From Methylomusa anaerophila (GTDB lineage Bacteria > Bacillota > Negativicutes > Sporomusales > Sporomusaceae), in assembly GCF_003966895.1 (NCBI RefSeq), contig NZ_AP018449.1, forward strand, positions 1,722,501 through 1,786,500: DNA of 64,000 nt, in the 5' to 3' direction. The notes beneath the pieces are model-generated. The model saw nothing but the letters and a program-made list of their open reading frames with translations, was not told where the DNA came from and did not search any database. How positions within the stretch are numbered: the stretch's first letter is position 1; every line of letters begins with the position of its first letter. Of the stretch, positions 1-64,000 are shown one piece after another. Both the position numbers and the translations under genes were made by a program.

Positions 1-1795
<1,795 letters not shown>

Positions 1796-1961
1796 AAGCA
1801 GCGAACCAAATCTTTGCGAGTGATAGCGAGCAAAAAGATTTGTGTGAGTCGCTTAGTTCCGAGCGTTAGCGCGAGGAACATCATTAATCCTAAATGCGAA
1901 CTTTCTTCTGTGTTGTTTTCAGGGAATAGATCCTTTATGGAATGTTTACCTGAATTAAATA
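1796..1961 (+). other. 23S-5S internal transcribed spacer
   Basis: This 166-bp spacer holds imperfect inverted repeats ('aaatctttgcgag' near 1808 against 'gcaaaaagattt' near 1831; 'gttccgagcg' against 'gcgaggaac'). They probably form processing stems around the 23S 3' end. No tRNA gene is seen in it. Confidence 0.6.
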
Positions 1962-2079
1962 TCCGGTGGCGATAGCTAAGGGGATCCACCTGTTCCCATA
2001 CCGAACACAGTAGTTAAGCCCTTAAACGCCGAAGGTACTTGGTTGGAAACGGCCCGGGAGATTAGGTAGTTGCCGGTTG
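1962..2079 (+). rRNA. 5S ribosomal RNA
   Basis: This 118-nt sequence has the canonical 5S elements: 'ccataccgaacacag', 'gttaagcccttaaacgcc' and 'ggaaacggcccgggaga'. Its ends pair as helix I ('ccggtggc' with 'gttgccgg'). It follows the 23S gene in the usual order and is closed by a terminator hairpin. Confidence 0.95.
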
Positions 2080-2083
2080 ATAA

Positions 2084-2112
2084 AGGCACTCACGATATGT
2101 GGGTGCTTTTGT
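2084..2112 (+). terminator. rRNA operon terminator
   Basis: Arms 'gcactcac' (2086-2093) and 'gtgggtgc' (2099-2106) are followed by a T-rich tract, directly downstream of 5S. Confidence 0.8.
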
Positions 2113-2141
2113 TTTTCCTTAAAGATAATTACTAGCCCCCA

Positions 2142-2308
2142 GGTTAAGCCCTTAAACGCCTGTGGAAGATACTAACGTATCTCTGAATGTCTCCTGCGTG
2201 TCGCAGATAAGAGTCTCCAAGTACATGTGCTACACTTGCTGGATTTATCGCGTAAACACGGAGGACTTGGTTGGAAACGGCCCGGGAGATTAGGTAGTTG
2301 CCGGTTGA
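2142..2308 (+). pseudogene. Broken second copy of the 5S 3' half, carrying a 104-bp insert
   Basis: Positions 2142-2160 repeat 5S bases 'gttaagcccttaaacgcc'. Positions 2265-2308 repeat the 5S 3' end starting at 'acttggttggaaacgg'. The two parts are separated by 104 bp (2161-2264) with no counterpart in the intact 5S, where only 6 bp lie between them. The 5' half of 5S is absent, so this cannot make a normal 5S. It looks like a partial duplication of the operon end followed by an insertion, or a scar left by recombination between rRNA operons. Confidence 0.8.
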
Positions 2309-2310
2309 TA

Positions 2311-2338
2311 AAGGCATTCATGAAAGTGGGTGCTTTTG
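2311..2338 (+). terminator. Duplicated rRNA-type terminator
   Basis: A second copy of the 5S terminator ('gcattcat' 2314-2321 with 'gtgggtgc' 2326-2333, using G-T pairs, then T-rich) ends the broken 5S copy. The stem is kept although the sequence has diverged. Confidence 0.7.
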
Positions 2339-2473
2339 TTTTGCTGTGATCGTTTTCCAGGCTGAGATTGAGCTGAGACCTCAGATGGAATAGGCGCTGC
2401 CTTACCTTGCTTTAATGCTCTAAGCGGGGTATATTGATTGAATATTCCAAAATAATTTTTTCACAAATTAATT

Positions 2474-2504
2474 CTTGACATGAATAGAGGATATTTGCTA
2501 TATT
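2474..2504 (+). promoter_or_regulatory. Promoter of the paaK-ACT transcript
   Basis: A perfect -35 TTGACA (2474-2479) and -10 TATATT (2499-2504), with a rather long 19-bp spacer, sit about 80 bp before the riboswitch core. A shifted -10 would give the usual 17-bp spacer. Confidence 0.65.
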
Positions 2505-2579
2505 AAACACATAATACTGTATACAGAGCCGTTCGGCGGCAGAATTTAATGGTCTGTCGTCGGCCGTGCCAAACAGGAA

Positions 2580-2672
2580 GTGTGTCTAGGGTTCCGGCCA
2601 AGTGTGGTGACTGGTCCGAGCGGCACAGGGCTCACGCGAGCCAACACCGTGGGTACAAAACGCCCTAGCGGA
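2580..2672 (+). promoter_or_regulatory. ykkC-family riboswitch, probably the ppGpp-sensing 2a subtype
   Basis: The conserved ykkC core is present: 'ctagggttccgg' (2586), 'ctggtccgagcg' (2621) and 'acaccgtgggtacaaaa' (2645). P1 pairs 'ctaggg' (2586-2591) with 'ccctag' (2663-2668). That same 'ccctag' also forms the 5' base of the following terminator, so a folded, ligand-bound aptamer should block termination (a genetic ON switch). The class covers guanidine, ppGpp and PRPP receptors. I favour ppGpp because a second copy precedes the ilv genes, where ppGpp riboswitches are known to occur. The ligand assignment is inference. Confidence 0.85.
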
Positions 2673-2714
2673 AAGTTCCGGACTTTTTAGTACGGAATTT
2701 CCCTAGGGTCTTTT
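2663..2714 (+). terminator. Riboswitch-controlled terminator before paaK
   Basis: A long stem starts 'ccctag', carries two single-base bulges and closes with 'ccctaggg' (2701-2708), followed by 'tcttttgcctttt'. The 5' strand overlaps the aptamer P1 strand, giving mutually exclusive folds. Confidence 0.85.
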
Positions 2715-2751
2715 GCCTTTTCTTATAGTTGGCCTATGAGGGGGAAATACT

Positions 2752-4050
2752 TTGTATTGGAATCAACCGGCAGAGACCATGGAAAGGGAACAGCTGCGTT
2801 CTTTGCAGGCAGGCAGGCTAAAGGAACTGGTGGACCGGATATACCGGCAGCAGCCTTTTTACCGCTCCAAAATGCAGGAACAAGGTTTGTTACCACAAGA
2901 CATCAATAGTTTAGAAGATATAGCCAAACTTCCCTTTACTGTTAAACAGGATATGCGGGATAATTATCCTTACGGTCTCTTTGCCGTCGCACCAACCGAG
3001 ATTATTCGCATTCACGCATCAAGCGGAACTACCGGCCGGCCGACGGTAGTAGGCTACACCAAGCGGGACATTGGTATTTGGTCCGAAGTAATGGCCCGTG
3101 CTCTTACCGGTGTGGGCGTCACCAAGCAATCATTCGTACAAATTGCTTACGGCTACGGTCTGTTTACAGGGGGGCTGGGCGTACATTACGGTGCGGAACT
3201 TATTGGCGCCTCGGTCATCCCGATCTCTAGCGGCAATACTGCCAGACAAATCATGTTGATGAAAGATTTTGGCACCACCACTATCGCCTGTACTCCCTCA
3301 TATGCTTTGTACATTGCGGAAACTATGCGGGAAATGGAGATTGATCCGCGCAAGACTTCGCTGAAAGTAGGAGTATTTGGGGCGGAGCCCTGGTCGGAAC
3401 GTATGCGGGGCGAGATCGAGGAACAGCTGGGTATAAAGGCTGTTGACATCTATGGATTGAGCGAAATCATTGGCCCGGGGGTTGCCTGCGAATGTCTGGC
3501 GCAGAATGGACTGCATATTAATGAAGACCACTTTTATCCGGAAATTATCAATCCGGTAACAGGCGATGTACTGCCTGACGGTGAAAAAGGGGAATTGGTG
3601 CTGACAACCCTTACCAAAGATGGAATGCCCATGATACGTTACCGTACGCGTGATCTTACCATGCTGGAGCGGGAGGTCTGCTCATGCGGCAGAACGCTTG
3701 TCCGCATGAGCAAGGTTCTGGGCCGGAGCGACGATATGCTGATCATCAGAGGGGTAAATGTATTTCCGTCTCAGGTGGAAACTGTTCTCTTAAGTATTGG
3801 AGAGACTTCGCCTCATTATCAGCTAATTGTCGACCGCAAGGATAACTTAGATTGTCTGACTGTTCTGGTAGAGGTGACTGACGATTTATTTTCTGATGAA
3901 GTAAAAAGATTAGAAGCCTTAGAACATAAAATTAAATCGGAATTAGCCAGCGCTTTAAGTGTCTCTGCTACTGTACGGCTGGTTGGCTCCAAAACTATCG
4001 AGCGCAGCGAAGGAAAGGCCAAGCGGGTAATTGATAATCGGAAGCTATAA
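2752..4050 (+). CDS. paaK: Phenylacetate-CoA ligase family acyl-CoA synthetase
   Basis: This 432-residue adenylate-forming ligase activates an arylacetate or related carboxylate to its CoA thioester with ATP. The AMP-binding P-loop '[14 protein letters not shown]' (about residue 90) and the C-terminal lid with '[19 protein letters not shown]' are intact, and the length is normal for PaaK. Start is TTG at 2752 with 'gaggggga' upstream. It is co-transcribed with the tandem-ACT gene 21 bp downstream. In anaerobes such ligases supply acyl-CoA for ferredoxin-dependent reductive carboxylation to amino acids. Control by a probable ppGpp riboswitch fits amino acid salvage under starvation, although no ior gene lies nearby. 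The actual substrate is not known. Confidence 0.9.
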
Positions 4051-4071
4051 CGAGTATAGGGGGAATCTAAG

Positions 4072-4521
4072 ATGATCATTCAACAGATGTCCGTATTTGT
4101 TGAGAATCAGCCTGGTAAGATGGCCGAAGTCCTAGGAACCTTAAAAAGCAATGGCGTAAATATTCGGGCGCTGGCACTTGCTGACACTGCCGATTTTGGT
4201 ATTCTCAGAATTATTGTAAATGAACCGGAAAGGGTTAGAAATATATTGCGGGAATCCGGTTTTACCGTTCGTTTGACGCCGGTGTTAACCATGATTGTGA
4301 GTGATAACCCCGGTGGACTATATGAACTGATTAACCTGTTAAGCAACGCCGGGGTCAGCATTGAATATATGTATGCTTTTGCTGCATATGGTTCGCAGGA
4401 TGCCAGAGTAGTACTGAAAGTGGATAACTTAGTGCTGGCGGAAAGGCTGATATCCGGTGAAGATAAGCAGGATCCGGCGGTTGTTGAGAGGGATGGTACA
4501 GTTCCCGGCTATTATTGGTAG
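4072..4521 (+). CDS. Tandem ACT-domain amino-acid-binding protein
   Basis: A 149-residue protein made of two ACT modules (about residues 3-70 and 71-140; first strand 'QMSVFVENQPGKMAEVLGTL', second 'TMIVSDNPGGLYELINLL'). It has no catalytic domain. ACT pairs of this type commonly follow paaK in anaerobes and are presumed to sense an amino acid. It lies in the paaK transcript, 21 bp after its stop, with 'agggggaatctaag' before the ATG. A role as allosteric partner or sensor for the ligase is inference. Confidence 0.85.
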   Translation: MIIQQMSVFVENQPGKMAEVLGTLKSNGVNIRALALADTADFGILRIIVNEPERVRNILRESGFTVRLTPVLTMIVSDNPGGLYELINLLSNAGVSIEYMYAFAAYGSQDARVVLKVDNLVLAERLISGEDKQDPAVVERDGTVPGYYW

Positions 4522-4563
4522 TAGCATTAACAAACTTTAACAAAAAAAGTTCGTGTATTTCAC

Positions 4564-4593
4564 TTGACAAGGAACTAACGTGCTGGCATAATG
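4564..4593 (+). promoter_or_regulatory. Promoter of the ilv leader
   Basis: TTGACA (4564-4569) and CATAAT (4588-4593) with 18-bp spacing lie just upstream of the second riboswitch. Confidence 0.7.
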
Positions 4594-4621
4594 GATACAA
4601 AGTGTTACATGATTGTAAGAA

Positions 4622-4722
4622 AGCGCATCTAGGGTTCCGCTGATTAACAGGCCTGGTCCGAGCGATGCATGGCACGGCGTGGTGCCCCGTGTTACACCGT
4701 GAGTAAAAAAGACTCTGCGGCA
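4622..4722 (+). promoter_or_regulatory. ykkC-family riboswitch (probable ppGpp, 2a) of the ilv operon
   Basis: Core motifs 'tctagggttccg' (4628), 'cctggtccgagcg' (4652) and 'acaccgtgagtaaaaaa' (4694) match the copy before paaK. The 3' conserved segment runs into 'actctg' (4712), which opens the terminator. P1-type pairing of 'agggt' with 'actct' competes with that hairpin. Placement before ilv genes and in tandem with a T-box is a reported arrangement for ppGpp riboswitches. Confidence 0.85.
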
Positions 4723-4766
4723 AGTTTCTTACTGAATGCTTGTGAGAAATTTTCCCAGAGTTTTCT
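4712..4766 (+). terminator. First ilv leader terminator (riboswitch platform)
   Basis: 'actctg' (4712-4717) pairs with 'cagagt' (4756-4761). An inner stem joins 'aagtttctta' with 'tgagaaattt'. 'tttctt' follows. Readthrough should need the ligand-bound aptamer. Confidence 0.8.
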
Positions 4767-4788
4767 TATATCTTCAACTTAAATTTGG

Positions 4789-4916
4789 CGACTGATTAGA
4801 AATGTTCAGATGCTAGGCGTGACGAGGATTGCGCAGTGCCGCGTACTGGGTTTGTACGCAAGCAAGCAACCGCAGAAACAACGACGCAGATGGGCGTTTG
4901 CGTTTATAAGCAGTCG
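4789..4916 (-). repeat. MITE-like repeat, copy A, inserted inside the ilv leader
   Basis: This 128-bp element has near-perfect terminal inverted repeats ('cgactgatta' / 'taagcagtcg'). Its reverse complement matches the copies at 6772, 10434 and 15421, for example 'catctgcgtcgttg', 'cagtacgc' and 'cgcctagcatct'. It lies exactly between the riboswitch terminator and the T-box stem I, lengthening the leader without disturbing either RNA. Confidence 0.75.
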
Positions 4917-5209
4917 TATAATGAAACAAGTAATGATTGGGTTAAAGCGCTTCAGCTAAAAGCCGCTTTCAGAGATGCCGGTGGTTGGTGTAAACCGGTG
5001 CGGTGCTGACGCCGTTACGTCGCCCATGAACTCTTTTGCTGAAACGTATAGTGCGAGTTGTCATTATACATTAGGTAAAAGCGTTAGCCGGACGTTACCC
5101 GGCAGATACCCAAGATGAGTCTTGGGTGTTGCAACGAGTAAAAGTAGGGTGGTACCGCGGAATTGCCGCCCCTACCGGCGGATACGTCTGCCGGTAGGGG
5201 CGGTTTTTT
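4917..5209 (+). promoter_or_regulatory. T-box leader of the ilv-leu operon, probably leucine-specific
   Basis: Stem I features 'cagagatgccgg' and 'ggtgtaaaccgg' precede a specifier-type bulge 'gaactctt' (about 5030). Its codon reads best as CTC, leucine. The T-box sequence 'agggtggtaccgcgg' is at 5146-5160, directly before the terminator (5166-5203). Uncharged tRNA is expected to stabilise the antiterminator and allow ilvN transcription. The specifier reading is inference from position. Confidence 0.88.
5166..5209 (+). terminator. T-box terminator before ilvN
   Basis: Perfect 14-bp arms 'ccgcccctaccggc' (5166-5179) and 'gccggtaggggcgg' (5190-5203) are followed by six T. The 5' arm starts right after the T-box sequence. 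Confidence 0.9.
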
Positions 5210-5241
5210 ATTTTATCCAAAAAGAAAGGGGAGTGGCAACC

Positions 5242-6748
<1,507 letters not shown>

Positions 6749-6771
6749 GTAACTATTTGGCTTAAAGTAGG

Positions 6772-6892
6772 GAACTGCTTATAAACCGTCATCTGCGTCG
6801 TTGCTTCTGCGATCCTCACTCCAGCGTACATCCCAGTACGCTTGCGTTCCGGTCCTCGTCGCGCCTAGCATCTAACGATTTCTAAGCAGTTC
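6772..6892 (+). repeat. MITE-like repeat, copy B, between ilvC and leuA
   Basis: 121 bp with perfect 10-bp terminal inverted repeats 'gaactgctta' / 'taagcagttc'. The flanks 'ttaaagtagg' and 'gaggca' resemble those of copies C and B', so the true ends may lie slightly further out. It sits within the presumed ilv-leu transcript. Confidence 0.8.
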
Positions 6893-6940
6893 GAGGCAGT
6901 AGATAAATTAACGGATACAAGATTACTTGTTGTTAAAGTG

Positions 6941-7038
6941 GAAACCGCTTATAAACCGCCAGATGTGGGTCGCTAATCTGTAATTCTCATTACAGCATAG
7001 GACAAGTAACGCGCAATTTGGCGATTTCTAGGCAGTTC
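6941..7038 (+). repeat. MITE-like repeat, copy B', degenerate
   Basis: A 98-bp diverged relative of copy B ('gaaaccgcttataaaccgcc' start, 'gcgatttctaggcagttc' end), 49 bp downstream of it. The interior has drifted. Both copies together fill the ilvC-leuA gap. Confidence 0.65.
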
Positions 7039-7141
7039 TAGGCAATGGCAACATGGTCTTTTTTGATACTCGGCCCCTCAAGAACGATTCGATGTGATTG
7101 AGGGGCAAAAATATAAATTGGAGAAAGAAGGGGTAATGAAT

Positions 7142-8689
7142 ATGGAAACTCGCAGGATCAAGGTGTTTGACACCACCCTCCGTGACGGTGAGCAGACGCC
7201 GGGGGTAAGTTTGCAGACAGAAGAGAAGATTGAGATTGCGCTGGCCCTTGCAAAGCTGAACGTAGATGTTATCGAAGCCGGGTTTCCCATTGCCTCGCCA
7301 GGAGATTTCGATGCTGTCAGTCAAATCGCCCAGCGGGTTAAGGGTCCCACTATCGCCGGTCTGGCCAGAGCCAATCAAAAAGACATTGAGACCGCCGGTC
7401 AGGCGGTAAAACACTCCGATCGTCCACGTATTCACACCTTTATAGCCACCAGCGATATTCATCTGGAACATAAGCTTAAAATGAGTCGCAACGAAGTGCT
7501 GGCACGGGCGGAAGAGGCGGTACGCTATGCAAAAAGCCTGGTGCCGGATGTGGAATTTTCGGCCGAGGATGCTTCCCGGTCCGACTGGGACTATCTGTGC
7601 CAGGTATATGCCGGCGTCATTGCCGCCGGGGCAAATGTCATTAATGTCCCTGATACAGTAGGCTACACCACACCGGACGAATTCGGCAGGCTGATTCTCT
7701 ATATCAGACAGCATGTGCCGAACATTGACCAGGCCGTAATCAGCGTACATTGTCATGACGACTTGGGAATGGCGGTAGCCAATTCTCTGGCCGCAATTAA
7801 AAATGGAGCGGAACAAGTGGAATGCACAATCAACGGTTTGGGTGAACGGGCCGGCAACGCTTCGCTGGAAGAACTGGTTATGGCTCTTAATACCCGCAAG
7901 GAGTACTATCAGGCCGGTACGGATATTGATACCCGGCAAATTTACCGGACGTCCCGGCTGGTCAGCACTCTCACCGGAATTGTCGTTCCTCCCAACAAAG
8001 CTGTAGTGGGAGATAACGCCTTCGCTCATGAGTCCGGTATCCACCAGCACGGAATGCTGAATAATTCTCTCACCTATGAAATTATGCGTCCCGAGACTAT
8101 CGGCATTAGCCGGAATGCCCTGGTTTTAGGCAAGCATTCCGGCCGGCATGCCTTTGAAGAAAGGCTGCGCCATTTAGGCTATGAACTAGGTCCGGAAAGG
8201 ATTAATTCCCTGTTTGTTAAGTTTAAAGATTTGGCCGACAGGAAGAAAATGGTTTTCGACCGGGATATCGAAGCCTTGGTTGCGGAAAAGACGATTGAAA
8301 AACCGGAATGGTTTCAACTTATATATCATCATGTGGCAAGCGGCAATCAGACCGTCGCCACCTCGTCGGTGCGGCTTCAGTCAAACCATGGCATATCTGA
8401 GGCGGCAAGCTGCGGTGGCGGCCCTATTGACGCCACTTTTAAAGCAGTTGAACAGGCAGTGGGATTTGCCGTTGATTTAAAGGATTACCAGATCAAGGCG
8501 GTTACCGCCGGGGAAGATGCCTTAGGGGAAGCCACCGTGTGGATTGAACGGGACGGAAAAATCTTCACCGGCCGGGGACTCAGCACCGATGTCATAGAAG
8601 CAAGCGCTAAGGCTTACCTGAATGCGATCAACAGAATGCTGGCTGTCTGTGGTCATCCGGAAGTAGCCAAGGCGGCGGGAGGTAACTAA
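7142..8689 (+). CDS. leuA: 2-isopropylmalate synthase
   Basis: A 515-residue LeuA condenses acetyl-CoA with 2-ketoisovalerate, the first leucine-specific step. It shows the DRE-TIM signature '[13 protein letters not shown]' at the N-terminus, the metal ligands in '[15 protein letters not shown]', the '[11 protein letters not shown]' motif and a C-terminal LeuA dimer (feedback) domain from about residue 390. ATG 7142 is chosen because 'gaagggg' lies 8 nt upstream. ATG 7136 is too close to it. leuA follows the two repeats in the ilvC-leuA gap, and ilvB follows 46 bp later. A long open frame on the opposite strand is a shadow. Confidence 0.95.
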
Positions 8690-8735
8690 GTATGGTTCGC
8701 AGTATGACAATGACGCGGATTGAGGTGACGATCAA

Positions 8736-10406
8736 ATGCTGATGACGGGCGCCCAGGCTATTGTGGAATGCTTGCACAAGCAGGGAGTTAATACCGTTTT
8801 TGGTTACCCGGGCGGAACCATATTGCCGCTCTACGATGCATTGTACGAAGCGCCGGTCAAACATGTCCTCACTACCCACGAGCAAGGCGCCGCCCACGCC
8901 GCCGACGGTTATGCCAGGGCCAGCGGCAAAGTAGGTGTATGTATAGCCACTGCCGGGCCCGGAGCCACCAATCTGGTTACCGGGCTGGCCAATGCTTTTA
9001 TGGACTCGGTTCCGGTTGTGGCCATTACCGGACAGGTACCGACCGGCCTAATCGGACGGGATGCCTTCCAGGAAGTTGACATTACCGGTATTACCATGGC
9101 GGTAACAAAACACAATTTTCTGGTAAAAGATATAAAAAAATTACCGTCAATTATTGAACAGGCATTCGCTATTGCCTCCTCCGGACGGATGGGTCCGGTA
9201 CTGGTAGATGTGCCGCGGGATATACAGGCGGCCCAATTTGATTTTTCCCATAGTATGGATAAAATTTCTTTTAAGGATTGCCATAGGCGCCACTACCCGG
9301 ATAATAATGGCGCAGTTCAGCAAGCGGCGGCGGCCGTTAATGCGGCTATTCGCCCGGTGATTTTAGTAGGAGGCGGGGTCATAGCGGCCGGAGCCAGCCA
9401 GGGTGTAATCGAGCTGGCTGAGCAGGGCGACATTCCGGTGGTCAGTACCCTGATGGGAATCGGCGGTTTTCCCGCATCTCACAGCAACTACCTTGGCATG
9501 ACCGGCCTCCATGGTCTTCGTTTGGCCAACCGGGCAGTACAGGAAGCGGATGTTCTAATTGTTATCGGCAGCCGGTTCAGTGACCGGGTAACCGGCGACA
9601 GGAGCCGTTATTCCCAAGGTAAGGCTATTATTCATATTGATATTGACCCGGCTGAAATTCAGAAAAATGTGGCTGCCCATTTAGGCTTGGTTGGCGATAT
9701 GGTAAGCTTGCTTGCTGTCTTGAACCGGTACGTTGAAAAGCAGTCTAGAACCCAGTGGCGGCAAACCATTAATTCCTGGCAGGAGGAGCAGGCGGTATCC
9801 GTCTGCGCGGGAAGTCTTTCAGCGCCATGGGTTATGGAGGAACTAAACCGGCTGACTGCTAGTCAGGACACCATCTTTGTGACCGATGTGGGTCAGCACC
9901 AGATGTGGGCCGCCCAATACCTTAAAGTGGAACGTCCCCGCAACTTTTTATCTTCGGGCGGTCTCGGGGCCATGGGTTTCGGACTGCCGGCGGCAGTGGG
10001 CGCACAATTGGCTGCCCCGGAAAAACGGGTGGTACATATAGCCGGGGACGGCGGTTTTAAAATGACTGGCTGTGAACTTTACACTGTTGCTGTTCAGAAA
10101 CTGCCGGTTATATCCTTAATTATCAATAACAGCGGCTTAGGCATGATCAGGCAGCAACAGAAGGCTTTCTACAATAGCCGCTTTTCCGCCGCCGTCCTTC
10201 CAGCCGCCGTAGATTTTACTTTATTTGCCAATTCCTTTGGGATTCAAGCGTATTCCACCAGCAGCAAAGACGAATTTACCCAAGCGTTTGCGACTGTGTG
10301 GGCACAAAACAAACCGGCGGTGATCGTAGTCAACATATCCTGTGACGACATGGTTTCGCCGATGCTGCTGCCCGGTGGCGCGTTGGATGAATATATCGAT
10401 ATATAA
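8736..10406 (+). CDS. ilvB: Acetolactate synthase large (catalytic) subunit
   Basis: A 556-residue thiamine-diphosphate enzyme making acetolactate or acetohydroxybutyrate from pyruvate. The catalytic glutamate is in 'THEQGAAHAADGYARA', and the ThDP-binding motif starts at 'GDGGFKMTGCELYT' and ends with 'NNSGLGMIRQQQ'. Start ATG 8736 has 'gaggtga' 8 nt upstream. It is the last gene of the run and is separated from its regulatory subunit ilvN by ilvC and leuA, an unusual order. Catabolic acetolactate synthases share the fold, but the context favours the anabolic enzyme. Confidence 0.92.
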   Translation: MLMTGAQAIVECLHKQGVNTVFGYPGGTILPLYDALYEAPVKHVLTTHEQGAAHAADGYARASGKVGVCIATAGPGATNLVTGLANAFMDSVPVVAITGQVPTGLIGRDAFQEVDITGITMAVTKHNFLVKDIKKLPSIIEQAFAIASSGRMGPVLVDVPRDIQAAQFDFSHSMDKISFKDCHRRHYPDNNGAVQQAAAAVNAAIRPVILVGGGVIAAGASQGVIELAEQGDIPVVSTLMGIGGFPASHSNYLGMTGLHGLRLANRAVQEADVLIVIGSRFSDRVTGDRSRYSQGKAIIHIDIDPAEIQKNVAAHLGLVGDMVSLLAVLNRYVEKQSRTQWRQTINSWQEEQAVSVCAGSLSAPWVMEELNRLTASQDTIFVTDVGQHQMWAAQYLKVERPRNFLSSGGLGAMGFGLPAAVGAQLAAPEKRVVHIAGDGGFKMTGCELYTVAVQKLPVISLIINNSGLGMIRQQQKAFYNSRFSAAVLPAAVDFTLFANSFGIQAYSTSSKDEFTQAFATVWAQNKPAVIVVNISCDDMVSPMLLPGGALDEYIDI

Positions 10407-10433
10407 AATTGGAATTTGGTTGCTTAAAGCGGG

Positions 10434-10636
10434 GAACTGCTTATAAACCGTCATGCTGCGTCGCCGCACTATCTGCGTTGCTGTCATCTGCGATAAGTTA
10501 ACTTGCGTTGATAACACTAACGAAATCAGAATCGTGCTCCTGCGGTCTGACTATGATAGTAGAACCGTAACTAGTAAACTTCATTGCAATAAGTTTTTTT
10601 CATATGCAACGGTATCTAACGATTTCTACGCAGTTC
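10434..10636 (+). repeat. MITE-like repeat, copy C, longest member
   Basis: 203 bp bounded by 'gaactgctta' and 'tacgcagttc', with flanks 'ttaaagcggg' and 'ggggca' shared with copy B. The interior contains about 80 bp absent from the 120-bp copies. It lies downstream of ilvB. Confidence 0.7.
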
Positions 10637-10682
10637 GGGGCATTTGGCAAACTGAGTAATACTAAAATTAAATTAATATGGA

Positions 10683-10734
10683 AAAACTTTCAGGGACAGT
10701 GATATGATAGAGGTATCACTGTCCCAAAAGTTTT
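10683..10734. terminator. Long inverted repeat, possible bidirectional terminator or operator
   Basis: Arms of about 21 bp: 'aaaacttt' plus 'gggacagtgata' (10693-10704) against 'tatcactgtccc' (10714-10725) plus 'aaaagtttt'. T-rich ends on both strands allow termination of the ilv transcript. The symmetry and position before the ABC genes also allow an operator. Confidence 0.55.
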
Positions 10735-10808
10735 AAATGCAAAGAATAAGCGGTTCGAATGCATTTCTTCTCTAACGTTCGGTTTTTTTTGAAGGGGTGA
10801 ATAATAAG

Positions 10809-11744
10809 TTGAGTGATCTTACTCCTATCATCCGGGCTGAGAATCTGGGAAAAACTTATGGTGATTTCCAGGCGCTCAAAGGGGTTTCTTTTGCCATTTA
10901 TCCGGGGGAATGTTTTGGATTTATCGGACATAACGGTGCGGGTAAAACGACGACCATGCGGATGATTTACGGCATGTCCAAAGTACAAGAAGGCAGTCTG
11001 GAATTGTTTGGCGAACGAATAAGTCTGACTCCTCCCGCTCTAAAGGCACGGCTGGGCGTTGTGCCGCAGGAGGATAATCTTGATCCTGACCTGTCGGTCA
11101 TTGAGAATCTGGCAATCTATGGCGGCATCTACGGTTTAAAACAATCCGAGGCCAAAGCAAGGGGATATGAGCTGCTGCGTTTTATGGGCCTGGAAGACAA
11201 AGAAAATCATAATGTTGAAAAGCTGTCCGGCGGGCTCAAACGAAGGCTGGTTATCGCCCGGGCCCTGATCAACCGTCCGGAAGTTGTCATTCTGGACGAA
11301 CCAACCACCGGTCTTGATCCCCAGGCCAGGCATCTGGTATGGCAGAAGCTTCGCGGCCTGAAAGTAGAGGGGGTAACGCTGCTGTTGACGACTCATTATA
11401 TGGAGGAGGCGGCTCAACTCTGTGATCGGCTGGTAATTATGCATAAAGGCATTATTCTCGATGAAGGCAGTCCGCAGGAATTGGTTTCCCGCTGCGTTCT
11501 TCCTTTTGTAATTGAAGTCCGGTTGCCCATGTCGCGTATACCGGCCGGCATAAACGAAAAGGTTAGGCAAGCCGGCGGCGAAGTTATTCAGGTAGCGGAA
11601 GGACTGTTTTTATATTTCAGGGATGGACAAACCATATGGGATCAGCTTGCGGCATGGGGACTTCCCCCGCATAGCTGTTTTATGCGGCCGGCAAACTTGG
11701 AAGACGTATTTTTAAAATTAACCGACCGGGGAGGAGCGATGTAG
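10809..11744 (+). CDS. ABC transporter ATP-binding protein, NodI/DrrA-like
   Basis: This protein of about 311 residues has Walker A 'GHNGAGKTTTMRMIYGMS', signature 'LSGGLKRRLVIARAL', Walker B 'VVILDEPTTGLDPQ' and the H-loop 'LTTHYMEEAA'. It ends with the short C-terminal domain seen in DrrA/NodI ATPases. TTG 10809 is preferred because 'gaagggg' abuts the GTG at 10797. It powers the permease encoded 2 bp downstream. The substrate is unknown. NodIJ-type systems export lipo-oligosaccharides and DrrAB-type systems export drugs. Confidence 0.9.
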   Translation: MSDLTPIIRAENLGKTYGDFQALKGVSFAIYPGECFGFIGHNGAGKTTTMRMIYGMSKVQEGSLELFGERISLTPPALKARLGVVPQEDNLDPDLSVIENLAIYGGIYGLKQSEAKARGYELLRFMGLEDKENHNVEKLSGGLKRRLVIARALINRPEVVILDEPTTGLDPQARHLVWQKLRGLKVEGVTLLLTTHYMEEAAQLCDRLVIMHKGIILDEGSPQELVSRCVLPFVIEVRLPMSRIPAGINEKVRQAGGEVIQVAEGLFLYFRDGQTIWDQLAAWGLPPHSCFMRPANLEDVFLKLTDRGGAM

Positions 11745-11746
11745 AT

Positions 11747-12499
11747 ATGTTCGCGGCACTTCGAATTTTACGGCGCCATTTGGCAGTATTCCGCCGCATC
11801 TGGTGGACCAATGTCATGTTTAATTTTATTGAACCATTCCTATATCTTACTTCATTGGGGTACGGCCTGGGATCTTTTGTCCAGCAGATGGAAGGGGTGA
11901 GCTACATCCAGTACATCGCTCCCGGCATGGTAGCGTCTTCCGCCATGTTCGCCGCTACCTTTGAATGCACCTATGGAAGCTTTATCCGGCTTCACTACCA
12001 GAAAACCTTTCAGGCTATGCTGGCAGGACCGGTGACAGTACGGGACATTGTCATCGGTGAACTGGCCTATGGCACTTTTAGAAGCATAGTGTTCGGCATA
12101 GTCATATTGGTTGTAATTACCCTGTTGACTAACGTACAATCCTTCTGGGCTTTATTGATTCCCGTATTCTTAGTGGTTCCGGGCGTTGTCTTTTCCATCC
12201 TGGCGATGTGCTATACCGGTCTTACTCCCAACATCGACAACTTTAATTATTACATCACCTTGTTCATCACACCCAGCCATCTGTTTTCCGGGATTTTTTT
12301 CCCTATCAGCGCCATGCCGTCCTGGGTAGGGACGCTTGTCTGGTTTAATCCGATCTATCACAGTGTTGAGGTTTGCCGGGCCCTGGCTTTGGGTCAGCCG
12401 GATGCGGGACTATGGCTGCATGTGGGAATTCTGGCTGCCGCCGCCCTCATTTTGCTGCCTTTGCCGATACGGCTAATGGAAAAAAGATTAATTACCTGA
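11747..12499 (+). CDS. ABC-2 type transporter permease, NodJ-like
   Basis: A 250-residue integral membrane protein with about six hydrophobic segments and the ABC-2 signature near its C-terminus ('FSGIFFPISAMPSWVGTLVW'). ATG 11747 follows the ATPase stop by 2 bp with 'ggggaggagcg' upstream. It forms the membrane channel of the exporter. Confidence 0.9.
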   Translation: MFAALRILRRHLAVFRRIWWTNVMFNFIEPFLYLTSLGYGLGSFVQQMEGVSYIQYIAPGMVASSAMFAATFECTYGSFIRLHYQKTFQAMLAGPVTVRDIVIGELAYGTFRSIVFGIVILVVITLLTNVQSFWALLIPVFLVVPGVVFSILAMCYTGLTPNIDNFNYYITLFITPSHLFSGIFFPISAMPSWVGTLVWFNPIYHSVEVCRALALGQPDAGLWLHVGILAAAALILLPLPIRLMEKRLIT

Positions 12500-12506
12500 T
12501 AAAAAA

Positions 12507-12529
12507 AGCTGCCAATTTGATTGGCAGCT
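12507..12529. terminator. Hairpin after the ABC genes
   Basis: Perfect 10-bp arms 'agctgccaat' / 'attggcagct'. Seven A precede it, so the T tract serves transcripts of the minus strand. It is weaker as a plus-strand terminator. From 12530 to 12806 only a G-rich stretch with a weak hairpin is seen. Confidence 0.5.
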
Positions 12530-12806
12530 AAGCAGAGAGTGTGGGGGACGGACCCTTGGGCGGGGGAAAAGACTAGCGATAGGAAAGGCGTTTGGAAGTT
12601 TTGAGCTCCTTCCTTTCACTCCTATTTGCTGTTATTGTAGCGCACATTTTGCAGGAAATCAAAACGCCGGTAAGGCGGATTACCAGTCTGGCGTAAGGAT
12701 ATAGAGGAATACTAACATTTAAATTATGTAATCTTTGTATTGGACAAAATTGATGGGGTATTTCATTTGGTTGGGAAACAATATACTCGGTGGTGATGGT
12801 GTTTTC

Positions 12807-14075
12807 ATGAACGAATGCAGCAATAAACGGGCAGCCATGGTTACGTTGGCTGCTGTTACTCTTGGCCTTTTGGTGAGCTATCCATTCAAAGAAACATTTA
12901 TCGGCGGCGTTGTCGTCAGTGGCTGCAGTGCGGCGATGATTGGCGGCATTGCTGATTGGTTTGCCGTTACCGCTTTGTTCCGCCGTCCGCTGGGAATACC
13001 CTTTCGTACGGCTTTGATTCCCAACAACCGGGAACGAATTTTTGAAGCCATTGTTACAATGGTGGAGAAAGAACTGTTGTCAATGGATAATATCAAATTA
13101 ACTTTAAAGCAAATCAGTTTGACAGAACTTGCACTGCACTATGGAAATGCTGTTGAAGCCAGGGAGCGTCTACAATTAATTCTCGGACATGTGATTGAAG
13201 ATTTTCTCTTCGCTATTCGCGTGGATGAAGTACATAAAACATTGCTTCATTTTTTAAAGGACAATGCCGACGAAATTAAAGTGGCTCCTCTGGTTGGGCA
13301 GGCTGTGGAATGGTCTGTGCGTGAGGGGTTTGCCGATAGTTTTCTCGATCTTTTGGTAAGGGAATTTGAGCAGATGGCACGGCAGGAAGAGACCGTTCAA
13401 TTGATTGCCAAAATCTACCGGCGAGCAATGGCGGCTTACTCTTCCCGGCAGAACCAGCGGAAAGTGGCAAGCTGGATACTTGAAAACCTTTTACATGTTG
13501 CCCCCGAGACGGTAGCGGCGGTTATCCAGGGAAAATTACTTGCCTATTTGGATCAACTTCACGATCCTGAGCAGTGTGAACGGCGCAAAATGAAGGTGTG
13601 GCTGCTGAAATTAGCTAAAGATTTAAAAACCGATTCCGAGTTTCAGCGGCAGGCCGAAAAGTTAAAAAAGAAGATATTATTCCAGCCAGAGCTGGAAAAT
13701 TACCTGACCGCCTTATTTTGTGAAATGCGCACTGTACTGCTCGAAAATTCGGCCAATATGCGCAGCTGGACAAACAAGATCATGGAACAGTTTGGACAGT
13801 TTTGGTCCGGGGTTGCCTGTGATTCAAGCCAGCGGGAAGAAATTGACAATATGCTAAACAGCGGCCTAAGTAAATGGATTGACGCTCATCATACGGAAAT
13901 CGGCAGCATGGTCGCGGGATATTTGCGAAGATGGAGCAGTGATGAACTGGTATGCTACATTGAAACAAGAGTGGGTAATGACCTGCAAATGATCCGTATC
14001 AGCGGGTCAGTGGTAGGCGGTGTTGCCGGGATGCTTCTGTTTTTGCTTACATCCTGGCTGGGGGTGGCGCGATGA
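12807..14075 (+). CDS. DUF445 membrane-anchored protein, first of pair
   Basis: This 422-residue protein has an N-terminal hydrophobic segment, the DUF445 hallmark 'GGIADWFAVTALFRRPLGIP' at about residue 45, a long helical middle region and a C-terminal hydrophobic anchor ('VVGGVAGMLLFLLTSW'). Upstream TTG or ATG codons at 12735 and 12753 exist but lack ribosome sites, so ATG 12807 is preferred without certainty. It overlaps the second DUF445 gene by 4 nt and the two are surely co-transcribed. The molecular function of the family is not established. Confidence 0.82.
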   Translation: MNECSNKRAAMVTLAAVTLGLLVSYPFKETFIGGVVVSGCSAAMIGGIADWFAVTALFRRPLGIPFRTALIPNNRERIFEAIVTMVEKELLSMDNIKLTLKQISLTELALHYGNAVEARERLQLILGHVIEDFLFAIRVDEVHKTLLHFLKDNADEIKVAPLVGQAVEWSVREGFADSFLDLLVREFEQMARQEETVQLIAKIYRRAMAAYSSRQNQRKVASWILENLLHVAPETVAAVIQGKLLAYLDQLHDPEQCERRKMKVWLLKLAKDLKTDSEFQRQAEKLKKKILFQPELENYLTALFCEMRTVLLENSANMRSWTNKIMEQFGQFWSGVACDSSQREEIDNMLNSGLSKWIDAHHTEIGSMVAGYLRRWSSDELVCYIETRVGNDLQMIRISGSVVGGVAGMLLFLLTSWLGVAR

Positions 14076-15415
14076 ACAAGCAGAAAGCCAACATCATTCT
14101 TGCCCTCGCTTTCCTAGTGTTTAGTCTGGCTGTGGCCGTTAAGTATTATTATCCGGCCGGCTTTTGGGCCAGGCTGCTATTAACCGTAGCGGAAGCAAGT
14201 CTGGTTGGCGGTATTGCCGATTGGTTTGCAGTGACGGCATTATTTCGTAAACCTTTGGGCTTTCCGTATCACACCGCCCTCATTCCGCGTAACCGGCAGC
14301 GAATTATAGCGGCGTTGGCTAACGCTGTGGAGCGGGACTTTTTGAGCAAGGAATCCATAAAAGCGCGGTTAGAGAAAGCAAGAGTGATGGAATGGATTAT
14401 CAAGCAGGCTGACAGCAGAAGGACCGGCGTACGCCTTCGCCGGTTCATCTCTCAGATCGTTGAGGAGGCAATTGCTACCATCAATCCGGCGGTTGTCGGC
14501 AAATATTTGAATCAGGCGATAAAAAACGCTCTAAAATCGCAGCCAATCGCTACTTATGCGGCTGCCGGCGCCCGTTGGGCACAGGGGGAAGACAAAGACA
14601 GATTGTTGTATGAAGCCATTTTGGATGAATTGATTGAGTTGGTACGGGATTCTAAAACACGGGAAGCTATCTTTTTCTATCTTGAAGGAATTAAACAGAA
14701 GGAAGCAAACAAAACGTGGCTCGCCAGCGTATTAACCGGGGTGATGGAACAAACGGACAGTTTGAATCTGGTAGATGCCGCCATTGCTCTGCAGAATGAG
14801 ATAATCATAGCATTAGCGGAAATGAGAGTGGAGCAGAATCACCCGATTTGGCTTTGGTTTCGTGAAGAATTGACCGTTGTGGTGGAAAATCTGGAAACAA
14901 ACGAAAATTGGATTGCGGCAACTGACTTATGGAAGGACGGCGTTTTAAACCGTATTGATCTCTCCGAGCCTTTGGCGGCGGCAGCTGCCAGCGCCCTTCA
15001 TTCGCTAGGCGGCAGTCAAACCGCGGCGCCGGCAGGTTCAGTCAGCCGGGGTGACTCGCGGCAGTTCATAGTTGATTCAATCATGACTGAAATAGAAAAG
15101 TACTGGGAAAAGTTTAAAAACAACCGGAAAATGATGAACCAGGTAGAAACCTACATCCGGGAACTGATTCTACAGATCGTGGATAACGAGCATCATTTAA
15201 TTGGTGAAGCTGTGCAAACGGCGCTAAACAGGCTGACGGATGAGGACTTAAACTACTTTATTGAAGATAAAGCCGGCGATGATTTGCAATGGATACGCAT
15301 CAATGGCGTGGTAGTCGGCGCTGTAGTCGGGCTATTTCTCACCCTATTTTTGCATTTTATTTATGATCCGTACTTAGTGCCAACAATACGTCAATTGGTT
15401 GAGATTCGCCTATAA
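14072..15415 (+). CDS. DUF445 membrane-anchored protein, second of pair
   Basis: A 447-residue paralogue of the preceding gene with the same plan: N-terminal membrane helix, 'GGIADWFAVTALFRKPLGFP', helical body, and C-terminal anchor 'VVVGAVVGLFLTLFLHF'. Both copies repeat 'AGDDLQWIRINGVVVG'-type ends. The ATG overlaps the upstream stop (ATGA). The pair probably acts as a hetero-oligomer at the membrane. Function unknown. Confidence 0.85.
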   Translation: MNKQKANIILALAFLVFSLAVAVKYYYPAGFWARLLLTVAEASLVGGIADWFAVTALFRKPLGFPYHTALIPRNRQRIIAALANAVERDFLSKESIKARLEKARVMEWIIKQADSRRTGVRLRRFISQIVEEAIATINPAVVGKYLNQAIKNALKSQPIATYAAAGARWAQGEDKDRLLYEAILDELIELVRDSKTREAIFFYLEGIKQKEANKTWLASVLTGVMEQTDSLNLVDAAIALQNEIIIALAEMRVEQNHPIWLWFREELTVVVENLETNENWIAATDLWKDGVLNRIDLSEPLAAAAASALHSLGGSQTAAPAGSVSRGDSRQFIVDSIMTEIEKYWEKFKNNRKMMNQVETYIRELILQIVDNEHHLIGEAVQTALNRLTDEDLNYFIEDKAGDDLQWIRINGVVVGAVVGLFLTLFLHFIYDPYLVPTIRQLVEIRL

Positions 15416-15420
15416 GTGGG

Positions 15421-15540
15421 GAACTGCTTATAAGCCGCCATCTGCGTCGTTGCTCCTGTGGTCCTCACTACAGCGTACAACCAGTACGCTTCCGTTCCGG
15501 TCCTCGTCGCGCCTAGCATCTGACGACTTCTAAGCAGTTC
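15421..15540 (+). repeat. MITE-like repeat, copy D
   Basis: 120 bp with perfect 10-bp ends 'gaactgctta' / 'taagcagttc', very similar to copy B throughout ('catctgcgtcgttgctcctg', 'cgcgcctagcatctgacga'). It begins 5 bp after the DUF445 stop. Confidence 0.8.
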
Positions 15541-15630
15541 GTGGCTTTTGATAGGTTGGCCAATTATAAGGAAGAGGTTGACGTAAAAGCAATATGGCAA
15601 CACACATCTGCAGAAGCGGAAGCAAAAAAT

Positions 15631-15675
15631 AAAAGCGCAAGACATTGCACTTGAAGTGGTGCAAGCTTGCGCTTT
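15631..15675. terminator. Bidirectional terminator between convergent genes
   Basis: Outer arms 'aaaagcgcaag' (15631-15641) and 'cttgcgctttt' (15665-15675) with an inner 'ttgcac' / 'gtggtgcaa' stem. It serves the DUF445 operon on the plus strand and the PhoH gene on the minus strand. Confidence 0.8.
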
Positions 15676-15754
15676 TCATATCGATACATTTCCCTAACGG
15701 ATAGTTATTTTTTTCGAACATATTTAGTGTTGGGAGAGCCTTTTTAAATATAAG

Positions 15755-17140
15755 TTACAGCCGTAAGGACGCTTCGGCAGCCAGGGGTGACCGTTCGCAC
15801 TCGTCATGGTTCAGGGTGACCTGGAAGCAGAGCTTGCTGCCCTTCATTTTTTCGGATGCATAAACTAATCCGTTGGTACGGCTGTCTAAAAAAGGATGGT
15901 CAATTTGTTCCGGGTCGCCAAGGAGTATGATTTTGGTACCTAGGCCAGGCCGGGTAATTACACCTTTTGCCTGGCGAGGAGTGGAATTTTGCATTTCGTC
16001 GAGAATAATCCAGTATTTTTGCAGTGAGCGGCCCCGCTGATAGGCCAGAGCTTCCGTCTGGACGATATGTCTATCAAATAGCATTTGTACGGTATCTTCG
16101 GCCTGTTCAATTTCCTTCGGCTCAGTCATGTTATGACCCGACATAAGGGTGAACAGGTTGTCGCGGATGGCGCGCATGTAGGGGTCAATTTTATCCTGCT
16201 CGGAACCCGGCAGATAACCTAAATCCTCATCCATCGGTACATTGGGTCGGCAAATCAGGAGGTGATGATAGGCCCGGGGCCTGCAGTCCAGGTGGTTGTA
16301 CAGGCCGACGGCCAGAGAGTAAAAAGTCTTGGCAGTGCCGGCCGGACCCTTAATAATGACAAGCGGCGCTTCTTCCGCACTGAGCATGAGGCATTCTTGC
16401 ATGAATACCTGCCCGACATTGCGCGGTGAAACGCCGAAAGGGTTACGGTTCCGATATCTAAGATGCACAATTTTATTCCCGTCAAAACGGCCAAGAGCGG
16501 TATGTCGGTTGTTATCAGTGGAACGAATGAGAAAAAATTGGTTGGTAATCAGTTCAATCGGAACCAGGTTATGAGTACCTTCATCAAAAAAGCTGAGCGC
16601 TGCCGGGTCAATGTAATTGCTGTCATCAGCATGGAAGGAGTTGATGATATGGGAGGAGGTATAGACAACGGCTCGACCGGTATATTGCTCTTCCACACTT
16701 GCGACTTTTTCGTTGCGGAAATCCTCTGCTTGGATGCTGAGGATGGCGGCTTTTACTCGCATATTGGTATCCCGGCTTACTAAAATAGTGTGCAAATTGT
16801 CTTCGGATAAACCTTTGCAGACCTGCAAAATCCTGTTGTCGGCCTTGGTGCGGTCCCAGTATGGCGGCATTTCGGTGTCAAGGTGATTAGACTCGATACG
16901 TAAAAGCCCGCCCTGATCATTGAGAGACACGCCGGTCAAGAGATTGCCTTTCAGCCGCATAGCGTCAATCATCCGGCTGACAAGACGGCTGTTGGCGCCG
17001 CGCTCACTGGTTTCGGACTTAAACCTGTCAAGTTCTTCCAAAACCACTTCGGGAATGATTACCGTGTGTTCGTTGAAAGCATTAATAGCGTAGGGAGAGT
17101 GTAATAGAACATTCGTGTCAAGCACATAATACTTTATCAA
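15755..17140 (-). CDS. PIN domain-PhoH family ATPase
   Basis: A 461-residue fusion of an N-terminal PIN ribonuclease-like domain ('YYVLDTNVLLHSP' with the first catalytic Asp; 'SRDTNMRVKA' carries further acids) and a C-terminal PhoH P-loop ATPase ('IKGPAGTAKTFYSLAVGL' Walker A, 'WIILDEMQNSTPRQ' Walker B). This architecture matches Bacillus YlaK/PhoH2 proteins, described as RNA helicase/ribonucleases. The start is TTG 17140 with 'aaaggggg' 6 nt upstream. It is a single gene, convergent with DUF445. Confidence 0.9.
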   Translation of the reverse strand: MIKYYVLDTNVLLHSPYAINAFNEHTVIIPEVVLEELDRFKSETSERGANSRLVSRMIDAMRLKGNLLTGVSLNDQGGLLRIESNHLDTEMPPYWDRTKADNRILQVCKGLSEDNLHTILVSRDTNMRVKAAILSIQAEDFRNEKVASVEEQYTGRAVVYTSSHIINSFHADDSNYIDPAALSFFDEGTHNLVPIELITNQFFLIRSTDNNRHTALGRFDGNKIVHLRYRNRNPFGVSPRNVGQVFMQECLMLSAEEAPLVIIKGPAGTAKTFYSLAVGLYNHLDCRPRAYHHLLICRPNVPMDEDLGYLPGSEQDKIDPYMRAIRDNLFTLMSGHNMTEPKEIEQAEDTVQMLFDRHIVQTEALAYQRGRSLQKYWIILDEMQNSTPRQAKGVITRPGLGTKIILLGDPEQIDHPFLDSRTNGLVYASEKMKGSKLCFQVTLNHDECERSPLAAEASLRL

Positions 17141-17514
17141 CGCAATCCCCCTTTTTTTGATCTGACTTAACCTTAACATTGCAACAATTTAGCCTGGAAT
17201 AATCCATCCTATAATCCATTTTACTAGAATGATATCACCAATATGTTAGCATTTTATTAAGTCCGCCTTAAAATGCTAAACTGGGCTGTTAGCTCACCAC
17301 CTCACCAGATAATGCATATAGTACAGGGTAAAAAATCGAAACACAGTTGCCGTGAAAAAGGGTAGTCCTTAGCCTTTGCCAACAGAAATTTGACGCAAGC
17401 TATATATTTATTATACTGCTTATAGGCCTATTTGGCTATATCACGAAATTCAATCGAATTTCAGGAGAATTTCAGTCAATTTTAGTCAATCTTAGTCATG
17501 GTGGTGAACAAAAA
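17141..17514. other. Intergenic region between divergent genes
   Basis: 374 bp separate the PhoH gene from the ProC-like gene. It is AT-rich and has three short near-repeats 'agtcaat(t/c)tta' at about 17473-17496 before the plus-strand gene. No ORF or convincing promoter pair stands out. Confidence 0.5.
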
Positions 17515-18198
17515 ATGAAATTTGGACTTATTGGCGTTGGCCGTATGGGGAAGGTTTTGGCTAGCAGGCTGTCTGCCCATGCGGATGTACTGATTTACGA
17601 CCGGGATGGAGTTAAGCTGAATGAGGTAGCAGATGAATTAGGCCTTATGGCGGCAAATGATCTTGCGGAGATCGCATCGCTGGGAACAGTCGTCCTGGTT
17701 GTGCCTGATAGAGAGGTGATCAGCTGCATCAAGGATTTTAATTTGCTCAAAAGACCGCTTCATGTTATTAACGTTGCCACCAATGTAGCTCAACACGTTC
17801 TGGAAGAAACTGCAGCAAAGCATGTCCGTTGCATTGGGGTAAAATTTGTGGCCCATGCCCGCGAAATGGCTTTGGGCTCAGAGCCGGTAATTATTGTTAA
17901 TGAATGGCCGGTGGAATTAACCATGCTGGCTGCGGAAATCTTTGCTCCGGTTGGAAAAATTATTATCGGGCAGGCTGATCAGGTGAGTCTCATTAATACC
18001 AAAGCAGTAGAGATGGCGTTGACGGCTGCCGTTGAGATTGAAGAAGCTCTAACCAAAGAGCACTATTATGATCCGGATATTATAAAAAGCGCTATCCGGC
18101 AAGTGGCGGCAGGCGCTTTAAAAGGATACGCCGACGGAGATCTGGGACCTTTTGCCCGGGAAATTGTTCAAGCGATACGGGCAAAAATGAAAAGATAA
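17515..18198 (+). CDS. ProC-like NAD(P)-binding dehydrogenase
   Basis: A 227-residue Rossmann-fold protein starting 'MKFGLIGVGRMGKVLASRL', which is the F420/NADP oxidoreductase or pyrroline-5-carboxylate reductase N-terminal motif. It is shorter than ProC (about 270 residues) and lacks an obvious ProC dimerisation signature, so the substrate is uncertain. 'ggtggtgaac' lies upstream of the ATG. It stands alone, with a terminator directly downstream. Confidence 0.7.
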   Translation: MKFGLIGVGRMGKVLASRLSAHADVLIYDRDGVKLNEVADELGLMAANDLAEIASLGTVVLVVPDREVISCIKDFNLLKRPLHVINVATNVAQHVLEETAAKHVRCIGVKFVAHAREMALGSEPVIIVNEWPVELTMLAAEIFAPVGKIIIGQADQVSLINTKAVEMALTAAVEIEEALTKEHYYDPDIIKSAIRQVAAGALKGYADGDLGPFAREIVQAIRAKMKR

Positions 18199-18239
18199 AA
18201 CTCGTTTAGCTTTTCATTTTTGGAACCTGATAACAGACA

Positions 18240-18283
18240 AGGAAGAGGCATGACTCTCTTTAACGGGAAGTCATGCTTCTTAT
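18240..18283. terminator. Terminator between convergent genes
   Basis: Arms 'aagaggcatgact' and 'agtcatgcttctt' flank a 12-nt loop between the ProC-like gene and the response-regulator gene. Confidence 0.7.
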
Positions 18284-18975
18284 TATAACGGATTAAATCT
18301 ATAGCCTGTTCCCCACAATGTTTCGATATACTCCGGGTTCGACGGGTCTTTTTCAATCTTTTTACGTATTTTTTGGATATGCACGGCTACGGTTGCCGTA
18401 TCTCCATAGGACTCATCGCCCCATATGCAATCAAAAATATATTCCTTGGTAAAAACGATGTTTGGATGCGAAGCCAAGAATACTAAAAGTTCATACTCCT
18501 TTGTTGTCAGTTGAACCTCTCTTCCGTTCACAAAAACCTTGTGCGATGCCGGATTGATTTCCAGCCCTTTATGCTGTATCACTTGGGAAGCTGCTGTGTG
18601 TCCTTTAAGGCGTTCGTATCTCTTTATATGAGATTTGACCCTGGCTACCAGCTCGGCTGGGCTAAAAGGTTTCACTAAATAATCGTCGGCGCCAAAATCC
18701 AAGCCTCTGATTTTATCAATATCCTCGCCTTTGGCTGAAACAACAATGATTGGCACTTCCAGTGCTTTTCTGGTCTCTTTAATAATTTCATAGCCATCTT
18801 TGTGGGGCAGCATCAAATCCACAACAATCACATCATACATGCCGGAGACAGCCTTTTTCAGTCCCTGCAGTCCATCCGGAACGATCTCCGCCTTATACCC
18901 GTTTAATTGCAGAAAGTCGCGCTCCAGTTCAGCGATATCCAGATCATCCTCAATAATCAAGACGCGTTTCATCAT
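18283..18975 (-). CDS. OmpR/PhoB-family response regulator
   Basis: A 230-residue two-domain regulator: receiver with acidic pair 'IIEDD', phospho-acceptor in 'VIVVDLMLPHKDG', 'VVSAKG' and 'YLVKPF', then a winged-helix DNA-binding domain ('LTTKEYELLVFLASHP', 'VHIQKIRKKIEKDP', 'GTGYRFNPL'). Start ATG 18975 follows 'gcgagg'. The gene overlaps the 3' end of the upstream kinase by 26 nt and is the third gene of a minus-strand cassette. Confidence 0.92.
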   Translation of the reverse strand: MMKRVLIIEDDLDIAELERDFLQLNGYKAEIVPDGLQGLKKAVSGMYDVIVVDLMLPHKDGYEIIKETRKALEVPIIVVSAKGEDIDKIRGLDFGADDYLVKPFSPAELVARVKSHIKRYERLKGHTAASQVIQHKGLEINPASHKVFVNGREVQLTTKEYELLVFLASHPNIVFTKEYIFDCIWGDESYGDTATVAVHIQKIRKKIEKDPSNPEYIETLWGTGYRFNPL

Positions 18976-20029
18976 AAACCTCGCTTTGGGTATTTTGCAG
19001 AATCGGCAACATGATTGTAAAGCAAGTGCCTTCATCAGCAATGCTGGTAGCAGTAATTTTTCCTCCATGGGCTTCCACCAGTTCCTTGGCTATGGCCAGT
19101 CCCAGGCCGGTGCTCATGAAGTCTTTTGTGCGCTCGGGGTCAATGCGGAAAAAACGGTCAAAAATAAAGGGCAGTTTATCTGCGGGGATTCCAGGTCCGT
19201 TGTCTCGGACATCAATGCAGACAAAGTCATTACGGTGGTACATTTTAATCTCTATGGACAAATTATTATCCGGTCCGTGTTTGACTGCATTATTAATAAT
19301 ATTATTAAGGGCCTGATGGAATCTTTTTCCATCTATGCCGACACAACCATCCTGCTCCAATTCATCGAGATATTGAAACCTGATTTTTCGTTCTTCAAGA
19401 TCGAACTTGTATTCTTCCATTAGATCATTCATGAAATCCCGGATTGACACCGTTTCAAAGTGAAAATCTAATTTTTGCAGGTCCAACTTCGAAAATAAGA
19501 AGAGGTCGTCAATGAGTTTATTGATATAGACCGTGTTATGGTAAATTGTTTTTAAATATTTATTTTTGGTTTCGGCATGTTCGACCGGTCCGTCCAATAG
19601 TGCCTCAATATAACCTTGAATTGCCGTGATTGGTGTTTTCAAATCGTGGGAGATATTTGCAATTAATGTTTTTCTATTTTCCTCGTATTCGGCTTTTATT
19701 TTCTCGCTTTCATACAGTTTTTGGGCCATTTCGTTGAAAGAAGCGATCAACAAACCAATATCGTTTGGCTTGTCATACTCTATTTTTATATTATAATTGC
19801 CTTTGGAAATTTCATCCACACCTTGCCTGAGTTTTTCAATTGGTGTAAATATTCGTTTTTCTAAACGCCAAAGGAAGATAAAATGAATGACTTCCTTGAT
19901 ACCGATCAAAACTGCGAAAAAGATGCCGACGCCTTTGATGCCAACCCAGCTAAACAATAAGTAGAGGATGATTATGTTGAACAATACAGCAGCCGGGCGA
20001 ATATAACGAAAATATCTGTGATATCTCAT
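18950..20029 (-). CDS. Sensor histidine kinase with two N-terminal membrane helices
   Basis: From ATG 20029 (with 'aagga' 5 nt upstream) the protein is 359 residues: two close hydrophobic segments ('AVLFNIIILYLLFSWVG', 'GIFFAVLIGIKEVIHFIF') with almost no external loop, HAMP, H-box 'ISHDLKTPITAIQGY', N-box 'NNIINNAVKH' and G-boxes 'DNGPGIP', 'GLGLAIA'. The frame stays open upstream to GTG 20134, adding a His-rich stretch ('HHIH', 'RHHHKEF'). A strong anti-16S match 'gggaggtgatcc' overlaps that GTG, so a longer form is possible. The lack of a sensor domain suggests intramembrane sensing or a partner protein. Confidence 0.88.
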   Translation of the reverse strand: MRYHRYFRYIRPAAVLFNIIILYLLFSWVGIKGVGIFFAVLIGIKEVIHFIFLWRLEKRIFTPIEKLRQGVDEISKGNYNIKIEYDKPNDIGLLIASFNEMAQKLYESEKIKAEYEENRKTLIANISHDLKTPITAIQGYIEALLDGPVEHAETKNKYLKTIYHNTVYINKLIDDLFLFSKLDLQKLDFHFETVSIRDFMNDLMEEYKFDLEERKIRFQYLDELEQDGCVGIDGKRFHQALNNIINNAVKHGPDNNLSIEIKMYHRNDFVCIDVRDNGPGIPADKLPFIFDRFFRIDPERTKDFMSTGLGLAIAKELVEAHGGKITATSIADEGTCFTIMLPILQNTQSEVYDETRLDY

Positions 20030-20186
20030 GAATTCCTTATGATGATGTCGCAAAAGGGTTGCATGAACTTTTCGCCGGTTTTGTTTATCCGGCCAGGAGT
20101 GGATGTGATGGTTGTCGCGTATAATCAGGATCACCTCCCTTTTATTACTAAAATATCACCATATTGTCTATTCCTTACCAGGGATA

Positions 20187-20217
20187 TAAGGGCGCAAAAA
20201 TGCTATTTGCGCCCTTA
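20187..20217. promoter_or_regulatory. Intercistronic hairpin
   Basis: Perfect 12-bp arms 'taagggcgcaaa' / 'tttgcgccctta' lie in the gap between the His-rich gene and the kinase gene. No T tract follows on the minus strand, so an mRNA-processing or stability stem is more likely than a terminator. Confidence 0.5.
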
Positions 20218-20298
20218 ATGCACGGTTTCAAGACCTTATAACACTGCGAAGTGTCCTGTCAACTGATTTATTTTGCTATTATAGTTTTATACTTTGTT

Positions 20299-20961
20299 TT
20301 ACCAGGCAAAGGACAATTCAGCCATTGCTTTAAATTTATGCTGTTCATTTTGGTCGTCTTTTTGGTTTCCGTCGAAGTCCATTATAATCTTCTCAACTTC
20401 ATAATTTTTATTGATGAACATGTTAAACGTGAAATTGTGGTTTTCCATACTGCAGAACTCTTTCATAAAGACGTGATCCCCGTGATGATGGCACGTAGTA
20501 TCTGCATGGCTTATTTTTTCCCGGATTAACGCTTTCATTTCTTCCGGTAAATCCCTGGCCTGCAGCGAAATAATGATGGTTTTATCGTCTTGCTCTTCGG
20601 CTTGCATGCTATTTAAGATGCTGAATGCAAAGGCAAGCTTATTCAGTTTTCTTTTTATACCCCCGGAATTAGCAGCATGATGACGGAGCATGTGCTTCAT
20701 AAATTCATGACGCCTGCTTTCAGCCGGGTACTGCCTGGTAAATTCGGTATTGCTTTCATGCTTTACCTTTTTTCCCTCATAATCCAGGTCGGTTGAGATC
20801 TTGGCTTTGGTCTGCCCGGTTACTAAATTTTTTTCAAATTCATTTTGCAGGAAAAAAATTTTTGTTTGGTCTTTTTGCACTTCCACTTTTACGGCACCAT
20901 TAAAAACCTCTTTGTCTTTCATTGTTTTGACTACGTCATACAAAAGCTTAATTTTATTCAT
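20299..20961 (-). CDS. Uncharacterised soluble protein with a His-rich segment
   Basis: A 220-residue protein I do not recognise. It is predicted soluble and highly charged, with 'RRHEFMKHMLRHH' near residue 90 and a metal-like 'HADTTCHHHGDH' near residue 160. ATG 20961 follows 'aaggagg' at normal spacing. It is the first gene of a minus-strand cassette with the kinase and regulator. The kinase lacks a sensor domain, so this protein could be its cytoplasmic or metal-responsive partner. That role is inference. Confidence 0.7.
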   Translation of the reverse strand: MNKIKLLYDVVKTMKDKEVFNGAVKVEVQKDQTKIFFLQNEFEKNLVTGQTKAKISTDLDYEGKKVKHESNTEFTRQYPAESRRHEFMKHMLRHHAANSGGIKRKLNKLAFAFSILNSMQAEEQDDKTIIISLQARDLPEEMKALIREKISHADTTCHHHGDHVFMKEFCSMENHNFTFNMFINKNYEVEKIIMDFDGNQKDDQNEQHKFKAMAELSFAW

Positions 20962-21307
20962 GCCCAATAACCTCCTTATTTTCCCTGTGATGAGGTTATT
21001 ATAAACAGCAATTTTAAATTGGCTTTAAAGCATTTATTAAAAATTTATAAAGATTCATAAATAATTTATTCAGCAAAATTTGCAATTAAAGATGATGCCT
21101 GTTAAGATCTGATAAGACCCTTTATTTTTAACAAAGAAAATATAATACTATTAAAGGACTTTATTCCCTCCCATGGAATTTAAAAGGAGTGTCCGATAAG
21201 CGGTTAAACGGCCTGCTTGGCTTTGCCTCTACAGAATGAATACATAAACCCGGCTGTGCCAATTCTTTAATGCGACTATATAGTTAAACACTTAAGGAGG
21301 AAAAATA
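20962..21307. other. Intergenic region between divergent genes
   Basis: 346 bp, AT-rich on the left. It holds the upstream region of the minus-strand cassette and, at the right end, 'aaggaggaaaaata' preceding the GTG start of DUF1015. No RNA motif or ORF was recognised. Confidence 0.4.
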
Positions 21308-22570
21308 GTGGCTGTTGTAAAACCATTTAGCGGCTTGCGCCCTGTTCCCGCATTAGCAGCGAAAGTGGCGTCGCTGCCTTATGACGTGATGGATTCGGAA
21401 GAAGCCCGCCAAATAACCAGGGACAATCCGTATAGTTTCTTACGGGTAACTAAATCGGAAGTTGATCTTGATCCGGGAATAGATGTTCATTCGCCGGTTG
21501 TCTATACAAAAGCAAGAGAAAATTTGGAGCAATTTATCAGGAATCAAATCCTGGTTCAGGATGAAAAACCATGTTTTTATATTTATCAACAGAAAATGGG
21601 ACAACATATCCAGGTAGGTTTGGTGGCTGCCGCCTCAGTTGAAGAATACCAGCAAAACATTATTAAGAAACATGAACTGACACGGCCGGATAAAGAGCAG
21701 GACCGTGTAAATCACATCGTTGCTACCGAGGCTCAGACCGGTGCGGTATTTCTGACCTATAAAGCGGATGAAACAATCAACTCTTTAATAAACGGATGTT
21801 TACAACAACAGCCTGCTTATGATTTTACTTCGGACGACGGGATTAGTCATACGCTGTATGTAGTGGATGAACCGGCAAAAATCGCTGCCATTGAGCAAGC
21901 CTTTAAAAAAATCGACTGCCTCTATATTGCTGACGGGCACCATCGCTCCGCTGCCGCTTCGCGGGTATGCGACCTGTGCCGCCAGGGCAATAAAGCCCAT
22001 TCCGGTCAAGAAGAATATAACACGTTCCAAGCCGTCATTTTTCCGCACAACATGATGTATATTATGGATTATAACCGGGTAATGCAGGATTTGAACGGCT
22101 TAACCCCGGAACAATTTTTAGCGGCAGTTCAGGAGAAATTCACTATTATTGCGCAGCAGGGAGCATTTAGACCCGGGCAGCCGCATTCTTTCGGCATGTA
22201 CCTTGGCGGGAAATGGCATCAGCTTGTCGCCGGGTCCGGGTCCTTCCCCGAAGATAATCCGGTGGCTAAGCTGGACGTAAGTATCTTGCAGGACAACCTG
22301 CTGAATCCAATCTTAGGTATTCAAAACCCGCGTACAGACAAGCGGATTCATTTTGTGGGCGGTATCCGGGGAATGGAGGAATTGGAACGGCTTGTGGACA
22401 GTGGCAAATATACTGTGGCCTTTTCCCTGTTCGCAACTTCTATCGAAGAATTGATGGACATTGCCGACGCCGGCGAAATCATGCCGCCCAAATCAACCTG
22501 GTTCGAACCAAAATTGCGGGATGCCATGGTAGTGCACCTGGTCCCTTGCGCTTCCTATCTGAACCGTTAG
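21308..22570 (+). CDS. DUF1015 family protein
   Basis: A 420-residue protein with the DUF1015 N-terminus ('FSGLRPVPALAAKVASLPYD') and conserved 'YIADGHHRSAAA' motif (about residue 210). Start is GTG 21308 with a perfect 'aaggagg' 7 nt upstream. It is cytosolic by sequence. In many anaerobes the family sits near serine or glycine metabolism genes, but no such neighbour is here and the reaction is not assigned. Confidence 0.88.
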   Translation: MAVVKPFSGLRPVPALAAKVASLPYDVMDSEEARQITRDNPYSFLRVTKSEVDLDPGIDVHSPVVYTKARENLEQFIRNQILVQDEKPCFYIYQQKMGQHIQVGLVAAASVEEYQQNIIKKHELTRPDKEQDRVNHIVATEAQTGAVFLTYKADETINSLINGCLQQQPAYDFTSDDGISHTLYVVDEPAKIAAIEQAFKKIDCLYIADGHHRSAAASRVCDLCRQGNKAHSGQEEYNTFQAVIFPHNMMYIMDYNRVMQDLNGLTPEQFLAAVQEKFTIIAQQGAFRPGQPHSFGMYLGGKWHQLVAGSGSFPEDNPVAKLDVSILQDNLLNPILGIQNPRTDKRIHFVGGIRGMEELERLVDSGKYTVAFSLFATSIEELMDIADAGEIMPPKSTWFEPKLRDAMVVHLVPCASYLNR

Positions 22571-22686
22571 CAGGAGTGTTCACTCGGCCTGACGGTATTG
22601 TCGACACATACGTGAATAAAAAACCGGCTTGTTGCCGGCATTTTAGATTAACCCCCCCTTTTTTTCATCAGGTGATAGCCTTTAAA

Positions 22687-23340
22687 CTAGTCCGGCATCG
22701 TCTTTTCCGCCCGGGAAACCAGATGCATACATATCATCAGTACGGTAAGACCGGCAATGATTACTGACGGTGTAAGCACACTTCGCGGCAGGGATTCATA
22801 TAACCCGAAAAGGCCAAACAAAATAAATACAATTGCCGCAAACCATTTAACAGTCCTTTCCGGTATTTTCCTGCCTAATACAATCCCGATGAGAATTCCG
22901 ATAGCGTCAGCGATCATCATGCCTGTGGTAGTACCTATCCATACCGGAATGATGGAATTAAATTGCGCAGCTAATGCCACCGTGGCCAGCTGAGTTTTGT
23001 CACCCATTTCAGCTATGAAGAAGGCAATGGCCACAGCCCAAAACGGACTACAGCTTGTGGCCCTGTCTTCTTCGTTTAGCTTGTCCCCGCGAATAGTCCA
23101 CAGCCCGAACAGAATAAAAGCAGCGGCAGCGGCAATCTGAATATAAGTCAGCGGTATAAAACGGGTCAGGTAGTTGCCGACCACCACGGCAAATAGGTGG
23201 TTTAATACCGTTGCGGCAAAGACTCCCCACATGACGGTTTGCCACCGGTAGCGAGTGGCGAAGGCCATAGCGAGGAGTTGGGTTTTATCTCCCATTTCCG
23301 CTAAGACAACAAAGACAAGAGACGTGACAAATGCGAGCAT
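22687..23340 (-). CDS. GDT1/TMEM165-family manganese exporter
   Basis: A 217-residue membrane protein made of two homologous three-helix halves, each with the signature 'EMGDKTQL' (about residues 14 and 125). The family exports Mn2+ or exchanges cations across membranes. The start ATG 23340 has 'aaggagg' upstream. Its leader carries a yybP-ykoY riboswitch, which strongly supports a manganese-efflux role in this organism. The gene converges with DUF1015. Confidence 0.93.
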   Translation of the reverse strand: MLAFVTSLVFVVLAEMGDKTQLLAMAFATRYRWQTVMWGVFAATVLNHLFAVVVGNYLTRFIPLTYIQIAAAAAFILFGLWTIRGDKLNEEDRATSCSPFWAVAIAFFIAEMGDKTQLATVALAAQFNSIIPVWIGTTTGMMIADAIGILIGIVLGRKIPERTVKWFAAIVFILFGLFGLYESLPRSVLTPSVIIAGLTVLMICMHLVSRAEKTMPD

Positions 23341-23370
23341 TGTTAGATCCTCCTTAGATGTAGTATATAT

Positions 23371-23418
23371 AAAAAAGGAGACCTTTAGTATGACATTAGT
23401 TGTCATACTAAAGGTCTC
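23371..23418 (-). terminator. Terminator controlled by the manganese riboswitch
   Basis: On the minus strand, perfect 18-bp arms (23401-23418 and 23378-23395, 'gagacctttagtatgaca' and its complement) precede a run of six T. The first arm contains the 'gagaccttt' strand of aptamer P1, so Mn2+ binding should prevent terminator formation. Confidence 0.9.
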
Positions 23419-23500
23419 GCTAATTGACGTTCGTCAACAACAGAGCCAGACGGTTTCCCATCAGCATGTTGACTCTGTTCTCCGAGCTACTCCCCTTTAG
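23410..23500 (-). promoter_or_regulatory. yybP-ykoY manganese riboswitch
   Basis: On the minus strand the aptamer starts 'aaaggggagtagctcgg' and ends 'gcgagacctttt'-like, the classic P1 and L1 sequences of this class. Inner segments carry the 'gatgggaaaccg' three-way junction and 'cgtcaa' loop. It precedes a GDT1-type exporter, one of the known targets. ON-switch logic with the overlapping terminator. Confidence 0.92.
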
Positions 23501-23617
23501 AAGTATTATGTTATATTTCATTTTAGAGTAAATACAGTCAATTGTCAACTATTTCTAAAGGAATAATCGGCAGACAGATTGCCAGCGTGAATGGACGTGA
23601 GAATGATAGTGGATCAT

Positions 23618-23660
23618 ATTTTAAAGGCGCTCATCTCGTCGAGATGAGCGCCTTTAAAAT
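23618..23660. repeat. Perfect 43-bp palindrome
   Basis: Two exact 21-bp arms (left starts 'attttaaaggcgctcatctc') are separated by one base. It lies 25 bp outside the IS1634-type element. It could be a terminator for flanking transcripts or a relic of an element end. No other copy was seen in the window. Confidence 0.8.
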
Positions 23661-23685
23661 TGGAGAAACGTTTTTTGTTCTTACT

Positions 23686-25627
23686 CATTTTTCGCACCCT
23701 AATGTAAGCAATAAATAGTAATATGGTCGAGTAATTCAGAAGAGCTAAGGAATGTGCATCACAGACTTTTTTTTATAACAAGGGCAACTTGAATAAGCCC
23801 ATGCTTGATGAGCCAATCACGAAATTTTCCTGGCACTATTCAAATTGAATGCCAAGTAGATCCATCCAAATGGGAAACGCTTTCAAATCTTCGTTACTTT
23901 GACACTCACACCTGTAATCTGGCCCTTCCCGGATCAGCACATAGGACTTGAATAGTATCAGCAACATCTCGGCTGTTGGCTGGGTCAGCTTGGCCCGATT
24001 CATCCCGATTCTCGGAGTCTGCGAATATCCTGCCAGTTGCTGACGAACCCGAAATTGCATCAGTCCTCGAATCAACAGCGCCACGGACAATAACATTAAC
24101 AAAGCATCGATACGTCCTGGTTTCTTGAGAAATATCTGTGCCGCCAGCGCGGGTTCCTTGAGCGTCCTAAACTGTACCTCAACTCGGTGCTGCTCCTTAT
24201 ATTGGCGCAACACTTCGCGGTCAGACATCGCTTCTTCGGCTACGTTGGTAATCAAGACAAAACTCTCATCTTTATAACGGAGTAGATCGCATTTGTCGGT
24301 TTTCTCTCGGAAGATCTTGCCCTGCACACGCCAAGTCGTTTCTGTGATTGGAGGTTTAGGTGTTTTTCCCGGATTGCCACGTGATCTCTTTTCCACCGTG
24401 GTAGAGTCCAGGTTCCACTCCCATTCATAACAAGAATTCTTATGTTCCTGGTCGAATAACTGGGCTGCTTTACGGGCATCTGCTTCACAAGCAAACGGTC
24501 GATCCGCCAGAAGGGCTAGGGCCTTCTCCAAGGAATTTCGGTCTTTGGCTAGAATCTTGTCTACCCGCTCCCGACCGGCACTGGTTTTGACTACGATTAG
24601 ACGGTATACCGATCCATCTACCCATTCTCGAAATCCTTGTGTCTGGTACTGGGCGCACTGTTTGCCTTCTCCAATCGCACCTTGAGAAACCCAATTTCCA
24701 TCAGACTCAAATGCCAGTCGTTTTACCCGAACCGCCAGTTTCCGATAGAAAGCATCTGGACAGCGAGAAATGAACTGGACAGGGGTAGGCCGCTCTGTAA
24801 AAATCTTCAGGGTTGGCAAATTAATAAGCTTGGAATCGGCAATGTAGACCATCTTCTCAAGCCGCTCTCCATAGGTTTCCGTTAGAATATTGAGAGCCAA
24901 GCGGTTGAATTCTGTATCGGATGTATTGCCATCAAGCGGTAGACTGACCAGCGGAATTCCATGCTCATTGACGACTTTGCCCAAAACGACTTGTTTAAGA
25001 TCCGGACGATGATCTTTACTATACCCATGGCAGACAGATAAACCTTGATAGTCTTCCTCCTCACATTCTTCGTAAGCACCAGCCAGAGTGATCGACGTAG
25101 TATCACAATGAAGTCTGTCTACAGGAACATCATAGGCAGCAAGACCCGCCAGACTAATCCGGCTAAACAAGGTTTCCGTACCGAAGGCACTGATTTTATC
25201 GAGAGTTCGAGCAATGGCATCGTCGGAAAAGTCTTCTGCCGCTAGACCTTCGCCAAATAGCATCGCAATATCGGTTCCGTAGAATGTTTTCCAGATGCGA
25301 TAGAGGGGAGTGCGTGTATCGGCAAATGTTGATAATACTACACTCTTGGCCAAAAGACCGGGAGAAACTTTACATTGTTTCGAATCCCATTCTACGGATC
25401 GGTTAATGGTCTCGACGAACCCTAATTGATTCAAGTACTGATTTGCGACAACCGGAGCAAACGGCGTCTGTTGCTGCCGTTGCTCCAGGCTTGATGTTCC
25501 TTTCCAGCCCATGGTGTTCCCTCCATTTCCTTGATATGGATAGATTCGCCATCGGCCTTTGAAAACCATTTTCTTTTTGTATTTTCTAGAAAAATTTTTG
25601 TATTTTCTCACGAGACTGCGAAATATG
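23686..25627 (-). mobile_element. IS1634-type insertion sequence (approximate limits)
   Basis: About 1.94 kb. Candidate terminal inverted repeats are 'catttttcgca' (23686) and the complement of 'tgcgaaatatg' (25617-25627), 10 of 11 matching. Weaker similarity continues inward. A clear target duplication could not be defined, although 'gttctta' occurs close to both ends. The single transposase gene fills the element. Confidence 0.65.
23836..25512 (-). CDS. IS1634-family (IS4 superfamily) transposase
   Basis: A 558-residue DDE transposase. Catalytic residues are visible as Asp in 'RLHCDTTSITL', Asp in 'MVYIADSKLI' and Glu in 'HRVEVQFRTLKEPA'. The last matches the Y-(2)-R-(3)-E-(6)-K-like C-terminal motif of the group. 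Start ATG 25512 ('MGWKGTSS') follows 'atggaggg'. The upstream open frame is AT-rich leader. The gene looks intact and potentially active. Confidence 0.88.
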   Translation of the reverse strand: MGWKGTSSLEQRQQQTPFAPVVANQYLNQLGFVETINRSVEWDSKQCKVSPGLLAKSVVLSTFADTRTPLYRIWKTFYGTDIAMLFGEGLAAEDFSDDAIARTLDKISAFGTETLFSRISLAGLAAYDVPVDRLHCDTTSITLAGAYEECEEEDYQGLSVCHGYSKDHRPDLKQVVLGKVVNEHGIPLVSLPLDGNTSDTEFNRLALNILTETYGERLEKMVYIADSKLINLPTLKIFTERPTPVQFISRCPDAFYRKLAVRVKRLAFESDGNWVSQGAIGEGKQCAQYQTQGFREWVDGSVYRLIVVKTSAGRERVDKILAKDRNSLEKALALLADRPFACEADARKAAQLFDQEHKNSCYEWEWNLDSTTVEKRSRGNPGKTPKPPITETTWRVQGKIFREKTDKCDLLRYKDESFVLITNVAEEAMSDREVLRQYKEQHRVEVQFRTLKEPALAAQIFLKKPGRIDALLMLLSVALLIRGLMQFRVRQQLAGYSQTPRIGMNRAKLTQPTAEMLLILFKSYVLIREGPDYRCECQSNEDLKAFPIWMDLLGIQFE

Positions 25628-25783
25628 GGTTCTTAATTGATTTTATAGAATATAGGCATCAAAAAAGGAAAAAATATGCTGGCGCAAACTTCCGGCTTCT
25701 TTCATATTATGTAATATACAATGCCGGGGAGTATACAGGCACGGTTTTCTTCGGAAACTAAGAAATGAATGGGGGGATTCCAT

Positions 25784-26608
25784 TTGAATATTTCCGATTT
25801 GTTTTGGATATTTATTATCTTTATCACATTAGTCCCTATGTTTAAGCAGCGGAGCATAACCCATAACAGGCTGCAATATTTGCGAAGTATTGAACGAAAA
25901 AGAGGCACGCGGGTGATCAGCCTCATCCACCGGCAGGAAGCGGTAAGCCTGTTGGGAATCCCAATATCCAGGTATATAGATGTTGAAGATTCAGAGCAGA
26001 TATTAAGGGCGATACGATTGACACCTGACGAAATGCCGATTGATCTGATCTTGCATACTCCCGGCGGCCTGGTTTTAGCCTCCGAACAAATTGCCAGGGC
26101 GATGATAGAGCACCCGGCCAAAGTGACGGTATTTGTACCGCACTATGCAATGTCAGGGGGAACGATGATCGCCTTAGCGGCCGATGAGATTGTGATGGAT
26201 GCCAATGCCGTCCTTGGGCCGGTTGATCCTCAACTCGGCAAATATCCGGCGGCGTCCATTGTTGAAGTAGTAAAGAAAAAGGATATAAACCAGATTGAGG
26301 ACGAAACATTGATCTTAGCGGATATGGCGGAAAAAGCATTGCATCAGGTTGAAAATTTTGTGCAAGAGTTATTAGAGGATAAGATGCCGGCAGAACAGGC
26401 TCGCGCGGTGGCCAAAATTCTTAGTGAAGGCAGATGGACTCATGATTATCCCATAACCTATGAAAAACTTCGGGAGATGGGGCTAAAAGTCAGGGACGAT
26501 CTTCACCGGGAAGTTTATGTCCTAATGGAATTATATCCTCAACCGGCGCAACGGCGGCCATCGGTACAATATATACCGCTTCCTTATGATGATGAGGTAA
26601 AAAAATAA
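25784..26608 (+). CDS. SDH-type (SppA/ClpP-fold) membrane serine protease
   Basis: A 274-residue protein with an N-terminal membrane helix ('DLFWIFIIFITLVPMF') and a crotonase-fold protease domain of the serine dehydrogenase proteinase family. The nucleophile is the Ser of 'HYAMSGGTMIALAADEI', and the oxyanion strand is 'DLILHTPGG'. TTG 25784 is preferred, with 'ggggggatt' 6 nt upstream. The ATG at 25769 has no spacing for a ribosome site. Likely a membrane-bound quality-control peptidase facing the cytoplasm. Substrates unknown. Confidence 0.85.
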   Translation: MNISDLFWIFIIFITLVPMFKQRSITHNRLQYLRSIERKRGTRVISLIHRQEAVSLLGIPISRYIDVEDSEQILRAIRLTPDEMPIDLILHTPGGLVLASEQIARAMIEHPAKVTVFVPHYAMSGGTMIALAADEIVMDANAVLGPVDPQLGKYPAASIVEVVKKKDINQIEDETLILADMAEKALHQVENFVQELLEDKMPAEQARAVAKILSEGRWTHDYPITYEKLREMGLKVRDDLHREVYVLMELYPQPAQRRPSVQYIPLPYDDEVKK

Positions 26609-26656
26609 ACATGGGCTATGAATATGAAAAGGATTTTTAAAAAAAAGATTACACCC

Positions 26657-26686
26657 TTGACAAGGGAAAATGGAATCGGTTACTAT
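26657..26686 (+). promoter_or_regulatory. Promoter of the DUF362 gene
   Basis: TTGACA (26657-26662) and TACTAT (26681-26686) with 18-bp spacing lie 110 bp before the GTG start, supporting that start over the longer frame. Confidence 0.6.
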
Positions 26687-26795
26687 TAATTCGAAAGTTA
26701 TCGAATTTTGTTATTGTATAAACGAACTACTGCGAGAGATTGAATGCGGAATAATTCCATTTTCAAAGCAGGTTAAACGGGATAGGAGGTTTAGA

Positions 26796-27944
26796 GTGTA
26801 TAAAGTAAGTATAGCCAGATGTGCCAATTATCAATATAACGAGGTCGAAAAGTCGGTATTTCAGTGCCTTGATAAAATCCCGGAAATAAAACAAAAGATC
26901 AAATCTCAAACAAAAGTGTTGGTTAAGGCAAATCTTTTAAGAGGGAACGACCCGGAAGATGCCATCACAACTCATCCTGGCGTCGTACAGGCGATTGTAC
27001 GATATTTACAGACTTTGGGCTGTAAGGTGATAATTGGCGACAGTCCTGGATCTGCCTTAAGCTATAATGAAAAACTGTTGCATTCCGTTTACAAAATTAC
27101 CGGCATGATTGATGTTGCCAATACTACCGGCTGTGAATTAAACTATGACTCTGCCGTTATTGAAGTCGTAAACAGGTCGGCCCAAGGTGTTAAAAATATG
27201 CAAATTATCAAAATCGTAAACGATGTTGATTTTGTTGTATCGGCTGCCAAATTGAAGACACATGTGATGATGACCTACACTGGAGCTGTAAAAAATCTGT
27301 TTGGCGTAATCCCGGGACGTACGAAAATTGATTACCATCTAAGAATGAATAAGGCTGACAATTTTGCGGCCCTTTTGGTGGATATATGTGAGTATGTGAA
27401 GCCGGTTTTCTCTGTGATTGATGCGATTGAAGGAATGGAAGGGGATGGACCGGCGGCAGGGGATAAACGGCATGTGGGACTTATCTTGGCTTCTGAAAAC
27501 CCTTACGCCTTGGATTTGGCGGCGATCCATGCCATCGGCATGGATCCCCAGGCTGTCCCAACAATGGTTGAAGCCGAAAAGAGGAACATTTTCAGCAATA
27601 ATTTGAAAAATATCGAAGTTAAAGGCGTACAGTTACAAGAAATCCAGCTAAAACCATTCAAATACCCGGTTACCAAAAGTGTTAATGAATTAGGCGGAGT
27701 CCCTAAATTCGTTGAGAATTTTGTTTTAAATCATATGCGGCCTAAGCCTATATTTAATTACCAGACATGTGTTTCATGCGGTTTGTGCGTCGAGAGTTGT
27801 CCGCCGCGGGCTATTAAAATGCTGAATAACAAGCCGGTACTGAATTCCGACCGGTGCATCCGGTGTTTTTGTTGTCATGAGTTATGCCCCCAGAAGGCAG
27901 TACATATTAAGAGGAACTGGTTATATGAAAAAATATTAAAGTGA
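26796..27944 (+). CDS. DUF362 protein with two [4Fe-4S] ferredoxin motifs
   Basis: A 382-residue protein: DUF362 domain (about residues 30-290, 'VLVKANLLRGNDPEDAITTHP', 'AAKLKTHVMMTYTGAVKNL') and a C-terminal 2[4Fe-4S] module 'CVSCGLCVESCP' and 'CIRCFCCHELCP'. Start GTG 26796 is chosen for 'taggagg' 6 nt upstream and for the promoter position. DUF362 proteins occur in many anaerobes. The electron-transfer module is clear but the reaction is not established. The stop codon TGA belongs to a recurrent short element. Confidence 0.85.
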   Translation: MYKVSIARCANYQYNEVEKSVFQCLDKIPEIKQKIKSQTKVLVKANLLRGNDPEDAITTHPGVVQAIVRYLQTLGCKVIIGDSPGSALSYNEKLLHSVYKITGMIDVANTTGCELNYDSAVIEVVNRSAQGVKNMQIIKIVNDVDFVVSAAKLKTHVMMTYTGAVKNLFGVIPGRTKIDYHLRMNKADNFAALLVDICEYVKPVFSVIDAIEGMEGDGPAAGDKRHVGLILASENPYALDLAAIHAIGMDPQAVPTMVEAEKRNIFSNNLKNIEVKGVQLQEIQLKPFKYPVTKSVNELGGVPKFVENFVLNHMRPKPIFNYQTCVSCGLCVESCPPRAIKMLNNKPVLNSDRCIRCFCCHELCPQKAVHIKRNWLYEKILK

Positions 27945-27975
27945 ACTCGTTTAGCTTCTGCTTCGGAATTGGATA
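27941..27975 (+). repeat. Stop-codon repeat, copy b
   Basis: 'aagtgaactcgtttagcttc' begins in the last codon of the DUF362 gene, whose TGA is part of the repeat. Related copies are at 53794-53812 and 38515-38532 (minus strand), and weakly at 18199. 'cggaattggataaa' downstream resembles 'tggaattagataaa' near copy c. Confidence 0.6.
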
Positions 27976-28115
27976 AAGTAATAAGCCTTGAGGCGGCATC
28001 GTTGTAGTCATTCTCAAGAGCTTCTGAAAGCTTCACTTGTGCGTTAGAAAATCCATTTCTTCAAAATACAATATTTCTTGGGCCGAAAAAGAAACCTGCC
28101 AGTAGCAGGATTGAA

Positions 28116-28502
28116 CTATTTTAAGAATTTGATAGTCATTTCAGGGTAATATTTGAATTTGGTTGCAAATGGGTGGGAGATAAAGCCCGGCTCATCTTGA
28201 ATCATTTTCTCAACTGTGCTTTTTTCGAGAATAGCATAAGGCTTAATCGTCCCAAAAGGTGTGTGTATTTCCGATGAAAGAATCCCGTTATCAATGCGGG
28301 AAAATTTAGCATTTTCTAAAACCACGGTATAGTCGCCCAAAACGTTCCCATTCTTTGTGAGGCGCATTCCAATTAGATTTTTCCCTGATAGGAATGACTT
28401 AATTGCTGAATATAGCGTATGATGGTTCTGCTCGAAGGCATCAATTGCTCGCTTGCAGAAAGGCAAAAATTCTTCTTGCATGAATTTGTCAGTGTCACTC
28501 AC
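28116..28502 (-). CDS. Uncharacterised small soluble protein
   Basis: A 128-residue protein I cannot assign. Start is GTG 28502 ('MSDTDKFMQEEF') with 'gggagtga' upstream. It is predicted cytosolic, with an alpha-plus-beta pattern. 'GKNLIGMRLTKNGNVLGDYT' resembles lipid-carrier (SCP-2-like) strands, but this is only an impression. The gene stands alone between DUF362 and the IS630-split gene. Confidence 0.6.
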   Translation of the reverse strand: MSDTDKFMQEEFLPFCKRAIDAFEQNHHTLYSAIKSFLSGKNLIGMRLTKNGNVLGDYTVVLENAKFSRIDNGILSSEIHTPFGTIKPYAILEKSTVEKMIQDEPGFISHPFATKFKYYPEMTIKFLK

Positions 28503-28946
28503 GCTTATCACTCCCGTTATTGGTATATTGTTCTTTCGAATAAACTTTCGCCACAGTCACCTGAGTATTCCTCTTTATCTTGTTATGTATTATGGCTAAA
28601 TATACCGTTATCATTCGTCTTTGTTTTGTCACTATTCCGCTAATTATCATACGAATGTAGGTGATATCCACTCCCAGACCTGATCCGGTTTCGTGATTGT
28701 CAGATTCCTCAATAAATATGGCTGGATGTATTCCCTCCTCTCTTTAGCCTAAAACCAAGACTATATATTTCATCGACTAATTCTTTTCAAAACTTAACAG
28801 TTATAGCATTATCAGGAAATATAAGTTATATATTTAAAAATTTTTAAAAAACTTAATAATCGACTAAATTTTTCCGATATATTTAATAAGTATCTTTATA
28901 AATGGGCTGGAACATATTTAGCAAAAAAACAGGGAGGATGATAAAC
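28503..28946. other. AT-rich intergenic region
   Basis: 444 bp very rich in A+T, with two related stretches ('tatatatttcatcgactaa' near 28762 and 'tatatattt...cgactaa' near 28829-28866). It presumably holds the promoter of the secreted-protein gene. No ORF or riboswitch recognised. Confidence 0.4.
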
Positions 28947-29191
28947 GTGAAAGCGAAAAAATTAGTTAGCTTACTGGTTTGTATGGTTATGTTATTTGCC
29001 CTTACAACAAGCGCGTTTGCTGCTTCGGGCACAAAATCTGTAACTGCCTCTGGGTCGATGGGCCTTGTTCTTGACGGCAACAAGAGCGGCCAATCAAATA
29101 TAGTAACATTTAATGTTTCCGGATTACCCACAAATGCTGTCGTAACCAAGCTAGAATTAACTACTAGCAGTATGTCTAGTGTAGTGACATA

Positions 29192-30461
29192 TTGATATTT
29201 AAACAAGAGTGCTAGCTTATAATCCCGCTTTATGTTACGCTAAAAGAAAACGGCGGTGAAACTATGGCTAGACCTAAAAAATATATTGTTATCCTGACGG
29301 ATTCTGAATTAAAGGAGTTACAATCACTCCTTCGAAAGAAAAATACCTCTCATACTATTCGCTCTAGATGTCAAATTCTCATTGATCTGGATGAAGCTCA
29401 TGGCAAAGTTCTGACCCATGAACAGTGTGCAAAATCCAATGGTGTCTGTATCGCAACCGTTCATAATACACTAAAAACATATGCTTCCGGTGGCATCCCT
29501 GCTATTGTGAAGTTGAAGAGAAATGTAAATTCCGATCAGGCCAGACGCCTTGTAGACGGACGCGCAGAAGCAAAAATCATTGAACTTGCCTGTGGGCCTG
29601 CACCGGACGGACATGTGCGCTGGACTCTCCGTCTGCTCGAAGAAAAATCACGAGTTGTGCTTGATACACCTGTAAGCCGGGAAGCCATCCGTCGCACTTT
29701 AAAAAAACGAACTTCAGCCTCACCTCAATGAGTACTGGTGTATCCCACCAAAAGAAAACGCCGAATTCGTAGCCTGCATGGAAGACATTCTAGAGGTATA
29801 TGAAACACCCTATAATCCAATGCGTCCCGTTGTCTGCATGGATGAAAAACCTTACCAGCTTCTGGGAGATGAACGAAAACCGCTGCCAATGCGTCCCGGT
29901 GCTTCTCAAAAGATAGATTCGGAATACGTAAGGGAAGGAACCTGCAGTATATTTGTCTTCACGGAACCTCTTAGTGGTACAAGACATGTCAGTGTACGCG
30001 AACGGCGTACTGCTGCAGACTGGGCGGAAGAAATCAAATATCTTGTGGATGTCATGTATCCCGATATGGATAAAATCGTTCTGGTAATGGACAACCTGAA
30101 CACACATAGGCCAGCGTCCCTTTATAAAGTCTTTGCGCCGCAAGAAGCTCGAAGAATTATAAAACGCTTAGAACTGCATTACACACCCAAACATGGAAGC
30201 TGGCTTAACATAGCAGAAATTGAGCTGAATGTTATGACCAGACAGTGCCTTTCCCGGAGGATTGATACTATATCCCGTTTAAAGGAAGAGTTGCAGTGCT
30301 GGAAAAATGAACGCAACCAGAAAGTATCGAGAGTTAACTGGCATTTTAGACTGGATAATGCCAGAATAAAACTTATATCTTTGTATCCCAAATTTGAGAT
30401 CCAACAACAGTAATATTACGTTACCCCTCGTTGATGTTTACTATAAATATCAACGTGTCGA
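29192..30461 (+). mobile_element. IS630-family insertion sequence with TA target duplication
   Basis: 1270 bp flanked by TA (29190-29191 and 30462-30463), the usual IS630/Tc1 target. Limits are supported independently by restoration of the host gene frame. Ends share 'ttgatattta' in inverted orientation, immediately at the left end but offset by 8 bp at the right end. Confidence 0.8.
29264..30413 (+). pseudogene. IS630-family transposase, two frames joined at an A7 run
   Basis: The first frame (29264-29731) encodes the HTH part ('MARPKKYIVILTDSEL'). The second (open from about 29710, to 30413) encodes the DDE domain with Asp in 'VVCMDEKPYQLL', Asp in 'VLVMDNLNTH' and Glu in 'LNIAEIELNVM'. 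The full family protein would read '...IRRTLKKNELQPHLNEYW'. That needs one A fewer in the seven-A run at 29701-29707, or a frameshift there. It is either inactivated or expressed by programmed slippage, which IS630 relatives are known to use. Confidence 0.8.
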
Positions 30462-30785
30462 TACACTAGTACAGGTGTCATTATACAAAAGGAATTACTT
30501 GTAAAACACAGCACTGGCAACTGGGCATCAGTACCAATGAGCCAAGGCGCACACACCGAGACTATAACCAGCGGAGCCATTCTCAATAAACCAGCCAACG
30601 GCACTTGGTCTGCCTGCTTCACCGGCGAGAATATCTCATCTAGCACCTCATCCAAAACCTTCAAAACGGTCAAATTAACAGTATACTATAGCTACTAAAA
30701 TGTAATTAAGTTTCTTTTTACAAGAATTATCACCATTCCAGCCCAGGCAATAATTCTACTTTTGAAAAAAGAAGGTGAGATCATT

Positions 30786-31262
30786 ATGCTTCACTCAATC
30801 AATCATAGTATTACTAACTTTACTGGCTACACAAAGACGTCGCCTAAGATGTCGGAATCTGCATATGAGAAGGCTATTCAAAACCTTGCCGCCAAAGAGG
30901 CCACTAAAGGCGTATTCCATAGCGGCAAGTCAGAGTATATGAGTTTGCTGAAAGACTATGTATCCGTCGCTTCCCCCGATAGACGCAGCCTGATAAACTA
31001 TTTATTGCGTAATTTGCGTTGCTGCAGCTTCGACGATTTTGGAAACATAGATTACGCAGAACTCAAAGACGAAAATGGAAAAACCATTGGAATCTATTCA
31101 CAAACGTATGGATGGAGCATAGTTGGTTCTTCTGCCGAAAACGCCCGTGAGAGTCATTTTTGCGCAATCTATAACGAAGCCTGGAATGCAACCTATAATA
31201 ATAAAGGCAATACGTCGAGCGCAAGTAGCGCGTCGAACAGTTCTTTTGAGGCAACTGTGTAA
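30786..31262 (+). CDS. Uncharacterised protein with Ser/Ala-rich tail
   Basis: A 158-residue protein with no family recognised and no signal peptide. ATG 30786 follows 'agaaggtgag'. The middle part is charged ('IDYAELKDENGKTIGIYSQT') and the tail is low-complexity Ser/Asn/Ala. It follows the split secreted gene and is closed by a strong terminator. Possibly a small secreted or phage-type protein. Confidence 0.55.
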   Translation: MLHSINHSITNFTGYTKTSPKMSESAYEKAIQNLAAKEATKGVFHSGKSEYMSLLKDYVSVASPDRRSLINYLLRNLRCCSFDDFGNIDYAELKDENGKTIGIYSQTYGWSIVGSSAENARESHFCAIYNEAWNATYNNKGNTSSASSASNSSFEATV

Positions 31263-31300
31263 TACCAAAATAACCAATAATATTTTCACCAATGGAATCT

Positions 31301-31345
31301 AAAACACCGTATCGGCAGGTAATCACCGCCGAAACGGTGTTTTTT
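31301..31345 (+). terminator. Terminator
   Basis: 'aaaacaccgt' and 'acggtgttttt' form the outer stem, with a further 'cggcaggt'/'accgccg' inner stem. Confidence 0.75.
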
Positions 31346-31395
31346 AGTTGATACCATACTCCCAAACCTTGCCGCGAGATACAAAGATCGGTTCT

Positions 31396-31737
31396 TCCCA
31401 AGAATGCACGGCAAGCAAATTGATTGAATCACTACGTATTGATGCCGGTTATTTAAGCAGGATTCTAAAACGTTTTGAAAAGGAAGGACTGTTGCAGCTG
31501 CTACATTCCCCGGTTGATAAGCGAATTCAATTGCTTTGCTTAACTCCTGAAGGGCAGGGAGTACTAAAAAAACTGGAAGAAGCATCAAACAATAACATTA
31601 AAAAACTTATCTCAGGACTCGCAGCGCACGAGCAAGCAAAGATAGCTAAGTCTATGACGGATATTCAACGCATTTTGGCAAAAGATAACACGAAAAGCAT
31701 CAAAATACGTCAGATTCGAAGAGGGACAGGGAAATGA
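31396..31737 (+). pseudogene. Remnant of a MarR-family regulator
   Basis: The frame encodes the recognition helix and wing of a MarR winged helix ('IDAGYLSRILKRFEKEGLL', 'SPVDKRIQLLCLTPEGQ') and the C-terminal dimer helix. The N-terminal helices are missing, with non-homologous sequence before 'CTASKLIESL'. This type is usually fused to a GNAT domain, which is absent here. Probably a non-functional fragment. Confidence 0.65.
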
Positions 31738-31777
31738 ATAACTGGATTTATAACGAATCTAGACATTGCGGCAGTTT

Positions 31778-32689
31778 TTATAAGAGCAAAGCTCGTAAAT
31801 TCCTCTGAATAATTGTGAGTTCATAGTCGGTCAGGTTCAATTTTTGCAGAGTATAACGTGTAGTTTCAGGAAGTCCGTCATAATCACTCGCGGATAATAT
31901 CAGGTCTAGCTCACGCTCACTAAGAATGTCCGCAAACTCATTGGTTTGGCTGACGTGCTTATTCTGAGGGCAGGCAAGTTGACATTTTATACAACCCACC
32001 AGGGAGTTATGCCAGTTGCTGTCTACCCAAAGCGGAAATGGTCCGGGAGACTCATTGATATATGTAAGACATTTCTCGGCGTGGATAATATTTCTGTTTA
32101 GGTCAATACACCTGGCAGGACAGCTGTTTAAACAAACTTGGCAGTCTTCACACTCCGGCATTCTTTGTACGTTTTGCCATGTACCCGAGCTGACCGGCAT
32201 GTCTGTTACCAATGCGATCAGCCGATAGAAGCTTCCCATACCACGGATGTAGGAAATGTTGTTCCTGCCGTAATAACTGAGGCCGCTTCTGACGGCAAGG
32301 AGTTTTAACGGAAGCTTGGCCCGAACCAAAGAAAAGTTTTCTTTCTTTAACTCGCGCTCCATAATATTTAATACTAGATTATCCGCTGTCGTATAGACGT
32401 AGGTGGGCGGCACAAGGATCGTTTGTTTTGTTCCTCGCCACATAATGTGGAGTTTCGTAATCGGCTGCGGCACTGCTGCGACGATAATCGACTGAGGATT
32501 GGATAGTACTGGGGAGTAATCATATTGAAACCCGTTCAAATAACCCCATAGCTTATTATTCACAAGGCCGGATTGAAGCAGCTCCGCCATTTCCCGCCGG
32601 AGATTTTGAAGATGATGAATAGGTACGATCCTTGCCTGGCAGCCGTTATTTTCTAGTTCGGCAAATAAGGCCGTTCTTAAAGACTTCAT
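31778..32689 (-). CDS. QueG-like 4Fe-4S double-cluster protein
   Basis: A 303-residue protein with the epoxyqueuosine-reductase-like C-terminal ferredoxin pair: 'CEDCQVCLNSCPARCI', a distant Cys, and 'CIKCQLACPQNK'. The N-terminal half resembles the cobalamin-binding part of QueG only weakly. QueG proper is about 380 residues with HEAT repeats, so this is a shorter relative of unknown substrate. ATG 32689 has 'gggaggga' upstream. Confidence 0.75.
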   Translation of the reverse strand: MKSLRTALFAELENNGCQARIVPIHHLQNLRREMAELLQSGLVNNKLWGYLNGFQYDYSPVLSNPQSIIVAAVPQPITKLHIMWRGTKQTILVPPTYVYTTADNLVLNIMERELKKENFSLVRAKLPLKLLAVRSGLSYYGRNNISYIRGMGSFYRLIALVTDMPVSSGTWQNVQRMPECEDCQVCLNSCPARCIDLNRNIIHAEKCLTYINESPGPFPLWVDSNWHNSLVGCIKCQLACPQNKHVSQTNEFADILSERELDLILSASDYDGLPETTRYTLQKLNLTDYELTIIQRNLRALLL

Positions 32690-32800
32690 GTAAATCCCTC
32701 CCGATATGTAACTCTCATTTAATAATGCCGGTTACGGTGGTATAATTATAGAATTAGAAAAGGTATACAGCCAAAATTATTTTAAAGAAAGGACGCGTTT

Positions 32801-33631
32801 ATGGCGTATAAATTAGTCTGTATTGATGTTGACGGGACACTTTTGAATAAAAAACATAAAGTTACCGAAAGAACAAAAGAAACAATATTGAAGGCGCATA
32901 AGCTGGGCATTCATATTGTGATAAGCACCGGACGAATGTATACTGATGCCGAATATTATTCAAATCTTATTGGTGTGAAGTCCCCGGTGATAGCGTCAAA
33001 TGGAGCTTTCATAAAAGATAATAATAAAGTTATTTATAAGAATATTCTCGGCGAAAGCTTATCGCTGGAATTACTGGAAATATTTCGTAAGCACGGCATA
33101 AAGCCTTATTTTTCTACTCCCAATAAGTTCTATTATGGAAGTATTATATTTAAGCCTTTTTATATTGCAACTAAATTATTAGGCATGAGAACCAACAAAC
33201 TAGATATGAAATATGTATTTTCCTGGCAACAGTGGCAAAAACTATTGCATAAAGAAAAAGATAATATTGTAAAATGTGAAATTATATATAGAAATCCAGC
33301 TTTAGTCACTAAAGTGCGGCAAGAACTAAAGAATACAAAACAATTAGAAACCGTCGATTCTTCAAAATATAGTATTGAAATTACCCGCCAGGGAGTCTCT
33401 AAAGGAAAAGCGGTAGCAATGCTGGCGTCTCTATATGATTTGAAACGGGAAGAGATAATAACCATTGGCGATAGTGAAAATGATTTATCTATGATAGAAT
33501 ACGCCGGTCTGGGCATTGCCATGGGAAATGCCCTGGATATTGTAAAACAAAAAGCTGATTACATAACAAGCTCTAACGACAATGAAGGAGTAGCCAACGC
33601 TATAAATAAGTTTATTTTTGGAAATATATAG
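32801..33631 (+). CDS. Cof-type HAD-superfamily phosphatase
   Basis: A 276-residue HAD IIB hydrolase with motif I 'CIDVDGTLLNKKHK', motif II 'VISTGRM', Lys in 'SKGKAVAMLA' and motif IV 'TIGDSENDLSMIEYA'. Length and motifs match the Cof/YidA family, which dephosphorylates sugar phosphates or cofactors such as flavin mononucleotide. ATG 32801 follows 'aaaggacgcg'. The gene stands alone. Confidence 0.9.
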   Translation: MAYKLVCIDVDGTLLNKKHKVTERTKETILKAHKLGIHIVISTGRMYTDAEYYSNLIGVKSPVIASNGAFIKDNNKVIYKNILGESLSLELLEIFRKHGIKPYFSTPNKFYYGSIIFKPFYIATKLLGMRTNKLDMKYVFSWQQWQKLLHKEKDNIVKCEIIYRNPALVTKVRQELKNTKQLETVDSSKYSIEITRQGVSKGKAVAMLASLYDLKREEIITIGDSENDLSMIEYAGLGIAMGNALDIVKQKADYITSSNDNEGVANAINKFIFGNI

Positions 33632-33941
33632 TTTTCAAGAATGAGTTACAATCGTAATGCTAGGATAAGCGTAGGTTAAGCGGCAGCGTCGAAGCGTTCC
33701 TAGCATTACGATTAATAGAAAATCATTTTTGAATTCCATATAGATTCTAAATTCGGATTAATTCTTTTTTTCGGGCAAACAATTTTTTTATCACATGCTT
33801 CATCTTTATTCATCATATTGCTTTCTTTTTTTGAAGGAATTACAGTAAAGGTAATTCCTTCCTTACTTATAGAAAAGGTGGTATACTTGGCTTAAATTTT
33901 ACCATGAGTACCACCGAATCGCAATTAGGGAGGGGTTATGC
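33632..33941. other. Intergenic region with two strong inverted repeats
   Basis: 310 bp. Arms of 16 bp 'aatcgtaatgctagga' (33650-33665) and its exact complement (33698-33713) enclose a G/C-richer 32-nt loop. A second hairpin 'gaaggaattac' / 'gtaattccttc' (33833-33861) is preceded by seven T, as for a minus-strand terminator. No ORF seen. Confidence 0.65.
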
Positions 33942-34598
33942 ATGAAAATTCTCGCGGTCAACGGTAGTCCAAGAAAGAACTGGAATACGGCAACATTGCT
34001 GAATAAGGCGCTGGAGGGTGCCGCTTCACGAGGAGCTGAGACGGAATTAATCCATCTTCACGATCTCAATTACAAAGGTTGTATCAGCTGTTTCGCGTGT
34101 AAAACCAAAGGCGGTCAAAGCTATGGCAAGTGTCCCATACAGGATGACTTGCCGCCAATTTTCAAAAAAGTGGAGGAAGCAGATGCTATCATTTTAGGGT
34201 CACCCATATATTTTGGGAGGGTCACCGGTGAAATGGCATCATTTCTCGATCGGTTGCTGTTTCAGTATTGTGTATACTCTAATTCTCCCCAATCGCTGTT
34301 TCCAAAGAAAATTAATAGCGGGTTTATTTATACAATGAATGTTACAGAAGAAGAGATTAAGGGATATTTTGATCAACATCTTATTTTTAACGAAAAGGTG
34401 CTGCGACGCGTTTTTGGAGAATCAGAAACTCTCAGCAGTTTTGATACTTATCAATTTGAGGATTACTCAAAGGTAGTTGTAACCCGTTTTGATCCGGAAA
34501 AGAAAGCAAAAAGGCGCAAGGAAGTATTTCCCATCGACTGCAGCAAAGCCTTTGATATGGGGGCCAGATTTGCTGGAGCATCACCAGCACAAATTTGA
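33942..34598 (+). CDS. Iron-sulfur flavoprotein-like NAD(P)H oxidoreductase
   Basis: A 218-residue flavodoxin-fold protein: 'KILAVNGSPRKNWNTATLL' is the phosphate loop for FMN, followed by the Cys cluster 'GCISCFACKTKGG...KCPIQDD' and 'ILGSPIYFGRVTGEM'. This is the FMN_red family with a Cys-rich insert seen in anaerobes. ATG 33942 follows 'agggaggggtta'. It probably passes electrons to small acceptors or quinones. Confidence 0.85.
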   Translation: MKILAVNGSPRKNWNTATLLNKALEGAASRGAETELIHLHDLNYKGCISCFACKTKGGQSYGKCPIQDDLPPIFKKVEEADAIILGSPIYFGRVTGEMASFLDRLLFQYCVYSNSPQSLFPKKINSGFIYTMNVTEEEIKGYFDQHLIFNEKVLRRVFGESETLSSFDTYQFEDYSKVVVTRFDPEKKAKRRKEVFPIDCSKAFDMGARFAGASPAQI

Positions 34599-34679
34599 GT
34601 GCCTTATCCATATTGTGTAAATGCTTGTTTGGTATCGATACAAGAATGGCAAGGTAACAGAATACCGTGAAACGTTGAG

Positions 34680-34730
34680 GTATGTCGAAGGAACTGTCCC
34701 AATTACATATTCCTTCGACATACTTTTTTT
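34680..34730 (+). terminator. Terminator
   Basis: Perfect 13-bp arms 'gtatgtcgaagga' (34680-34692) and 'tccttcgacatac' (34710-34722), then seven T. The loop contains 'actgtccc', as in the palindromic repeat family. From 34731 to 34917 the DNA is AT-rich with no further feature apart from 'aaaaggaga' before the next gene. Confidence 0.85.
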
Positions 34731-34917
34731 GTCTGAATTGTAAATTCAATGTAATATTTTTGCAGGAAATTAATTTAACATATAGAATATCTTAAATATG
34801 TTGCCAAATTTAAAATTATAAGGAGGTGAAAATAGAATAAAGAGGGGGTGGTAACTTAAGACAAAGACTACTGTCAAAGAAAGCACTTCCAAAATAAGAA
34901 AAAGGAGATTATTAGCT

Positions 34918-36096
34918 ATGAAAAAAAAAGATTTGTTTAAAACAACAATAACATGTTTAATCATGTTATTGGCTTTGACTCTAATTAGCATAGATATTCA
35001 AACATACGCACAAGGTACAACTGAAACTAAGGAAACAAAGGTTATAGAAGAACCAATAACCAAGGAACCTACGGATAATAAGGATACTAAAGAAACTAAG
35101 GATAATAAGGAAACCAAGAATACTAAGGAAACCAAAACTGAACCAGAAGCGGTAACCAAGGAACCTAAGAGTGTACAAGAGCCGGGAACTAAAGGCGACG
35201 AGAGCATACAAGAGCCGGGAACTAAAGGCGGCGAGAATGTACAAGAACCGGGAATGAAATTACAACCGGTTACTGTAAAAGAATTAGGGATAACTGATGA
35301 AGACGCCAAAAATCAAATTATCAAACGGCATGGCGAGGACTTGGCAAAACATATGCAACTTCGCGTAAAAGGACCATTATCATCTGAGCCGCAGCAAAAG
35401 AATAGTAAATTCAGCGAAATACGATTTTCAAAACCAGCTACCGATAAAAAAGCCAATAACTTTTCTGGTTACATATCAGACATTCCAAAAGGAACTTTAT
35501 TGGGAGCCGAGGGACGATTCAATGTACCCCAGGTGACAAATGACGGTCTGCTTTCTGCTTGGGTGGGTGTTGCGGATGCTACTCCTGATCAGCCTAAAGT
35601 AGTACAAGCCGGCGTAGAGTTTAGTTCATATCGCCAAGCTTGGGTTGAATTTTTCCCTGGTGAACCACTTTGGGTGCCTGCCGAATTCTCTATTAACCCG
35701 GGAGATTCTATATATATTGATGTTGCACAGGATACGATGTCTGGCGCCTGGACCATTTTAATAATCAACGAAACAACTAAAAAGTGGTATTGCGATGGGT
35801 TTAGTACAGATGTAAAATTTGACGCAAAACAGGCATGTTGGATTTTAGAAGTTCCCACGGCAAAAGATCAAACCGGTCAATTTATCAGCCCGCCTCCTAC
35901 TCACGCTGATATTACGCACTTCACAAAAGCAGGCTGGGAAAAAGGGCAGTCCTATACTGTTTCCAGAATCAATGACGATAGTATTGAGGCGCTTTATAGA
36001 TTCTCCCTCACTGACAAGCATGATTCAATACTGTTCAGTCCTAGTAATATCAACCCTGATGGAATGAGTTTTGACGTAAATACCAGCATTAAATAA
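34918..36096 (+). CDS. Secreted G1 (eqolisin)-like glutamic peptidase with repeat linker
   Basis: A 392-residue exported protein: signal peptide (about 1-32, 'LIMLLALTLISIDIQTYAQG'), a Lys/Thr/Glu-rich low-complexity linker (35-105) ending in three 'QEPGTKG(D/G)E'-type repeats, then a 220-residue domain matching peptidase family G1. The two catalytic signatures are visible: Gln in 'VVQAGVEF' and Glu in 'CWILEVPT'. 'LSAWVGV' and 'AWVEFFPGEP' are other family strands. G1 enzymes are acid glutamic peptidases, best known from fungi. ATG 34918 has 'aaaaaggaga' upstream, and a terminator follows. Activity is inferred from the motifs only. Confidence 0.75.
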   Translation: MKKKDLFKTTITCLIMLLALTLISIDIQTYAQGTTETKETKVIEEPITKEPTDNKDTKETKDNKETKNTKETKTEPEAVTKEPKSVQEPGTKGDESIQEPGTKGGENVQEPGMKLQPVTVKELGITDEDAKNQIIKRHGEDLAKHMQLRVKGPLSSEPQQKNSKFSEIRFSKPATDKKANNFSGYISDIPKGTLLGAEGRFNVPQVTNDGLLSAWVGVADATPDQPKVVQAGVEFSSYRQAWVEFFPGEPLWVPAEFSINPGDSIYIDVAQDTMSGAWTILIINETTKKWYCDGFSTDVKFDAKQACWILEVPTAKDQTGQFISPPPTHADITHFTKAGWEKGQSYTVSRINDDSIEALYRFSLTDKHDSILFSPSNINPDGMSFDVNTSIK

Positions 36097-36105
36097 CTGT
36101 GAACA

Positions 36106-36137
36106 CCCCCTAACCACTATAAGTGGTTAGGGGGTAC
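36106..36137 (+). terminator. Terminator of the G1 peptidase gene
   Basis: Perfect 13-bp arms 'ccccctaaccact' (36106-36118) and 'agtggttaggggg' (36122-36134). The following T tract is weak. The downstream 36185-36225 sequence resembles the hairpin at 56775. Confidence 0.65.
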
Positions 36138-36271
36138 CTTTGCTTGATACAATTTTTTAACGAAACTTCTGTTATATCCCAATGCGGTTTGTTGCAGTAA
36201 TGAACCGCGGACCTATTTTGTTATATAGTTATATAAGTAAGGAAAAAATTTCCAATGTATGAGGTTAAATC

Positions 36272-38152
36272 TCATTCCGTTTTAGCATTAAAAGTAATTA
36301 TAAAGCGGGTTCCCTTATCTTTCTTGGATTCTACCTCTATAATTCCGTTGTGGCGCCGCACAATCCCGGCACAAACAGAAAGCCCTAGCCCAGTGCCGTT
36401 TTCCTTGGTAGTGAAGAACGGGTCAAATATTTTTTCCCGATTTTCCTTACAAATTCCGCAACCGCAGTCATCAACACATAAGGAAACCGTATTGCCTTCA
36501 ACAATAGTTTCAATAGTTAGCGTTCCGTGTTGACTCATAGCTTCAATTCCGTTTCTTGTAAGATTTAATAGCAACTGTTTAATTTCTTTTTCATTCAATA
36601 AGAGGTGAGGCAACTCTTCGGCTAGATTTATTTTCAATTCAATACCTTGCTCCATTGCGTCAGTGGATATAAGGGGAATAATTCCTTTGATTATGGCATT
36701 TAAGTCTTGTTCTTTATACTCTACCAGCTTATTTCTCGCCAAAGAAAGGAAGTTAGTAATAATCTGCTCAATTCGTTCTAATTCGCCTAAAACAATACAG
36801 AACTGTTCTACCATATCGTCTGGAACTTTTTTATTCAGGAATTGCAAATAACCTTTTATTACCGTCATAGGGTTTCTAATCTCATGCGCTACCCCAGCCG
36901 CCATTTCGGCTACTAAATTTAGACGGTCAAGTTTTACCATGTCTTCCTTAAGTTTTTCATATTCGGTGATATCATGGATTATTGTCATAGCGCCAATAAT
37001 CGTATTTTTGTAATTACGAAGTGGAATTGCGTTAATTAAATAACAATTTCCATATGCGTTTTTTAAATAACAATCTAATGATTCTACTCCGTTTAGCGCT
37101 TGCTGACAGGGTGAGTTTTCCCAATTAAATCCTAGTGTTTCTAAAAGATATTGTCCTGACCTGCCTAGGAATTCTTCTTCTTTAAAATTTGATATTCGTT
37201 CCCAATAGGCTTTATTTACTGCGATAACGTTACCTTTGTTATCATATAGAACAATTCCCAAAGGGCATAATTCAATCAACTGGTTTAGCTTTTTATTTTC
37301 AGTTAAATATTGGTTTAAGAGTTCGTGCTGTTTTTTCTGGTTTTCTTCTCTAAATTTTTCATGCTCAGTTATATTGCTATTTATTCCAATAGCCCCAACA
37401 ATAGCGCCTGTTGCTTGCTCCCTTACGGGTAACACGCTCATTAGGTATTTTTTTTCTGATGCAGTTAAAAATTCTTGACTGGTTTCAATCCCGTTCAACG
37501 CTTTAGTAATCGCAGATTTTTCGTGGTCAATCCCTAAATATTCATTGATGAGTTTATATTGTTTACCAATAAGGTCAACCCGGTTAGACGAAATATCTTC
37601 TGTAAATGCCTTATTTACCGAAACTATTTTTCCGTGGTTATCAACAATATAGATAGCCATCGGACATAAATCGAGTAACTGGCTGAATTTTGCGACTTGA
37701 TTAGAAAGGGTTAGTTCTGATAATTTTCTTTCTGTAATATCCGTAACATTACACATAACTGCTTCAATTTCGCCGCTAGATGTGACGATCGGACTTATCA
37801 AACATTCAAAATAGTCATATTGCCCTTGTATATTAAGAATGTCTATGCAATTTTCATAGTCAGCAGTTCCAGTATTAAATACCTGTATTATTTTTTCATC
37901 CAGCCGCTCAAATGCTTCAGAGGGCAAGTTAATAAATTTTTTCCAATCTCTACCTATCATATCAGCCGGTTTTAAACCAAAATATCTTGCGCCCATTTCA
38001 CTTATATAAAAATATTTGAGGTCTTTATTCATAATACTGACAAAGTCAAACTTAAATTTAAATTGCGGCTGAAATTTTAGTCTGTTAGCTAATACCTTTT
38101 CCAATTGTTGGTCAGTCGCAGCTAAACTTTTGATAAGTTCCTGTAATGGCAT
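36272..38152 (-). CDS. Three-PAS sensor histidine kinase
   Basis: A 626-residue soluble kinase: three PAS domains (about 40-150, 160-275, 290-395; 'CPMAIYIVDNHGKIVSVNKA' and 'CPLGIVLYDNKGNVIAVNKA' start the second and third), then HisKA 'GVAHEIRNPMTVIKGYLQF' with the phospho-accepting His, and the ATPase domain ('NLTRNGIEAM', 'DDCGCGI', 'GLGLSVC'). Its plan resembles sporulation-type orphan kinases such as KinA/KinE. No response regulator is adjacent. Start ATG 38152 ('MPLQELIKS') follows 'ggaggttttt'. A membrane segment is not seen. Confidence 0.88.
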   Translation of the reverse strand: MPLQELIKSLAATDQQLEKVLANRLKFQPQFKFKFDFVSIMNKDLKYFYISEMGARYFGLKPADMIGRDWKKFINLPSEAFERLDEKIIQVFNTGTADYENCIDILNIQGQYDYFECLISPIVTSSGEIEAVMCNVTDITERKLSELTLSNQVAKFSQLLDLCPMAIYIVDNHGKIVSVNKAFTEDISSNRVDLIGKQYKLINEYLGIDHEKSAITKALNGIETSQEFLTASEKKYLMSVLPVREQATGAIVGAIGINSNITEHEKFREENQKKQHELLNQYLTENKKLNQLIELCPLGIVLYDNKGNVIAVNKAYWERISNFKEEEFLGRSGQYLLETLGFNWENSPCQQALNGVESLDCYLKNAYGNCYLINAIPLRNYKNTIIGAMTIIHDITEYEKLKEDMVKLDRLNLVAEMAAGVAHEIRNPMTVIKGYLQFLNKKVPDDMVEQFCIVLGELERIEQIITNFLSLARNKLVEYKEQDLNAIIKGIIPLISTDAMEQGIELKINLAEELPHLLLNEKEIKQLLLNLTRNGIEAMSQHGTLTIETIVEGNTVSLCVDDCGCGICKENREKIFDPFFTTKENGTGLGLSVCAGIVRRHNGIIEVESKKDKGTRFIITFNAKTE

Positions 38153-38527
38153 AAAAACCTCCAAAAATATCATGATAGCTTAAAATTATACATTCAATAA
38201 GGAAATTCCTCCAGCGGTAGTATTTTTTTGTTAAAAATGTAAATTATTAATAAATTCGACAAAATTTTACTTTGATACTTATTCAAAAATATAACAGCAA
38301 CATCATGATATTAATGTGTAGCTTATTCATAATAGCAGAAAATGCATTTGAGGGAAAGTTTTTCTCTTCCCACAAATGCATTTTTAATAATTACCTAATT
38401 ACCTAATTACCTAATAATTTTTTATCTTGATAATGAGTCAAGACTCCCGCCCCTACAGGCGGCGTTAATTCAGGTGGAGTAGACTCTCCACCTGAATCCC
38501 CGATGTTTCAGCGATGCTGAAACGAGT
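38153..38527. other. Intergenic region with two terminators and short repeats
   Basis: 375 bp. A hairpin 'aaaatgcatttg' / 'caaatgcattttt' with inner 'gggaaag' stem (38339-38384) is bidirectional. 'attaccta' is repeated three times in tandem (38391-38414). A second hairpin 'ttcaggtggag' / 'ctccacctgaa' (38469-38496) belongs to the stop-codon repeat copy d and terminates the large minus-strand gene. Confidence 0.7.
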
Positions 38528-38532
38528 TCACT
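38440..38532 (-). repeat. Stop-codon repeat, copy d, with terminator hairpin
   Basis: On the minus strand 'cagtgaactcgtttcagc' supplies the TGA stop of the 1267-residue gene and is followed by a G+C-rich hairpin (38469-38496) and 'gcgggagtctt'. The arrangement parallels copy c after kdpC (hairpin with 'actct' loop, then 'gtggaagtctt'). Confidence 0.55.
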
Positions 38533-41500
38533 GTTTTATATAAGAGGTAAGACATGTTGGTGTTGTTTTTGTTTGAAATTCGATAATCTGTATACTTTCA
38601 TCTTTTTCCGGATTCGCACAATTACTTAAAGTAGCAGCGATTTCTTTGGATTTATAAAAATCAATATATTTTTGCTGCCGCTTTTGCAACTTGACTTTAA
38701 TTATACCTTTGTAAATCAGATCAATAACACAATCTTTGTAAGCAAGCGCTGCTAATACCGGTTCTTCTTCCACTATCATTTCCAAAACTTTATATACATC
38801 TTCATCTATTAAATATTCACTGTAAAATTGATTTTTCGAATACAAAAAAAACTTTTTATTATTACTATTAAAAGAATAATCAATTTTTATATTTATGTCA
38901 TCCGATAGCTGTAGGTATAATTTATCCCATTCCACTGAATTCAGCCTGTCAATTTGTTCAAAATATTCTTTTACCTTTTTATTAATTGCTTGCGTAGGGT
39001 TATAAATGGATTTTGAATAAAAACTGTTTCCCTCTTTTTTTATTAGAATGTAGCCAAAGTTTACCGACGATATACCGGAAGAGTTAAAATTTTGTATCCA
39101 CATATCCAATTCATCATTGTATTGCTCAAATGTCTGCTTAAAAGGATAGTGGCAATGTGGTACGGAAAACAAAATATCATTTCTGTCGGCAGTAGTCAGT
39201 ATTAACTTATCCGCCTTTGCCGTTCCCCACCACTTGTTCAATTTTTCTTCATATTGGTGAACATTCACTAAATCGGAAACAATAAAAAGACTTCCTGTAT
39301 TGTTAAGGTGTAAATCAGCATTTGTGATAATGGCTTCTAATATTTTTTCGCCGTTATTGCCGCCGTCTCTAAAGTTCAAATTACTGTTCGGACTTGGAAC
39401 AAAAGGCGGATTTGCTAAAATAGTATCAAATTTTTCATTGCCAATAGGGGTGTAAAGATTACCCTCAACAAACCTTACATTGGATACTCCGTTTAGCTGC
39501 GCATTAAATCTCGCAAAACGTATAGCCCGCGGATTGATGTCGATCCCAATGACTTTCTTTCCATAGCAGCTGGCTGTAATTGCCTGGATGCCGGAACCTG
39601 TACATAAATCAAGTATATTTTCGGACAGATACTTCGGTACAGTATGTACTAAACCTAAACTGTCCATTCCAATATACATAACCGGACTTTCCTCAATATG
39701 GTCTTCTTCTTCATAGATCATATAGCGATGGTCGGTAGCTATAAAAAACTCATGAATACAGTATATATCGACTCTGGAAGCAAATAATTCTTCCCTTGGA
39801 ATAATAATTCCTATGGTGCATAGGGTCTGGAAACAATAATCCCCAAGTATATCTATCATTCTTTCTTTGCTTAGAGAATGGCGCAACAAAAATAATCTTA
39901 TCAGGTCTTCCAGCTTTCCTGCACCAAGTTTATGATTGCTGTAGTAATGAATATAAGTTGGCTCGATACTTTGCAGGGTTTCAATCGCAAGCAATTTACA
40001 GATATTGCTTTCTGAATAGCCATGTATTGTAAGGCTGTCACTAAACTGCTTAAGGGTATTATATAAGCTGAAAGCCTCATTGCCAAACTGTCCCAGTGTA
40101 ATATCCGTAGGGACATTGATACTGTCGCTTTTTCTTCTAAATGTTTTATCGGTTAAATTGTATCTCTTAAGCTGTTTTGCTGCCCATTCCAATTTTTCCC
40201 GGAATACTTTTTCCGATAAATTTAACTCCAGCCTTAATTCCTCAAGCTCATCGTCTGTCCCTTTATAGCAGAGCATTAGCAGCCGCACTTCTTCATAAGT
40301 AAAAAATTTTGCAGGAATTAACCCGGATAAATCCTTTATTTCCGACATTCCCAGCGGATCCAGCAAAAGTAGCAGATCTTTTTCTAATTGGGCTGAAAAA
40401 TGCTTGCCAAGGGGACTTTTAGCGAAAAAAACAGATGTTTCTTTATAAATTGCTCCTTGGGAAGAAATTCTTTCCAATTCATTTCTTGTCCACATTAAAT
40501 TTTCCGTTTTGCCAAAGAAAATAGCTTCATCCAGCTGGTTCATCAAATGAGTAACATCTATTCTTTCTTCCGTTAAACCATGAGGATAATCCGATTCCTG
40601 CAATTGTGCCAGATGCTCTTCATAGCTTAATACAAGTGAATTTTTCTTTCTTATCCAATAGCCTTCAAGGCTAAGAAAATCTATATCGGTTGAAAGGAAT
40701 GTGCTTATGGCCTCTTCCGGCGTTTCAATAATTGGTTGTCCGGCTATATTGAAGCTCGTATTTAAAATAACCGGACAACCGCCTCTTTCTTTAACCATTT
40801 TATGGCACAAATCATAAAAGAAGGTGTTTTCTTTCGTAACTGTCTGAACTCTACCCGTACCATCATGGTGAGTAACAGAAGGAATTTGATCATGGTATTC
40901 TTTTTTGATATTGGAAACTAACAGCATAAAGGGAGATGCTACAGCCTGTTCAAATATTGTAGATATCTCTTCCCAAGGTATTACCGGGGCAAAGGGCCTA
41001 AACGCTTCTCTGAATTTTACTCTATAATTCAATATGTCTTTCATTTTTTTAAAAGTTGGATCGGCAATAATTGATCTATGCCCTAAAGCTCTGGGGCCAA
41101 ATTCCGAACCGCCTTCAAACCTGGCAATGATATTCCCTTTTGACATCTGAACCGCACAAGTTGAAACCATTTCGGGATAAGAAAGCTTTTCCACAGTGAT
41201 TTCATTTGCGAACTTATGAATAGCAGCTTCTATTTCAGTTTCCGTATAATCTCTGCCAAGGGTTGCTTTCTCCAGTTTGCAGCGAACGTTACCCTTCTCA
41301 ATGTTATGATAGGCCCAAAAGGCATTGCCTACAGCAATGCCTGCATCCCCGGCTGCCGGGAAAACAAAGATATCTTCCAAATTCAGTTCTGTTAAAAGCG
41401 TATAGTTGGCAACTGAATTTAAAGCTACTCCGCCCGCGCAGCAAAGTTTTCGGCAATTCGTTTGCTTAATTGCAAGTTCAACAATGTGTAACAGTGCCTC

Positions 41501-42331
41501 TTCCAATTCTGATTGAATTTTATATGCCAAATCTACAATATAAGGTCTAAGGTAGGCTTTCCCTTTTCCATCGTCATATAACTTTTTCAGTGCTTCTACT
41601 TCCAGAAACAAGTCATAGGCGGAAATATCTATACTGTAACTGTCCGGTTTGGCCTGTAACCACTCATGCCATTTATCGCAATAAGTTCCATAAGGGGCCA
41701 GTCCCATGAGCTTTCCGGCTTCCGGTATTGCCAGGTTTTTTCCAATGGCGGTTGAAAAACCAGCTAATTTTGTAATAAATTCATAGACAAACCCAAGGGT
41801 GGAAAGCGGCGCCAAATATGCTTTGACTTTTTCACTATGTAACAATTTTATCTCAGTTCCCTTGGCAATATACAAGCTGTATGATTCTGTAAGCCTCTCT
41901 CTGTCTGTAGTACCTGAAGCATCGGCAACAAGGACAATTGCTTCGTCAAAACCGGATGGCCAATACGCTGTATAAGCATGAGACAAATGATGACTTGGAA
42001 TCCCATAGATTTTAGCCGATACTTCTTTGGGAAAGGCTCTTTGCAATATATCTATCGAATAGTCTATTCCCGGCATATTGGCGGTAATAGTGGAAACCTC
42101 ATTCATTCCAATATCGCATTTTCGCAGACAATATTGAATCGCTTCATGAGGAATCTGAATATTTCTACAATCTCCCAATGATTGGTGCAAAAAACCTATA
42201 CTATTTTTTGTCCGATCCAATCGTTCTTGCTGGATTGCTGTTTCGATATTTCCATTTTTTACAATTGCTGCTGAACGATCATGCCCAAGGTTAATTCCTA
42301 AATGATATATTGATCCATCCGAAGTCGCCAT
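38528..42331 (-). CDS. Carbamoyltransferase (NodU/TobZ type) fused to a class I methyltransferase
   Basis: A 1267-residue multidomain protein. Residues about 8-370 form the Kae1-like carbamoyl-adenylate domain ('LGINLGHDRSAAIV', metal ligands in 'HHLSHAYTAYW', 'AAGDAGIAVGNAFW'). Residues about 380-570 form the C-terminal O-carbamoyltransferase domain ('FEGGSEFGPRALGHRSIIAD', 'VILNTSFNIAGQPI'). A roughly 300-residue helical linker follows, then an SAM methyltransferase ('ILDLCTGSGIQAITAS', 'VIGIDINPRAI', 'ILANPPFVPSP') at about 900-1060 and a 200-residue tail. The NPPF motif is typical of N-methyltransferases of the HemK/PrmC type. ATG 42331 follows 'gggaggaa'. It is monocistronic. The substrate may be a natural product or cell-surface sugar, which is inference. 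Confidence 0.85.
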   Translation of the reverse strand: MATSDGSIYHLGINLGHDRSAAIVKNGNIETAIQQERLDRTKNSIGFLHQSLGDCRNIQIPHEAIQYCLRKCDIGMNEVSTITANMPGIDYSIDILQRAFPKEVSAKIYGIPSHHLSHAYTAYWPSGFDEAIVLVADASGTTDRERLTESYSLYIAKGTEIKLLHSEKVKAYLAPLSTLGFVYEFITKLAGFSTAIGKNLAIPEAGKLMGLAPYGTYCDKWHEWLQAKPDSYSIDISAYDLFLEVEALKKLYDDGKGKAYLRPYIVDLAYKIQSELEEALLHIVELAIKQTNCRKLCCAGGVALNSVANYTLLTELNLEDIFVFPAAGDAGIAVGNAFWAYHNIEKGNVRCKLEKATLGRDYTETEIEAAIHKFANEITVEKLSYPEMVSTCAVQMSKGNIIARFEGGSEFGPRALGHRSIIADPTFKKMKDILNYRVKFREAFRPFAPVIPWEEISTIFEQAVASPFMLLVSNIKKEYHDQIPSVTHHDGTGRVQTVTKENTFFYDLCHKMVKERGGCPVILNTSFNIAGQPIIETPEEAISTFLSTDIDFLSLEGYWIRKKNSLVLSYEEHLAQLQESDYPHGLTEERIDVTHLMNQLDEAIFFGKTENLMWTRNELERISSQGAIYKETSVFFAKSPLGKHFSAQLEKDLLLLLDPLGMSEIKDLSGLIPAKFFTYEEVRLLMLCYKGTDDELEELRLELNLSEKVFREKLEWAAKQLKRYNLTDKTFRRKSDSINVPTDITLGQFGNEAFSLYNTLKQFSDSLTIHGYSESNICKLLAIETLQSIEPTYIHYYSNHKLGAGKLEDLIRLFLLRHSLSKERMIDILGDYCFQTLCTIGIIIPREELFASRVDIYCIHEFFIATDHRYMIYEEEDHIEESPVMYIGMDSLGLVHTVPKYLSENILDLCTGSGIQAITASCYGKKVIGIDINPRAIRFARFNAQLNGVSNVRFVEGNLYTPIGNEKFDTILANPPFVPSPNSNLNFRDGGNNGEKILEAIITNADLHLNNTGSLFIVSDLVNVHQYEEKLNKWWGTAKADKLILTTADRNDILFSVPHCHYPFKQTFEQYNDELDMWIQNFNSSGISSVNFGYILIKKEGNSFYSKSIYNPTQAINKKVKEYFEQIDRLNSVEWDKLYLQLSDDINIKIDYSFNSNNKKFFLYSKNQFYSEYLIDEDVYKVLEMIVEEEPVLAALAYKDCVIDLIYKGIIKVKLQKRQQKYIDFYKSKEIAATLSNCANPEKDESIQIIEFQTKTTPTCLTSYIKQ

Positions 42332-42818
42332 AAATTATTCCTCCCGATAAATCGTTTCCCAATTGTTTATAAGACCCGCTTTTGCGGGCGATAGGCAATG
42401 AAAGCCAATAAGCAAAATAAAAATACTGTTACTGCCATAAGCTGTGCTGCAAGCTAGTTTTTATATTTATTCCTAAAAAAGGAAAAAAGTTAGTATTACA
42501 GGTTTTTATTGGAAATTATTCGTCAGATATCTTGTTTTTCCTTCAAAAAAATTGATAAAAATATTTTTTTTGCAAGTAATAAGACAAAAATGGGACAATT
42601 TTCCTAAATTATTGGTACGTTTCTACTCAATTTTGCTTCGAACATTCCTCTTGCTTCACATTCAGGTGCTCTAAAGAATGTTTTCCTTGCCTCAGAGCGG
42701 AAAACAAAAGTGGTAACCAGCAGGAGTTTATCAATATTGTGAGAATTATGAAAAGAGTATAGTTGTTTCCGCTAAACTATGTCGTTATAAATAACATTAT
42801 ACATGGGGGCGAAAAAAT
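42332..42818. other. Intergenic region between divergent genes
   Basis: 487 bp upstream of both the fusion gene (minus) and the chemoreceptor gene (plus). 'cccgcttttgcggg' forms a small stem at 42368. The rest is AT-rich without recognised RNA motif. 'catgggggcg' before ATG 42819 is the ribosome site. Confidence 0.4.
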
Positions 42819-43634
42819 ATGAAAAAGTTACAGGAGATCATTAGTGCTGCCGAAACTTGCCGGGATGCAAGCGCGCTTGATTGCAACATTATCGTCTGTG
42901 ATGCCGAGGCCAAAATCATCCACTTTGTACCGGCGAAATCCTTTGTAACCGATGTCCAGGTGGGTGCTATTGCCCAAGGAAAAGCAATCCGCGAATGTAT
43001 TGCTCAAAAGAGGGTTGTTCATAGCATAATTCCTGAACGTATATACGGTTTACGATTAAAGTCGGTACTTTGTCCTATTATAGAGGAGGATGGACAATTG
43101 TCGGGAGTGATTGGTACCGCCTCTAGCTTAAAAACACAAGAGCTGTTACATAATGCGGCGAAAACCATTGCCGCAACTACGCAGCAAATCAGCACTACTT
43201 CCCAGGCATTGGCTGAGACGGCCTGTCACTTGGCTGAAGATTTAACCGATGTAAAAAATGGCATGGAACAGGTCTTGCATGAAATTGATAAGACAGATGA
43301 TATATTGCAGTTTGTCAGCAATGTGGCCAGTAATTCCAATTTATTAGGGCTAAATGCAGCAATTGAGGCTGCCCGGGCCGGCGAACAAGGGCGGGGATTT
43401 GCCGTTGTCGCTGAAGAAATCCGCAAGATGGCCGTTGATAGCGATGAGTCAGTAAAAAATATCAGAAATATTCTTCAAAATATTCAGAAACAAACACATG
43501 CGGTAGTCAAGACGATATTGTCCGCTGTTGATGTAGGTCAGCAGCAGGCGGCCGCTACCCAGGAGATATCGGCTACTTTAGAACAAATGTCAGCATCAGC
43601 GGCAGATGTAACTAAGGTAGCAGAAATGAAATGA
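42819..43634 (+). CDS. Short soluble methyl-accepting chemotaxis protein
   Basis: This 271-residue protein has an N-terminal small sensor domain (about 1-105, heme-sensor or PAS-like in length, '[20 protein letters not shown]') and an MCP signalling domain with the hairpin tip '[20 protein letters not shown]'. No membrane helix and no HAMP are present, so it is a cytosolic receptor. The signalling coiled coil is short and ends abruptly at 'VTKVAEMK'. It could be C-terminally truncated, but it keeps the CheA/CheW-contact tip. Confidence 0.85.
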
Positions 43635-43993
43635 GCTAAAAGTATTTCCATTATTGGCAATGTTTATATTTTATATATCTACATAAATTATTTTATAGCA
43701 TTGGGATGCAGCTACTTTCTGCCACAATATGGAGTTGCCCATTGTACAGAAGTAGAAACCAAATATAAGATATATTTCATTGCTGCCAAATGGTGAGAGC
43801 CGTTTGCCAGCAATGGAGGGAAGCAAAAAGAACGTCTTTCTGCTTCTTTTTGTTCTCAAATGCCATGGGGACAGTTCTCGTGACATAATTATGTCACGAG
43901 AACTGTCCCCCAGACAACATACCCCAGACAACACGGGATAAAATGATCACAATTGTTTATTAACGTTAAAGGAATTGGAAAGGTATTGATAAT
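43635..43993. other. Intergenic region carrying palindromic repeat 1
   Basis: 359 bp. 'gtttgccagcaatggaggg' and a Lys-codon-like A-rich stretch precede the palindrome at 43867. No gene is seen. Confidence 0.4.
43867..43910. repeat. Palindromic GGGGACAGTTCT repeat, copy 1 (perfect)
   Basis: An exact 44-bp palindrome with 22-bp arms and no loop ('ggggacagttctcgtgacat' starts the left arm), within 'gccat...cagacaac' borders shared by the family. The other copies have a central 'gaagtataayrttggat' loop that is missing here. Confidence 0.9.
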
Positions 43994-44602
43994 ATGGTGT
44001 CAGTGGAGACGGAACGACTTGTTATTCGTAATTTTAAAGCTGATGATTGGTATGATTTATTTGAATATCTCTCACAAAAAGAAGTACTCAGGTATGAACC
44101 AAGAACTGAAAGTAACGAGGAAGAGTGTAAGAAGATAGCTGCCGAACGCGCGCAGGGTAACATCTTTTGGGCCGTGTGTCTTAAAGAAACCGGTAAAATG
44201 ATTGGACATTTATATTTTGCGCAGAGAGAACCATATGATTATTTGACATGGATGCTAGGCTATATCTTTAATCCGGCTTATTATGGACAAGGTTATGCTA
44301 CCGAGGCATGCCGAAAAATGTTGCAGTATGCCTTTGAACAATTAGATGCACATAGAGTTATTGCATTATGCAATCCGGAAAACACAGCCTCCTGGAGGTT
44401 ATTGGAACGGCTGTCAATGCGACGAGAGGGTCATTTCCGAAAGGAAGTTTTTTTCAGAAAAACAGATGATGGAAACCCAATTTGGCTTGACGGATTTCAG
44501 TATGCTATATTGGCGGAAGAGTGGAACAAAGAGCGTAATAATAATTTGATATTTGAACCAATAATTGAAGCTTCATCTTTGGCGACGAAATTCTCTTATT
44601 AG
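43994..44602 (+). CDS. GNAT acetyltransferase, RimJ/RimL type
   Basis: A 202-residue N-acetyltransferase starting 'TERLVIRNFKADDW', with the acetyl-CoA pyrophosphate loop 'YYGQGYATEACRKM' and 'ALCNPENTASWRLLERL', all typical of the RimJ/RimL (Acetyltransf_3) group. It modifies a protein N-terminus or a small amine. Substrate unknown. The ATG has 'aaaggta' upstream. Confidence 0.88.
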   Translation: MVSVETERLVIRNFKADDWYDLFEYLSQKEVLRYEPRTESNEEECKKIAAERAQGNIFWAVCLKETGKMIGHLYFAQREPYDYLTWMLGYIFNPAYYGQGYATEACRKMLQYAFEQLDAHRVIALCNPENTASWRLLERLSMRREGHFRKEVFFRKTDDGNPIWLDGFQYAILAEEWNKERNNNLIFEPIIEASSLATKFSY

Positions 44603-44693
44603 TATTTTCGGAGCTACCATAGTATATATGTTTTTGATACAAAGCGACTTTTTAACGAATCTAATACATTGAACTGAAAAAGGAGGCAATTAA

Positions 44694-45254
44694 ATGAGCT
44701 ACATACCCAACCTGGTGGAGGCACGAGCTCTGCTTGCTAAGTACAACCGGGAGAAATTTCATATCCAGCACGGCGAGACGGTTGCAGGAGTAATGGGATG
44801 GTTTGCCGCCAAACATGATCCGGAAAATGAGGAGTTCTGGCGCGTCGTCGGTATGCTTCATGATATTGATTACGAACTGTATCCACAGGAGCACTGTGTG
44901 AAAGGCGAAGAAATCATGCGCAATGAAGATATTGACGAGAGGGTGATACATTCGACGCTCAGTCATGGCTATGGTCTGACCGGAACGCCGTATAAGCCTG
45001 AAAACGTGATGGAAAAAATATTGTATGCGGTCGACGAGCTTACCGGTCTGATCTGGGCGGTATCGCTTTTGCGTCCGAGCAAGAGCGTGTCTGATCTTGA
45101 ATTGTCGAGCGTGAAGAAGAAATTCAAAGCTAATAACTTTGCTGCCGGATGCTCTCGCGACGCGATTCGCCAGGGCGCACAGATGCTTGGGTGGGAGCTT
45201 GACGAACTTATCAGCGAGACAATACTCGCCATGCGGACTCTTCCAGCGGAATAG
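44694..45254 (+). CDS. HD-domain hydrolase
   Basis: A 186-residue HD-superfamily phosphohydrolase with the metal motif 'FHIQHGETVAGVMG' and 'VVGMLHDIDYELYP' (H...HD) and 'HSTLSHGYG' as further ligands. ATG 44694 follows 'aaaaaggaggcaatt'. The family hydrolyses nucleotides or other phosphates. The real substrate is not evident. Confidence 0.85.
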   Translation: MSYIPNLVEARALLAKYNREKFHIQHGETVAGVMGWFAAKHDPENEEFWRVVGMLHDIDYELYPQEHCVKGEEIMRNEDIDERVIHSTLSHGYGLTGTPYKPENVMEKILYAVDELTGLIWAVSLLRPSKSVSDLELSSVKKKFKANNFAAGCSRDAIRQGAQMLGWELDELISETILAMRTLPAE

Positions 45255-45286
45255 AAGGGGAAGCTAGGATGCCAACAAATTGCCAA

Positions 45287-45344
45287 GGGGACAGTTCTAA
45301 TGACACGAAGTATAATATTGGATTATGTCATAAGAACTGTCCCT
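45287..45344. repeat. Palindromic GGGGACAGTTCT repeat, copy 2
   Basis: Arms 'ggggacagttctaatgacac' and 'gtcataagaactgtccc' around 'gaagtataatattggatt'. The 5' border 'tgcca' is shared with the family. Confidence 0.85.
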
Positions 45345-45390
45345 ATGACAAGAAGACTGCTCTATTGATCTTTGCATATTTATAAAAATA

Positions 45391-45430
45391 AGAGCGATAT
45401 CTCATGTGGTTTTATTGAGATATCGCTCTA
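45391..45430. terminator. Hairpin between palindromic copies 2 and 3
   Basis: 14-bp arms 'agagcgatatctca' and 'tgagatatcgctct' with an 11-nt loop, followed by 'attctttgttttc'. A plausible bidirectional terminator separating the HD gene from kdp. Confidence 0.7.
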
Positions 45431-45490
45431 TTCTTTGTTTTCAAGTGGCATAAAAAACTGAACTATATCAATTTCTAAACCATCTGTATA

Positions 45491-45565
45491 GTGCCAGGGG
45501 GACAGTTCTTGTGACATAAAGTATAACGTTGGATTATGTCACAAGAACTGTCCCCTGGACAACTA
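45491..45565. repeat. Palindromic GGGGACAGTTCT repeat, copy 3
   Basis: 'gtgccagggggacagttctt' to 'aagaactgtcccctggacaac' with loop 'aaagtataacgttggat'. It lies immediately upstream of the kdpD regulatory region. Confidence 0.9.
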
Positions 45566-45576
45566 GAGCTACTAGA

Positions 45577-45643
45577 TTTTACTTTTTTTTTATATCAGGA
45601 TGCTGTTTCTTAATATCGTTTTTACAATGATTAGAGGTACAAT
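45577..45643 (+). promoter_or_regulatory. KdpE box and promoter of kdpD
   Basis: The T-rich 17-mer 'ttttactttttttttat' (45577-45593) lies 59 nt (start to start) before 'ggtacaataa', whose TACAAT (45638-45643) serves as -10. There is no good -35, as expected for an activator-dependent promoter. The same box and spacing recur before kdpF. The E. coli KdpE site is a similar T-rich tract upstream of kdpFABC. Confidence 0.7.
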
Positions 45644-45746
45644 AATAAATAAGTGCCGTTCTATGCTTTGTTGACGGCAAAATAAGATTGAAATATTGCT
45701 TCAATAGGGGATATTATAAGAGTGCTAATAGGAGTTGATATGGCAC

Positions 45747-48506
45747 ATGAAAAAAGAGGAGGAACGTCGGCCTGATCCTGAAGAGCTACTACAGCAAATT
45801 CATAAAGAGCATCGTGGTAAGTTGACAATTTTTTTAGGGGCGGCCGCCGGGGTTGGAAAAACATACACCATGCTGGAGGCCGCGCATGACCGCCTGGCAG
45901 AAGGAGTGGGGGTAGCAATTGGCTGGGTGGAAACACATGGACGGGCAGAGACTGGGAAATTGGTGACAGGCTTACCCCGAATTGCTCCTAAAATTCTAAA
46001 ATACCGTGGCAAGAATTTAATGGAAATGGATATCGACGCCATCCTGGACCAAAAGCCGGAACTGGTTTTGGTGGATGAACTGGCACATACCAATGTGACA
46101 GGCTCCCGTCATGTCCGGCGCTTTCAGGATGTAGAGGAATTATTAAATGCCGGGATCGATGTTTACACAACGCTGAACATTCAGCATATAGAAAGTCTAA
46201 ACGATGTGGTTGCCCAGATTACCGGCGTCATTGTCCGGGAAACGGTGCCTGATTCGTTTGTTGAGCAGGCCGACAACATCCAGTTGCTTGATATACCGCC
46301 GGAAGACTTGATTAAACGTTTAAAGGATGGGAAGGTTTATATTTCCGGTCAGGCCCAGCAGGCGTTAAAAAGCTTTTTTCGTCCGGGCAATATCAATGCC
46401 CTGCGGGAACTGGCCCTGCGGTTTACCGCCGGACGGGTCGATCAGGATATGGCGGAATATATGCGACAGCATCACATTGACGGCCCCTGGCCGGCAGCCG
46501 GCCGGGTGATGGTCTGCGTCAGCGCCAGTCCATTTTCGGCTCAGCTTATCCGGGCAGCCCATCGGCTGGCAAGAGGACTACGGGCTGATTTTCTGGCTGT
46601 TTATATAGACACCCCGTCACGCAGTTTTCCCATGGGAGAGAAAGAGCGGGACCGGGTTTGGCGTAATTTGCGTCTGGCGGAGGAACTGGGTGGTAAAATT
46701 GTCACGGCGGTCGGCAACGACATTGTAGAGGAAATGATAACGGTCGCCCGCAACGAAAATGTAACAGCTGTCGTGATCGGCAAACCGCGCCACAGCCGCT
46801 GGCGGGAATTTTGGCAGGGGTCGCTGGTGAATAAGCTGATCCGGCAGAGTGAGGGTATCAACGTCTATGTCATTCAAAGCAAGGCCGAGGCTGAAGCTCA
46901 TTCCGCCATCAGCACGGCCCGGCCTGACGTGCCGGCGATACCCTGGCTGCCTATTGCCGGGGGCCTGTTAATGGCGGCGTCGGTAACGGCGGTAGGCTGG
47001 CTGGGGCGGGAGCAACTGGCACAGGTGAATATTGCCCTGCTGTACTTACTGCCGGTTTTGTTCAGCGCTGTCCGGTGGGGTCGCTGGCCCTCCTATGTTA
47101 CAGCAGTGGCCAGTGTTTTAACATTCGATTTTTTATTTGTCCCGCCGTTGTTGACATTTACGATGACTGATATTCGTTATTTATGGAGCTTTATCATTTT
47201 CCTGGTCATTTCCTTTGTGATCGGCGGCCGGACGGAAGTGTTGAAGAAGGAAGTGCGGCTGACCCGGCAGCGGGAAACCAGTGTGCGTACCTTATATGAT
47301 TTTAGCCGCCAGATTGCTGCGATCATTGACGTAACCCAGATTGCCCGGACGTTTGTTAGACACACCGGCGTAGCGATTGGCCGTAATACCGTACTGCTCT
47401 TGCCGGAGGCACAGGGAAGTCTAAAAGTAGAAGCACGGTATGATGCCAGTGCACCGGATGGCCGGGGAGACCAGTCGGAATTGCCAGCCGCAGAACATGC
47501 AGTGGCGAATTGGGTGTGGGCCAATGGCCAGGTAGCAGGGCGGTCAACCGAGACGTTGCCCGGCGCCGACTTTTTATTCGTGCCGCTGACCGTCGACTGC
47601 CGGACGGTGGGGGTGTTTGGCATCCAACTGGGTCAGCAGAAAATGACGCAGGAAGAACGGCAGCTCATTTATGCCTGGGCCGGCTTGGCGGCCATTGCCG
47701 TGGAACGGGGGAAGCTGACCGAAGCCGCCCGTCAGGCAGCGCTATTAAAAGAGTCCGATCGGTTGCGCACGGCGCTGTTTAATTCGGTGTCTCACGAACT
47801 CAGGACGCCTTTGGCGGCAATTAGCGCGGCCGTTGCCACCCTGCTGGACACGGGGGCGCAATACAGCGCCGAAATCCGGCGAGAATTGTTGGAGACAGTC
47901 AAAGACAGCGCCAACCGGATGGAACGGGTGGTGAGCAACCTGCTGGACACCGCCCGGCTTGAAAGCGGGATGCTTCAGCTAAAAATTGACTGGTGTGATG
48001 TGGAGGATATTGTGGGCACGGCGATTCGCCGTATGGGTGAGGCAACGAAAAATCATGTCCTGCGGACTCGTCTGGCCCCTGAATTGCCGCTGCTGCGGGC
48101 CGATTGCGTCTTATTGGAGCATGTTTTAGTCAATTTGCTGGATAATGCCATCAAGTATTCGCCTCCCGGCACGGAAATCACCATTGCCGCCGAGCAAAAC
48201 GGGCCGGAAATTATTGTGTCGGTGAAGGATAGCGGTTGCGGCGTTCCCATGCAGGATCTGTCAAGAATCTTTGAAAAATTTTACCGTACGCCGCAGCAGG
48301 CAGTACAGGTTGCCGGTACAGGGCTGGGTTTATCCATTTGCAAGAGCATTACGGAAGCCCACCGGGGACGGATTTGGGCTAAGAATAATCCGGGTGGAGG
48401 AGCAAGCGTTGCCTTTTCTATACCTGTACCCGATAACGGCAGTAGGACTGTGGTAAAGGAGGGTGAGTGGAATGACGGAAAAAGGCCTCAGAATTTTAGT
48501 GATTGA
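45747..48506 (+). CDS. kdpD: Potassium-sensing histidine kinase KdpD
   Basis: A 919-residue sensor kinase: N-terminal KdpD domain with Walker-like 'GAAAGVGKTYTMLEAAH' and 'VDELAHTNVTGSRH' (residues 30-220), a universal-stress-protein domain (about 250-375), four clustered membrane helices (about 395-490), a GAF region, then HisKA 'SVSHELRTPLAAISAAV' and HATPase ('NLLDNAIKYS', 'DSGCGVP', 'GLGLSICKSI'). Length and order match full KdpD. The ATG at 45747 is preferred over TTG 45735. It overlaps kdpE by 35 nt. It controls kdpFABC in response to K+ limitation. Confidence 0.95.
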   Translation: MKKEEERRPDPEELLQQIHKEHRGKLTIFLGAAAGVGKTYTMLEAAHDRLAEGVGVAIGWVETHGRAETGKLVTGLPRIAPKILKYRGKNLMEMDIDAILDQKPELVLVDELAHTNVTGSRHVRRFQDVEELLNAGIDVYTTLNIQHIESLNDVVAQITGVIVRETVPDSFVEQADNIQLLDIPPEDLIKRLKDGKVYISGQAQQALKSFFRPGNINALRELALRFTAGRVDQDMAEYMRQHHIDGPWPAAGRVMVCVSASPFSAQLIRAAHRLARGLRADFLAVYIDTPSRSFPMGEKERDRVWRNLRLAEELGGKIVTAVGNDIVEEMITVARNENVTAVVIGKPRHSRWREFWQGSLVNKLIRQSEGINVYVIQSKAEAEAHSAISTARPDVPAIPWLPIAGGLLMAASVTAVGWLGREQLAQVNIALLYLLPVLFSAVRWGRWPSYVTAVASVLTFDFLFVPPLLTFTMTDIRYLWSFIIFLVISFVIGGRTEVLKKEVRLTRQRETSVRTLYDFSRQIAAIIDVTQIARTFVRHTGVAIGRNTVLLLPEAQGSLKVEARYDASAPDGRGDQSELPAAEHAVANWVWANGQVAGRSTETLPGADFLFVPLTVDCRTVGVFGIQLGQQKMTQEERQLIYAWAGLAAIAVERGKLTEAARQAALLKESDRLRTALFNSVSHELRTPLAAISAAVATLLDTGAQYSAEIRRELLETVKDSANRMERVVSNLLDTARLESGMLQLKIDWCDVEDIVGTAIRRMGEATKNHVLRTRLAPELPLLRADCVLLEHVLVNLLDNAIKYSPPGTEITIAAEQNGPEIIVSVKDSGCGVPMQDLSRIFEKFYRTPQQAVQVAGTGLGLSICKSITEAHRGRIWAKNNPGGGASVAFSIPVPDNGSRTVVKEGEWNDGKRPQNFSD

Positions 48507-49161
48507 TGACGAGCCGCAAATACGGAAATTGCTGAATGTTTCCTTACAGGCGTATGGTTATCAATTAAGCGAGGCGGCAAATGGGCTGGGAGGAATTCAA
48601 CAGGCGGCGGTTTTTAAACCTGATCTGGCTATTGTGGATCTGGGGCTGCCGGATATGGACGGCAAAGAAGTCATCCGGCAAATCCGCGACTGGTCGGCAA
48701 TGCCCATTATTATTTTGACAGCTCGTGATCAGGAACAGGAAAAAATTGCCGCGTTGGACGCTGGCGCGGATGACTATATCACCAAGCCATTTGGCATAGG
48801 CGAGCTCATGGCCCGAATGCGGGTCTGCCTGCGGCGGATAGCTGCCAGCGACAACGAACCGATATTGCACTGCGGTGGTTTGGCTGTCGACCTGCTGCAG
48901 CGGCGGGTCACTGTGGATGATCGGGAAATTAAACTGACGCCGACAGAGTATGAATTGATCAAATTTATGATCCAGCATGCCGGGCGGGTGTTGACGCATA
49001 AGCAATTGTTAAAGGCGGGGTGGGGCAATTCCTACGGGGAGGATACCCACTACATTCGCATCTACATTGGCCAGTTGCGACGCAAAATTGAGCAGGACCC
49101 GACGCAACCCCGCTATATTGTCACCGAATCGGGCATTGGCTATCGGCTGATGGGACGTTAG
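48472..49161 (+). CDS. kdpE: Response regulator KdpE
   Basis: A 229-residue OmpR-family regulator: acidic pocket 'LVIDDEPQI', phospho-acceptor Asp in 'LAIVDLGLPDMDG', 'ILTARD' and 'YITKPF', and a C-terminal winged helix ('LTPTEYELIKFMIQHAG', 'YIRIYIGQLRRKIEQDP', 'GIGYRLMG'). ATG 48472 follows 'aaaggaggg' and overlaps the end of kdpD. It is expected to bind the T-rich boxes before kdpD and kdpF. Confidence 0.95.
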   Translation: MTEKGLRILVIDDEPQIRKLLNVSLQAYGYQLSEAANGLGGIQQAAVFKPDLAIVDLGLPDMDGKEVIRQIRDWSAMPIIILTARDQEQEKIAALDAGADDYITKPFGIGELMARMRVCLRRIAASDNEPILHCGGLAVDLLQRRVTVDDREIKLTPTEYELIKFMIQHAGRVLTHKQLLKAGWGNSYGEDTHYIRIYIGQLRRKIEQDPTQPRYIVTESGIGYRLMGR

Positions 49162-49181
49162 ACAATCTTGAATGCCAATAT

Positions 49182-49220
49182 AAAAAAACAGATTGCTTTA
49201 CCATAAGCAGTCTGTTTTTT
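49182..49220 (+). terminator. Terminator after kdpE
   Basis: 'cagattgctt' (49189-49198) and 'aagcagtctg' (49205-49214) with flanking A and T runs. It separates kdpDE from kdpFABC. Confidence 0.8.
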
Positions 49221-49223
49221 ATT

Positions 49224-49290
49224 TTTTACTTTTTTTTTATGCCGTAAGCCGATCTTTTAACAACATCTTTACCCCAGCCAGGGGTACAAT
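49224..49290 (+). promoter_or_regulatory. KdpE box and promoter of kdpFABC
   Basis: The identical 17-mer 'ttttactttttttttat' (49224-49240) lies again exactly 59 nt before 'ggtacaataa', with TACAAT at 49285-49290. Part of the box overlaps the T tract of the kdpE terminator. Confidence 0.75.
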
Positions 49291-49324
49291 AAAGCTGAAG
49301 TTCAAAGGAAATAGGAGGGAAACT

Positions 49325-49411
49325 ATGGCTGACTTATGGTTGGCAGGAATTATTGCCATATTGTTACTGGTATACTTACTTTACGCTTTGTGGAAACCGG
49401 AGGAATTTTAA
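49325..49411 (+). CDS. kdpF: KdpF, small subunit of the K+-transporting ATPase
   Basis: A 28-residue single-helix peptide ('LAGIIAILLLVYLLYALW') with the usual KdpF ending 'KPEEF'. It stabilises the KdpABC complex. 'aggaggga' precedes ATG 49325, and kdpA begins 1 nt after its stop. Its last codons contain the kdpA ribosome site 'ggagg'. Confidence 0.92.
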   Translation: MADLWLAGIIAILLLVYLLYALWKPEEF

Positions 49412-49412
49412 C

Positions 49413-51119
49413 ATGATGACAGATATTGTATTGTTTGGATTGTTCATCGCCGTGGTATTGCTCCTGGCCTGGCCGTTGGGCAAGTACATGGCCAAAGTGT
49501 TTACGATGGAAAAGACATTCCTTGATCCCGTGTTTCAGCCGTTGGAGCGGCTGCTCTATCGACTGGCGGGGATCAATCCGGAACAGGAAATGAATTGGCG
49601 GCAGTATGCCGGAGCGCTTCTGATATTTAACCTGTTGGGCGCGATTTTAGTTTTCCTGATTGAAGTCCTGCAGGGATCGCTATTTTGGAATCCCGCTGAC
49701 CTTAGCGGCGTAACGCCCTGGCACTTGGCCTTCAATACGGCGGTCAGCTTTATGACCAATACCAACTGGCAGTCCTACGGCGGCGAATCAACCATGAGCT
49801 ATTTCACCCAAATGACGGCCCTGACCGTGCAGAATTTCGTTTCGGCAGCCGTGGGTGTGGCAGTGGCGATGGCCTTAATCCGGGGCCTGACAAGAAAGAC
49901 GGTTTCGACCATCGGCAATTTCTGGGTCGATCTGGTGCGCAGCATATTCCGCGTTTTGTTACCTTTATCCATTGTATTTACCTTGATTTTGGTTCAACAA
50001 GGGGCTATACAAAATTTGTCGTCTTATCTGACGCTGCAAACGCTGGATGGGGCGGAACAAACGCTGGCAATGGGACCGGCGGCTTCCCAGGAAGCCATTA
50101 AAATGCTGGGAACCAATGGCGGCGGCTTCTTTAACGCCAATTCCGCCCATCCCTTTGAGAACCCCACGCCGTTAACCAACTTTTTGCAAATGGTAAGTAT
50201 TTTTCTCATTCCCGCCGCACTGGTGCTAACGTTCGGCCGGATGGCCCATGGCCGGCGGCAGGGATATGCCGTGTTGGCGACCATGGTGTTGTTGTTTTGC
50301 CTGATGTTGGCCGGTACCTATTTCAGTGAACTGTATGGCAACCCAAACCTGGCCGGTTTGGGCGTGGATGCTCCCACGGCGATGGAAGGCAAGGAAGTCC
50401 GGTTTGGTATTGGCGGTTCAACCTTGTTTGCCACCGTGACGACGGCGGCTTCCTGCGGTGCGGTTAATGCCATGCATGACAGTTTCACACCGCTGGGCGG
50501 ATTCTTCCCCTTGTTGCAGATAAAACTGGGAGAAGTCATTTTCGGCGGTGTTGGCGCCGGGTTTTACGGCATCATGCTGTTTATCATCCTGAGCATGTTT
50601 ATCGTTGGCTTGATGGTGGGTAGAACACCGGAATATCTGGGGAAAAAAATTGAAGCCCGGGAGATCAAAATGGCTACGCTCGCGGTGCTGCTTCCTTCGG
50701 TTACGATGCTGACCAGCAGTGCCATTGCCGCAGTCACAGAAGCAGGGACATCTTCTATTCTCAATCCCGGACCGCATGGCCTGAGTGAGATCATGTATGC
50801 GTTTGCTTCTGCCGTAGGCAATAACGGCAGCGCGTTTGGCGGCTTGAGTGCGAATACCTTCTTTTATAATTTAATGCTGGCAATGGGGATGTTGATTGGC
50901 CGTTTTGCTGTCATTCTGCCTGTTCTGGCTATTGCCGGCGGTATGGCGGAAAAGAAGATTTCCCCTCCCGGACCCGGCACTTTCCCCACAACCGGCTGGC
51001 TGTTTGTGGTGCTCTTGTCTGCCATCATCCTCATCGTCGGTGCGTTAACCTGTTTGCCGATACTGACTTTAGGGCCTATTGTTGAGTACCTGCTGATGCT
51101 GCAGGGGACTACGTTTTAA
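49413..51119 (+). CDS. kdpA: Potassium-transporting ATPase channel subunit KdpA
   Basis: A 568-residue membrane protein of the K+-channel-like superfamily. Selectivity-type loops such as 'TNTNWQSYGGESTMSYF', 'GTNGGGFFNANSAHPFENP', 'TTAASCGAVNAMHDSFTP' and 'NNGSAFGGL' are intact. Ten hydrophobic segments are expected. ATG 49413 (or 49416) has 'ggaggaatt' upstream. It binds and conducts K+ in the KdpFABC pump. Confidence 0.96.
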   Translation: MMTDIVLFGLFIAVVLLLAWPLGKYMAKVFTMEKTFLDPVFQPLERLLYRLAGINPEQEMNWRQYAGALLIFNLLGAILVFLIEVLQGSLFWNPADLSGVTPWHLAFNTAVSFMTNTNWQSYGGESTMSYFTQMTALTVQNFVSAAVGVAVAMALIRGLTRKTVSTIGNFWVDLVRSIFRVLLPLSIVFTLILVQQGAIQNLSSYLTLQTLDGAEQTLAMGPAASQEAIKMLGTNGGGFFNANSAHPFENPTPLTNFLQMVSIFLIPAALVLTFGRMAHGRRQGYAVLATMVLLFCLMLAGTYFSELYGNPNLAGLGVDAPTAMEGKEVRFGIGGSTLFATVTTAASCGAVNAMHDSFTPLGGFFPLLQIKLGEVIFGGVGAGFYGIMLFIILSMFIVGLMVGRTPEYLGKKIEAREIKMATLAVLLPSVTMLTSSAIAAVTEAGTSSILNPGPHGLSEIMYAFASAVGNNGSAFGGLSANTFFYNLMLAMGMLIGRFAVILPVLAIAGGMAEKKISPPGPGTFPTTGWLFVVLLSAIILIVGALTCLPILTLGPIVEYLLMLQGTTF

Positions 51120-51134
51120 AAGGAGCGAATGGGA

Positions 51135-53165
51135 ATGAATACTCGCAGCAGTTTTAATAAAGAGATCCTGGGAACCGCCGTGCGCGACGCTTTCCGGAAA
51201 TTAGACCCGCGCACGCAATTGCGCAATCCGGTCATGCTGATCGTATATATCGGGGCGATTATCACAACCTGGTTTACTGTACGCGATTTTGTGCTGGGAG
51301 GCGGTCAGTCGACCTTCTTTACCCTGCAGATCACGCTATGGCTATGGTTTACCGTCTTGTTCGCCAATTTCGCCGAAGCGGTCGCTGAAGGACGGGGTAA
51401 GGCGCAGGCCAATGCCTTGCGCAGTACCCGCAGCCAGACCAAAGCCAAGAAAGTCACCGGCAGCGGGACGACCCTGGTGGATGCTGTCGAACTGCGCAAG
51501 GGTGATGTGGTGCTGGTGGAAGCCGGGGATTTTATTCCCGGCGACGGCGAAATTCTCGAAGGCATGGCATCGGTTGACGAAAGCGCCGTGACGGGAGAAT
51601 CGGCGCCGGTCATCCGCGAAGCGGGCGGCGATAAATCTTCGGTCACCGGCGGCACCCGGGTATTGTCCGACTGGATTAAAATCCAGATTACGGCCAATCC
51701 CGGCGAAACTTTTCTCGACCGGATGATTTCCCTGGTAGAAGGGGCAAAACGGCAAAAAACGCCTAATGAAATTGCCCTGACCATTCTGCTGATTGGCTTA
51801 ACCATTATCTTTTTGTTCGCCGTGACCACACTGGCCCCCTTGGGGATTTATTCGGGGATTAACATATCGGTCGCGGTTTTGATCGCCCTGCTGGTCTGTC
51901 TGATCCCCACGACTATTGGCGGACTGCTTTCCGCCATCGGCATTGCCGGTATGGACCGGCTGCTTAAGCGGAACGTGCTGGCCATGTCCGGCCGGGCGGT
52001 GGAGGCTGCCGGTGATGTGGATGCGCTGCTTCTGGATAAAACCGGCACCATTACACTGGGCAACCGGATGGCCACCGAGTTTATCCCGGCTCCCGGCATT
52101 AGTCCGGAGCAACTGGCCGATGCGGCACAGCTTGCCTCGCTGGCCGATGAGACACCGGAGGGGCGGAGCATCGTTGTATTGGCCAAGGAAAAATACAACC
52201 TGCGGGAACGAAATTTAACCGCCATGGAAGCCGAGTTTGTCCCGTTTACGGCTCAGACCCGCATGAGCGGCGTAAATGTAAAAGGCCAGGAGATTCGTAA
52301 AGGTGCGGTGGATGCCATTAAAAAATATACCCAAGGGCGGGGCGGGTCCTTCCCTGATGCCGTTGACAAAGCTTGTGAGACGATTGCCAAGAGCGGCGGA
52401 ACGCCCCTTGTCGTGGCAGAGGGAGCGCGCGTGCTTGGCGCCATTCATCTGAAAGATATCGTGAAAGGCGGCATTAAGGAACGGTTCCGGGATCTTAGGC
52501 AGATGGGCATCAAAACCATCATGATTACCGGTGATAATCCTTTGACTGCCGCCGCCATTGCTGCCGAGGCCGGCGTGGACGATTTTCTGGCCGAAGCAAC
52601 GCCTGAAGATAAATTGCGGTTGATTCGCCAGTATCAAGAAAAGGGCATGCTGGTTGCCATGACCGGCGACGGCACCAATGACGCGCCGGCACTGGCCCAG
52701 GCCGATGTGGGCGTGGCCATGAACAGCGGCACGCAGGCTGCCAAGGAGGCCGGCAATATGGTCGACCTGGACAGCAATCCCACCAAGCTGATTGAAGTGG
52801 TGGAAATCGGCAAGCAGCTTCTAATTACCCGCGGCTCCCTAACCACCTTCAGCGTGGCCAATGACGTCGCCAAATATTTTGCCATCATTCCCGCCATGTT
52901 TGCCGGTGCTTTTCCGGTGCTGAACGTCTTCAATGTCATGGCTCTGGCCACTCCGGAGAGTGCGATTTTAAGCGCAGTGATTTTTAACGCCCTGATTATC
53001 ATCGCCTTGATACCGCTGGCCTTGCGCGGGGTACAGTACCGGCCGGTAGGAGCCGAGGTACTGCTCAGACGTAACATCTTGATTTATGGGGTGGGAGGAA
53101 TTGTGGCCCCGTTTGTTGGCATCAAACTGATTGATTGGATCATTGTAGCGCTTGGCTTGGTCTAG
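51135..53165 (+). CDS. kdpB: Potassium-transporting ATPase ATP-binding subunit KdpB
   Basis: A 676-residue P-type ATPase with '[13 protein letters not shown]' (actuator domain), the phosphorylated Asp in '[13 protein letters not shown]', '[14 protein letters not shown]' and '[20 protein letters not shown]'. The 'P' of the membrane motif is in 'LIPTTIGGL'. ATG 51135 is preferred over 51129, which is only 3 nt from 'ggag'. It energises K+ uptake through KdpA. Confidence 0.96.
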
Positions 53166-53223
53166 TGATGGCAGCAGTGAGAGATGAATGTCACAGAATA
53201 GAACGAAAGGGTGTTGAAAAAGT

Positions 53224-53799
53224 ATGTTCCGACAATTTGTAAGTGCGGCAGTAATGCTTGTTGTGCTGACCGTTATAACCGGTTTTATTTATCCGTTGGC
53301 GATGACCGGCGTGGCGCAGGCAGTATTTCCCGATCAAGCTAACGGATCGGTCATTATCCGGGACGGAGTGCCGGTAGGTTCCCGATTGATTGGCCAAAAT
53401 TTTACCAGTCCCGGCTATTTCCATAGCCGGCCGTCGGCGGCTGGCAAGGATGGTTATGATGGGGCTAGCTCCTCCGGTTCTAACCTGGGGCCAACCAATC
53501 AGAAGCTGGTGGACACGGTGAAAGACAATGTGGAAAAAGTACGGGAAGAAAATGGGCTGCCTGAAGGGGCTGGGGTGCCTTCCGACTTAGTGCTGGCATC
53601 AGGCAGCGGTCTTGATCCCCACATTACGCCTGATGCCGCTTATGCCCAGGTTGAACGGGTTGCCGGGGAGCGCGGGCTAACGGTTGATTCGATGCGGCAA
53701 CTGGTGGAACGGCATGTGGAAGGAAGGCAATGGGGCATTTTTGGCGAGCCCCGCGTCAACGTGCTGGAACTGAATCTGGCACTTGATGCGTTGAAGTGA
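53224..53799 (+). CDS. kdpC: Potassium-transporting ATPase subunit KdpC
   Basis: A 191-residue subunit with one N-terminal membrane helix ('[20 protein letters not shown]') and the periplasmic-side KdpC domain ('[20 protein letters not shown]', '[18 protein letters not shown]', 'VLELNLALD'). 58 bp separate it from kdpB. The TGA stop lies in copy c of the stop-codon repeat. Confidence 0.95.
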
Positions 53800-53859
53800 A
53801 CTCGTCCAGCTAAGGCTGAACATCAGGACTTCGGTGGGGGACTCTAACCCCCACCGAAG
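53794..53859 (+). repeat. Stop-codon repeat, copy c, with kdp terminator hairpin
   Basis: 'gaagtgaactcgtccagc' includes the kdpC stop TGA. It is followed by a hairpin of 12-bp arms 'cttcggtggggg' (53829-53840) and 'cccccaccgaag' (53848-53859) with loop 'actctaa', which should end the kdp transcript. Confidence 0.65.
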
Positions 53860-53920
53860 CAGCAAAGTGGAACTCCCACTTGCAGAAGTGGAAGTCTTGG
53901 AATTAGATAAATGTCATTGG

Positions 53921-53985
53921 CTGGAGGACAACACTGAGCCCGTGGGCAAGGTGTTATCCTCCAGTACCAGTGTGGGTGCACTGGA
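53921..53985 (+). promoter_or_regulatory. Two adjacent hairpins before the orphan regulator
   Basis: 'ctggaggacaacac' pairs with 'gtgttatcctccag' (53921-53964, one G-T-type mismatch), directly followed by 'ccagtgtgggtgcactgg' (53968-53985). They form a structured leader ending 31 nt before ATG 54017. No T tract. An attenuation or protein-binding role is possible. Confidence 0.5.
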
Positions 53986-54016
53986 CTGGTAGTACTACGA
54001 TAGAGCAGGTGAAAAC

Positions 54017-54709
54017 ATGGCAAGTAATCGGATACGAATTTTAGCAATTGACGGGGACCTAGCGATGATTCGTTTGTTGCGAAAATCTCTCCGTGACAGC
54101 CACTACAAATTTCAAGCTGCCTTCAACGGAAAGGCAGGGATTGCTCAGTTCGAGAAAACGTTACCGGACGTGGTGACAGTTGATCTGGACTTGCCGGATA
54201 TGGAAGGACACGAAGTAATCCGACAAATACGGCAAAGCTCAGACACTCCCATTATTGTAGTTACGGCGCGTAATCAGGAGACGGATAAGATTATGGCGCT
54301 TAATGGCGGGGCCGATGATTATTTGGCAAAACCGTTGAATCCTGATGAATTTTTGCTTAAGGTGCGTTTGGCATTGCGGCATCACATATTTGCAGGGGGT
54401 AAGTCTGTTGTTGTCTGTGGTGATTTAGTTATTGACTTGCTTAAGCAGCGGGTCGTCGTGGATGGTACCAGTTTGTATTTGTCGCCTATGGAGTATAGGA
54501 TACTCGGCATTTTAGCCGGACAACAAGGCCGGGTTCTGAGCTGCCAGTATTTGTTACAGGCAGTCGGCAGACCGTTTACCCTGGCGGGTGAAAAGTACAT
54601 CCGACAGTACATTGCCCAAATACGCTGCAAATTAAATGGTAATGTCCTTGATCGTTATATTAATACCGTGCCGGGATTCGGATATCAATTACGGTTACAG
54701 CCGGGCTAA
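54017..54709 (+). CDS. Degenerate KdpE-like response regulator
   Basis: A 230-residue OmpR-family protein clearly related to the KdpE 5 kb upstream ('VTVDLDLPDMEGHEVIRQIR'; KdpE has 'LGLPDMDGKEVIRQIR'). The receiver retains the acceptor Asp, 'VVTARN' and 'YLAKPL', but the acidic pair is altered ('LAIDGDLAMI' instead of 'LVIDDEPQI'), which should weaken Mg2+ binding. The winged helix is complete ('LSPMEYRILGILAG', 'GFGYQLRL'). No kinase is adjacent. A duplicated KdpE that may act without phosphorylation or modulate kdp. Confidence 0.85.
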   Translation: MASNRIRILAIDGDLAMIRLLRKSLRDSHYKFQAAFNGKAGIAQFEKTLPDVVTVDLDLPDMEGHEVIRQIRQSSDTPIIVVTARNQETDKIMALNGGADDYLAKPLNPDEFLLKVRLALRHHIFAGGKSVVVCGDLVIDLLKQRVVVDGTSLYLSPMEYRILGILAGQQGRVLSCQYLLQAVGRPFTLAGEKYIRQYIAQIRCKLNGNVLDRYINTVPGFGYQLRLQPG

Positions 54710-54753
54710 GAGTGGATAAATCGTAGAATTGATCTAGGGAGAGGCGAAAGTAT

Positions 54754-54852
54754 ATGGCTAGTAATGAGATTCTCTTATTAGCGGTTGGCATGTTTTGTTT
54801 TGGGTTTGTATTCGGATTATGGCTTTTCCCATGGATTTTTCGGCTAAAATGA
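54754..54852 (+). CDS. Tiny single-helix membrane protein
   Basis: A 32-residue ORF ('MASNEILLLAVGMFCFGFVF' then 'GLWLFPWIFRLK') preceded by 'agggagaggcg'. It has one hydrophobic helix with basic residues after it, similar in size and plan to KdpF but different in sequence. It sits 44 bp after the degenerate regulator, so the two may form a unit. Function unknown. Confidence 0.55.
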   Translation: MASNEILLLAVGMFCFGFVFGLWLFPWIFRLK

Positions 54853-55005
54853 ATAAAAAGGGTGTCCACATAAAAGACACAAAACCAAGGATTGGAAAAG
54901 GGTGCTATGATAACATTAACCACGTGTACCAAGCATATAAATCGAAATCGGTGTTAACCAATATCAAAGAAGTTTACAGGTTGAGAATTTGAGGCGATTT
55001 ATAAT

Positions 55006-55497
55006 ATGCAAAGATACAACAGAGCAAATGGCAGAGAATTGATGGATACAGAAAGGAAATTAATGGATACAGGAAGGAAAGAAGAAAATATTATCCTTTT
55101 ATTAACCCCGAAAGCAACGGTTGCATTTCTGTACGATCACTGTTCCCTGAGGCAGGGACTTGAAAAAATGAGGTATCATGGATATACGGCCATACCGGTC
55201 ATTACAAAGGATGGAACTTATATCGGAACGGTCAGTGAAGGAGATTTTTTATGGCATTTGCTGGACAGTGATGTGTACACTATGAAATTACAGGAGGAAT
55301 ATTCCATTTTAGATATACTCCGAAAAGGCTGGAATCTTGCGGTGAAAATTGATACAATCATGAATGAGTTACTTCTTCGTGTTATGGATCAAAATTTCGT
55401 TCCGGTAATTGATGACCGGGGAAAATTTATGGGGATTATAACTCGAAAAGACGTAATAAAGTATTATTATAATTTAATGAAAACAAATAAAACTTGA
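55006..55497 (+). CDS. CBS-domain protein
   Basis: A 163-residue protein with a CBS pair: the first motif around 'LRQGLEKMRYHGYTAIPVIT' and 'GTVSEGDFLWHLL', the second around 'RVMDQNFVPVIDDRGKFMGI'. There is no catalytic domain. CBS pairs bind adenosine nucleotides such as AMP, ATP or c-di-AMP. The N-terminus contains two near-identical 'LMDT(E/G)RK' repeats, and a start at an internal Met is possible. Its position after kdp suggests, but does not show, a link to K+ or c-di-AMP signalling. Confidence 0.8.
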   Translation: MQRYNRANGRELMDTERKLMDTGRKEENIILLLTPKATVAFLYDHCSLRQGLEKMRYHGYTAIPVITKDGTYIGTVSEGDFLWHLLDSDVYTMKLQEEYSILDILRKGWNLAVKIDTIMNELLLRVMDQNFVPVIDDRGKFMGIITRKDVIKYYYNLMKTNKT

Positions 55498-55868
55498 GAC
55501 TAAAATAACGGGCATAAAGTCCAGATCCTAATGGAGGAGGCCAGTGAAATCATTACGAAGTATAGGACGATTTATATGGTAACCCTTAACGGAATAAGTT
55601 TCGCGTACGATTATAACTATAGAATATTGTATTATTCAGTTGACGTAATAAGTGTAAGCAAGGAGGCTGTTGATGGACGATTACGTTGACTAATATCATT
55701 GAGAGACTTGAAAAAAAGGGTCTTGTTGAGCGAGTCCGAGGCGAAAAAGCACCTGAACAAGCCAAGAAGCCAAGTCGGCAAACTAAGAAATGGTGTTATA
55801 TCTGCAAGACGCCACCGCCACCATTTACTCGTTCACAGCTGAACCCAGTATTATAAGTTAAGCCTTAG
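55498..55868. other. Region with gene remnants only
   Basis: About 370 bp without an intact gene. The right half holds a winged-helix remnant (listed separately). The left half shows 'taatggaggaggccagtg', a ribosome-site-like sequence not followed by a long frame. Confidence 0.45.
55677..55856 (+). pseudogene. Remnant of a MarR-like regulator
   Basis: An open stretch encodes 'TLTNIIERLEKKGLVERVRG', the recognition-helix and wing start of MarR proteins, then runs into an unrelated Lys/Pro/Thr-rich tail ending 'RSQLNPVL'. There is no start codon with the N-terminal half of a regulator. Confidence 0.5.
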
Positions 55869-55946
55869 AGTGCCATAGGGGACAGTTCTGTTGCCATGAA
55901 GTATATAACATTAGATTATGTTACAGGAACTGTCCCTTAGACAATA
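55869..55946. repeat. Palindromic GGGGACAGTTCT repeat, copy 4
   Basis: 'gtgccataggggacagttct' to 'caggaactgtcccttagacaa' with the loop 'gaagtatataacattagatt'. Confidence 0.88.
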
Positions 55947-55982
55947 TAAATTTGTATGGTGAGGAGAAAAGGAGTGAATCGC

Positions 55983-56546
55983 ATGGCAGACGTAAAAATC
56001 GCCGTTATTGTAGGGAGTCTCAGAAAGGATTCTTTTAACCGAAAAATTGCCAAAGCCTTGATGTCCTTGGCGCCGGCCGGTCTGGTGCTGGAAGAGGTGG
56101 ATATCGGGCAACTGGCAATGTACAATCAGGATTTCGATGATGAGAGTATTCCACTTGCGGAATGGACAGCTTTTCGCGAAACCATGAAGCAGTATACCGG
56201 TGTGCTTTTTGTAACGCCGGAGTACAACCGTTCTGTTCCGGCCGTTTTAAAGAATGCTCTGGATGTGGGGTCAAGACCTTACGGTCAAAGTATCTGGAAT
56301 GGCAAGCCAGCTGCAATTGTAAGCGTATCGCCCGGCGGGTTAAGCGCCTTTGGCGCAAATCATCATTTGCGGCAGTCACTGGTATTTTTGAATGTTCCTG
56401 CCATGCAGCAGCCTGAAGCCTACATTGGCAATGTCGCAAATCTGTTTGACGCCGCCGGTGAATTTGTGAATGCAGAAACCAAGGAGTTTTTGTATAAGTT
56501 TATGCTGGCATTTGCAGAATGGGTAAATAAAGTTGAACGGCAGTAA
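55983..56546 (+). CDS. NAD(P)H-dependent FMN reductase (chromate/azo reductase type)
   Basis: A 187-residue flavodoxin-fold reductase: 'IAVIVGSLRKDSFNRKIAKA' binds FMN phosphate, and 'FVTPEYNRSVPAVLKNALDV' and 'GKPAAIVSVSPGGLSAFG' complete the flavin site. It matches the ChrR/YieF group that reduces quinones, chromate or azo compounds. ATG 55983 has 'aaaaggagtg' 7-8 nt upstream. Confidence 0.9.
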   Translation: MADVKIAVIVGSLRKDSFNRKIAKALMSLAPAGLVLEEVDIGQLAMYNQDFDDESIPLAEWTAFRETMKQYTGVLFVTPEYNRSVPAVLKNALDVGSRPYGQSIWNGKPAAIVSVSPGGLSAFGANHHLRQSLVFLNVPAMQQPEAYIGNVANLFDAAGEFVNAETKEFLYKFMLAFAEWVNKVERQ

Positions 56547-57336
56547 TTGTAGAAATGTGCGCCTTAGCGGGGCTGTCTTAGTGCGACAGCCCCTACATAT
56601 CAATTAATCATCTGAATTAAAATGAACATGAGCGCCAATGGGACAATTCTCATGACCTGGAGTGAACATTAGATTATGCCATAAGAACTGTCCATATGAC
56701 AGCACCTTTTATTAATGCTAATATCCTCAGCAATGAACGAAGATACTTGGTTCATGGGTTTTTCTATTTAGCTAAGGTCCGTTGTAGTAATAAACAACGG
56801 ACCTATTTTGGTCTTTTCCGGTTTTATAATATTTTTTCTTTAGCCATCGCGCTAAGCGATTTCGTTCTTCTTTGGCACATTTATAGGAAAATACCAGTGA
56901 GTCGAAGAACAGTCACCTGACTCGCTGTTCAGATCATAGTTGGCATTGAGCTTGGAAAAGACGGCCTCGAAATCTCAGTCGAGCATGACCTCATTGTTCT
57001 GCATAAGCATGAACTGGCTGTGTATTCTGCGATAGCACAAAAAATGTAATTACAGCCTTTAAAACAACCATCGCGTAGCTCCGGGCGGGGGTTGTTTTTT
57101 TTTGAGACACACCGTTTTATTTAGCTATAAAAAATACAACATAATATCTATATAAAATATAAAGAAAATATAAAAATTGCATATAAGGATGCTATTCCCT
57201 CACAAGCAAACTTCAAAAGGAATAAGCTGACAATAAACTAGCGATGAAAAATTATGTTACATCATTACATCAATGGCAGCCCGGTTTTGGTAATACAGTA
57301 TGGGACCCTATTGGAACCCAAAGGGAGGGGTTTAGC
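56547..57336. other. 790-bp region of hairpins and one repeat, no intact gene
   Basis: Contents: terminator with arms 'ggggctgtc' / 'gacagcccc' (56569-56593), palindromic repeat 5 (56635-56701), hairpin 'aggtccgttgt' / 'acaacggacct' (56775-56804), and a terminator 'aaaacaacc' / 'gggttgttttttttt' (57062-57102). A related sequence to the 56775 hairpin occurs at 36185. Remaining sequence is AT-rich and shows no supported ORF. Confidence 0.6.
56635..56701. repeat. Palindromic GGGGACAGTTCT repeat, copy 5 (diverged)
   Basis: 'gccaatgggacaattctcat' to 'ataagaactgtccatatgaca', with several substitutions and loop 'ggagtgaacattagatt'. Confidence 0.75.
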
Positions 57337-57660
57337 TTGGTATCGATTTTTAATTTGACCCCCATGGAGATCGTAGCAATCGCCGCCATTGTTGGCATCT
57401 CTTTTGCGCTTCCTTTGTCAACCGATGAAGACGCTGTCTTCGGCAATGTTCTCGATCTTGCCGCCGAGATGGTTTTTATTATCGCCGCCCAACGCATATT
57501 GATAAAAAACACCTTGGCGGCGGCTCCAGCCCCCGCCAAAGATTCCGCCGCGAACCTCCAAAGGCAGATCAACAAGCTGCAATGTCAGGTGGCCAAGAGG
57601 TCGGCCGTCCTGAAACGGTGCACGGCGACTGGTAGCCCGCAGAACGACTTTGCCGAATAA
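57337..57660 (+). CDS. Small two-helix membrane protein, first of tandem pair
   Basis: A 107-residue protein starting 'MVSIFNLTPMEIVAIAAIVG' from TTG 57337, with 'aagggaggggt' 6 nt upstream. It has two hydrophobic segments (about 10-28 and 42-58, 'MVFIIAAQRILI') and a charged tail with a short coiled coil ('LQRQINKLQCQVAKR'). The next gene repeats the same N-terminal plan. I do not recognise the family. Confidence 0.6.
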   Translation: MVSIFNLTPMEIVAIAAIVGISFALPLSTDEDAVFGNVLDLAAEMVFIIAAQRILIKNTLAAAPAPAKDSAANLQRQINKLQCQVAKRSAVLKRCTATGSPQNDFAE

Positions 57661-57692
57661 TCAACAAAAAGCCAATAAGGAGTTGTTTAAAT

Positions 57693-57977
57693 GTGGCTTC
57701 GATTTTTAACCTAACCCCCATGGAAGTCACCGTCACAGCCGTTATTGTCGGTCTTGCCTTCGGCTTGCCGCTGACCGTCGACGAACAGAATGTGTTCGGC
57801 AACGTTCTCCTTGCTGCCGGCTATGTCATTCTCATCATCGCCGCCCAGCGTACGCTGATTACCAATGCTGAAACCGCAGCGCAGGCGGCAGCGTCGACGC
57901 AGAGCATGCAGGCGCAGATCGACGATCTACAGAGGCAGCTTGCGGCAATGCCCGAAGTGCCGGAGGCGGTAAACTAG
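57693..57977 (+). CDS. Small two-helix membrane protein, second of tandem pair
   Basis: A 94-residue paralogue of the preceding gene: 'ASIFNLTPMEVTVTAVIVGL', 'VDEQNVFGNVL' and 'LIIAAQRTLI' align with it, and the tail again forms a coiled coil ('MQAQIDDLQRQLAAM'). GTG 57693 has 'aaggag' upstream. The close tandem copies imply duplication and a hetero-oligomeric membrane complex. Function unknown. Confidence 0.65.
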   Translation: MASIFNLTPMEVTVTAVIVGLAFGLPLTVDEQNVFGNVLLAAGYVILIIAAQRTLITNAETAAQAAASTQSMQAQIDDLQRQLAAMPEVPEAVN

Positions 57978-58014
57978 CCTTGCTATTATAGACAGACGTT
58001 AAGGAGGATTACTT

Positions 58015-58296
58015 ATGCGTTTGGATTTTTTAGATCGCGCCAGTTTCCGCGGTTTCAGCAATACCGATATAGTCCGCTGCTTCGGCTGGATTCTCGGCGT
58101 TATTGTCATTCTCTTACTGGCCATCGAGCCAGAGTCCTGGTACCGAGCCGAGACGAAACCCACCTCGACAACTACCGAAACGACGGCGACGCTGTCAGCG
58201 TCATCGCCGACCGCAGAACGGCCACAACGACCACTACGGCATCAGAATCGAAGCCATCGACCTCTCCGAAAGCCAGACCGCCGGTTAAGCCGTTAA
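58015..58296 (+). CDS. Small membrane protein with low-complexity tail, frame uncertain
   Basis: ATG 58015 after 'aaggaggattac' opens a protein with one membrane helix ('FGWILGVIVILLLAIEP') and a Thr/Ser-rich then Arg-rich tail. The local G+C is high and all three frames are open from about 58140 to 58265. Another frame continues to about 58424 ('KPLTLGDLYPRPHLSVQSF'), so a frameshift is possible. It follows the tandem pair by 37 bp and may belong to the same unit. Confidence 0.5.
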   Translation: MRLDFLDRASFRGFSNTDIVRCFGWILGVIVILLLAIEPESWYRAETKPTSTTTETTATLSASSPTAERPQRPLRHQNRSHRPLRKPDRRLSR

Positions 58297-58795
58297 CCCT
58301 CGGCGATCTGTATCCGCGTCCGCACCTGTCGGTGCAGTCATTCCTCAAGGCCTGTCGCAGTAACCGCGAAAAAACATCGCGGATTTTGCCGGATCATCCT
58401 CGATCTTTTGAAAAAAATGCCTAGCTGGCAAGCGTTTCGCCGGACGGCGCGTGGCGCAGCGAAGAAGGAAGGAATATGGCCGTGGCTTCTTCGTGATAAT
58501 GACTTGATCTTTTCCTTGGGGTGTTTCTTGGGGCGATTATTATTTTATTTTGCTGGTTGAGCCGGACTCCTTTTTCGGCGGTACAAGCTCGGTGGTAGAC
58601 TGGCGCGAAACGATGTTTACGCAGCTATTAAGAAAAAAGGATTTAATTGTTTGGTGGGGGCCGGCGATTTACGAAAGCAATCTGGTAATATGTCAAGCTC
58701 ATAAAAAATAAATATCGTAAGCAATGCGCCAAAAAAGGGTAAATCTAATAAGCTCTTTCCTCAAGAAGGAGAAAAAAGTTAAAAAATGGAAGTCA
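58297..58795. other. G+C-rich to AT-rich region without a supported gene
   Basis: About 500 bp. A possible 47-codon frame starts at 58419 ('MPSWQAFRRTARGAAKKEG') and ends in a hydrophobic stretch, without a ribosome site. Another short frame ends 'LIVWWGPAIYESNLV'. Both look like decayed coding DNA next to the IS110 element. Confidence 0.4.
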
Positions 58796-60076
58796 TTAAA
58801 TTTGGCTTACTCTACTTTTAGAGTAAAGCTGATGGTTGGCCAGCAATCCAAAAATCAGCCGGATAAATTTACGAGCAGTAAGTGCGAGTGCGCGTTTATG
58901 CTGATGAGTTTTAACTTCATCGTATTTCTTGTGGTAAAAAGCTGCGTATTCCGGTATATGGTTCTTAACATGACTGGCAGCTTCAATTAGATAGTATCTT
59001 AAGTAGGAATTGCCAGCTTTTGAAAGAACGGTGTCGTCAGCCCTAAAATTGCCGGATTGATTTTCACGCCAAACAAGACCGGCATATTTAGCAAGAGCAC
59101 TGTGAGAGTTAAAGGCGTCGATGGAGCCAATCTCCGCAATGATGCCGGCAGCGTAAACCGGGCCGATGCCAGGAATGGACAACAGAGAGTGATAAGCATT
59201 TGGGTCAAGCCCCTTGAGGTTTTTTTCAATTGCCTTATTAATGGCCTTTATTTCGGACTCATAAGCGGAAATAAGGTTGAAAGATGAGGCGATAGAGAGG
59301 GTTAAAGGTTCATATAGGCATTTATCCAATCGGTAAGAATTGCGAGCTGCCTGCTGAAGTAAAGAGGCTGTATGGCCAGGATTTACAAACCGGTTTTTAC
59401 CTTTTTGGCCAATATGATCAATCAGTGCTTGCAGCGGCATATTGGCCATGTCCTCGGTAGAGAGGAAGTCGGTTAAAACCGAAGAGGCCGTAGCACCGTA
59501 ATGGTCGGAAAACGGCTGCTGATCTTCGTCGAGCATAGAAAGTTCACTGAATTTAAGAAATATATTCGAGAGCATATAGGTTTTCTCGCGAGTAAGCGAA
59601 GCGGCGATATGTAAACGATGGCGGGTCAGGCGTTGCAGAGCAAGAAACTGGCTGCCGCGCCAAGGCGCAGTAGTAATTCGGCCGACTCTGGCAAAATCAG
59701 CGATTACAAAAGCGTCAACAGCATCGTTTTTCCCTAAGTCGATGTACGATTTTTTGTAATTGGCAATCATCTTGGGGTTCAAACAATAAACGTGAGTATG
59801 AAATGGCATTAACAGCTCACAGGAAGACAAATAATTGGCGATATGAATTCCGTAGAAAGACGTGGACTCCAAAGCAAGCATCAGCTTGTTGATGTCACGG
59901 TTTCCGTAAAGGAAGGCATGAAGTTTTTCGGCCATTTCAATGGCTCCCGGGTGATTGTTCGGTACAGAAAACCGCAGAAGTTTCTGTGCTTCGTAATCAA
60001 TAGCACAGACGACATTTTCTCGGGAACTTACGTCAATCCCCACAAATAAAGTAGAAAGAAGATCCGCCTTCTTCAT
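58796..60076 (-). CDS. IS110-family transposase (DEDD recombinase)
   Basis: A 426-residue protein: N-terminal RuvC-like domain with Asp in 'LFVGIDVSSRENVV', Glu in 'LALESTSFYG' and the pair in 'LGKNDAVDAFVIADFA'; C-terminal transposase_20 domain with 'LLSIPGIGPVYAAGIIAEIG' and the conserved Ser near 'LSKAGNSYLRYYL'. ATG 60076 follows 'aaaaaggaggtg'. The gene appears intact. Confidence 0.92.
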   Translation of the reverse strand: MKKADLLSTLFVGIDVSSRENVVCAIDYEAQKLLRFSVPNNHPGAIEMAEKLHAFLYGNRDINKLMLALESTSFYGIHIANYLSSCELLMPFHTHVYCLNPKMIANYKKSYIDLGKNDAVDAFVIADFARVGRITTAPWRGSQFLALQRLTRHRLHIAASLTREKTYMLSNIFLKFSELSMLDEDQQPFSDHYGATASSVLTDFLSTEDMANMPLQALIDHIGQKGKNRFVNPGHTASLLQQAARNSYRLDKCLYEPLTLSIASSFNLISAYESEIKAINKAIEKNLKGLDPNAYHSLLSIPGIGPVYAAGIIAEIGSIDAFNSHSALAKYAGLVWRENQSGNFRADDTVLSKAGNSYLRYYLIEAASHVKNHIPEYAAFYHKKYDEVKTHQHKRALALTARKFIRLIFGLLANHQLYSKSRVSQI

Positions 60077-60340
60077 AAAACTTCACCTCCTTTTTGGCAA
60101 AAAATAGGGAAGATAGAAAGGAATACCCTGATCTTACTCACTGACCGCACCCTCGCATAATCAGCATTCATCTGTGAAAGCAGCTTGCTGGAAAGCTTTC
60201 GCCCAGAGACGCAACATCTGTGTTAGCGGTATTGGATGAATAAGGCAGGCGTCACGCTTTATAAGCAATAACCAAAAGGTTTTGCAGGAGAGATCAGACG
60301 TTACCTTTGCTAAATTCTCTTACGAATATTTTAGCATCAG
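60077..60340 (-). ncRNA. Putative bridge-RNA region of the IS110 element
   Basis: About 260 bp of non-coding DNA precede the transposase start, whereas little separates its stop from older sequence. This is the layout of IS110-group elements, in which the 5' non-coding end encodes the bridge RNA. Several stems are visible, for example 'gaaagctttccagcaagctgctttc' can fold. The guide loops and element ends were not resolved. Confidence 0.5.
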
Positions 60341-60370
60341 GGGATTCAAATCCGGGTAGTAAAAAATAAA

Positions 60371-60414
60371 ATAAGCTTTGTAAACAATGGCGGATTATTG
60401 CCTACAAAACTTAT
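60371..60414. terminator. Hairpin before the small-protein cluster
   Basis: 'aagctttgtaaacaat' can pair with 'attgcctacaaaactt' around an 8-nt loop, with A/T-rich flanks. Confidence 0.5.
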
Positions 60415-60433
60415 TATACGAGGAGGGATGGCC

Positions 60434-60565
60434 ATGACCTTTGGCTGCGGCTGTCAAAATTTCACCGGTACCAACAAAGGCCATTGTTGGGCCTGGATTA
60501 TTGCGATAATAATTCTTGTGTTCTTTTTTACCGACCTGGATGACTGCTTCAAAACCAGTCTCTGA
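60434..60565 (+). CDS. Small Cys-containing membrane protein
   Basis: A 43-residue protein ('MTFGCGCQNFTGTNKGHCWA', then helix 'WIIAIIILVFFF'). ATG 60434 is preferred, since 'gaggaggg' abuts ATG 60428. It is the first of three small single-helix proteins in a row. The Gly/Cys-rich head and single helix resemble small spore-associated YjcZ-like proteins. Confidence 0.55.
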   Translation: MTFGCGCQNFTGTNKGHCWAWIIAIIILVFFFTDLDDCFKTSL

Positions 60566-60582
60566 ATTGGGGAGGAGTTCCC

Positions 60583-60676
60583 GTGGGATACTGTACCGGT
60601 GGTCACGGGGTTTGGCATAGGGTTCCTGATACTCATCATCGTTATTTCTATGTTTATCGCAGGTGCGGGCTTGTAG
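60583..60676 (+). pseudogene. YjcZ-like small sporulation protein with a frameshift
   Basis: GTG 60583 after 'ggggaggag' starts 'MGYCTGGHG'. Deleting one G from the run of four at 60598-60601 would continue as 'FGIGFLILIIVISMFIAGAG' and stop at 60676, a typical YjcZ-type Gly-rich head plus one helix. As sequenced, the frame instead runs on into an unrelated Arg/Tyr-rich peptide. Confidence 0.55.
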
Positions 60677-60726
60677 GACGACAATATAGATTCATCATGG
60701 TCCTGAGAGGAAGGGGGAGATGTTCA

Positions 60727-60843
60727 GTGACGAATCGTGGTTGGGGGTGGTGCCGGTGGGACTGGGAACTGCTTATCGTCCTCCTCCTCATTATCCTGTT
60801 CTTGATATTCATCACCGTGGAAGGCGAGGCGCCTTTTAGTTAG
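60727..60843 (+). CDS. Small single-helix membrane protein
   Basis: A 38-residue protein from GTG 60727 ('MTNRGWGWCRWDWELLIVLL', helix continuing 'LIILFLIFI') with 'aagggggag' upstream. The Trp/Gly-rich head plus helix parallels its two neighbours. Likely spore- or membrane-associated. Function unknown. Confidence 0.5.
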   Translation: MTNRGWGWCRWDWELLIVLLLIILFLIFITVEGEAPFS

Positions 60844-61028
60844 CGAACTGATACGGGATATAACCGAGGGGGGCTGTTGCGCTAAGAGAGCGATGTGCGA
60901 GTCTAAGGACGGTTCTAGCAGGGTTCAATCGGAAGTTTTGCGGGGCAAAAAGGCTCAACAAGTAGTGAAAATACTACAATGTTGAGCCTCTAAACTATCT
61001 ACGCGCAAAATTTTTGATTGCCCGAAAA

Positions 61029-61094
61029 GTGCCATGGGGACAGTTCCGATGACATGAAGTATAACATTGGATTATAAGAACTGTCCCCTAGACA
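61029..61094. repeat. Palindromic GGGGACAGTTCT repeat, copy 6
   Basis: 'gtgccatggggacagttccg' to 'taagaactgtcccctagacaac'. The right inner arm lacks 'tgtca', so the stem is shortened. Confidence 0.85.
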
Positions 61095-61179
61095 ACACAA
61101 CCTTTCTCCCAAAATACAGGTAACACCCGGTACAAGTCGCACCGGCAATTGTAAAGCGAAATAACAAATCCAATGTCAT
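61072..61179 (-). CDS. Possible small membrane peptide running into repeat 6
   Basis: A 35-codon frame ('MTLDLLFRFTIAGATCTGCY' start) with a good 'aggaggctggagaa' site before ATG 61179. Its last eight codons and stop lie in the palindromic repeat, so the repeat may have truncated a longer gene. Tentative. Confidence 0.35.
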   Translation of the reverse strand: MTLDLLFRFTIAGATCTGCYLYFGRKVVLSRGQFL

Positions 61180-61284
61180 TTCTCCAGCCTCCTAACAATG
61201 TGCTTCTGGATAAAGTAATTATGACTCTTTTGGTGTTTACCGACTTGACGCTTAATTTACGACCATAATATCCCTTGGTGTTGT

Positions 61285-61680
61285 TTAAACTGTCAATGAT
61301 CTTTTTTCACCCGATATAGTTTGGTATACTGCCTGGACATTGTCTAAAGAAAATATCTCGAACTTTCCATCGCCCACGGCGTATAAGTTACCGAGAGAAG
61401 GCATTACTTCCAAGGCTTTTCGTTGTGTTTCCTCAGTAGTGCAGAACACCGCCTTGCCGCGAACGCGGAGGGTATTGAATTCGGCGTCAACACAACAAAT
61501 TTCCACATGGGGGTTAGCCACAAGCTGCTTGTACATATCTTTTTGATTAGAAGTACTAAAAGCTAACTTTCCGTTGTAGTCCATTACAAACCCCAGTGGT
61601 CGAACATGTGGATGATCTCCGCCGGCTGTCGCAAGATAAAATACCTTGTTTGTTATTAAAAAACTCAAAACCTCTTTCAT
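61285..61680 (-). CDS. Pyridoxamine 5'-phosphate oxidase-like flavin protein
   Basis: A 131-residue split-barrel protein of the PNPOx-like family ('KVFYLATAGGDHPHVRPLGF', 'LAFSTSNQKDMYKQL', 'LRVRGKAVF'). Such short members bind FMN, F420 or heme and act on small molecules. ATG 61680 has 'aaaggagcg' upstream. It is divergent from an HxlR regulator, which probably controls it. Confidence 0.85.
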   Translation of the reverse strand: MKEVLSFLITNKVFYLATAGGDHPHVRPLGFVMDYNGKLAFSTSNQKDMYKQLVANPHVEICCVDAEFNTLRVRGKAVFCTTEETQRKALEVMPSLGNLYAVGDGKFEIFSLDNVQAVYQTISGEKRSLTV

Positions 61681-61818
61681 TGTAGATCGCTCCTTTATAA
61701 TATCTCTTTTGTTCTTGAATTGCTTATGATATTATTTTATTATAATCTCAGTTAAATACAAGTACGCATATTATAATGATAAAGTATGAAAAATCATACC
61801 ATAGATAGGAGACTATAT

Positions 61819-62208
61819 ATGAGCGAGAAGGTTATGGATGAAACATATGTCGCGGAGAATCAGCTTTGCCCGCTTCGTTTTACTGTCGATGTTATAGGTG
61901 GTAAGTGGAAGCTACCAATAATTTGTATGCTTGCCAACGGTCTACCGACAAGGTATAGCAGTATCAAGCGCAAACTGACAGGTATAACAAATATGATGCT
62001 GTCGCAGTCGCTAAAAGAATTGGAGGCATCTGGTATTATCCATCGAGAGCAGTACAATGAAATTCCGCCTAGAGTTGAATACACGCTGACCGATAAAGGG
62101 AAAAGCATTATCCCGCCCTTGATCAAGCTAGCCGAATGGGGGGCAGAGCATATGCAGGAAGGTAAGACATGCGCGGTTTTTTGCGATACATGTCAATCGA
62201 TAAAATAG
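61819..62208 (+). CDS. HxlR-family transcriptional regulator
   Basis: A 129-residue winged-helix regulator with the family signature 'CPLRFTVDVIGGKWKLPII', recognition region 'ITNMMLSQSLKELEASGII' and wing 'PPRVEYTLTDKG'. ATG 61819 follows 'ataggaga'. Cysteines in the N-terminal 'LCPL' and C-terminal 'CAVFCDTC' could sense redox or electrophiles. The 138-bp divergent gap with the flavin-protein gene is the likely operator region. Confidence 0.9.
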   Translation: MSEKVMDETYVAENQLCPLRFTVDVIGGKWKLPIICMLANGLPTRYSSIKRKLTGITNMMLSQSLKELEASGIIHREQYNEIPPRVEYTLTDKGKSIIPPLIKLAEWGAEHMQEGKTCAVFCDTCQSIK

Positions 62209-62296
62209 TAAGTTGTTTTACACCACCGATATTTATAGAAAATCCCTCGTTGTCTGGGTCGAGTAGAAGCACATCCCTCACGGCGCGCACCCCTCA

Positions 62297-62332
62297 AAGA
62301 CCGGACTTGCCCTATTAAGGCATCCGGCTCTT
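62297..62332 (+). terminator. Terminator-like hairpin downstream of hxlR-type gene
   Basis: 'aagaccgga' and 'tccggctctt' form the outer stem, with 'cttgcc' / 'aggca' inside, followed by 'cttttgg'. Confidence 0.6.
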
Positions 62333-62376
62333 CTTTTGGCTTCTGCGATTAAGTACTTCAAACAACTTACGCTGAG

Positions 62377-62451
62377 AGTGTCATGGGGACAGTTCTTGTG
62401 ACATGAAGTATAACCTTGGATTATGTCATCAGAACTGTCCCCTAGACAACA
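62377..62451. repeat. Palindromic GGGGACAGTTCT repeat, copy 7
   Basis: 'gtgtcatggggacagttctt' to 'cagaactgtcccctagacaac' with loop 'gaagtataaccttggat'. It abuts a CotF-like fragment. Confidence 0.88.
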
Positions 62452-62458
62452 CAACGAT

Positions 62459-62626
62459 ATGCTGATGACGGAAAAATACGTTTCCGGCGTCTACGACACC
62501 GCCATTTTTGAATTTGCCGACAGCAATATCCGCCAAACGTTTAACCACATCCAAAAAGAAGAGCAACAGCACGGCGAGGATCTGTTCCATTACATGCAGG
62601 CCAACGGCATGTACAATGTCCAATAG
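62459..62626 (+). pseudogene. CotF-like spore coat protein, 5'-truncated at the repeat
   Basis: The frame encodes the C-terminal half of a CotF/spore-coat domain ('LMTEKYVSGVYDTAIFEFAD', 'HIQKEEQQHGEDLFHYMQ', 'NGMYNVQ'). ATG 62459 lies 8 bp after repeat 7 and has no ribosome site. The N-terminal helices are missing, and repeat 7 occupies their place. Confidence 0.7.
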
Positions 62627-62943
62627 TTTTTCCATCCATTGGCCGGGTAAAACGCTTTCGCCCCCTGCCAGGCTGTTGAAAAACTTCGCTAATGTGTGTT
62701 TTTCAAGCTTCAGGCCTCAGGCAAATTATGTAGTTATAATTTAATAATATTGACAAGAACATATTTTAATTATAGAATAATTAAAATAATAGTTGACTAG
62801 CAGAAACAACTAGAGGCTATATCTCCGGTGATCCGGCGATAGGGCCTTTTCTTTTTTATGTAAATAAAACGGTAGTCTTTTAGAAAAATCAACTCGACAA
62901 ACGATCTTTTTAAAAGCTGCAGATGAAAAGGAGTGAAGTCAGC
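62627..62943. other. Intergenic region with a terminator-like stem
   Basis: 317 bp. 'aggctatatc' can pair with 'cgatagggcct' around a 'ccggtgatccgg' inner stem (62813-62848), followed by 'tttctttttt', which suggests a terminator or attenuator before the activase gene. 'aaaaggagtgaa' precedes ATG 62944. Confidence 0.5.
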
Positions 62944-64000
62944 ATGAAGATTATTGAGGTATTGGACCAGAAAATAGCGGGTGATATACAAAAAATTAAG
63001 GTGATTGGGATTGATATTGGTTCCCGTACAGCCAAAGCAGTTTTATTTCATGATGATGAGTTATATACCGCGGCAATTCTGACAGGCATTGACATGCAGG
63101 AAACGGCGAATGAATTGGTGGCAGACCTGCTGACACAATCCGGTTTAAACAAAACAGATATAAATTATATCGTTGGGACTGGTTATGGACGTGTAGCCAT
63201 GAAGTTTGACAATCCTTACCAGATTGTTTCAGAAATTTCCTGTCATGCCATGGGTATACATTATCTGGCTGCGGGAGTAAAGACGATTATTGATATCGGC
63301 GGTCAGGATTCTAAAGCCATCAAAGTCGATCCGGAAACTGGCCGTGTGGTGGAATTTGTCATGAATGACAAATGTGCGGCGGGTACAGGACGCTTCTTAG
63401 AGAAAGTCGCGCAGCTGTTGGATTATAATTTGGATGAGTTGGGGACAGAAGCCCTTAAAGCACAGAAGTTATCGGATGTAAGCAGTCAATGTGTGGTGTT
63501 TGCTGAGTCGGAGGTCATTTCCCGGCGGGCTAAAGGTGAGCTGCGGGAGGATATTGCTGCCGGTATTCATTATGCTGCCGCCCGGAGAGTGCGTAGTCTG
63601 TTAAGTCAGGTTGGACTGGAACCGGGGCTGGCTTTTTCCGGCGGGGTATCCAATAATGCTGGCATGAAAAAAGCAATTGAAGAAGTAATTGGCAGCCCGG
63701 TCAGTCCTATTAAACTGGACGCGATTTATGCAGGCGCACTGGGGGCGGCCATTTATGCTCACAATTACTATTTAGGAGGGATGCAGACAGGAGAAGCGGA
63801 AAGGGAAAATCGCAGACTGGACCTTACTGCTTTGGAAAGCAGGATTGCCCAGCATCATGAAGCGATTATCCACGGTGCCGGCGGGCAAAAGAAGGTTGGT
63901 TATTTATGCACATATACACCGCTGGAATTAATAAATGCCGCAGGGATAGCGCATGCAAGGCTGTTTAAAATGGGCAATACTGAGGTTGTGGCTAGTGGGG
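62944..64000 (+). CDS. 2-hydroxyacyl-CoA dehydratase activase fused to a dehydratase subunit (partial)
   Basis: The open frame runs off the window (352 codons seen). Residues about 19-275 form a BadF/HgdC-type ATPase: 'IGIDIGSRTAKAVL', 'IDIGGQDSKAIK', the [4Fe-4S] cysteines in 'MNDKCAAGTGRFLE' and 'SSQCVVFAESEVI', and 'FSGGVSNNAGM'. After a linker, 'GYLCTYTPLELINAAGIAHA' begins an HgdA/HgdB-type dehydratase domain without an intervening stop. The activase injects a high-energy electron into the dehydratase using ATP. Fusion of both is less usual than separate genes. The substrate is not deducible from this part. Confidence 0.88.
   Translation, partial: MKIIEVLDQKIAGDIQKIKVIGIDIGSRTAKAVLFHDDELYTAAILTGIDMQETANELVADLLTQSGLNKTDINYIVGTGYGRVAMKFDNPYQIVSEISCHAMGIHYLAAGVKTIIDIGGQDSKAIKVDPETGRVVEFVMNDKCAAGTGRFLEKVAQLLDYNLDELGTEALKAQKLSDVSSQCVVFAESEVISRRAKGELREDIAAGIHYAAARRVRSLLSQVGLEPGLAFSGGVSNNAGMKKAIEEVIGSPVSPIKLDAIYAGALGAAIYAHNYYLGGMQTGEAERENRRLDLTALESRIAQHHEAIIHGAGGQKKVGYLCTYTPLELINAAGIAHARLFKMGNTEVVASG

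Follow-up and report, generated by a model that had tools for sequence, protein, structure and literature searches.

A dispersed hairpin repeat between a probable ppGpp-type riboswitch and a valine-reading T-box in the ilvN leader of Methylomusa anaerophila

The ilvN leader and its parts

The DNA examined here (the window) is a 64,000 nt stretch of the Methylomusa anaerophila genome (contig NZ_AP018449.1, positions 1,722,501 to 1,786,500); positions given without a locus name refer to it. It includes ilvN (5242–5766, + strand), identified by translation and homologues as encoding the acetolactate synthase small subunit, with ilvC next. Upstream of ilvN is a leader (4564–5209, + strand) with, in order, a promoter, a ykkC subtype-2 aptamer, a terminator, a dispersed repeat, a T-box, and a second terminator. 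In all, it spans from the extended -10 promoter (4564–4592; TTGACA-17-CATAAT, with TGG before the hexamer), which was found by promoter scan and is kept in relatives' leaders, as far as the start codon (5242) of ilvN, the first gene under its presumed control.

A restricted Rfam scan at lowered threshold matched exactly two families in the leader, both at full length: RF00442, the Rfam Guanidine-I model (4618–4721, 52.5 bits, E = 2e-8, gathering score 63), and the T-box model RF00230 (4924–5176, 84.6 bits, E = 9e-19, gathering score 93). Both score below gathering, so a default-threshold scan reports neither switch. The order of the two matches, with the terminator scan and folding results below, agrees with the first-pass annotation of the region, which described two RNA switches in series, each with its own terminator.

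Including helix P0, the first aptamer occupies 4615–4732. P0 pairs 4615–4622 with 4725–4732 (GTAAGAAA/TTTCTTAC); both strands are conserved in relatives, with the 3' strand shortened in one of them (L046). The 3' strand also contributes to the inner helix of terminator 1 (4709–4769), the layout expected of an ON switch, so ligand binding and termination should be mutually exclusive. A simple terminator scan misses terminator 1; its helices pair with probability 0.96–0.99, and they are present and aligned in the relatives. The T-box has Stem I, an antiterminator with the T-box sequence, and a terminator. The T-box match also takes in the Stem II region and the antiterminator-bulge UGGU (5150–5153), complementary to the tRNA 3'-end ACCA. 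Terminator 2 (5165–5204), followed by a T run, was found by the terminator scan and pairs with probability 1.0. The segment between terminator 1 and the T-box has no Rfam match; it holds the repeat (136 nt, 4788–4923, + strand), which scores 103 bits with a covariance model built for it and ends at the base immediately preceding the T-box match.

Rfam matches the first aptamer only to the Guanidine-I model and reports no family specific to ppGpp or PRPP, so the family name does not amount to a ligand call. In subtype 2 a pyrimidine replaces an A, and position 96 is G in PRPP aptamers and non-G in ppGpp aptamers (PMC6031431). The window aptamer reads GAGCG where the guanidine-I consensus has GAGAG, with C replacing the guanidine-contacting A; at the PRPP position, aligned by eye, it has U and no G (CCGUGAGUAAAA). 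An internal control is provided by the PRPP-type ykkC aptamer that precedes purE in this genome (L084:1501–1624), which reads CCGAAGGGAUAAAA, the PRPP pattern. On these markers the first aptamer is probably of subtype 2a, the ppGpp type. The first-pass annotation had favored ppGpp over guanidine and PRPP, and the marker nucleotides likewise lead to neither of the latter. At the purE locus, a copy of the repeat also separates purE from the purC-like gene after it (L084:2323–2451).

The specifier of the T-box was read as the triplet before the purine preceding the CCC strand of Stem I, a rule by which the serS T-box of the same genome (L016) reads UCC (Ser). In the window it reads GUC (Val; 5019–5021), which the first-pass annotation had missed. 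Ten relatives of the same family, most of them Sporomusa, read CUC (Leu), while the two leaders that come from other families (L046, L048) share GUC. The published ppGpp/T-box tandem carries a leucine T-box, so the window leader, with GUC and not CUC, would be a specificity variant.

Two other features lie nearby. At 2 kb upstream from the ilv leader, a second ykkC subtype-2 aptamer, with its own terminator-like hairpin (2575–2673, + strand), precedes genes for a phenylacetate-CoA ligase and an ACT-domain protein; two other genomes (G003, G004) likewise carry a pair of ykkC aptamers separated by ~2 kb at the corresponding place. The 5S rRNA gene is duplicated in its 3' part, together with the terminator following it, downstream of the rRNA operon (~2255–2345, + strand).

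Uninterrupted leaders in relatives

The promoter, ykkC aptamer, terminator 1, T-box, and ilvN follow one another as in the window in all 12 orthologous leaders, none of which has a counterpart of the window's 136-nt repeat. The spacing from ykkC to T-box is 517 nt in the window versus 334–389 nt in 11 of the 12. Among named genomes, it is 370 nt in Sporomusa acidovorans and S. ovata, 380 in S. malonica, and 389 in Lucifera butyrica. In the twelfth, from a Sporomusa-genus MAG (G010, locus L040), it is 473 nt because a different insert, of ~101 nt, sits in the loop of terminator 1; the same spacing is found in MAG CTSoil_078 (L090). The L040 insert is a dispersed repeat of the Sporomusa genus, with many copies at 90–98% identity in several genomes, and is unrelated to the one in the window: the same leader has been entered by two different repeats in two lineages.

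Since all 12 relatives have both switches and lack the repeat, its presence in the window is best described as a lineage-specific insertion; and because it is missing from their leaders, it is not a part of the T-box, a possibility that the first-pass annotation had raised along with the comparison to repeat-free relatives that answers it. The insert lies between the two expression platforms, so the leader has become longer and neither switch has lost a part. As far as sequence can show, both are intact. The earlier description thus holds for the position of the insert, precisely between the switches and adjoining the T-box match, and for the lengthening of the leader with its parts preserved; its label of MITE is not established, and transposition as the route is unproven.

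Folding predictions are consistent with this. Both terminators have the same pairing probabilities with and without the insert, which, together with the preserved sequence, suggests that both devices may still work. At first glance, a long hairpin between two switches might serve as an insulator. In unrestricted folding of the whole leader, however, the real insert makes 42.6 expected pairs with its flanks, as against 34.5 ± 13.6 for shuffled inserts, and the flank pairing kept is 0.65 versus 0.73 ± 0.11. The real insert pairs with the flanks at least as much as shuffled ones do, and insulation is therefore not supported.

The repeat family

A BLASTN search of the 4.78-Mb genome returns at least 40 copies of the repeat, and a covariance model built from 29 of these returns at least 150; the model has matches in 26 of the 31 genomes searched, with about 100 or more in several. 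Besides the leader copy, the model identifies two other strong ones in the window, both on the - strand: one just behind the ilvC stop codon (6765–6893), and one at the stop codon of ORF 14072–15415 (15414–15541). Copies fold as a single long hairpin of ~128 nt; that in the leader carries an extra GCGTTT compared to the others. Its closest relative by BLASTN is a copy at locus L188 (92% over 100 nt).

Covariation within the hairpin is extensive. In the 29-copy alignment, 97.7% of pair cells are standard pairs, and there are 80 double-sided changes as against 15.8 ± 3.7 in shuffles (0/500 reaching the real count) and 13 or fewer in slid versions. For 107 copies from the window's own genome (alignment A3), the figures are 264 and 49.6, in an alignment fitted to the model. 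A compensatory change can be seen even within one orthologous copy, with GAATTGCAGA/TCTGCAATTC in two Sporomusa genomes (G011, G008) versus GAATGGCAGA/TCTGCCATTC in a third (G006). The remaining mismatches suggest a strand: on the model's own strand, G.T outnumbers A.C by 90 to 10 in alignment A2 and by 292 to 62 in A3. RNAalifold favors whichever strand is supplied, but the same bias is strong in the long outer helix too, at 67 to 2, so the strand read here is probably the folding one.

Placement of the copies is not uniform. Judged by simple frame calls made independently of annotation, 59 of the 107 copies (~55%) are entered at the 3' edge by an open frame of 100 codons or more that stops within 20 nt of that edge, versus 9 of 107 at the 5' edge; many have this stop codon inside or adjoining the conserved edge TTTAAG. 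The copies at 6765–6893 and 15414–15541 follow this rule and the leader copy (4788–4923) does not. With some 55% of sampled copies at a stop codon, the leader position is atypical.

Other copies are associated with T-boxes. The T-box at L188 (3792–4208, - strand), which precedes a phenylacetate-CoA ligase gene and whose specifier may read UAC (Tyr), contains a copy in its Stem II loop (3951–4080) and is still scored at full length by Rfam. In the same genome a copy lies between the T-box terminator and serS (L016), and another is 18 nt upstream of a further T-box. Three Sporomusa genomes (G011, G008, G006) have a copy behind a T-box terminator, and a fourth (G007) has an empty site, with ~2 nt where these have 137. 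T-boxes as a hot spot were considered and rejected: 4 of 22 have a copy inside or within ~50 nt, as against ~2–3 expected by chance (a hand estimate), which is not significant. A preference for terminators was also considered; among the 107 copies, 16 terminator-like sites point into a copy and 10 away, too weak a difference to support one.

The family has no Rfam entry and no match in plasmid or phage collections. No description of it, of repeat insertions in tandem leaders, or of a valine-specific tandem interrupted in this way was found in the open-licence literature searched. The insert could conceivably come from an undescribed, class-wide family of mobile hairpins in the Negativicutes, with structure selected strand-specifically, a preference for stop codons, and tolerance in riboswitch leaders. 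Strand-specific selection is what a single-strand DNA or RNA intermediate would entail. This proposal is tentative and on balance doubtful; if it is true, the copies amount to a natural insertion series for testing the modularity of tandem RNA switches. Strong covariation, the lack of an Rfam entry, and a stop-codon preference calling for a mechanism make the family of interest in its own right.

A tandem switch with an insert: proposed operation, alternatives, and known systems

The leader is likely a ppGpp-riboswitch/T-box leader of the known AND type, in a valine form, that in this lineage has gained by insertion a single copy of a hairpin repeat found genome-wide. For ligand binding, AND behavior, and the insert as regulatory ballast, we infer the following sequence. 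Without ppGpp, RNA polymerase would stop at terminator 1; ppGpp would stabilize helix P0, withdrawing a strand from this terminator. The polymerase would next transcribe the repeat and the T-box, stopping by default at terminator 2 unless uncharged tRNA-Val, recognized by the GUC specifier and with its acceptor end at UGGU, stabilized the antiterminator so that terminator 2 could be passed. The repeat would be neutral length between the two expression platforms.

The ppGpp step would be wrong if the first aptamer sensed guanidine or PRPP. Its sole Rfam match is to RF00442, and a 2025 survey of contiguous riboswitches (PMC12452182) files tandems of this kind, found on branched-chain amino acid operons, under T-box/Guanidine-I. 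Judged by the present markers, those survey matches may well be ppGpp aptamers themselves. In the window, the RF00442 score is below gathering, C stands in place of the guanidine-defining A, the PRPP-specific G, which the purE-linked aptamer has, is missing, and the downstream genes are ilvN-ilvC; either of these other ligands is accordingly most improbable.

Other alternatives accept the two switches and question the role of the insert. It might have uncoupled them, if an internal promoter at the junction or cleavage of the hairpin let the T-box act alone, with no AND gate. There is a perfect -10 hexamer, TATAAT (4917–4922), at the right-hand junction, and long hairpins are possible RNase targets; yet no -35 partner passed the promoter scan there, and, set against relatives, no decay is seen in the upstream promoter, the ppGpp aptamer, or terminator 1, so that uncoupling seems unlikely. 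Conversely, the insert may have been recruited to a function in the leader, such as a pause or folding spacer between the switches. Conservation of the hairpin across the repeat family would fit, as would the copies in or beside other T-box leaders, including the one in a Stem II loop, but the relatives manage without the repeat, the hand-estimated chance expectation for copies near T-boxes is close to the number found, and the predicted fold suffers no more from shuffled inserts than from the real one. Recruitment therefore appears very unlikely. The natural variants now available (with the 136-nt insert, with an insert in terminator 1, or uninterrupted) can test the independence of the two switches that the AND-gate model assumes.

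Known mobile elements offer partial parallels to the repeat. Like a MITE, it is a small non-coding dispersed element with inverted repeats at both ends. Its terminal arms differ between copies yet stay complementary within each, no target-site duplication is obvious at the one filled/empty pair compared (in Sporomusa), and no parent transposon or transposase link was found in a search of Y1-type transposases. The relatives' leaders, which are the empty sites for the window copy, are too diverged to show a target duplication. REP and REPIN sequences (PMC3733652) similarly comprise numerous extragenic palindromes, frequently right after stop codons, and RAYT-like genes of the sort that accompany them are present in the genome. 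The repeat, however, is a much longer single hairpin (~128 versus 20–40 nt), with the foot GTAG in only some copies, and an origin by this route was rejected: Y1 transposases exist, but neither a copy nor a similar end lies near the three Y1_Tnp loci.

For the leader itself the parallel is closer. Tandem ppGpp riboswitches and T-boxes with separate expression platforms have been published (PMC6031431, PMC5912903, PMC9481103), as the first-pass annotation had noted. The ppGpp riboswitch/T-box(Leu) tandem of Sherlock et al. (2018), tabulated in PMC9481103, is predicted to be an AND gate, and ppGpp-first is one of the two published orders, with 15 examples (PMC9481103). As in that tandem, the window has a putative subtype-2a ykkC aptamer and a T-box in one branched-chain amino acid leader, with separate terminators. 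It differs in the specifier, GUC (Val) in place of CUC (Leu), which widens the known arrangement, and in the 136-nt dispersed repeat between the two devices.

Follow-up and report, generated by a model that had tools for sequence, protein, structure and literature searches.

The window, a 64,000-nucleotide stretch of the Methylomusa anaerophila genome, contains an open reading frame on its minus strand (38528..42331, stop codon included) that codes for a 1267-residue protein fusing a carbamoyltransferase to a class I methyltransferase. The gene starts with an ATG preceded by a ribosome-binding site (GGGAGG, 42340-42345), has full-length orthologs, and holds the motifs HHLSHAYTAYW (residues 114-124), EFGPRALGHRS (410-420), LDLCTGSG (907-914) and NPPF (974-977) in a single frame. 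A preliminary description of this DNA had reported an uninterrupted frame with these motifs at exactly these coordinates; we add the strand, which it had not given—frame 1 of the plus strand is broken by many stops across 38528-42331. All further features discussed below likewise lie on the minus strand. The claim that both enzymes are encoded in one gene is borne out by Pfam domain searches, in which each half scores above its cut-off.

Residues 1-565 form a carbamoyltransferase of the NodU/TobZ/GdmN type, composed of a Kae1-like domain (Carbam_trans_N, residues 1-345, 41297..42331; 111.2 bits against a Pfam cut-off of 24) and a YrdC-like domain (Carbam_trans_C, residues 346-565, 40637..41296; 204.8 bits against 27). 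Its best solved relatives are GdmN (2e-62), the novobiocin carbamoyltransferase 9s2t and TobZ. The iron site of GdmN is formed by residues 133, 137, 156 and 333 (PMC9633730), which, counted along the alignment, correspond to H114, H118, D137 and D329, the expected metal ligands of the fusion protein. Both Pfam domains, the iron-site positions and the GPRALG region are thus shared with the O-carbamoyltransferases GdmN, TobZ, NovN and NodU; GdmN aligns with residues 8-565, up to the start of the linker in the fusion, and about 110 further GdmN residues remain unaligned, and none of the solved O-carbamoyltransferase chains (576-702 residues) matches the methyltransferase half. The NodU equivalog model NF041651 gives 122.3 bits, below its cut-off of 1000; on these scores the carbamoyltransferase half is a relative of NodU and not NodU itself. 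In a carbamoyltransferase tree of 21 rows, from which L033 (a long branch), L007 and L079 were left out, the nearest relative is a protein of Streptomyces NBC_00998 (support 98/99).

The methyltransferase module begins with residues 746-890 (39662..40096), in a position like that of DUF7059, which we assign to it on the strength of alignments with stand-alone methyltransferases that begin near residue 751. It continues with the class I SAM-dependent core bearing LDLCTGSG and NPPF (residues 891-1100, 39032..39661) and closes with a segment without a family match (residues 1101-1215, 38687..39031), which, taken in isolation, gave no hhalign match to the stand-alone relatives. The MTS family is recognized at 68.8 bits against a Pfam cut-off of 23, with motif I and NPPF both present, and the best solved relatives are gentamicin N-methyltransferase entries at about 8e-14. 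Judged by profile scores, this half is HemK/PrmC-like but falls below the cut-offs of the release-factor methyltransferases themselves (TIGR03534, 77.7 against 199.1 bits; TIGR00536, 70.5 against 115.5; TIGR00537, 74 against 87). A single comparison aligns residues 755-1149 with the stand-alone DUF7059-MTS-DUF7782 protein of Tsukamurella, WP_068742139.1 (22% identity, E 1e-27), and the alignment makes homology to a member of that family clear, although the fusion protein scores below the DUF7059 cut-off (15.1 against 27 bits) and has no match to DUF7782 in a profile search.

Between the two halves lies a helical segment without a family assignment (residues 566-745, 40097..40636). Of the roughly 300-residue helical linker first proposed, about 180 residues stand as such, the other 145 (746-890) being part of the methyltransferase module. 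Structure prediction, suggested earlier for this region, was partly informative: residues 565-748 have a mean pLDDT of 48.6, with a helix-turn-helix (HTH)-like trihelix at about 679-724 as the only confident part (block pLDDT 60-89), and a Foldseek search with this model returned no significant match (best E 0.12, to sigma factors and HTH proteins). The prediction for residues 565-1267, made from a three-sequence input, has a pLDDT of 35.8. Profile searches of the fusion protein found no RRE/PqqD domain, and the predicted models are of low confidence for fold comparison. At the other end of the protein, a hypervariable spacer (residues 1216-1250, 38582..38686) is followed by a near-invariant C-terminal tail, EFQTKTTPTCLTSYI[K/R]Q (residues 1251-1267, 38531..38581), both delimited by ortholog comparison; a near-invariant tail after such a spacer is a new feature.

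The same fusion occurs in three Pelosinus genomes as a protein of 1269 residues that is 79-82% identical to the one in the window. Complete versions are found in 4 of 380 Negativicutes genomes, alongside a copy truncated at the end of its contig (G089, residues 1-184 only), which was excluded from the alignments. No further complete fusion was seen in 398 genomes of the phylum or in 398 of another class, two sets that partly overlap; viral contigs held no relative, and none of the matching phage (148) or plasmid (366) records covered 80% of the query. In G877, a long frame reported as open (1012 residues, with a stop inside) was considered as a second fusion but is actually a 609-residue carbamoyltransferase ORF followed by a separate radical SAM gene. 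Both halves are under purifying selection: dN/dS in their catalytic domains, for the window against the other copies, is 0.09-0.13.

The gene is accompanied by that of a soluble orphan histidine kinase with a PAS-PAS-PAS-HisKA-HATPase architecture (36272..38173), which starts 354 nucleotides downstream; domain searches and co-conservation identify the two as a two-gene cassette. The view that the enzyme is encoded alone rather than in a biosynthetic cluster is hence half right: comparing the window with the Pelosinus loci, no conserved biosynthetic gene lies beside the fusion, but the kinase is co-inherited with it and is the only neighbor kept. At third codon positions, identity to Pelosinus is 0.63-0.71 for the fusion gene and 0.62-0.71 for the kinase gene, as against 0.40-0.42 for rpoB. 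Silent sites far less diverged than those of rpoB, together with flanks that differ between the window and Pelosinus, indicate that the pair moved horizontally. By eye, MFS- and EamA-like transporter genes are seen within about 3 kb in Pelosinus, with no counterparts there in the window.

A match to a sigmaH-like promoter pattern, AGGAWWW-N11-RNNGAAT, lies upstream of the fusion gene (42518..42542), and such a match is found 169-244 bp upstream in 5 of 5 carrier genomes, four of which have a sigH gene. This pattern occurs three times in the window against 0.38 expected, one of the three lying inside the fusion coding sequence; general scans of the window showed no excess of promoters (25 against 25.3 expected) or of terminators. 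Two other candidates were set aside: the Spo0A-box TGTCGAA, with 4 sites against 7.05 expected, and an upstream 23-codon ORF that, by eye, lacks a good ribosome-binding site and shows weak similarity.

The reading that we favor, at a probability of roughly 0.55, is that of a bifunctional tailoring enzyme that carbamoylates, and then probably N-methylates, a single acceptor. A bifunctional enzyme had already been suggested in the preliminary description, and the intact motifs of both halves, the conserved fusion and the purifying selection are consistent with it. The YrdC-like domain would convert carbamoyl phosphate and ATP to carbamoyl-AMP, and the Kae1-like domain, at its iron site, would pass the carbamoyl group on to a hydroxyl or amino group of the acceptor. 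The PrmC/HemK-like NPPF methyltransferase would then use SAM to methylate that acceptor too, with nitrogen as the likeliest target—an amine or amide nitrogen, or that of the newly formed carbamate or urea. The fusion would keep both steps on one molecule; that it is natural and conserved suggests that both belong on one acceptor, whether a small molecule or a peptide. Transcription probably starts at a sigmaH-type promoter during the transition phase, and the cytoplasmic PAS histidine kinase may sense whichever state or product gives the enzyme its use.

Double decoration of this kind has precedents, or possible counterparts, in separate proteins. In rhizobial Nod factor synthesis, NodS and NodU N-methylate and O-carbamoylate one sugar, but, unlike the fusion, they are separate genes of the nod cluster. 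Mycetohabitans rhizoxinica pBRH01 (L025) has an overlapping carbamoyltransferase-methyltransferase gene pair upstream of an NRPS gene, i.e., the same two kinds of enzyme in adjoining genes and again an NPPF methyltransferase; these are not fused, and since their identity to the fusion halves is as low as 31% and 33% (the latter over 123 residues), we regard the pair as an analogy and not as orthologous. In the available part of its description, crocagin is one molecule carbamoylated and N-methylated by the carbamoyltransferase CgnI and the class I N-methyltransferase CgnL (PMC10070186); these are separate proteins of a RiPP cluster, likened to the fusion by description and not by sequence. A literature search that covered few subscription journals found no characterized enzyme of the fused architecture, in line with what had been stated earlier. 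The parts are known individually; their combination as a conserved fusion appears to be new.

The enzyme could instead work in trans, as in RiPP-type tailoring, carbamoylating and methylating side chains of a ribosomal peptide whose gene lies elsewhere in the genome, which we consider possible but unlikely. The surroundings of the relatives point both ways, including as they do both small-molecule cluster genes and radical SAM genes, and it is for this reason that we keep a peptide acceptor, even the enzyme's own tail, among the candidates. A radical SAM gene comes directly after the carbamoyltransferase in both G877 (41% identical) and G208 (39%), and relatives of the methyltransferase half adjoin such genes in L046 and on a Klebsiella plasmid. 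For the radical SAM protein of G208, the best NCBIfam match is a FibroRumin peptide maturase (2.9e-58; 197.8 bits, below the cut-off of 400), and for the Klebsiella one it is the YydG peptide epimerase (79.6 against 300); in G877, however, heme b synthase comes first (105.7 against 500) and a peptide maturase second, so a peptide pathway is not established there. As far as the accessible parts of the sources go, StdF is a NodU-like carbamoyltransferase that carbamoylates a peptide lysine and is, like our protein, fused to a second catalytic domain, but its partner is an S8/S53 peptidase and not a methyltransferase, and its RiPP cluster includes a precursor peptide (PMC13174530); fusions of RREs to carbamoyltransferases have also been reported (PMC12710340). 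Against peptide tailoring, the cassette has no radical SAM or precursor gene, the protein has no RRE/PqqD match, the tree-nearest carbamoyltransferase, that of Streptomyces NBC_00998, is surrounded by small-molecule genes (aroF, isochorismate synthase, phenazine-type), and others adjoin PKS/NRPS-like genes. A separate precursor resembling the tail was dropped as a candidate: among small ORFs preceded by ribosome-binding sites in 8 loci, none matched the tail with a score above the maximum reached by 100 shuffled tails (top score 32, in L080; shuffled mean 24.8, maximum 35).

Another doubtful alternative is that the enzyme acts on its own 17-residue tail, with the hypervariable spacer serving as the tether. 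In borosins, according to the part of the source available, the core peptide is the C-terminus of its methyltransferase (PMC7878506), a position comparable to that of the tail after its spacer. Sixteen of the 17 tail positions are invariant, though across only four sequences, three of them from one genus; dN is 0.026 in the tail against 0.36-0.63 in the adjoining spacer (window against the others), and the invariant Lys, Gln, Ser, Thr, Tyr and Cys are plausible acceptors. No 17-residue window is as conserved in residues 566-745 (0 of 164) or 1101-1250 (0 of 134), and the stand-alone relative L010 ends without a comparable tail; nevertheless, many windows in the carbamoyltransferase (137 of 549) and the methyltransferase core (20 of 194) are equally conserved, and the tail could just as well be a docking, lid or localization element. 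Of 60 relatives, 2 contain a DNA pattern of the tail, in each case within the fusion gene itself; as the reversed control pattern matched 6 times, single matches would mean little. No protease gene is seen in the cassette. Borosin methyltransferases have a tetrapyrrole-methylase-like fold, whereas that of the fusion is a class I MTS enzyme without a borosin-type family match in the domain search.

We are similarly skeptical that two unrelated activities, such as a protein or nucleic-acid methyltransferase and a metabolite carbamoyltransferase, were joined only for co-expression. The HemK/PrmC-like character of the methyltransferase would suit this, as would the housekeeping-like surroundings, judged by eye or annotation, of its stand-alone relatives in L010 and Tsukamurella; but every complete copy of the gene keeps the fusion intact, and the same pairing has arisen, apparently independently, in Mycetohabitans and crocagin. 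It seems still less probable that the cassette is a mobile two-gene transition-phase device whose self-sufficient enzyme modifies its own C-terminal peptide KTTPTCLTSYI[K/R]Q, with the resulting modified-peptide signal or state being read by the co-inherited PAS kinase. Lastly, an artificial join of two genes through sequencing error or assembly, raised at the outset as a concern to be settled by surveying homologs, can be dismissed, since a complete frame of near-equal length (1267 or 1269 residues) and the same architecture, without internal stops, in four genomes excludes a chance join and purifying selection runs across the junction.

Carbamoyltransferases and methyltransferases that occur as separate proteins tailor antibiotics and signals; a bifunctional tailoring enzyme uniting them would offer a single protein for studying or engineering double decoration. 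Should the tail prove to be the substrate, the enzyme would carbamoylate itself, and we know of no other that does. The horizontal co-inheritance with an orphan kinase, together with the sigmaH-like match, would link the fusion to cell-state decisions in spore-forming Negativicutes.

The minus-strand gene at 38528-42331 encodes, in an uninterrupted ATG-to-stop frame, a 1267-residue protein joining a carbamoyltransferase to a methyltransferase. Pfam recovers Carbam_trans_N (best stretch 111-337, 111.2 bits), Carbam_trans_C (395-562, 204.8 bits) and MTS (894-1038, 68.8 bits), all above their cut-offs, which bears out the preliminary description's claim that the motifs of both enzymes lie in one open frame. 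Solved-structure matches of the carbamoyltransferase half are GdmN (2e-62), 7xb6, the novobiocin carbamoyltransferase (9s2t) and TobZ, and the best ones of the methyltransferase half are gentamicin N-methyltransferase entries (about 8e-14). The iron site of GdmN, reported as His133, His137, 'Glu' 156 and 'Glu' 333 (PMC9633730), corresponds by counting along the alignment to H114, H118, D137 and D329 of the fusion; positions 156 and 333 of GdmN are Asp in the printed chain, against the 'Glu' of that text. In the methyltransferase half, motif I (LDLCTGSG), the acidic D931 and NPPF (974-977) are all intact.

The fusion is real and conserved. A sequencing-error join is ruled out by the same fusion (1269 residues, 79-82% identical) in three further genomes, those of Pelosinus propionicus DSM 13327, Pelosinus fermentans JBW45 and a third Pelosinus, and by strong purifying selection, as judged from substitution rates, on both halves (comparing the window with the other three copies, dN is 0.059-0.079 and dS 0.57-0.93 over the methyltransferase core and both carbamoyltransferase domains). 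A fifth genome retains residues 1-184, running into a contig end. Among 380 Negativicutes genomes, 10 show any match at 1e-15 and four carry the complete fusion, besides the copy cut by the contig end; within the Pelosinus family four of 10 genomes match, one of the four copies being truncated. Across the phylum nine of 398 genomes match at 1e-20, the window's own being the sole fusion, and in another class (398 genomes, partly the same ones) eight match with no fusion. No fusion was found in viral contigs, plasmids or phages, none of the 366 plasmid and 148 phage matching records covering 80%. A genome-contig scan, which by design detects close relatives only, yielded the two named Pelosinus loci; more distant fusions could have escaped these searches. 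The component parts are known families, and a literature search aimed at this architecture found no characterised example, in agreement with the earlier claim.

The roughly 300-residue helical linker first proposed survives only in part. Residues 746-890 belong to the methyltransferase module, because stand-alone methyltransferases align from about residue 751: one (L010) matches 751-1090 at 32%, and a Tsukamurella DUF7059-MTS-DUF7782 protein matches 755-1149 at 22%, the fusion itself scoring below the DUF7059 cut-off. Residues 566-745 have no family match; a three-sequence model can be trusted only near 679-724, where three helices form an HTH-like unit, and a structure search with it gave no significant match. 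A DUF7059-MTS-DUF7782 methyltransferase at locus L037 (7986-9464) has a C-terminal domain weakly resembling PqqD (21.6 bits against a cut-off of 23.4), and this family may therefore carry a peptide-binding fold.

At the other end, the spacer 1216-1250 is the most variable segment (pairwise amino acid identity 0.34-0.66 across the six comparisons; dN 0.36-0.63, window versus others) and is followed by a tail of 17 residues, EFQTKTTPTCLTSYI[K/R]Q, which is invariant except for one Lys/Arg difference (dN 0.026); these values come from four sequences, three of one genus. Equally conserved 17-residue stretches number 0/164 in 566-745, 0/134 in 1101-1250, 137/549 in the carbamoyltransferase, 8/129 in 746-890 and 20/194 in the methyltransferase core, so that the constraint on the tail equals, and does not exceed, that on the more conserved catalytic stretches. 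The tail is not present in L010.

In a 21-row tree, the carbamoyltransferase half pairs with that of Streptomyces sp. NBC_00998 (support 98/99), whose gene lies amid aroF, isochorismate synthase, phenazine-type, aldehyde dehydrogenase, ATP-grasp and permease genes. The next neighbours are the carbamoyltransferases of genome G877 and Metabacillus (93/98, fork unresolved). In G877 and in G208 (39%) a radical SAM gene directly follows the carbamoyltransferase gene; the G208 protein resembles peptide maturases (FibroRumin, 2.9e-58, under cut-off), and its counterpart in G877 scores highest against heme b synthase, with a peptide maturase next, neither coming near its cut-off. Methyltransferase-half relatives in locus L046 and a Klebsiella plasmid likewise adjoin radical SAM genes. 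Set against the Streptomyces context, these neighbours make a peptide acceptor plausible, yet the nearest relative does not favour it. Other members of the carbamoyltransferase family adjoin PKS/NRPS-like genes (judged by size and opening sequence), and four plasmid records of Mycetohabitans rhizoxinica carry a carbamoyltransferase-methyltransferase pair, the two genes overlapping and preceding an NRPS gene in L025.

Several of these loci deserve separate mention. The G208 stretch (L041, 2210-11948) looks like a biosynthetic cluster: around the carbamoyltransferase it has four radical SAM genes and genes for a methyltransferase, a protein that by eye is DegT-like, and another resembling the glycyl-tRNA synthetase alpha subunit. 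In the Klebsiella sp. PL-2018 plasmid (L036, 7000-16671) consecutive genes encode a radical SAM protein, a methyltransferase, a 562-residue protein lacking a Pfam match, a toxin-activating lysine acyltransferase (as annotated) and an ABC transporter with a peptidase domain. In L046 (1824-5059) a radical SAM gene, a 264-residue protein lacking any Pfam match and the methyltransferase-half relative form one row.

NPPF methyltransferases usually methylate the nitrogen of amides and amines. Beyond the intact motifs we infer a mechanism that is most likely carbamoyl transfer followed by methylation of one molecule: the YrdC-like domain would convert carbamoyl phosphate and ATP to carbamoyl-AMP, the Kae1-like domain would pass the carbamoyl group to an OH or NH2 of the acceptor, and the NPPF methyltransferase would then methylate the same molecule. 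Of the bifunctional enzyme on one substrate suggested earlier, the two sets of motifs stand, and the shared substrate is a hypothesis. Among published analogues, crocagin receives a carbamoyl and an N-methyl group from CgnI and CgnL, a pairing of functions like that proposed for the fusion (PMC10070186); StdF similarly joins a carbamoyltransferase to a second domain, there a peptidase, and targets a peptide lysine (PMC13174530); and RREs fused to PF02543 proteins are on record (PMC12710340).

Upstream of the fusion, at 42518-42542, lies a match to AGGAWWW-N11-RNNGAAT, the sigmaH consensus of Bacillus. Every one of the five genomes with the fusion has it, 169-244 bp ahead of the start codon; seven of the 38 loci searched match, all seven being fusion loci, and sigH scores above its cut-off in the four genomes tested. 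With N11-12 the window holds three matches against 0.38 expected, one inside the fusion coding sequence. A second match (34764-34788) and two TGTCGAA boxes (34683-34720) precede a repeat-rich ORF at 34918-36096. A 23-codon ORF (42367-42438, minus strand), hydrophobic by eye at its N-terminus and lacking a clear RBS, has its start at a position ahead of the fusion that four genomes share.

The preliminary view that the fusion is encoded alone is not supported as worded. In the window (36272-38173, minus strand) and in Pelosinus, the next same-strand gene specifies a soluble kinase with three PAS domains, a HisKA and a HATPase domain, and no strongly hydrophobic segment found, co-conserved with the fusion while the other neighbours differ. 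Among ORFs of at least 80 residues, these two are the sole orthologous genes shared with three Pelosinus loci; the remaining matches (24-28%) fall among signalling proteins, and the transporter genes, MFS-like and EamA-like by eye, that lie within about 3 kb in Pelosinus have no counterpart in the window. Of 20 genomes searched, each with several related kinases, three (G049, G077, G060) reach 80-83% identity over the C-terminal half, followed at 52% by three relatives belonging to the window's own family and at 48-50% by Pelosinus-family genomes without the fusion, four in number; genome G089, whose contig is cut, shows no close kinase. Third-codon identity of rpoB to Pelosinus is 0.40-0.42, against 0.49 to an own-family member, and rpoB is saturated at silent sites, whereas the fusion (0.63-0.71) and kinase (0.62-0.71) are not; both were therefore exchanged horizontally after the lineages diverged, most simply as one unit.

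Around this cassette, a perfect 44-bp palindrome, GGGGACAGTTCTCGTGACATAA/TTATGTCACGAGAACTGTCCCC, occupies 43867-43910, with a degenerate copy beyond the opposite end (34681-34708); it could be a REP/MITE-like element linked to cassette mobility. Two adjoining ORFs at 29264-30413, about 6 kb away, resemble a transposase in two frames (putatively IS630-like, by eye). The kinase gene starts 354 nt downstream of the fusion, and a common transcript would be conjectural; between them, an 18-nt inverted repeat (94%) at 38339-38384, in DNA that Pelosinus lacks in part, is a possible terminator. The kinase could respond to the product or to the physiological state, and it is the cassette, together with the tail, that lifts this fusion above routine domain joining.
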